DNA of 23,245 nt from Candidatus Poribacteria bacterium (GTDB lineage: Bacteria > Abyssobacteria > SURF-5), in contig JACRIR010000159.1 in NCBI GenBank assembly GCA_016215705.1, positions 1 to 23,245 on the forward strand, read 5' to 3'. The notes under the pieces were generated by a model. The model had not been told where the DNA came from. It worked only from the letters and a program-made list of their open reading frames with translations, and did no database searches. Below are positions 1-23,245 of this stretch, piece by piece. A program made the translations under genes and the position numbers. Numbering within the stretch: position 1 is the first letter of the stretch; every line of letters begins with the position of its first letter.

Positions 1-184
1 ACTAGTACCGCTTTTCCTAAATAACATGCACTTAACTCGGCGACGTTCCCCCCTTTGCAAAGGGGGGAAGGGGGGATTTAAGACTCTTGTTTTCCAAGGA
101 TTTCTGCGACTTCCTAAATCCCCCTTTGTCCCCCTTTTTCAAGGGGGGAGCATTGCAACATTATTTAGGAGGCGCTCTACTAGT
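1..184. mobile_element. MITE-like non-coding element with terminal inverted repeats
   Basis: The first 24 bases (starting ACTAGTA, ending TCCTAAATAA) match the reverse complement of 161-184 at 19 of 24 positions, so the segment has terminal inverted repeats. Inside lie two C/G-run hairpin blocks in opposite orientation (46-80 and 115-150), both ending in a GGGGGATTTA-type stretch. There is no credible protein. This layout (about 180 bp, TIRs, nested palindromes, no coding) fits a miniature inverted-repeat element, inferred to be mobilised in trans. The left end coincides with the window edge, so the true boundary and any target-site duplication cannot be seen. It sits about 110 bp upstream of argD and could influence its transcription. 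Confidence 0.6.
46..69. repeat. Perfect 24-bp palindrome inside the MITE-like element
   Basis: TTCCCCCCTTTG is followed directly by its exact reverse complement, giving a 12-bp stem with no loop in DNA. An imperfect partner (C-run, CTTTTTCAA, G-run) lies at about 129-149. Such C/G-run palindromes can form cruciforms or strong RNA hairpins. Confidence 0.8.
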
Positions 185-244
185 CAGCGTCACAACTGCA
201 TTTGTGGGCTTTGACATGCGTTTTTATGCTGCTCACTTTCTGAA

Positions 245-276
245 TCATGAATTCTCATGAACTCCCGGGATTCATG
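245..276. promoter_or_regulatory. Possible operator: repeated TCATGAA motif upstream of argD
   Basis: TCATGAA occurs at 245-251 and again at 255-261, exactly 10 bp apart (one helical turn). The inverted form TTCATG follows at 271-276. ArgR boxes in other bacteria are AT-rich TGAAT/ATTCA palindromes; this cluster resembles them only loosely. A GGAG ribosome-binding site follows at 281-284. No convincing -35/-10 pair was found. The operator role is inferred from position and repetition alone. Confidence 0.25.
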
Positions 277-292
277 CGATGGAGCATCGTAG

Positions 293-1501
293 ATGAACTC
301 GAAACAGATAATACGAATGAATCACAAATACGTGATTGATACTTACGGCAAGCAGCGCTCTTTGGCGCTGGTAAAGGGGAAAGGCTCTCGAGTCTGGGAC
401 GCCGATGGGAATTCTTACCTGGACTTCCTCTCAGGGCTTGCAGTCAATGGCCTGGGGCACTGTCACCCGAAAGTGGTTCAGGCTCTCAAGAAGCAAGCCG
501 AGACTCTCATACATGTCTCAAACCTTTACTACAACGAGCCACAAGTCTTGCTCGCCGAGCGCCTTGTCAGGAATTCCTTCGCCTCGAAATGCTTTTTCTG
601 CAACAGCGGCGCCGAAGCAAACGAAGGGGCGATAAAGCTTGCTCGAAAATGGGGGCATACAGTCGGCAACGGCATCGGCATTGTGACGCTAAAAAGGTCA
701 TTCCACGGCCGCACCATCGCCACGATAACGGCCACGGGGCAGGAAAAATTTCAGAGGAATTTTCATCCGTTGGTCGAGGGTTTCAAGTACGCGGCGCTCA
801 ACGACCTGGCGTCGATTGAAGCCGTGCTCGAAGACACCGACTGCGCCATAATGTTCGAGCTGGTGCAGGCCGAGGGCGGCATACACGTCGCGACCGGGGA
901 TTTCGTAAAGGGAATACGAAAGCTTTGCGACGAACGCAACCTGCTCCTCATCCTCGATGAGGTTCAGACGGGCATGGGGCGCACAGGCAGGTTGTTCGCT
1001 TATCAGCATTACGGCATCAAACCTGATATTATCACGTTGGCAAAATCGCTCGCGGGGGGAGTGCCGATGGGCGCAATGCTCGCCGGGCCGAAAGTCGCTG
1101 ACATATTCCAGCCGGGTGATCATGCAAGCACGTTCGGCGGGAACCCGCTTGCCTCGGCGGCGGCTCTCGCAACGGTTTCGGTCATGACCGCCGATGGGTT
1201 CCTCAAGAACGTCCGTGCCCTCTCAAAATACCTCTTTGCGGACATTCGGAAGATAGCGCAAAGACACGGTTTTGTCAGGGAAGTCCGCGGGCTCGGCATG
1301 CTCATAGGAATAGAGTTCGATGGGCCGGTGAAAAACGCTGTCAGCGATTGCCTTAAACGCGGGCTCATTGTGGGCACGGCCGGCGAAAACGTCATGCGGC
1401 TGCTGCCACCCTTGACTGCCACAAAAAAGGAAATCGACGAGGCTCTTGCCGTCATCGAAGCGGTTCTGGAGAAATTCGAGAATGAAAGCGCTAAAACATA
1501 A
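293..1501 (+). CDS. argD: Acetylornithine aminotransferase (ArgD)
   Basis: This PLP-dependent class-III aminotransferase interconverts N-acetylglutamate 5-semialdehyde and N2-acetylornithine, using glutamate, in cytosolic arginine synthesis. The 402-residue length is typical. Visible family motifs are NSGAEANEGAIKLARKW (about 104-120), the LDEVQTGMGRTG segment (221-232) whose Asp contacts the PLP ring nitrogen, and the Schiff-base lysine in TLAKSLAGG (Lys251). The ATG at 293 is preceded by GGAG at 281-284. A second ATG at 317 is possible but has a poorer site. The 3' end overlaps argF by 20 nt, which suggests translational coupling. ArgD enzymes often also serve as DapC in lysine synthesis. 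argB, argC and argJ are not in the window; they may lie upstream or elsewhere. Confidence 0.95.
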   Translation: MNSKQIIRMNHKYVIDTYGKQRSLALVKGKGSRVWDADGNSYLDFLSGLAVNGLGHCHPKVVQALKKQAETLIHVSNLYYNEPQVLLAERLVRNSFASKCFFCNSGAEANEGAIKLARKWGHTVGNGIGIVTLKRSFHGRTIATITATGQEKFQRNFHPLVEGFKYAALNDLASIEAVLEDTDCAIMFELVQAEGGIHVATGDFVKGIRKLCDERNLLLILDEVQTGMGRTGRLFAYQHYGIKPDIITLAKSLAGGVPMGAMLAGPKVADIFQPGDHASTFGGNPLASAAALATVSVMTADGFLKNVRALSKYLFADIRKIAQRHGFVREVRGLGMLIGIEFDGPVKNAVSDCLKRGLIVGTAGENVMRLLPPLTATKKEIDEALAVIEAVLEKFENESAKT

Positions 1502-2411
1502 AGACCTGATCTCAATTCTTGATCTGACGGTCGAGGAAATTCAAGAAATACTGTCCCTCGCCGCCACTTTGAAACAGCGACTGGCGAAGAACATGCACTT
1601 TACGCCGCTTGCCGGCAAGACGCTCGCCATGATCTTCGAGAAGCCGAGTCTGCGCACACGCGTTACGTTCGAGACAGGCATGACCCAACTGGGCGGCCAC
1701 GCGATTTTTCTCGGGCCCAGCGAGATCAGCCTGGGTGTTCGCGAAAGTGTTGCCGACGCGGCAAGGAACCTCGAGCGATGGGTCAACGGGATAATGGCGC
1801 GAACGTTCTCCCATCAGACCGTCGTAGATTTGGCCAGAGAAGCATCAATTCCCGTCATAAATGGTTTGACTGACAGACTGCATCCCTGTCAGGTTCTAAG
1901 CGATTGCCTCACAGTACAGGAAAAGCTGGGCTTGCTTTCCGGCGTGAAAGTTGCTTTCCTGGGCGACGGCAACAACGTCGCGCATTCATGGATCAATGCG
2001 GCCGCGCGGCTGGGGATGAATCTTTCGATAGCGTGCCCGCCGGGCTATGAACCGCTGTCGGAAATTGTCCGCGAAGGTCAGACGGCGGCCGACTCGACAA
2101 TTCTGGTAACCAACGAAGTCGCCGAGGCGCTCGACGGCGCCGATGTGGTATACACCGACGTCTGGACCAGCATGGGACAGGAAAACGAAGCCGAAAAACG
2201 GCGAACAGCCTTTGCGCCTTACCAGTTGAATAAGGCTGCGCTGGCGCTGGCGCGTCCGAACGCCCTCGTGATGCATTGCCTGCCCGCGCACCGCAATGAA
2301 GAGATTACTGACGATGTGATCGACGGACCGCAGTCGATAGTCTATGACCAGGCCGAAAACCGGCTCCACGTTCAGAAGGCCATATTGACGTTGCTCATGG
2401 GAGAACAATAA
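1482..2411 (+). CDS. argF: Ornithine carbamoyltransferase (ArgF)
   Basis: The enzyme joins carbamoyl phosphate and ornithine to give citrulline. From the ATG at 1482 the protein has 309 residues, the usual OTC length. It shows the carbamoyl-phosphate loop as SLRTR (56-60, in place of the commoner STRTR), HPCQ (134-137), DVWTSMGQE (226-234), a region that binds ornithine in the family, and HCLPAHR (265-271) with the catalytic cysteine. A longer reading from 1446 adds 12 residues that are only the argD tail in another frame, so 1482 is preferred. The start lies inside argD, so expression is probably coupled. HCLP, as opposed to aspartate-transcarbamoylase motifs, supports OTC. An acetylornithine- or succinylornithine-specific variant is less likely but not excluded by sequence alone. 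Confidence 0.95.
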
Positions 2412-2455
2412 GTAGGCGAAAGCGGGGCGCGAAGGGAGATTTAAGAGAAGGGAAA

Positions 2456-3658
2456 ATGAAAAAGAACGTCAAGAAAATCGTCCTCGCATATTCCGGTGGA
2501 CTCGATACGTCCGCCATTCTCAGGTGGCTGATTGACAACTACAACGCAGAGGTAATCGCATTCACCGCAGACCTCGGCCAGGGCGAGGAACTCGAGCCGC
2601 TTCACGAAAAGGCGCGCAAGACCGGCGCAAGCAAGATTTACATCGAGGACGCCAAAGAGGAGTTCGTTCGCGATTTTGTGTTTCCCGCGCTCAAGGCGAA
2701 TCTCGTCTACGAGGGGACGTATCTCCTCGGGACATCGATCGCGCGCCCGCTCATTGCGAAAAAACAAATCGAAGTGGCTCGCCGCGAGAACGCCGACGCG
2801 GTGGCCCACGGCGCGACCGGCAAGGGAAACGACCAGGTGCGCTTCGAGCTCACTTACTTTGCCTTCGAGCCACAGATAACGGTCATTGCGCCATGGCGCG
2901 AATGGACATTCAAGTCGCGAACCGACCTGATTACATATTCACGCGATTGTGGCATCCCAATCACCGTTACCGAAGAAAAGCCTTATAGCAGCGACCGAAA
3001 CCTTTTTCATATCAGCTACGAGGGCGGAATCCTCGAGGACCCATGGAACCCACCGCCCGCTGACATGTTTCTCCTGACAGTCGCTCCTGAGCGCGCGCCG
3101 GATAAGTCGACCTTTATCGAAGTGGAATTCGAAAAAGGTGTCCCTATTGCGGTCGACGGGAAGCGCCTGGGACCGGTCGAGTTGTTGACCAGTCTCAACG
3201 AGATTGCGGGAAAAAACGGTATCGGGCGCGTGGATATGGTCGAAAACAGGTTCGTCGGCATGAAATCGCGCGGTGTGTATGAGACTCCCGGCGGAACCAT
3301 CCTGCACGTTGCGCATCGAGCGCTCGAATCGATTACGCTCGACCGTGAGATCATGCACCTGAGGGATTCCCTTGTTCCACGCTACGCGGAACTGGTGTAC
3401 TACGGCTTCTGGTTTGCTCCCGAGACGGAGTTGATGCGAAAAATAGTCGATGAAACTCAACAAAGCGTTTCCGGCGTTGTCCGGCTGAAGCTGTATAAAG
3501 GTAATTGCACCGTCGCCGGCCGCAAGTCGCCGCGGTCGCTCTATCATCCGGATTTCGCCACCTTCGAGCGCGAGACCGTTTACAATCAGGCTGACGCCGA
3601 GGGCTTTATCCGTCTGAACGCCCTCCGGCTACGCATCCGGGCTATGCTCGGAAAATAG
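2456..3658 (+). CDS. argG: Argininosuccinate synthase (ArgG)
   Basis: The enzyme condenses citrulline and aspartate with ATP to form argininosuccinate, AMP and PPi. At 400 residues it has the bacterial type-1 length. The N-terminal PP-loop AYSGGLDTS (11-19) binds ATP, and [14 protein letters not shown] (118-131) is the diagnostic ASS signature. The ATG at 2456 follows a purine-rich AGAAGGG ribosome-binding site. It starts 44 nt after argF and ends 15 nt before argH, consistent with one operon. No irregular residues were noticed. Confidence 0.97.
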
Positions 3659-3673
3659 AGAAAGGCAGCGACT

Positions 3674-5059
3674 ATGCCGAAAAAGCAATGGGGGGGAAGA
3701 TTCCGCAAAGAACAGGACCGTCTGGCGCTCTTGTACACCGAGTCCGTCTCGTTTGACTGGCGGCTGTATCCATATGATATTGCAGGGAGCGTTGCCTATG
3801 CGCAAATGCTCGCCCATTGCGGCATCGTCAAGAAAACCGAATCGGGAAAGATAATCAGCGCGCTGCTTGAGATTGATAAAGAGATTGTCGAAGGCAGATT
3901 CACATTCGAGCTCGAGCTTGAAGATATTCACACCAACATCGAGGCGGCGCTCGTGAAAAAGATAGGCGCCGACGTTGCCGGCAAGCTTCATACCGGTCGC
4001 AGTCGCAACGACCAGGTCGCTCTCGACATGCGGATGTATATCCGCGACCAGACATTTTCCATCATCGCTCTTATTGACGAATTCCAGAAGGCGCTCGTGA
4101 AGCTGGCCGAGGACAACTCCGAAGTCATTATGCCCGGCTTCACCCACATGCAGCACGCCCAGCCCGTCCTGTTTGCGCATCACATGCTCGCGTACTACGA
4201 AATGCTGACCCGCGACAGAAACAGGTTTGCCGACTGCTATCACACAACCAATGTGATGCCGCTCGGCTCTGCGGCGCTGGCCGGCACAAGCTTTTCCATC
4301 AACCGCGCAATGGTCGCAAAAGAGCTCGACTTCGATAGCGTCTCCCGAAACAGCATGGATGCCGTAGCCGACCGTGATTTCCTCATCGTGTTCCTTTCCG
4401 CGTGCGCCATACTCATGACGCATATATCGCGGCTCAGCGAGGAACTCATAATCTGGTCGTCTCCCGAATTTAGGTTCATCGAGATCGACGATGCGTTCGC
4501 GACCGGTTCAAGCATCATGCCCCAGAAAAAGAACCCCGATGTCGCCGAGCTCGCCCGTGGGAAAGCGGCGCGCGTGAACGGCAACCTCATGATTCTCCTC
4601 GGGCTTATGAAGGGCCTGCCGCTCACGTATAACCGAGACATGCAAGAGGACAAGCCGTGCGTGTTCGATTCCGCCGACGTGGTGATGAACACCCTTCGCG
4701 TCTTTGCGCCCATGATGACGAGCCTCACGGTCTACGGGGATCGCATGGAGGAGATGTGTCGCTCCGGATTCCTCAACGCCACCGATTTGGCCGACTATCT
4801 GGTGAAGAAGGGGATGTCATTCCGGGAGGCGCACGGGGTTGTGGGCAAGATCGTCACCCACTGTCTCGAAAATATCCTTGCGCTCGAAGACCTTCCTCTC
4901 GAAACGTTGCGCAACTTCTCGCCGCTTTTCGACCAAGACGTTTCCGGCGCGCTCGATCTGAACAATGTGGTCAACTCTCGCCGCGTTGTCGGCGGCACGG
5001 CGCGGGCCAACGTCCTACGGGAAATCAGAAGAGCTAAGAGAGAACTTGGAATACAATAA
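3674..5059 (+). CDS. argH: Argininosuccinate lyase (ArgH)
   Basis: The enzyme cleaves argininosuccinate to arginine and fumarate, the last step of the pathway. It has 461 residues, typical of the aspartase/fumarase superfamily member. HTGRSRND (106-113) and the GFTHMQHAQP segment (155-164) are substrate-binding and catalytic regions. GSSIMPQKKNP (278-288) is the superfamily signature loop carrying the catalytic serine. The start is preceded by GAGAAAGG. It closes the D-F-G-H run; the next gene lies about 100 nt away beyond a heptad-repeat array, so read-through is possible but unproven. Confidence 0.97.
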   Translation: MPKKQWGGRFRKEQDRLALLYTESVSFDWRLYPYDIAGSVAYAQMLAHCGIVKKTESGKIISALLEIDKEIVEGRFTFELELEDIHTNIEAALVKKIGADVAGKLHTGRSRNDQVALDMRMYIRDQTFSIIALIDEFQKALVKLAEDNSEVIMPGFTHMQHAQPVLFAHHMLAYYEMLTRDRNRFADCYHTTNVMPLGSAALAGTSFSINRAMVAKELDFDSVSRNSMDAVADRDFLIVFLSACAILMTHISRLSEELIIWSSPEFRFIEIDDAFATGSSIMPQKKNPDVAELARGKAARVNGNLMILLGLMKGLPLTYNRDMQEDKPCVFDSADVVMNTLRVFAPMMTSLTVYGDRMEEMCRSGFLNATDLADYLVKKGMSFREAHGVVGKIVTHCLENILALEDLPLETLRNFSPLFDQDVSGALDLNNVVNSRRVVGGTARANVLREIRRAKRELGIQ

Positions 5060-5080
5060 TAGACGAAAGAAATAGGTCCG

Positions 5081-5139
5081 CTAACCGTCACCTTTGAACC
5101 GTGAACCGTGAAACCTAATGTGTGAACTGTGAACTGTAG
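5081..5139 (+). repeat. Heptad array, class A (AACCGTG/AACTGTG)
   Basis: Degenerate tandem units of seven bases, such as TGAACCG repeated and later TGAACTG repeated, fill most of the argH-maoC gap. On the + strand, the sense of the downstream gene, the units read AACYGTG. Stop codons (TGA) occur in every frame because seven is coprime to three. The array ends about 10 nt before the AGAGGAGA ribosome-binding site of the next gene. Confidence 0.75.
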
Positions 5140-5163
5140 ATTTTCTTAGAGGAGAAACAGACA

Positions 5164-5625
5164 ATGGCTAGGACAGTTATCAAGGGGTTGGACAATTTGA
5201 AGGCTCTGAAAGGGAAGGAACTCGGCGTAAGCGAGTGGCATACGGTCACCCAGGACGAAATCAACAAATTCGCCGAGGCCACACACGATCACCAATGGAT
5301 TCACGTCGACCTTGAACGGTGCAAGAAGGAGTCGCCCTGGGGACAGACTATTGCGCACGGCTACTACACTCTCTCGCTTGCGCCCTATTTGCTTGGCCAG
5401 ATCATGTCGGTTGAAGGCGTGCAGATGGGCGTCAACTACGGCATCAACAAACTCCGCTTCCCGACCGCCGTCAAGGTCGGCAAAAGGGTTCGTGCTCGCG
5501 CCGAGCTTGCCGACGTAGAAGACGTCGCCAACGGAGTACAGGGCACCATCCGGGTCACCTTCGAGATTGATGGCGAACAGAAACCGGCTTGCGTCGCCGA
5601 AGTGGTCTATCGCTATTTTGGATAA
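5164..5625 (+). CDS. MaoC-like (R)-specific enoyl-CoA hydratase
   Basis: This 153-residue single-hotdog-fold protein of the MaoC dehydratase family has the hydratase-2 motif FAEATHDHQWIHVD (36-49). Asp42 and His47 match the catalytic Asp/His pair that hydrates trans-2-enoyl-CoA, and GQTIAHGYYTLSL follows as usual. Proteins of this size act as homodimers on short- to medium-chain enoyl-CoAs, in beta-oxidation or in PHA and lipid supply. The ATG at 5164 has a clear AGAGGAGA site. Neighbours do not define a pathway: argH lies upstream and a diiron protein downstream. The exact acyl substrate cannot be read from sequence. Confidence 0.85.
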   Translation: MARTVIKGLDNLKALKGKELGVSEWHTVTQDEINKFAEATHDHQWIHVDLERCKKESPWGQTIAHGYYTLSLAPYLLGQIMSVEGVQMGVNYGINKLRFPTAVKVGKRVRARAELADVEDVANGVQGTIRVTFEIDGEQKPACVAEVVYRYFG

Positions 5626-5705
5626 GGATTCCTGCCGCAAAGACGCAAGAATCGCAAGGAAAGAAGTGAAGAGATGCGGAATAAGACTGATTTCAATTCA
5701 AGACA

Positions 5706-5832
5706 GGAAGTCCGAATAATAAAGAGATCGGTCGCTCGCAGGATTCACCTCGTTCGTGATTAACTCTTGAGTAGCGGCCATACCGGGCTCGTGCCATTAT
5801 CAATAGCAATAGCAACGGATAGTCGGACTTCC
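5706..5832. repeat. Spaced 10-bp inverted repeat in the maoC-rubrerythrin gap
   Basis: GGAAGTCCGA at 5706-5715 is the exact reverse complement of TCGGACTTCC at 5823-5832, enclosing about 107 bp. The gap also begins with a CGCAA-rich stretch (about 5636-5660). The pairing could be a folded leader or a relic of a small inserted element. Nothing coding was found between 5626 and 5863. Confidence 0.4.
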
Positions 5833-5863
5833 GGTAGGACTTCAAGAAGGAGGAACATACGGA

Positions 5864-6322
5864 ATGGCAAATAGCAACTTCACGCCGCGCCAGATACTCA
5901 ATCGCGCGATCGGCAAAGAGAATGAAGCAAAAATGATGTATGAGATATACTCCGAAAAGGTCGAGGACCCGCGCAGCAAGAAGCTACTTAAGGAGCTTGC
6001 ACAGGAGGAGCTTGGGCACAAACGTGCGCTTGAGAGAATCGACCCCGACCATCCCGGCGCGTTCAAGTGCCCCACAATCTCGAGCACTGAGTTCAGCGAT
6101 TTCTCGAGCAGGCCGGAAATTTCGAAAGAGTCCACGATGCAGGAAGTCCTCCGTTATGCAATCGCCGAGGAACAGGACGCATTCAATTACTATACTTCGC
6201 TGACTGACTATGCCTCGGACAAGAAGCTGCATGACGTGCTCTGTAAATTGGCCGCCGAAGAGAAGGCGCACAAGCAGAAACTGGAACGCATGTACGACGA
6301 TATGTTCCAGCCGGAGAACTGA
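5864..6322 (+). CDS. Ferritin-like (rubrerythrin-type) diiron protein
   Basis: This 152-residue, mostly helical protein has two E...ExxH half-sites. In the first, Glu19 is followed by EELGHK (Glu49, His52). In the second, AEEQDAFNYY (around 102) is followed by EEKAHK (Glu133, His136). This is the diiron pattern of the rubrerythrin/ferritin-like superfamily. It lacks the C-terminal rubredoxin domain of classical rubrerythrin, so electrons for peroxide reduction would come from a separate donor; iron storage or sensing are alternatives. The ATG at 5864 has a strong AAGAAGGAGGAA site. A glutaredoxin downstream is compatible with an oxidative-stress grouping, but a repeat element separates the two genes. 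Confidence 0.85.
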   Translation: MANSNFTPRQILNRAIGKENEAKMMYEIYSEKVEDPRSKKLLKELAQEELGHKRALERIDPDHPGAFKCPTISSTEFSDFSSRPEISKESTMQEVLRYAIAEEQDAFNYYTSLTDYASDKKLHDVLCKLAAEEKAHKQKLERMYDDMFQPEN

Positions 6323-6354
6323 AGCAGCGTCCATCCGCATTGCTAACTGTCAAT

Positions 6355-6520
6355 CTCTTGAATTTGTGTCGTGATTTCTCGCGATGCCTTGCATGGCAAT
6401 CACACGGGCGCAATGAATTGCGCCCCTACAGGCATAAATCAAGAAACGCTGTAGGGACGCGATTCATCGCGCCCAGTGTGCGTTGTTTGGTTGCGGCTAT
6501 GCCGCGCTGTGGTTCGCTTT
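6355..6520. repeat. REP/BIME-like intergenic repeat, copy 1
   Basis: The core at 6401-6480 contains two near-perfect 20-nt palindromes in inverted order (6406-6425 and 6455-6474). Each is flanked on the inner side by the tetranucleotide GTAG (minus strand at 6426-6429, plus strand at 6451-6454), and the pair is enclosed by CACAC/GTGTG. GTAG plus an imperfect palindrome is the hallmark of REP sequences mobilised by RAYT transposases, and two inverted units form a BIME. The outer flanks, such as TCTTGAATTTGTG on the left and GTTGTTTGGTTGCGG on the right, recur inverted at 14981-15205, so the repeated unit is larger than the palindromes. Confidence 0.7.
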
Positions 6521-6533
6521 GTTCTTTTGGTTC

Positions 6534-6555
6534 AATCCAAAATCCAAAATCTAAG
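6534..6555 (+). repeat. Heptad array, class B (AATCCAA)
   Basis: Three consecutive units AATCCAA, AATCCAA and AATCTAA lie just upstream of the GGGAGGG ribosome-binding site of the glutaredoxin gene, on that gene's sense strand. Confidence 0.75.
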
Positions 6556-6576
6556 ATAACTTGGGAGGGATACTCA

Positions 6577-6816
6577 ATGCTCGAACTCTATCAAAAGGAA
6601 GGCTGCCCCTTCTGCCAGAAAGTCCGCCGGAAACTGACCGAACTGGACCTCGATTATATCTGCCGCAATGTGCGTGACGGCGGCAGCAAGAAGGAAGCGA
6701 TGCTGGAAAAGCTCGGCGGCCAAGTGCAGGTACCGTTCCTGATTGACACGATCAAGGGTGTCAGTATGTACGAGTCCGATGACATAAACGCGTATCTCGA
6801 AAAGAACTATTCATAG
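6577..6816 (+). CDS. Small glutaredoxin
   Basis: This 79-residue thioredoxin-fold protein has the redox motif CPFC at residues 10-13 and the cis-proline QVPFLID at about 51-57, followed by a C-terminal helix. It is close to the minimal glutaredoxin length. It is expected to reduce disulfides or glutathione mixed disulfides in the cytoplasm. The ATG at 6577 has a clear GGGAGGG site and begins the conserved fold. The same frame is open upstream to 6340, but that part runs through repeat DNA and is rejected. The gene lies between two REP-like repeats and just after a heptad array. The CPFC dipeptide does not tell which electron donor is used. Confidence 0.88.
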   Translation: MLELYQKEGCPFCQKVRRKLTELDLDYICRNVRDGGSKKEAMLEKLGGQVQVPFLIDTIKGVSMYESDDINAYLEKNYS

Positions 6817-6921
6817 CCGAATCTGACTCACTGCGAAAAATTGCAGGCCATGCGCGCGAAGAGCGCCAGCAAGACGGCCTACCCACGACACAGCCGGGAA
6901 GAACAGGCATTGAATCGCATA

Positions 6922-6944
6922 TGGGCGAACCTTGTGTTCGCCCA
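6922..6944. repeat. REP-like hairpin, diverged third copy
   Basis: TGGGCGAAC pairs perfectly with GTTCGCCCA across a five-base loop (CTTGT). The following AATTGTTTGGTGGC resembles GTTGTTTGGTTGCGG, which flanks the palindromes in copies 1 and 2, linking this site to the same family. It lies downstream of the glutaredoxin gene and could also act as a weak terminator, although no T-run follows. Confidence 0.55.
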
Positions 6945-6972
6945 AATTGTTTGGTGGCAAAGAGAGCCATAA

Positions 6973-7000
6973 TTGACAAGCATTCAGTTTGTGATAATAT
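6973..7000 (+). promoter_or_regulatory. Sigma-70-like promoter before the GlpA-like gene
   Basis: A perfect -35 TTGACA (6973-6978) is followed after 14 to 16 bases by GATAAT/TAATAT within 6993-7000. A -10 at 6995-7000 would start transcription near 7007, the predicted ATG, giving an almost leaderless message. No Shine-Dalgarno sequence is visible before 7007. The -10 spacing is slightly short. Confidence 0.45.
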
Positions 7001-7006
7001 GAGCGC

Positions 7007-8383
7007 ATGACCGGAATGAGTCAGAAGGTCTATGATGTGGCCGTTATCGGCGGAGGCGTAGTCGGCTGCGCCGTGCTGAGGGCGTTCACGCTGGCAGGTC
7101 TCAAGTGCGTGTTGCTTGAGCGGGGCGCTGACATTTTGAGCGGCGCCAGCAAGGGGAACAGCGCGATCCTCCACACCGGATTCGACGCCCCGCCGGGCAG
7201 CCTCGAGCATAAATGCGTCCAAGAAGGCTGCAAAGAATACCTGGAAATCCACGAACGCCTAAATCTCCCCCTTGTGCGAAGCTCAGCTCTGGTGGTAGCC
7301 TGGACGGAAGAGCAATTTCGGAGTCTGCCCGACATTGTTGAGAAGGCTCACAAAAATGGCGTCGCAGACGTTACTCAGATAGCTCTTGAAGACCTGTACG
7401 GCAGGGAGACAAACCTATCGGCCGGCGCCAAGGGAGCGGTGCTCGTCCCTGGTGAAAGCTATATCGATCCGTGGTCCGCGCCTCTGGCGTATGCTCATCA
7501 GGCGCTGGCGAACGGAGCAGACATATTTGCTCTCAGCGAAGTGCAGCGTGGAGAGTTTGACGCTGGCCATTGGAAGCTCATGACACCCGGCGGTCTTTTC
7601 AAAGCCGGCGTCGTCATAAATTGCGCGGGAAACTTTGGGGACATAGTGGAGGCCATTAACCGTCCCAGTGCTTTCCGCATAACTCCACGAAAGGGTCAGT
7701 TCCTGGTATACGACAAGCCTGCCGCTGACCTTCTTCAGTGTATCATACTTCCAGTTCCTACAAAACGAACCAAGGGAGTGGTTGTCTTCCGAACTGTCTT
7801 CGGAAAGGTTGTCGTTGGACCTACAGCTGAAGATCAGGAAGACCGCGAACTCGCCGACGTCACGGAAAAGATGCTGCGCGATCTGAAGGCCAAAGGCGAA
7901 TCTATTATTCCGGGTCTGGCATCACATGAGATAATCGCTACGTATGCCGGCCTGCGACCTGCCACTCAATTCGACGACTATCAAATCGATGCGGACCGTG
8001 ATCGCCATTGGATCACGGTGGCCGGCATTCGGTCCACGGGACTTACAGCTTCTTTGGGAATTGCCAAACATGTGCTTGCGCTGTACGAAGAGAAACTTGG
8101 CAGGCTCAACCCCATTGACGAACCAGTCTGGACACCTGTGCCGAATCTGGCCGAACATCGGCCGAGGGCGTACCAGAAACCCGATGCGGGAGAACTCGTC
8201 TGCCTCTGCGAAATGGTCACCCGCAAGGAAATGGAAGACGCACTCTCCTCGTTGTTGCCGCCGGGTGACATGGGCGGTCTGAAGAGGAGAACCCGATGCA
8301 CGATGGGGCGGTGTCAGGGGTATTACTGTGGGCATAAAGTGGCGCAGTTGGCTCAGGGACGCCTCAAGGAGCCGTCACAATGA
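7007..8383 (+). CDS. GlpA-like FAD dehydrogenase with C-terminal [2Fe-2S] (BFD-like) domain
   Basis: This 458-residue protein of the DAO/glycerol-3-phosphate dehydrogenase type has the N-terminal FAD motif VIGGGVVG (13-20), a DAO core with GASKGNSAILHTGF (46-59), and a C-terminal BFD-like cysteine set (C399, C401, C431, C436; C441 close by) in CLCEMVT and CTMGRCQGYYC. This arrangement is known in anaerobic-type GlpA proteins (COG0579), which oxidise sn-glycerol 3-phosphate. L-2-hydroxyacid oxidation is the main alternative. The next gene overlaps by 4 nt (ATGA), and a glycerol-kinase-like gene follows, so a polyol-phosphate substrate is favoured. A second ATG at 7016 is possible. The promoter at 6973-7000 would give little or no leader. 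Confidence 0.85.
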   Translation: MTGMSQKVYDVAVIGGGVVGCAVLRAFTLAGLKCVLLERGADILSGASKGNSAILHTGFDAPPGSLEHKCVQEGCKEYLEIHERLNLPLVRSSALVVAWTEEQFRSLPDIVEKAHKNGVADVTQIALEDLYGRETNLSAGAKGAVLVPGESYIDPWSAPLAYAHQALANGADIFALSEVQRGEFDAGHWKLMTPGGLFKAGVVINCAGNFGDIVEAINRPSAFRITPRKGQFLVYDKPAADLLQCIILPVPTKRTKGVVVFRTVFGKVVVGPTAEDQEDRELADVTEKMLRDLKAKGESIIPGLASHEIIATYAGLRPATQFDDYQIDADRDRHWITVAGIRSTGLTASLGIAKHVLALYEEKLGRLNPIDEPVWTPVPNLAEHRPRAYQKPDAGELVCLCEMVTRKEMEDALSSLLPPGDMGGLKRRTRCTMGRCQGYYCGHKVAQLAQGRLKEPSQ

Positions 8384-9615
8384 ATGGGCCGCGCAAGGAC
8401 TCGTATGACGTGATCGTGGTCGGAGGCGGAGTCTCCGGTTTGAGCGCGGCTGCGGCCCTCGAGCGCCTGGGGGTAGAAAGCGTCCTTGTGCTCGAACGAG
8501 AACAGGAATGCGGAGGCGCGCCCCGGCATATCGAGAGTCCCAACTTCGGACTCCGAGAGTTCCATCGACTAATGAGAGGGCCTGACTACGCGGCCGGAAT
8601 GCGGGCGCGGGTGCGAAGCGCGGAGGTGGTCACGGAGTTCAGTGTCACCAGGTTGCTGCCCGGCGGAAAGTTGGAGGGAGCAGGCACACGGGGCATGCGC
8701 GCGCTCGCGGCAAAACGAATTATTCTTGCCTCCGGCACGCGCGAGGCTAGCCGCCACAACCGTCTTGTCTCCGGCGCAAGACCATTCGGAGTTGTCACAT
8801 ATGGCGCGCTCCAACGATACTTATCTTTTGCCGGATTGAAGCCCTTCCGGCGCGCGGTGGTTGTAGGCACGGAATGGGTATCGCTCTCCACTCTTCAAAC
8901 GATGCGCAAGCACGGTCTGCGCCCGATCTGCATGATCGAAGAGCAGTCCCGGACCATCGCGCCGGAAATGATAATGCGAGTCATCGAGAGATTCTTCAAT
9001 GCGCCTGTTTATCGTGGCGCTCATCTGGAAAGGATTCTCGGCAACACCAAAGTTGAAGGAATCGAAATCGAACAAGGCGGACGGCTTCATGTTATCGAAT
9101 GCGACGGCGTTGTGTTCACGGGCAAGTTCATTCCCGAGGCACACCTTGTTCGGCTTGGCCAGATGGATTTCGATCAGGGCTCCAGCGGGCCAATCACGGA
9201 CCAGTGCCATCGACTCAGCGACCCGGCTTATTTTGCCTGCGGCAACGTGCTGCGGCCGGTCGAGGCCTCGTGGGTCTGCTCAAGGGAGGGAGAGCGTGTG
9301 GCTCGGCTTGTGCAAAGGAGTCTGGCGAGGGCTTTGCCAGCTTCGGGCGGATTTGTTCCCGTTCGCCTAAGCGATCCCATTCGTTTTGTTTGGCCACAGC
9401 GACTGGTTTTTCCGTACGAGCAGGAACAGTCCGGACTGTGCTTGAAAGTCTCATTTCGGCGGCCTGTGAGAGGAATGCTTCGCTTCGCAGCCGACGGCCA
9501 GGAAATATGGGCGAAGAACATCAGCGCCATGCCGGAGCAACTTGTCAAGGTGTTTCCCAAGAGAATGCCGTCGGCGTCAGTTGCTGATTTCGAATTGCGT
9601 TTTCATGAAGAGTAA
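8380..9615 (+). CDS. FAD/NAD(P)-dependent oxidoreductase, GlpB/HcnB-like partner
   Basis: This 411-residue flavoprotein has an N-terminal FAD motif VVGGGVSG (13-20), an ERE acidic end of the second strand, a second Rossmann-like segment AVVVGTEWVSLS (about 165-176) and a late GNV/FAD segment (FACGNVLRP). Its ATG overlaps the stop of the GlpA-like gene (ATGA), so the two products are probably made in equal amounts and form a complex that passes electrons from the dehydrogenase. Comparable operons pair a COG0579 dehydrogenase with a COG0446 oxidoreductase and a small DUF1667 protein. No DUF1667 gene is here. Instead this protein ends in an approximately 80-residue tail that looks beta-rich and has only one cysteine. 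Its electron acceptor is not evident. Confidence 0.78.
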   Translation: MNGPRKDSYDVIVVGGGVSGLSAAAALERLGVESVLVLEREQECGGAPRHIESPNFGLREFHRLMRGPDYAAGMRARVRSAEVVTEFSVTRLLPGGKLEGAGTRGMRALAAKRIILASGTREASRHNRLVSGARPFGVVTYGALQRYLSFAGLKPFRRAVVVGTEWVSLSTLQTMRKHGLRPICMIEEQSRTIAPEMIMRVIERFFNAPVYRGAHLERILGNTKVEGIEIEQGGRLHVIECDGVVFTGKFIPEAHLVRLGQMDFDQGSSGPITDQCHRLSDPAYFACGNVLRPVEASWVCSREGERVARLVQRSLARALPASGGFVPVRLSDPIRFVWPQRLVFPYEQEQSGLCLKVSFRRPVRGMLRFAADGQEIWAKNISAMPEQLVKVFPKRMPSASVADFELRFHEE

Positions 9616-9708
9616 ACCGAAGAGCGGGTTTTGCCACAGAGATCATCGGGAACACTTGGCACAGCAAACCCGAAAGGGCAATTCATAGTTACAAAGGCTG
9701 ATCAGGCC

Positions 9709-9734
9709 GTTGACTGTGGACTGTAGACTGTAGG
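9709..9734 (+). repeat. Heptad array, class A (GACTGTG/GACTGTA)
   Basis: Three successive heptads, GACTGTG, GACTGTA and GACTGTA, precede the kinase start codon by about 10 nt, on its sense strand. TAG occurs in the repeat cycle, so all frames are closed just before the ATG. The rest of the 9616-9744 gap shows no ribosome-binding site and no gene. Confidence 0.7.
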
Positions 9735-9744
9735 CGCTTCTCAC

Positions 9745-11226
9745 ATGAATCCAAAATCTGAAATCCAAAATTCAAAATCGGCCGGCCAGGTCGTTCTGGC
9801 CGTCGATCAGGGGACGACAAGAACAAAAAGCTTCATCTTGAATTCAGAAAGGGGCTTCAAGCGTGTAGCTTCCCTCGCGCATAAACAAATATATCCGAGA
9901 CCCGGCTGGGTAGAGCATGATCCGGCGGAACTGCTCGGCAATGTGATGAAGTGTCTCGCAAAAGCGCGAGGCGTTTCTGCCATGGGATTGGCAAATCAGG
10001 GAGAGACGGTGGTCGCGTGGGATTCAGGAACCGGCAGACCAATCTGCAATGCCATTGTTTGGCAAGATCAGCGAACTTATGATCTGATCAGACAACTCAA
10101 GGCCGACGGCGCAGAAGAGTTGACTCTGAGTCGCGCCGGGCTGCCGTTGGACCCATATTTCAGCGCCCCCAAACTGAAATGGATAATAGACAATATCACC
10201 GAAGCCCGAAGCCTGCTCAGGAAGAACCGGCTGCGAGTGGGCACGTCCGATTCCTTTTTCCTGGATCGCCTTGCCGGAGTATATGCGACGGACGTCACGA
10301 CAGCTTCGAGGACCAGCCTCATGAATCTGCGTTCGCTGGAGTGGGATGCTCAGCTCTGCGGTTTATTCGGAATTCCTCTCGAGATTCTGCCGGAGATTCG
10401 GCCCACAACCGGGGAGTTCGGCTCGGTAAGGACTGCCGGCGGCATGGCGCCTGTGACGGCAAGCGCAGTCGATCAGCAGGCGGCGCTGTTCGGCCACCAG
10501 TGTTTTGAACCCGGGCAGGTCAAGGTGACGTTTGGGACCGGCGCGTTCGCTTTGGCCAATGCGGGAAGCACGATTCACCGGAATCCGGACTCACGAATGA
10601 CAGCAACAGTGGCCTGGAAGCTAGGGGACAAAAGCCCAGTTTATGCCGTGGAGGGCGGCGTTTATAGCGCAGCATCGGCTGTTGACTGGATCAAGCAAGC
10701 CGGACTCATTTCAAGACTTAACGAACTCAATCGACTCGGAGGCGCGCCGGCCGCAGCCAGCAATACCTTCTTCGTCCCCGCGTTGTCGGGTCTGGCGTGC
10801 CCTCATTGGGACCGCACGGCCTCCGGGCTCTGGATTGGCTTGGGCCTTGGAACGACTAAGGAGGACCTCATCAAATCGGTTTTGGAGGGTGTGGCCTTTC
10901 GGACGTTTGAAGTTCTCTCATCTCTGTGGGATTTGGTTGGAGCATCCGAAATCGTCTCGATTGACGGAGGACTGACTAATAGCTCGTACTTTTGCCAGTT
11001 CCTCGCTAATGTGCTTGACAAGAACCTGAGAGTCCCGGGTACGGCGGACATGACTGCTGTTGGCACAGCGTATTTGGCCATGATCGGAGCCACAACAAGT
11101 GGCCGTCAAATCGAATTCCCTGACATTCACCTGCCGGAGACTGTCATCAGTCCGACACGCGATTTCAGTGTGCACTACGGTAAATTCCGGGATGCGGTCT
11201 CCCGCTCAAAGGGCTGGCGAACCTGA
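9745..11226 (+). CDS. glpK: Glycerol-kinase-like FGGY carbohydrate kinase
   Basis: This 493-residue FGGY kinase phosphorylates a polyol with ATP. Family marks include AVDQGTTRTKS (19-29, phosphate loop), GWVEHDP (54-60), AIVWQDQRT (103-111), LDPYFSAPKLKW (135-146), ASRTSLMN (187-194), VDQQAALFG (242-250) and GTGAFAL (264-270). It aligns by eye with GlpK and keeps Glu87, Trp106, Tyr138 and Asp243 of the glycerol pocket. The residue matching E. coli Arg83 is Gly86 (NQGET rather than NQRET), so another polyol is possible. The neighbouring GlpA-like dehydrogenase would oxidise the product. The N-terminal 12 residues are encoded by a class B heptad array, and no start lies between them and the fold. 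No clear Shine-Dalgarno sequence is seen. Confidence 0.85.
   Translation: MNPKSEIQNSKSAGQVVLAVDQGTTRTKSFILNSERGFKRVASLAHKQIYPRPGWVEHDPAELLGNVMKCLAKARGVSAMGLANQGETVVAWDSGTGRPICNAIVWQDQRTYDLIRQLKADGAEELTLSRAGLPLDPYFSAPKLKWIIDNITEARSLLRKNRLRVGTSDSFFLDRLAGVYATDVTTASRTSLMNLRSLEWDAQLCGLFGIPLEILPEIRPTTGEFGSVRTAGGMAPVTASAVDQQAALFGHQCFEPGQVKVTFGTGAFALANAGSTIHRNPDSRMTATVAWKLGDKSPVYAVEGGVYSAASAVDWIKQAGLISRLNELNRLGGAPAAASNTFFVPALSGLACPHWDRTASGLWIGLGLGTTKEDLIKSVLEGVAFRTFEVLSSLWDLVGASEIVSIDGGLTNSSYFCQFLANVLDKNLRVPGTADMTAVGTAYLAMIGATTSGRQIEFPDIHLPETVISPTRDFSVHYGKFRDAVSRSKGWRT
9748..9779 (+). repeat. Heptad array, class B, translated as the kinase N-terminus
   Basis: Four to five degenerate units (AATCCAA, AATCTGA, AATCCAA, AATTCAA, AATC) begin directly after the ATG and encode NPKSEIQNSKS. 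The array has no stop in any frame. The same peptide style appears at the start of the ECF ATPase. Confidence 0.85.
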
Positions 11227-11257
11227 TTCCAAAGGTAGCTGCTCGCTTCCTGCGCCG

Positions 11258-11294
11258 CCATGACTTTGGCATTGTTGTGAAGATCCGGTCATGG
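11258..11294. terminator. Possible bidirectional terminator between convergent genes
   Basis: CCATGAC (11258-11264) and GTCATGG (11288-11294) form a 7-bp inverted repeat in the 73-nt gap between the convergent kinase and ecfT genes. No T-run is obvious on either side, so this is only a candidate. Confidence 0.2.
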
Positions 11295-11299
11295 TCTCG

Positions 11300-12046
11300 C
11301 TATGATGCGATGTAGAGACTCACGCCAAGTAGCACTGCGGTCAACGCAAGAGCTATCCAATCGCGTAGTCGCATCTTGAGTTGGATGTAGAAGGTGCGGG
11401 ATTTGCCGGCGGCGAAGCCGCGAGCTTCGAGCGCCAGTGCCATGAGGTTGGCGTTGCGGATAGAGACAAGGAAGATGGGAGTCATGAGGGGGACATAACT
11501 TTTCATTCGTTTCCAGAGCCCACCTGTGTCGAGCTCAAGGCCACGGCTTTTTTGGGCTTCGACGACGGTGGAGCCGGTCTGCGCAAAAGTGGGGACGAGC
11601 CTGAGAGCAGTCGAGAAGGCAAAACACATCACGTATGGCGCGCCCATTTTCACCAGGCCGATGGTAATTTCCTCGTTTCGCGTCGTTGCCAGAAAGACCA
11701 TTCCCGCAAGAAGGATCGCATCGATCTTGATGGCGGTCAGCACGCCAAATACGAGCGATTCCCGCCGAATGAACATCCACAGAATCTCGCCGCCGCGTGG
11801 GATGATTCCCCAGACAAGAATGGTGAAGACCGTGATTATCACGAGGAAGTTGCGCATGCGCGCAATGACCGGCCACGCGCGGCCAAGGCTGGCGTAGATA
11901 ATGACAAGGGTGACGGCGGCGAACGCATGCGGCAGAGTTGAGGGTGCGAGGGCGATGACAAATGTGGCCATTAGTATGAGAATCTTGGTGCGCGGGTCGA
12001 GGCGATGAATAATGGTATTCTTGGATTCGTATAAGTATGGGTTCAT
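11300..12046 (-). CDS. ecfT: ECF transporter transmembrane coupling protein (EcfT)
   Basis: This 248-residue membrane protein of the EcfT/CbiQ family links the S component to the ATPases. Hydrophobic spans lie at about 22-55, 65-82, 98-120, 137-152 and 228-247. The two coupling-helix motifs appear as AQKSRGLE (164-171) and LEARGF (206-211), corresponding to the conserved Ala-Arg-Gly signatures that insert into the ATPase grooves. The ATG (12044-12046) lies within a class A heptad array, 38 nt after the ATPase stop, and has no Shine-Dalgarno sequence, so translation may depend on coupling with the upstream gene. The sequence does not tell whether it serves one dedicated S component or several. 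Confidence 0.9.
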   Translation of the reverse strand: MNPYLYESKNTIIHRLDPRTKILILMATFVIALAPSTLPHAFAAVTLVIIYASLGRAWPVIARMRNFLVIITVFTILVWGIIPRGGEILWMFIRRESLVFGVLTAIKIDAILLAGMVFLATTRNEEITIGLVKMGAPYVMCFAFSTALRLVPTFAQTGSTVVEAQKSRGLELDTGGLWKRMKSYVPLMTPIFLVSIRNANLMALALEARGFAAGKSRTFYIQLKMRLRDWIALALTAVLLGVSLYIAS

Positions 12047-12107
12047 GGTTTATGGTTCAGAGTTTAGGGTTTAGAGTTCATGGTTCATGGTTTATGGTTT
12101 ATGGTTT
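12042..12107 (-). repeat. Heptad array, class A (AACCATA/AACCATG)
   Basis: About nine tandem heptads on the minus strand (AACCATA, AACCATG, AACTCTA, AACCCTA, AACTCTG and similar) fill the ATPase-ecfT junction. The array supplies the TGA stop of the ATPase (12085-12087), which sits in an ATGA overlap, and the ATG of ecfT (12044-12046). It is the clearest array in the window. Confidence 0.85.
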
Positions 12108-13815
12108 TCTGTGTACATTGGAGGAATTCCTCGACGGACAGGATTGTTGTTCCTAATTCGTTGCTGAAGCGGACGATTTGAGGAGCAATTATGTCGGCCT
12201 TTGAGAGCATGTCTTCGCGTGCGAAGATTCCGCGCGTCGGCCCGTCAGCGACGATTCTGCCCTCGCTCATAAGGATCGTCCGGTGCGCGTACCCGGCGGC
12301 GATCCAGATGCAATGGGTTATCATGATGATGGTATGGCCGCTCTCGTTCAAGCGCTTCACAAGGGACATCATACTTCTTAGTTCGCCGTAGTCCAGGCCG
12401 GTAGTCGGTTCATCGAGCACAATCGCGCCGGGCCTAGTGGCGAGAACAGACGCAACGGCCACTTTCTGGCGCAGTCCCTTGGTGAGTGTAAACGGGTCTT
12501 CGGAACGCCGCTCCCACAGGCCGACGGTCTCGAGCGCATCGCGCGCCTGCGCTTGTGCCCGCTTCTCCCCTACTCCGAGCATCTTCGGGCCAAACAAGAC
12601 CTCCGCTTGAATCGTCTCCTCGAATATCTGGTGATCCGGATTCTGAAACACGTAACCGATGCGCCGGCCGAGTTCGGTGGCCGACATTCGAGCTGTGCTT
12701 GTTCCTTCGACGCGAACCTCTCCCCGTGTGGGCTTAAGGAGGCCGTTCAGATGTTTTGCGAGCGTGGTCTTCCCGCTTCCGTTCTGTCCCAGGATCGTCA
12801 CAAACTCTCCATCTCGAATCTGCAGACTGACTCCGCGAAGGGCCGACATATCCGGGCCGTACGAAAAGTGGGCGTCATCGACTTCTATCAATGGACGCCC
12901 GTAGCAGCGGGCTTTCTCTGCGTCGGACTCATCGAGCTTCTTGCGCGCATTCGGCAGCAATTGAAAGGAATTATTCTGCCATGCCTTCTTCGCCTCTTCA
13001 ATGCTCAGAGGAAGCTCATTCCCGCCCAGTTTCTCGAACAGATCGGTCAGTTGGAGAGGCATGATGCGGCATTCCTCAAGCCGACGGGTGTTTCGCAGTA
13101 TTTCGCTTGGAGGGCCGTCGGCGGCTATCCGGCCGTCATGCATGAGGACAACGCGGTCGGCCGAGAGCGCCTCTTCGGTTTCGTGTTCGATAACTATAAG
13201 GGTCTGTTTGCGTTGCTCGAGCAGTTGGCGCGTGAGGTTGAAGATTCGGCGCTTGTTCTTTGGGTCGAGGTCGGTCGTGGGCTCATCGAAACACAGGATC
13301 GGCGGCTCGAGCGACAGGACGGACGCAATTGCGAGCAGTTGTTTTTGCCCACCGGATAGCGTAGCGGGCTGTCTCCCCCTAAGGTTAGTCAGTCCCGTCA
13401 ACTCGAGCGCACGCCGAATCCTGTCTTTGATTTCGTCAATCGGGAGGCCGAGGTTCTCGGGGCCGAATGCGACCTCGAGCTCAACCTCGGTCGAAAACAG
13501 TTGTGATTCGAAATCCTGGAACACTAGCCCGATGTGCGAGAATAAGCTCCTCACGCCTTGCCGGCGCGTGTCCATACCGTTGATCCGGACGGCGCCATCG
13601 AGAGTTCCCTTTACCATGTGCGGAATGAGGCCATTAAGAGTGAAACAAAGCGTGGATTTGCCGGCCTCGTTCGGCCCCATTATGACGACAAGGTCCCCCT
13701 CACGAATCTTCAGGCTCACGCCGCGAAGGGCATTATCCGAAGCGGCGCGATAGCGGAAAATGAGGGAATCTATTTCTATGATTTCGGATTTTGGATTTTG
13801 GATTTCGGATTCCAA
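12085..13815 (-). CDS. Fused double ATPase of an ECF importer (EcfA-EcfA')
   Basis: This 576-residue protein has two ABC ATPase domains in tandem, where most ECF systems use two separate subunits. Domain 1 has Walker A GPNEAGKST (47-55), Q-loop Gln100, LSGGQ (153-157), Walker B CFDEPTTDLD (175-184) and His211. Domain 2 has Walker A GQNGSGKTT (343-351), Q-loop Gln391, the unusual signature LTKGLRQ (444-450), Walker B LDEPTTGLD (467-475) and His501. It powers vitamin or metal uptake with EcfT and the S component encoded on either side. The start is a TTG at 13815 after AAAAGG; the first residues (ESEIQNPKSE) come from a class B heptad array. No other start lies before the ATPase fold. Confidence 0.9.
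   Translation of the reverse strand: MESEIQNPKSEIIEIDSLIFRYRAASDNALRGVSLKIREGDLVVIMGPNEAGKSTLCFTLNGLIPHMVKGTLDGAVRINGMDTRRQGVRSLFSHIGLVFQDFESQLFSTEVELEVAFGPENLGLPIDEIKDRIRRALELTGLTNLRGRQPATLSGGQKQLLAIASVLSLEPPILCFDEPTTDLDPKNKRRIFNLTRQLLEQRKQTLIVIEHETEEALSADRVVLMHDGRIAADGPPSEILRNTRRLEECRIMPLQLTDLFEKLGGNELPLSIEEAKKAWQNNSFQLLPNARKKLDESDAEKARCYGRPLIEVDDAHFSYGPDMSALRGVSLQIRDGEFVTILGQNGSGKTTLAKHLNGLLKPTRGEVRVEGTSTARMSATELGRRIGYVFQNPDHQIFEETIQAEVLFGPKMLGVGEKRAQAQARDALETVGLWERRSEDPFTLTKGLRQKVAVASVLATRPGAIVLDEPTTGLDYGELRSMMSLVKRLNESGHTIIMITHCIWIAAGYAHRTILMSEGRIVADGPTRGIFAREDMLSKADIIAPQIVRFSNELGTTILSVEEFLQCTQKTINHKP
13780..13814 (-). repeat. Heptad array, class B, translated as the ECF ATPase N-terminus
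   Basis: On the minus strand the units read AATCCGA, AATCCAA, AATCCAA, AATCCGA and AATCATA right after the TTG start. They encode a peptide almost matching the kinase N-terminus. The remaining gap to the S-component gene (13816-13933) shows no gene. Confidence 0.85.
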
Positions 13816-13933
13816 CGAAAACCTTTTTTGCTAAAACAATGAGCGCCGAGAAAAAAGAATTTGGCTCACGAATCATGCGAACATCTTTGAATAGTACGAG
13901 TAAGGACTTCCTCCTTGACCACGGATTACGTAT

Positions 13934-14704
13934 TCACGCCAGCAGACATCCGATTATCAAGATGATAATGAATGGTGTTACGCCGAGTACAACGGACGGC
14001 GTGGTTGCGCCGGTGCCGATCTTGAAGAGCATGGTTTGGGCGAGCCCCGCTGAGAGCGCGACGCCTGCGACGAATCCTCCGAGAACTCCGAGCCAGATGA
14101 GTGCGGCGCCTATTCTTGGGCTGAGGCCGCGAGGCCGATCCTTCTCGTCCATGATCGCAAACCAGACGAGGTCCCATCGGTTCAAGCGCTTGTACAGAAG
14201 CCCCATCAGCATGATTCCAAGCACGACGCAGGCGAGAGAGTTGTTGACAGCGATTATCGGCCCAATAGCTGCAAACGGGAGTATTCTGACGAGTTCCAGC
14301 CACCACGCAATCAGCTCCGCGCATGCGAGGCTACTGAGGATTGCAGCAAGGATGAAGTTAAGCGCTTTCTTCTTTGAGTCGATCGCGAGGTCTTCCGGCG
14401 AACTCGCAATGCCCATGCTTCCCCAGACTTTGTAGCCGACGAGACCATAGAAGAAATTGCCGAAGAATCCGCCGACAGTCCCAATGCCGAACGTGCCGAA
14501 GAAATCACCGATGACGTTTCCGAAAGCTGCTCCCCATGCGCCAGCCGGACTGAACAGCAGGCCAAACACAACGGGGATGACCGCGCCGGGCCGGAATTCG
14601 GTGAAGCCCGGAACAATCGGGATACCTTTCAGCGGAATCACCAGAGCGGCGTAAAAGGCAGCGGTTACAGCCGCAAGAACGACCATCTTGGTGTATTTCC
14701 ACAT
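13934..14704 (-). CDS. ECF transporter substrate-binding (S) component
   Basis: This polytopic membrane protein has 256 residues from the ATG at 14704, which has a good GAAGGAAG site. A TTG start at 14722 would add six residues but would overlap that site. Hydrophobic spans fall at about 7-29, 38-56, 57-74, 80-94, 112-160, 205-226 and 236-256. The segment FRPGAVIPVVFGLLFSPAG followed by AFGNVIGDFFG (about 61-70) is characteristic of QueT-like and related S components. It is longer than the common 170-200 residues, mainly in the C-terminal half. Gene order S, AA, T on one strand gives a complete importer. The substrate is unknown: no riboswitch was recognised in the leader and no biosynthetic neighbour points to a vitamin. 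Confidence 0.8.
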   Translation of the reverse strand: MWKYTKMVVLAAVTAAFYAALVIPLKGIPIVPGFTEFRPGAVIPVVFGLLFSPAGAWGAAFGNVIGDFFGTFGIGTVGGFFGNFFYGLVGYKVWGSMGIASSPEDLAIDSKKKALNFILAAILSSLACAELIAWWLELVRILPFAAIGPIIAVNNSLACVVLGIMLMGLLYKRLNRWDLVWFAIMDEKDRPRGLSPRIGAALIWLGVLGGFVAGVALSAGLAQTMLFKIGTGATTPSVVLGVTPFIIILIIGCLLA

Positions 14705-14753
14705 TGTGAAAACTTCCTTCAAGAACTCACCCGCCTTTCACGAGCCACTATGC

Positions 14754-14826
14754 GCGGTCTACGGTTTGCGGTCCACAGTTCACGGTCCACAGTTCACGGT
14801 CTACGGTTTGCGGTTTGCGGCTGTCG
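14754..14826 (-). repeat. Heptad array, class A (AACCGTA/AACTGTG/AACCGCA)
   Basis: About ten heptads lie upstream of the S-component gene. On the minus strand they read AACCGCA, AACCGTA, GACCGTG, AACTGTG and similar, in the sense of that gene. They would form part of its 5' leader if transcription starts at the palindrome next to them. Confidence 0.8.
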
Positions 14827-14827
14827 A

Positions 14828-14850
14828 TGTTATGAGTGCGTATCATAACA
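14828..14850 (-). promoter_or_regulatory. Palindrome overlapping an extended -10 upstream of the ECF operon
   Basis: TGTTATGA and its exact reverse complement TCATAACA are separated by seven bases. On the minus strand one arm plus its neighbour reads TGTTATGAT, an extended -10 (TGnTATGAT, -10 at 14842-14847). No good -35 is visible. A repressor bound to the palindrome would block this promoter, so it may be the operator that controls the importer. The rest of 14705-14980 holds a heptad array and otherwise nothing recognised. Confidence 0.35.
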
Positions 14851-14980
14851 GATTCTCAGGAAATCAAATGAAAGCAGTGGACAGAAACCTAATAATTGAG
14901 TACGGCTGGGCGCTCTACAGAAAACAATATATATTGACTGCCGAAAGTCTGTCAAATCAGGGCGGGATGGAATCCGGCGG

Positions 14981-15205
14981 CCAGAAGAAAGATGGGAACA
15001 CAGCGCGGCAGAACCGCAACCAAACAACACATATCGGGCGCGATGAATCGCACCTCTGCAAGTCGCCTCGGAAAATCGGGGACACGATGTCGCATCGTAT
15101 CCCCGATTTTCTTCATTCATGCGTGTAGGGGCGCAATTCATTGCGCCCATGTGATTGGCATGCAAGGCGTTACCAGAAAGCAAGGCACAAATTCAAGAAA
15201 TTAGA
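14981..15205. repeat. REP/BIME-like intergenic repeat, copy 2 (inverted to copy 1)
   Basis: Read on the minus strand, this segment repeats the outer flanks of copy 1: TCTTGAATTTGTG, then a GCCTTGCATGCCAATCACA-like stretch, and at the other end GTTGTTTGGTTGCGG followed by TGCCGCGCTGTG. The palindrome at 15129-15148 is identical to the one at 6406-6425 and is headed by GTAG (15125-15128). The palindrome at about 15036-15053 is decayed. Between them is a different, longer hairpin (15071-15111) that copy 1 lacks. The element fills most of the gap between the glycosyltransferase gene and the ECF operon; no gene was found in 14851-15247. Confidence 0.7.
15071..15111. terminator. Long hairpin, possible bidirectional terminator
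   Basis: The arms GAAAATCGGGGA and TCCCCGATTTTC pair over 12 bp. After one C-A mismatch, six more pairs (ACGATG/CATCGT) close on a three-base loop. A run of four T follows the GC-rich stem on either strand, so it could end transcription of the glycosyltransferase gene (minus strand) or act both ways. It is embedded in the REP-like repeat, so it may simply be another mobile palindrome. Confidence 0.5.
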
Positions 15206-15247
15206 CGTAAGTAGTATGGATAGCGTTACGAATGCGGACGAATTGTA

Positions 15248-16840
15248 TCATTTCGGTCGGAAGCGGAGCACTCCAAGTTTGTCGTTTGAGTTCACGAATT
15301 CAAGGTGGCGCTCGAATTCGTCGAAGAGAGGGTCGTTCATCGAGCCGAGCGGAGACGTCAGCAGCCACACGCTCCTGCCGGGCTCAGACACACCGGGTCG
15401 AGGCCCAGCAAGTCGACCCTCGTCGGCAGCGGACTTGATCACGTCGGCAGCGTCACTCATCAACTCCCGGGGAGTGAGCCTGTAATCGATCCATCCGGGA
15501 TGCGAGCGCATGGAACCCGGATAAGGCATCACCTGAAATCTGGCGTTCTCGCGCCTCATATAATATTCGACCGGACACAGGCGAAGTCCCGTCACAACGA
15601 CAAGATCGCCTTCGCTACCCGATTCGGCAATATATCGGACTGCCTCTCTATCGAACGCGGGTGTGGGAAGGGAGTAATACTTGTAGAGAGAGTAGGCGGC
15701 CAGCAGGCTGATGGCGGGCAGGCCGATCCATGCGAGTCGCGCAAGTTTCACGAGACCGAGTCCAATGAGCAGGGCATAAAACGGGTATGCCATGAAATCG
15801 TTGCGGCCGACGAGATAGATGGGTTTCACAAATGAGAGTCCATAAGGGAGCGCCAATGGCACGAAGAGACTCAGGAGAAGATAGAGCTTTGCGGAGCGCA
15901 CTTCGGCCGGAGCGTGCGCGAGCGAGCGGTCTCGATACGATGAGACTGCGATCATGCCAACAAGCGCGAAGACTACGTATGACGCAAATCGTAGCGGCGA
16001 CACGTGAAAGAATCGGAGATAAGACGGATAATTCGCGCCGGCGCTGAAACACTCCAATGTTTTTGGGATGGCAAGCGCAGGGGGAGTCGCTTGCCAATAC
16101 TCCTTCATCCACAGGCCGGCCTGTCCAGCCTGTTTCGGGACAATCGGAACCCATGGCAGGAAGAGAATCACTATGACGGCCTGGTAGGCCGCAAGTTTGA
16201 AGAATAGGTGACGGCGCTCCCTATTGAGCAACAGAAAGAGGTTGCCGGCCGGCAAAGCAAACCATCCGAAAATGTGTGTATAGACGAGAAAAGTTGCACT
16301 CAGAACATATGCCCACCAATAGCGTTTCTTTTCGTGCTTGATCGCGAGCCACAGAAAGCCGGATGAGAGCGCCGACAGAAACGCCAGCATCATGTACATT
16401 CGCGCCTCTTGCGAATAATACACGTGAATGGGAGCGACCGCTGCTACAAACATGCCAGCGAGCGCGACGCATTCGTTGATAAGACTCTTGCCGAGCCAGT
16501 AAACGACCGCCAAAGAGGCCATTCCGAACAACACTGAGAGCAGTCGCACGCTCAATTCCGACTCCCCGAACAGACTCTTCCACATGAACATGAGCATGAA
16601 ATACAGCGGCGGGTGGCCGTCATCCTTGAGTTTCTCGACCATTTCTGCGGGTGAATCGCCGGCTATGAAAATTGAATGAGTCTCATCGAGCCAGAGCTCG
16701 TTCGAGGTTAACATGAAGAGCCTGAGCGCCAGGCCGATTACCACGATGGCGAAGAAAAATGGGGACACGGCCCGCATTCTCGAATCAACCATGTGACTAC
16801 TTTGTTGTATTTTACTCAAGAACAGAGGCTGGTTCGCCAT
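15248..16840 (-). CDS. Membrane glycosyltransferase, GT39/ArnT-PMT type
   Basis: This 530-residue protein has about ten or more hydrophobic spans and a soluble C-terminal region of around 120 residues. The first span (about 27-46) is followed by NELWLDETHS (47-56), the acidic loop motif of the GT-C fold holding the catalytic Asp. GHPPLYFML (75-83) and YYSQEARMYM (about 145-154) are also typical of the PMT_2 group. Such enzymes take a sugar from a polyprenyl-phosphate donor and add it to lipid A, a glycan or a protein on the outer face of the inner membrane. The ATG at 16840 lacks a Shine-Dalgarno sequence; Met17 or Met22 are possible starts just before the first span. The gene stands alone, so acceptor and sugar are unknown. 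Confidence 0.85.
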   Translation of the reverse strand: MANQPLFLSKIQQSSHMVDSRMRAVSPFFFAIVVIGLALRLFMLTSNELWLDETHSIFIAGDSPAEMVEKLKDDGHPPLYFMLMFMWKSLFGESELSVRLLSVLFGMASLAVVYWLGKSLINECVALAGMFVAAVAPIHVYYSQEARMYMMLAFLSALSSGFLWLAIKHEKKRYWWAYVLSATFLVYTHIFGWFALPAGNLFLLLNRERRHLFFKLAAYQAVIVILFLPWVPIVPKQAGQAGLWMKEYWQATPPALAIPKTLECFSAGANYPSYLRFFHVSPLRFASYVVFALVGMIAVSSYRDRSLAHAPAEVRSAKLYLLLSLFVPLALPYGLSFVKPIYLVGRNDFMAYPFYALLIGLGLVKLARLAWIGLPAISLLAAYSLYKYYSLPTPAFDREAVRYIAESGSEGDLVVVTGLRLCPVEYYMRRENARFQVMPYPGSMRSHPGWIDYRLTPRELMSDAADVIKSAADEGRLAGPRPGVSEPGRSVWLLTSPLGSMNDPLFDEFERHLEFVNSNDKLGVLRFRPK

Positions 16841-16925
16841 TTGGCGGCATTATAGTGAAGTCGAGCCGTCTTTTCAACTCGAAGAGATCATCCGAGCTCT
16901 GAGAGACCCGGCATGGAGATTCTTC

Positions 16926-16954
16926 TTGACTAATTCTCCGTACTCGATAATAAT
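16926..16954 (+). promoter_or_regulatory. Sigma-70-like promoter for the Fe-S protein gene
   Basis: TTGACT (16926-16931) is separated by 17 bases from AATAAT (16949-16954); each box matches consensus at five of six positions. Transcription would begin near 16961, giving a leader of about 94 nt before the ATG at 17055. The site lies in the divergent region shared with the glycosyltransferase gene. Confidence 0.55.
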
Positions 16955-17054
16955 TTAAGTGTTGTGGTCGGCACAAGTGTTGCGCCGGCGCCCGTTGGAA
17001 TGACCCTGAACCGTTGCTGCAAAGCGGCAAGACTCACGTAAGGAGGAATTACTC

Positions 17055-18131
17055 ATGACTGACGTTTATAAGCGACTGGCCAAGAAGCTGGACGAACTGC
17101 CAAACGGCTATCCCGCCACCGAGAGCGGTGTGGAGCTGAGGATTCTCGAGCACATCTTCACGCCGGAGGAAGCCGAAATGACGATGCAGATGCGGCCCAT
17201 ACCCGAGACCGTCGAGGCAGTGGCCGAGCGCCTCGGGAAGCCAGTTCCAGAAATGCAGAGAATATTGGACAATCTGGCCGAGAAAGGGGAGATTGGCTCG
17301 TTCAAGATGTTCGGTCAGCAAATGTACATGCTGTTCCCGTTCGTCATAGGGATTTATGAGTTCCAGTTGAAGCGAATGGACAAGAAGTTGTCGGAGATGT
17401 TCGAGGAGTACGCGCCGCTTCTTCTCAAGACCTTTGGCGCGTTCGAGCCTGCCGTAGCGCGCGTTGTGCCCATAAGCACCCAGATAAATCAGGACCTGCA
17501 TATTCACCGGCACGAGGACATACGCAAGCTGCTGGAGGAAGCGAAATCGTTCGATCTCATGGACTGCATCTGCAAGAAAGAGCGCGCTCTCGAGGGACAC
17601 CCCTGCAAGCACACGCTCCAAATTTGCCTTGCCTTCTCGCCCGAAGAAAACGCTTTTGAGAAGTTCCCGAGAGGAAAAGTGATCACGAAGGAGGAAGCGA
17701 TCAAGGTTATGGAGAAGGCCGAGGAAGAGGGCCTCGTCCACTGTACGTATAACGTGGAGGATGGGCAAGTATTCATGTGCAACTGCTGTTCCTGCTGCTG
17801 TGGCATCCTTCGCGGAGTGAAAGAATACAAGTCTCCTTATATCCTGGCCAAGAGCTATTTCACCGCCGAAATAGATCAAGACACCTGCGCCGCATGCGGA
17901 ATCTGCAAAGATGAGCGCTGCCCGATGGATGCGATTGTCGAGGACAACGGCAGCTACAAGGTCTTAGCGGAACGCTGTATCGGCTGCGGCGCCTGCACGC
18001 CGACTTGCCCGACGGAATCGATGAAGCTCGTGCGCAAACCGGAGTCCGAGCATGTTTCGCCGCCGGCGAACCTGATGGACTGGAACATTCAACGGGCCGC
18101 CAAACGCGGAATCGAGATCAAGATAGAGTAA
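17055..18131 (+). CDS. Winged-helix and multi-cluster Fe-S protein (2x[4Fe-4S] ferredoxin domain)
   Basis: This 358-residue cytosolic protein has three parts. The N-terminal region (about 45-100) looks like a winged helix (TVEAVAERLGKPVPEMQRILDNL, then GEIGSF). A middle cysteine domain holds C171, C173, C184, C191 and the dense CNCCSCCCG block (242-250). The C-terminal ferredoxin domain has two [4Fe-4S] motifs, C278/C281/C284/C289 and C308/C311/C314/C318. The middle cysteines probably bind a further cluster or metal. The start has a strong AAGGAGGAA site and an upstream promoter. The family is common in anaerobes but its role is not established; an electron carrier, or a redox-sensing regulator using the winged helix, are both possible. 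No redox partner enzyme is adjacent. Confidence 0.8.
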   Translation: MTDVYKRLAKKLDELPNGYPATESGVELRILEHIFTPEEAEMTMQMRPIPETVEAVAERLGKPVPEMQRILDNLAEKGEIGSFKMFGQQMYMLFPFVIGIYEFQLKRMDKKLSEMFEEYAPLLLKTFGAFEPAVARVVPISTQINQDLHIHRHEDIRKLLEEAKSFDLMDCICKKERALEGHPCKHTLQICLAFSPEENAFEKFPRGKVITKEEAIKVMEKAEEEGLVHCTYNVEDGQVFMCNCCSCCCGILRGVKEYKSPYILAKSYFTAEIDQDTCAACGICKDERCPMDAIVEDNGSYKVLAERCIGCGACTPTCPTESMKLVRKPESEHVSPPANLMDWNIQRAAKRGIEIKIE

Positions 18132-18295
18132 TCCGAAAAGATGCGGAGCGAGGGCCAAGCAACCAAGGATTCACGAGCGAAGTATATTACGTCTATTATT
18201 GGATGCAGGCGCGCCGGGGCACACGCCTTATTCAGGTAATGCCGCTGGGTGAGATCAGACGGACAAGAGTGGTTACTCGTTTCGAATAGAATCAT

Positions 18296-21200
18296 ATGAT
18301 CGTTCTTCATGCAGGCTTCTTGAATAATGCCTTGCTTCTGTGGGGGGAAGCCTCCGCAGAGCATGGCATTTCCGCGAAACCCATCCGGAGACCGGGAGGC
18401 GGCAGGCCAAGAAAATTCCCTTTTGACGCAGGGAATAAAGACCTTACAGCAGCGGCGCGAAGCGCTTGCGCGTGGCTGTTGGACAACGATTTTGGAAGGA
18501 ATCCAAAGACCGCTGTTTCCTGGCTTCCCACAGCGGGTGATACACCGATTCCTTCGAGTCCGCTCGTCGCCGAAATTCCTGAGTCCAGCGATTCTATAGT
18601 GCTGGCCCCGTGGCTTGTGACAGTGAGACCTCTCGCTATCCGGGGCGCGGCATTATTCCTGAGCGCGTGTGTCGGCAAACATACGCTCGCACCGGGCGTC
18701 ATCGCGAGCCATGATCTTGCGTTCTGGACGCGGGCCATTCGCTTCGCCGGCTCACTCGTGGCCCGGCAGCGTTTTCTGCCTGCCTTCGAATCGCAAAACG
18801 CAAAGGGCCGCGCTCTCTGGGAACCAGTGTTATCCGCAGAGGATCGGGAACGTCTACTGAATCTTGCAAAGGAAATGCCGCCGGTCGCCCGCGCGCTATC
18901 CTTGGCCGATGTGTCTTCACCTCCGCAGGTCTCGCCCCCGCAAGTCCTCTTAAGTTTCCTTACTGCTGTGGTGGACTACCTTGTTCGCTCTGCAAATGAG
19001 GAACGAACATATCCCGCTGAAGTGGAGGAACACAGACGGCGTTGGGAGCGCCGCCCGAAGCAGATGAAAGGGGCGGAGTTTGAAAGCCTGCACGACCAAT
19101 GGCTCTATGCGCTGCGCGCGCCGCGCGGCGATATACATGGAAACGAAGCCGAGTTCGAGCAACTTGCGACGCAGGCGCGAGAATGGCGCCGCCCGATTGC
19201 GGTGTCGGAAGCCGCTCCTCTCCGCCTCTGTTTCCGCCTCGAGGAGCCGCGTGACGCCGAACAGTTGGAGAACGAACGCGAGCGAGAAGTCACGCATGAC
19301 TCATGGTACGTGCGTTACTTGCTCCAGCCGCTGGATGACCAGAGCTTGCTCATACCTGTCGAAGACGCATGGAATCCTAAAGCCCACAAAAGGGCCGTTC
19401 TGAAGCGATACGGAATCAATGTGCGGGAGCATCTGCTTGCATCGCTTGGACAGGCTGCGTGTTTGTGCCCTCGAATCGAGTCGAGTCTCAAGTCTTCCGC
19501 GCCTGGCGGCTACGAACTCGATTCGATGGGAGCGCATGAATTCCTCGCCGACAAATCAATCGCGCTCGAGCAGGCTGGTTTCTGCGTAATGCTTCCGGCA
19601 TGGTGGACCCGCAAGGGCACAAAACTGCGGCTGACCGCCAGCGCACAGGTGAAAAGTCCCTCCATGAAGGCGACGGGCATGCTCTCGCTCGATGCGATTG
19701 CCGAATTCAACTGGGAAATCGCCATGGGGGACGAGAAACTCACCCTCAGCGAACTCGAAGCTCTTGCGCGACTGAAGACGCCTCTGGTCAGGATTCGCGG
19801 CCAATGGGTCGAGATGAATGCCGAAGAAATCAAAGCGGCAATTGATTTCTGGAAAAAGAAGGCGGCTGAAAAGGCGACGGTGCGTGAGATAGTGCAGATG
19901 AAGCTTGGCGTATCGGAGAGAACACGCGGGATACAATTCGCGGGCGTCGCCGCGGACGGCTGGATTGGCGAATTATTCGACCAATTGGAGGGCCGCAAGA
20001 CATTCGAGGAACTGGATACTGACAAGAGTTTTGAAGGCGTTCTCCGCCCGTACCAGGTGCGCGGATTCTCGTGGCTCGCGTTCCTGCGACAATGGGGTTT
20101 TGGCGCTTGCCTGGCGGATGACATGGGCCTCGGCAAGACCATCCAGACACTGGCGCTCATTCAGCGCGATTGGGAATCCGGCGCCAGGCGCCCCGTGCTT
20201 CTTGTGTGCCCGACTTCGGTCGTGAACAACTGGCAGAAAGAAGCCTCGCGGTTCACTCCGAAACTACCCGTGATGGCGCATCACGGTCTTGACAGAAAAA
20301 AAGGGGAACAGTTCAAAGACCACGCCGAGAAGCATGCGATTGTTGTCTCGACCTATGGCCTGCTTCATCGTGACCTCGAGCACTTGCAGGCTGTCGAGTG
20401 GGCGGGTGTCATCCTCGATGAAGCGCAGAATATCAAGAATCCTGAAACCAAGCAGGCGAAAGCGGCTTGCTCGATGGAAAGCGGTTGTCGCATTGCGCTG
20501 ACGGGAACCCCGGTCGAGAATAACGTCGGCGACCTATGGTCGATCATGCGCTTTTTGAATCCGGGTTTTCTCGGGACACAGGCTGACTTCAGGCGCAATT
20601 TCTTCATCCCCATCCAGGCCGGGCGTGATCCGGAGGCTGCGGACCGGCTCAAGCGCATTACATCTCCTTTTGTTCTGCGGCGGCTCAAGACTGACAAATC
20701 AATCATAGATGATTTGCCCGAGAAACTGGAGATGAAAGTATTCTGCACTCTCACCAAGGAGCAGGCATCGCTTTACACTGCCGTATTGAAGGAGTTGGAG
20801 AAGCCGCTGGAGTCTGCCGAGGGCATCCAGCGTAAGGGTTTGGTGTTGGCTACTCTCTCAAAGCTGAAGCAGGTGTGCAATCATCCGGCGCAATTCCTTG
20901 GCGATAACTCGAGCATCCCAGGGCGCTCGGGGAAAGTGGCTCGTCTGACGGAGATGCTCGAAGAGATCATCGAAGTCGGCGACAGGGCGCTGGTTTTCAG
21001 CCAGTTCGCGGAGATGGGAGAGATTCTGAAGCGTCATCTTCAGGATACTTTCGGCCGAGAGATTCTGTTCCTGCACGGCGGAGTCCCGAAAAAGCAGCGC
21101 GATCAGATGGTCGAGCGGTTTCAGGGCGAGAGCAGTGATACGCCCATATTCGTCCTTTCGCTCAAGGCGGGCGGATTGGGCTTGAACCTTACACGCGCAA

Positions 21201-21469
21201 ACCATGTGTTCCACTTTGACCGCTGGTGGAACCCGGCGGTCGAGAACCAGGCGACCGACCGCGCCTTTCGCATCGGTCAGACGAAGAACGTGCAAGTCCA
21301 TAAATTCCTGTGCGCGGGCACACTCGAGGAGAAGATCGACGAGATGATCGAACGCAAAAAAGATATCGCCGAAAAAGTGGTCGGAACAGGCGAAGGCTGG
21401 TTGACGGAGCTTTCGAATAGGGAACTCAAGGAAATCTTTGCGCTCCGGACTGAAATCATGGGGGATTAA
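18296..21469 (+). CDS. SNF2-family ATPase (DEAD/DEAH-like helicase superfamily 2)
   Basis: This 1057-residue bacterial SNF2 protein has a C-terminal motor with motif I LADDMGLGKT (606-615), PTSVVNNW (Ia), DEAQ box (708-711), LTGTP (motif III, from 735), motif V LKAGGLGLNL and motif VI ATDRAFRIGQ (Arg992). The first approximately 560 residues form the accessory region found in these long bacterial SNF2 proteins; the opening MIVLHAGFLNNALLLWGE is typical. Such motors translocate on double-stranded DNA and remodel protein-DNA complexes. The SWIM protein gene begins one base after the stop, and that pairing is recurrent in bacteria. No methylase, nuclease or DISARM component is nearby. The ATG at 18296 lacks a clear Shine-Dalgarno sequence; the 164-nt gap upstream shows no definite promoter. 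Confidence 0.9.
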   Translation: MIVLHAGFLNNALLLWGEASAEHGISAKPIRRPGGGRPRKFPFDAGNKDLTAAARSACAWLLDNDFGRNPKTAVSWLPTAGDTPIPSSPLVAEIPESSDSIVLAPWLVTVRPLAIRGAALFLSACVGKHTLAPGVIASHDLAFWTRAIRFAGSLVARQRFLPAFESQNAKGRALWEPVLSAEDRERLLNLAKEMPPVARALSLADVSSPPQVSPPQVLLSFLTAVVDYLVRSANEERTYPAEVEEHRRRWERRPKQMKGAEFESLHDQWLYALRAPRGDIHGNEAEFEQLATQAREWRRPIAVSEAAPLRLCFRLEEPRDAEQLENEREREVTHDSWYVRYLLQPLDDQSLLIPVEDAWNPKAHKRAVLKRYGINVREHLLASLGQAACLCPRIESSLKSSAPGGYELDSMGAHEFLADKSIALEQAGFCVMLPAWWTRKGTKLRLTASAQVKSPSMKATGMLSLDAIAEFNWEIAMGDEKLTLSELEALARLKTPLVRIRGQWVEMNAEEIKAAIDFWKKKAAEKATVREIVQMKLGVSERTRGIQFAGVAADGWIGELFDQLEGRKTFEELDTDKSFEGVLRPYQVRGFSWLAFLRQWGFGACLADDMGLGKTIQTLALIQRDWESGARRPVLLVCPTSVVNNWQKEASRFTPKLPVMAHHGLDRKKGEQFKDHAEKHAIVVSTYGLLHRDLEHLQAVEWAGVILDEAQNIKNPETKQAKAACSMESGCRIALTGTPVENNVGDLWSIMRFLNPGFLGTQADFRRNFFIPIQAGRDPEAADRLKRITSPFVLRRLKTDKSIIDDLPEKLEMKVFCTLTKEQASLYTAVLKELEKPLESAEGIQRKGLVLATLSKLKQVCNHPAQFLGDNSSIPGRSGKVARLTEMLEEIIEVGDRALVFSQFAEMGEILKRHLQDTFGREILFLHGGVPKKQRDQMVERFQGESSDTPIFVLSLKAGGLGLNLTRANHVFHFDRWWNPAVENQATDRAFRIGQTKNVQVHKFLCAGTLEEKIDEMIERKKDIAEKVVGTGEGWLTELSNRELKEIFALRTEIMGD

Positions 21470-21470
21470 G

Positions 21471-22457
21471 ATGGGCCGTTGGAACAACGACTTCTATTCC
21501 TATTTCCCGAAGTCTCACCCGCGCGAAGCCAAGGGTGGAATCAAGGCGCAATCGCGAGGCCGAGGCTTTGGCAAGAGCTGGTGGGCCAAGCGATGGATAA
21601 GCGTCCTTGAGAGCTTCAATATCGGCGCGCGGCTTGGTCGCGGCCGGTCCTACGCCCGGAGAGGCCAGGTGCTCTCGATCGACATTAGCAAGGGCGTCGT
21701 CAAAGCTAAAGTTCAGGGCTCGATGCGAACGCCCTATAAGGTTGAAATCAGCATCGAGCCTCTGAGCAAATCGCAATGGAAGAAGCTGGCTGAAGCTTTC
21801 GGGAAACAAGCTATTTTTGCGGCGAAGCTGCTGTCGGGCCAAATGCCGGAGAATATCGAGGAAGCCTTCACGGAGACAGGTGTGTCGCTTTTCCCGGCCC
21901 GACTGAACGACTTATCGACGGATTGCTCATGCCCGGACTGGTCCAACCCGTGCAAGCACATAGCGGCCGTCTACTATTTGTTGGGTGAAGAGTTTGACCG
22001 CGACCCGTTTCTCATTTTCAAGCTGCGCGGAATGGACCGCGAAGAGATAATCGAGCTTGTCGGGAAAACCGCTACCCCCAAAGCCAGGATTCCGGGCGAA
22101 CAGTCGGTCGAACAGGCAAGAACGGAAATAGAATCCGATTCGGAACAACTCGTCGCAGCCGAGCCGCTACCTGCGGAACCGAATTCTTTTTGGGGAGTTG
22201 CTATTGCGAATGACGCTCTCCTCGGCGAGGTGCACATCCCGCCGGTCCCGGCGGCGCTTCCGAGACGGCTCGGCAATTTCCCCTTCTGGCGCGGCAGAGA
22301 GAATTTCATGGAGGCTTTGGAACAGGTCTACGCCAACGCTTCGGCCACAGGAATGGACGCATTCCTTGGCACACTGAGCAAATGGGAAGAACGCCCGCTG
22401 CTTCCTCCCGAAACAGCAGAGGCACAAGCCAAGGAATATAAGAAACAAGCGAAATAG
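21471..22457 (+). CDS. SWIM zinc-finger protein
   Basis: From the ATG at 21471 the product has 328 residues; a longer reading from 21438 lies inside the SNF2 gene and is less likely. The SWIM finger DCSCPDWSNPCKHIAAVYYLL has the ligand pattern C152-x-C154-x6-C161-x-H163. The basic, glycine-rich N-terminus (RGRGFGKSWWAKRW) is also characteristic of the partner proteins of bacterial SNF2 ATPases. SWIM fingers bind nucleic acid or proteins. The region 200-328 is acidic and then proline-rich and has no recognised domain. Only one base separates it from the SNF2 stop, and the next gene starts immediately after its own stop, so the three are probably co-translated. The SNF2-SWIM complex has no settled function in bacteria. 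Confidence 0.9.
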   Translation: MGRWNNDFYSYFPKSHPREAKGGIKAQSRGRGFGKSWWAKRWISVLESFNIGARLGRGRSYARRGQVLSIDISKGVVKAKVQGSMRTPYKVEISIEPLSKSQWKKLAEAFGKQAIFAAKLLSGQMPENIEEAFTETGVSLFPARLNDLSTDCSCPDWSNPCKHIAAVYYLLGEEFDRDPFLIFKLRGMDREEIIELVGKTATPKARIPGEQSVEQARTEIESDSEQLVAAEPLPAEPNSFWGVAIANDALLGEVHIPPVPAALPRRLGNFPFWRGRENFMEALEQVYANASATGMDAFLGTLSKWEERPLLPPETAEAQAKEYKKQAK

Positions 22458-23245
22458 ATGGACCCCGTAACACATATAACCAGCGGAGCGTTAGGCGGTC
22501 GGCTCGCGGAGGCAAAGACAGGGAGAAGATCTATTTTCTGGTTCTGTGTGGCGGCAGCGTGGTTGCCTGATATTGACAATGTCGCGGGATTGCTTGGGCC
22601 GGAACAGTATTTGCTCTATCATCGCGGCATCACGCACTCTGTTTTCGGCGGGCTGGCGCTCGCGTTTGTGTTTTCATGTATCTTCAAGCTTCTCATCCGT
22701 AAGTTTCCCTTCGTCGCCGGCTTCCTCATAGCTTACGGGTTGATTCTCATCCACATCTTCCTCGATCTGGTGACCTCCTACGGCACGCAGATTCTCTCGC
22801 CGTTGTCAATGAAGAGATACACAGTCACTTCGATTTTCATCATCGACCCTATCTTCACATTGGTCATGGTTGGTTGCTTCTTATCGACGCGGTTCTGGAA
22901 AGAGAATGCGAACAAGATCGCGGTTGCCGGACTCGGGTGGGTTTTCTTATACCCATTATTGTGTTTCGGAGTTAGAAAGGGGCTTACGGATTATTATTCC
23001 CGACATCTGCACGTGGGTGAAGAAGGGACGGTCTATCAGAAGATCGAGCTTTCGACCGAGCCGTTCAGTCCTTTTCGGTGGAAAATGTTGGCTGAAGACG
23101 AAGAGCATTACTATCTGGCGGGTGTGAATGTGTTCCGTCCGGATACGGAACCGAGTTTTGAAGCCTACCCGAAGCCGCCGTTGGCACTGGTCGAACCGCT
23201 GGAGCGGAGAATCAGCATGCTGAAGACGTATCTATGGTTTGCGAA
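22458..23245 (+). CDS. YdjM-like membrane-bound metal-dependent hydrolase (DUF457), partial
   Basis: The frame opens with ATG directly after the SWIM stop (TAGATG) and stays open to the window edge, giving 262 complete codons; the 3' end is missing. The N-terminus MDPVTHITSG, LPDIDN (36-41) and HRGITHS (55-61) are the conserved His/Asp metal-ligand set of the YdjM/DUF457 family. Four or so membrane spans follow (about 62-78, 82-100, 125-143 and 155-172), with HIFLDLVTSYGTQ (about 95-107) typical of the family. After the spans is a soluble region with no recognised domain. The family is described as an inner-membrane hydrolase with unclear substrate. A proximal AAGGAA about 20 nt upstream is weak, so translational coupling is likely. 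Confidence 0.82.
   Translation, partial: MDPVTHITSGALGGRLAEAKTGRRSIFWFCVAAAWLPDIDNVAGLLGPEQYLLYHRGITHSVFGGLALAFVFSCIFKLLIRKFPFVAGFLIAYGLILIHIFLDLVTSYGTQILSPLSMKRYTVTSIFIIDPIFTLVMVGCFLSTRFWKENANKIAVAGLGWVFLYPLLCFGVRKGLTDYYSRHLHVGEEGTVYQKIELSTEPFSPFRWKMLAEDEEHYYLAGVNVFRPDTEPSFEAYPKPPLALVEPLERRISMLKTYLWFA

Follow-up and report, generated by a model that had tools for sequence, protein, structure and literature searches.

Heptad arrays in the window

The window, a stretch of 23,245 nucleotides of Candidatus Poribacteria contig JACRIR010000159.1, contains seven heptad arrays at coordinates proposed in a first-pass annotation and supported by a lag-7 identity of 0.60–0.87 in all seven. On the forward strand a broken class A array (GAACCGTG / TGTGAACTG; 5081–5139, lag-7 identity 0.60) is followed by TTTTCTTAGAGGAG and then by the start of a MaoC-domain gene at 5164. 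The gene-side module ATTTTCTTAGAGGAG (5140–5163, forward strand), which includes the Shine-Dalgarno site, is of a sequence type that trails start-facing arrays of several classes. The class B array AATCCAAAATCCAAAATCTAA (6534–6555, forward strand) lies shortly 5' of GGGAGGG and a glutaredoxin-like gene at 6577, and a dispersed repeat lies in the gap behind it, query positions 1735–1919 recurring in the same genome at 81–90% identity. Upstream of an FGGY kinase gene (9745–11226) there is a class A array of the GACTGTR type (9709–9734, forward strand), and a class B array (9748–9779, forward strand) encodes the N-terminus of the kinase, MNPKSEIQNSKS, the Pfam domain starting at residue 17. On the reverse strand, a class A array (12042–12107) spans the junction between an ABC ATPase gene and a CbiQ-family gene, encoding the C-terminal residues of the former, whose stop is at 12085, and also the latter's start codon (start at 12046). 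A class B array (13780–13814, reverse strand) likewise encodes an N-terminus, that of the ABC ATPase (gene 12085–13815), which reads ESEIQNPKSEI (MESEIQNPKSEI...). Finally, a class A array (AACCGTR/AACTGTG; 14754–14826, reverse strand) is located about 30–50 nt upstream of a QueT-family gene with two candidate starts, 14704 and 14722.

Six period-7 segments were detected in the window, compared with a mean of 0.05 and a maximum of 1 in 100 Markov-2 resamples, and the periodicity scan found no segments in it at periods 5, 6, 8, 9, 10, 11 or 13. As the first reading had it, every one of the seven arrays, read on the strand that is sense for the next gene, belongs to the AAC/GAC type (class A) or the AATC type (class B), and the convergent (11227–11299) and divergent (16841–17054) junctions are free of them. 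Their description as gene-start arrays holds for the orientation toward the next gene, but not for position in two cases, since the arrays at 9748–9779 and 13780–13814 encode N-termini instead of lying upstream.

Census and polarity at gene edges

Strict class A matches numbered 268 genome-wide, against none with a reversed control, and period-7 segments 97, against 0–22 at other periods. In a sample of 2.07 Mb, in stretches making up 37% of the genome and including some contigs picked for holding class A matches, 283 heptad arrays were found, belonging to at least four unit classes (A, RACYNTR; B, AATCYRA; C, CCTTTCG; D, GACYTTS). They are mostly intergenic, with 213 in gaps, 34 inside genes and 36 at contig edges. 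By our own gene calls, which are not a standard annotation, the 3' end of the C-rich strand adjoins the nearest gene edge in 175 of the 213 intergenic arrays (p = 3e-22), a proportion of 0.82, whereas random placement in the same gaps gave 0.50 with a maximum of 0.62. This polarity is kept by class A (51/66), class B (34/41) and class C (83/95), and also by periodic phrases of 8 nt (26/29) and 9 nt (9/9); in divergent gaps it is not significant (15/25). Distances peak at 0–10 nt past stop codons and at 15–30 nt ahead of starts, the start-facing arrays ending just 5' of the Shine-Dalgarno site. Where arrays on opposite strands share a gap, the order is (−,+) in 15 pairs and (+,−) in one. The polarity does not stem from a strand skew common to all gaps, since array-free gaps have none.

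The non-random placement claimed for the arrays was thus confirmed, but relative to both kinds of gene edge, starts and stops. Two further expectations failed in the genome-wide scan: a coherent orientation with the downstream gene, as arrays in co-directional gaps point to starts in 97 cases and to stops in 65, and a depletion at convergent junctions, where array density (0.89/kb) equals that of co-directional gaps (0.81/kb). These two results disfavour a leader or RNA-binding tract as a general explanation; of that proposal only a class-specific part survives, class A alone being start-biased in co-directional gaps (38:11, p = 1e-4), against 35:36 in class C. The seven start-facing arrays out of seven in the window are compatible with the class-specific rates (about 0.1 by our own arithmetic).

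Flanks, coding arrays and related genomes

The flanks of the arrays keep one shared module order, but the modules combine freely, and therefore a single full-length element could not be drawn from them. The usual Shine-Dalgarno module between array and start is TTTCTTAGGAG; it was rejected as a general start context, being rare where arrays or palindromes are absent. Two copies that are otherwise alike (L031 and L058) differ in array copy number, with the arrays in register.

Within genes of this genome, class B arrays are in sense orientation in 4 of 4 cases and those of classes C and D in antisense orientation in 5 of 5, one of the rows being a merged ACD array. The peptides of in-gene and gene-end arrays are NPKSEIR for class B in sense, and KGERRKA and GPKFKVQ for C and D in antisense. 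The orientation of these arrays tracks the peptide, the hydrophilic reading being chosen in each case. In another phylum, class B arrays lie in frame and on the sense strand within core enzymes, tRNA synthetases among them, so the process also strikes coding DNA; the enzymes with such arrays in other genomes are IleRS, ValRS, CysRS, PurL, HisRS, GcvPB, GcvT, MetH and CoaX, and the insert of CysRS coincides with gaps in the alignment to PDB 8qhp. Loci of other phyla that appeared to hold arrays far from gene edges were discarded as such, their frames showing the arrays to be inside genes. The (−,+) pair order recurs in Desulfobacterota: among the matches listed, opposite-strand neighbours within 600 nt, counted by eye and including some pairs that are copies of one element, were (−,+) in 12 cases and (+,−) in none.

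Comparison with related genomes, which the first-pass annotation had proposed, went against its functional reading. In the two relatives compared, G001 and G002, neither of them of the same genus, arrays are absent at four of the five comparable junctions. The gap orthologous to the site at 5081–5139 is 120 nt long and array-free in G002. The rubrerythrin-glutaredoxin gap, which carries the 6534–6555 array, measures 254 nt here and 26 nt in G002 and 141 nt in G001, both array-free. In G001 the ABC ATPase and CbiQ-family transporter genes overlap by 4 nt and have no array between them, and the gaps matching 14754–14826 (302 nt in G002 and 457 nt in G001) are both heptad-free. The gap at 13780–13814 has a class A array in G002 and none in G001.

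Origin of the arrays

The arrays show polarity, they are present at starts and stops alike, they are absent from most of the compared junctions of relatives and their flanks have a fixed order. They are probably edge modules, on the gene-proximal side, of dispersed repeats that were inserted into short intergenic gaps, and not regulators of the downstream genes. Read along the C-rich strand, such an element would consist of a palindromic repeat in many cases, a pyrimidine-rich linker and the array of 7-nt units, which would abut the gene edge. The insert would enter the gap in either orientation, leaving its remainder on the far side of the array, and hence the array would come to lie immediately 5' of a Shine-Dalgarno site or directly behind a stop codon. 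Subsequently, the arrays would lengthen or shorten by slippage in steps of 7 nt; we infer that insertion, rather than stepwise growth, made the module order. Neither a mobilising enzyme nor a precise target-site duplication was found for the arrays. Y1_Tnp, the REP transposase, was dismissed as a clue to the mobiliser, as its counts, 3 in array-rich, 3 in array-free and 1 in array-poor relatives, are uninformative.

Against a neutral insertion stands the start excess of class A (38:11), which random orientation does not predict. The same excess in co-directional gaps would be accounted for if class A arrays served as 5' leader tracts to which a ribosomal protein or an RNA-binding one attaches. 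MacGregor put forward such a role for TAACTGA, an AAC-type heptad resembling class A that is found mostly forward and directly 5' of Maribeggiatoa start codons (PMC4679880). This reading is nonetheless unlikely: class A arrays are also found past stops and at convergent junctions, where the RNA carries the opposite strand, all but one of the orthologous junctions in G001 and G002 lack arrays, and class C shares the geometry yet has no start bias. Ordinary microsatellites, produced by in-place polymerase slippage in intergenic DNA, would explain the in-register arrays and the differing copy number of similar copies such as L031 and L058, but slippage does not predict that a handful of units should recur hundreds of times, that flanks should be shared or that the strand should be fixed with respect to gene edges; the observed polarity contradicts it, and we consider it quite unlikely.

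A telomere-like extension of the 3' DNA ends of breaks by templated heptads, in which the G-rich strand would grow outward from each end before joining, also seems very unlikely. It agrees with the direction of the G-rich strand, which points away from the gene (5' to 3') at starts and stops alike, with the almost exclusive (−,+) pair order, with unit variation consisting mainly of transitions and with the arms of different class in 6 of the 15 (−,+) pairs, which make the pair ends look independent. However, no enzyme for it was found, the fixed order of palindromic repeats and linkers is not explained, and the pair order is partly explained by geometry alone. A reverse transcriptase was rejected as heptad writer; RVT_1 has two matches here against none over the cut-off in relatives, and one of them, located in the sampled DNA, is part of a diversity-generating retroelement. 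There is a slimmer chance still that bacteria of several phyla possess an activity that, on either side of a break, extends DNA 3' ends outward from the gene edges by short degenerate repeats of 7 (also 8–9) nt; the telomere-like G-strand arrays between genes and, in some lineages, within them would then be its scars. G-quadruplex or i-motif elements acting near gene ends, comparable to the GGGAATC and GGGGAYT repeats of Rehm et al., are extremely improbable: the Xanthomonas and Nostoc repeats have identical geometry (PMC4692102), but four GGG runs are present in only 2 of the 283 arrays, and polarity is kept by arrays of TTTTGGA, TTCATGG and CGAAAGG units.

Comparison with known repeats

Text searches of the literature for the unit sequences and the encoded peptide returned no matching paper. 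REP/REPIN palindromic repeats are dispersed in gaps, and Rickettsia palindromic elements form in-frame insertions in core proteins. The arrays described here resemble them in both respects, but they are direct repeats and have no linked mobilising transposase. The cyanobacterial STRR sequences, short tandem heptanucleotide repeats outside genes, are likewise extragenic tandem heptads; their units are CCCCAGT-like, unlike those found here.

TAACTGA direct repeats occur in marine Beggiatoaceae, Cyanobacteria and Bacteroidetes, in a patchy distribution across distant phyla, and stand in for the Shine-Dalgarno site, mostly forward toward the start codon (MacGregor 2015; PMC4679880). The present arrays share with them AAC-type heptads near start codons and the patchiness over distant phyla. 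However, the class A unit here is RACYNTR, the Shine-Dalgarno site is retained and stop-facing arrays are common (97:65 start to stop over all classes, 38:11 in class A).

The closest geometry is that of the GGGAATC heptads of Xanthomonas and GGGGAYT heptads of Nostoc, present in hundreds of mostly intergenic copies and discussed as G-quadruplexes (Rehm et al. 2015; PMC4692102). Their G-rich strand lies antisense in the 50 bp ahead of ORFs and sense in the 50 bp that follow stops, and few are located between divergent genes (PMC4692102). The arrays here likewise have a period of 7, are intergenic and carry the G-rich strand antisense before ORFs and sense after stops; they differ in that their units are not quadruplex-forming, in that several unit classes and 8–9-nt phrases jointly obey the polarity rule, and in that they adjoin palindromic repeats. 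In 2015 the handedness of heptads at gene edges was reported for two units, both G-rich, and discussed in terms of quadruplexes. In the present genome the rule covers at least three unrelated units of non-quadruplex type as well as phrases of 8 and 9 nt, which moves the question from how the repeats fold to how they get placed.

Heptad arrays of the window

The seven tandem arrays with a 7-nt period that the first-pass annotation had listed were confirmed at 5081-5139, 6534-6555, 9709-9734, 9748-9779, 12042-12107, 13780-13814 and 14754-14826 of the window, which is contig C88 of a genome of 5.47 Mb in 270 contigs. Six period-7 segments were detected against 0.05 expected from Markov-2 resamples, and none at the other periods. 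Read in the sense of the gene that follows, each of the seven has units of either class A (RAC-type) or class B (AATC-type). Three of the seven are not strict leaders: those at 9748-9779 and 13780-13814 lie within coding sequence and form protein N-termini, and that at 12042-12107 encodes the C-terminus of an ABC ATPase together with the start codon of a CbiQ-family gene. The neighbours are ordinary: an acetylornithine-type aminotransferase and further arginine genes (assigned by sequence), MaoC-domain, glutaredoxin-like, FGGY kinase, CbiQ, double ABC ATPase, QueT and PMT_2 glycosyltransferase genes. Positions 1-200 carry a dispersed palindromic repeat with CCCCCCTTTGCAAAGGGGGGAAGGGGGGATTT, of a type that adjoins heptad arrays in four other stretches (L009, L026, L093 and L094), and a long dispersed intergenic repeat with GGGCGCAATGAATTGCGCCC, at about 6334-6524, recurs with 81-90% identity in the relative G002 and in no fewer than five other contigs.

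Polarity to gene edges

The survey covered 2.05 Mb (37% of the genome) in 140 stretches, with home-made gene calls from a codon model, and period-7 segments were searched for without any presupposed unit. Segments scoring at least 15 numbered 97 for period 7 and 0-22 for periods 5, 6, 8, 9, 10, 11 and 13. Beyond A and B, the units fell into classes C (CCTTTCG, CCTTGCT), D (GACYTTS) and E. Before counting, classes C and D were assigned a sense from their same-strand co-occurrence with class A (L029, L042). Strict class A matches amount to 268 in the whole genome, and the reversed pattern to 0. One of the stretches (L126:13016-17900, contig C52) holds a diversity-generating retroelement: its target gene terminates in a C-type-lectin/FGE-like variable region and is accompanied by an avd-like small ORF, by a reverse transcriptase at 16684-17778 and, directly downstream, by an AAC-rich template repeat.

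The arrays are polar: in 175 of 213 (p = 3e-22) the C-rich strand has its 3' end closer to the gene edge that it faces, while random placement within the same gaps gives 50% polar arrays and at most 62%. Stop-facing arrays peak 0-10 nt past the stop; the peak for start-facing arrays is 15-30 nt ahead of the start codon, directly 5' of the Shine-Dalgarno site. The polarity is kept within classes A, B and C taken singly; it is not significant in divergent gaps by themselves (15/25), and array-free gaps show no comparable skew except in the Shine-Dalgarno bin. Neighbouring arrays on opposite strands are ordered (-,+) in 15 cases and (+,-) in one, an order that follows in part from geometry, given the array as the end of an insert. 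Periodic phrases of other lengths in gaps of this genome, CTTTGCGN (8 nt) and ATTCGTGNC (9 nt), for example in L062:3500-5600, are polar to gene edges in the same way (26/29 for the former, 9/9 for the latter).

The coherent orientation towards the downstream gene claimed earlier does not extend to the genome, because co-directional gaps hold 97 arrays pointing to a start and 65 pointing to the upstream stop. Nor are arrays depleted at convergent junctions: convergent gaps hold 26 in 29 kb and divergent gaps 25 in 61 kb, the densities being 0.81 (co-directional), 0.89 (convergent) and 0.41 (divergent) per kb of gap in a sample of which one batch was partly picked for class A matches, which affects density and not orientation. 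With unit classes derived from the same data as the counts, start-facing exceed stop-facing arrays for class A in co-directional gaps (38:11) and do not for class C (35:36); a start-linked role is an alternative of low probability for class A.

Gap anatomy and comparison with relatives

Whole gaps and aligned flanks show a single order on the C-rich strand, namely a palindromic repeat (of the GCGGGAATGAC, GAGCGAAGCGAAGCAATCTC, GTGTCCCCGAATTA or AGGGGGATTT type), a pyrimidine-rich linker (CTTCTTTGGGATTC), an array of any class and the gene edge. The edge module at starts is often TTTCTTAGGAG, and the stack is present in inverted form past stop codons (L044:2826-3071).

The arrays are lineage-specific in the comparison with two same-family genomes, G001 and G002, both of other genera. 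Class A matches number 0 in G001 and 7 in G002. The rubrerythrin-glutaredoxin gap measures 254 nt here against 26 nt in G002, where the argH-maoC gap is without an array and the gap 5' of the QueT-like gene has palindromes and no heptads; in G001 the transporter gene pair has a 4-nt overlap. Ahead of the ABC ATPase, class B in our genome corresponds to a class A array in G002 and to none in G001. All remaining genomes of the comparison set are related at domain level only, so the lineage seems very sparsely sampled; the best named ArgH match is from Candidatus Hydrogenedentota (57%). G001 also carries, by appearance, a candidate TPP riboswitch (L143:2370-2480) 5' of a thiS-like gene (CTGAGA ... 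ACCCTTTGAACCTGATCTGG).

Other phyla and arrays inside genes

Class B is present in 14 of the 74 G061-phylum genomes and 49 of the 395 G046-phylum genomes; in the G055 phylum, 68 of 395 genomes carry class A. Reversed-pattern controls are near 0. The genomes on which these phyla were centred are a sediment MAG, placed in one group with the Margulisiibacteriota MAG G049, and MAGs of Nitrospirae and Desulfobacterales. Among the Desulfobacterota matches listed, opposite-strand neighbours up to 600 nt apart, counted by eye, are (-,+) in 12 cases and (+,-) in none, and some pairs are copies of one element, as their equal spacings (36 and 78 nt) indicate.

Most class B arrays of the G061 phylum are internal to long ORFs; they are in sense, in frame and positioned at core-enzyme loops, and the site in CysRS matches gaps in the closest solved CysRS structure. 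Within one phylum, different genomes share the position of the in-frame heptad peptide in a given tRNA synthetase (IleRS in L264, L277 and L280; CysRS in L285 and L287), which points either to an early insertion or to a hot spot. Gene-internal arrays of the genome under study are sense for class B (4/4) and antisense for classes C and D (5/5), the hydrophilic reading in every case; the orientation within genes is therefore set by peptide tolerance and not by regulation.

Origin and known heptad systems

We consider it rather probable that the arrays are edge modules, on the gene-proximal side, of dispersed repeats inserted between genes. Their polarity, lineage specificity and flank order are observed, and the insertion step is inferred. 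Their origin by a 3'-end addition mechanism appears very improbable. None of the papers searched names the units found here or the peptide that they encode. TAACTGA heptads 5' of starts have been described, with translational control suggested (MacGregor 2015, PMC4679880). The same edge geometry was reported for GGGAATC and GGGGAYT heptads of Xanthomonas and Nostoc, where quadruplexes were discussed (Rehm et al. 2015, PMC4692102); since only 2 of 283 arrays carry four GGG runs here, quadruplexes are unnecessary for this geometry.
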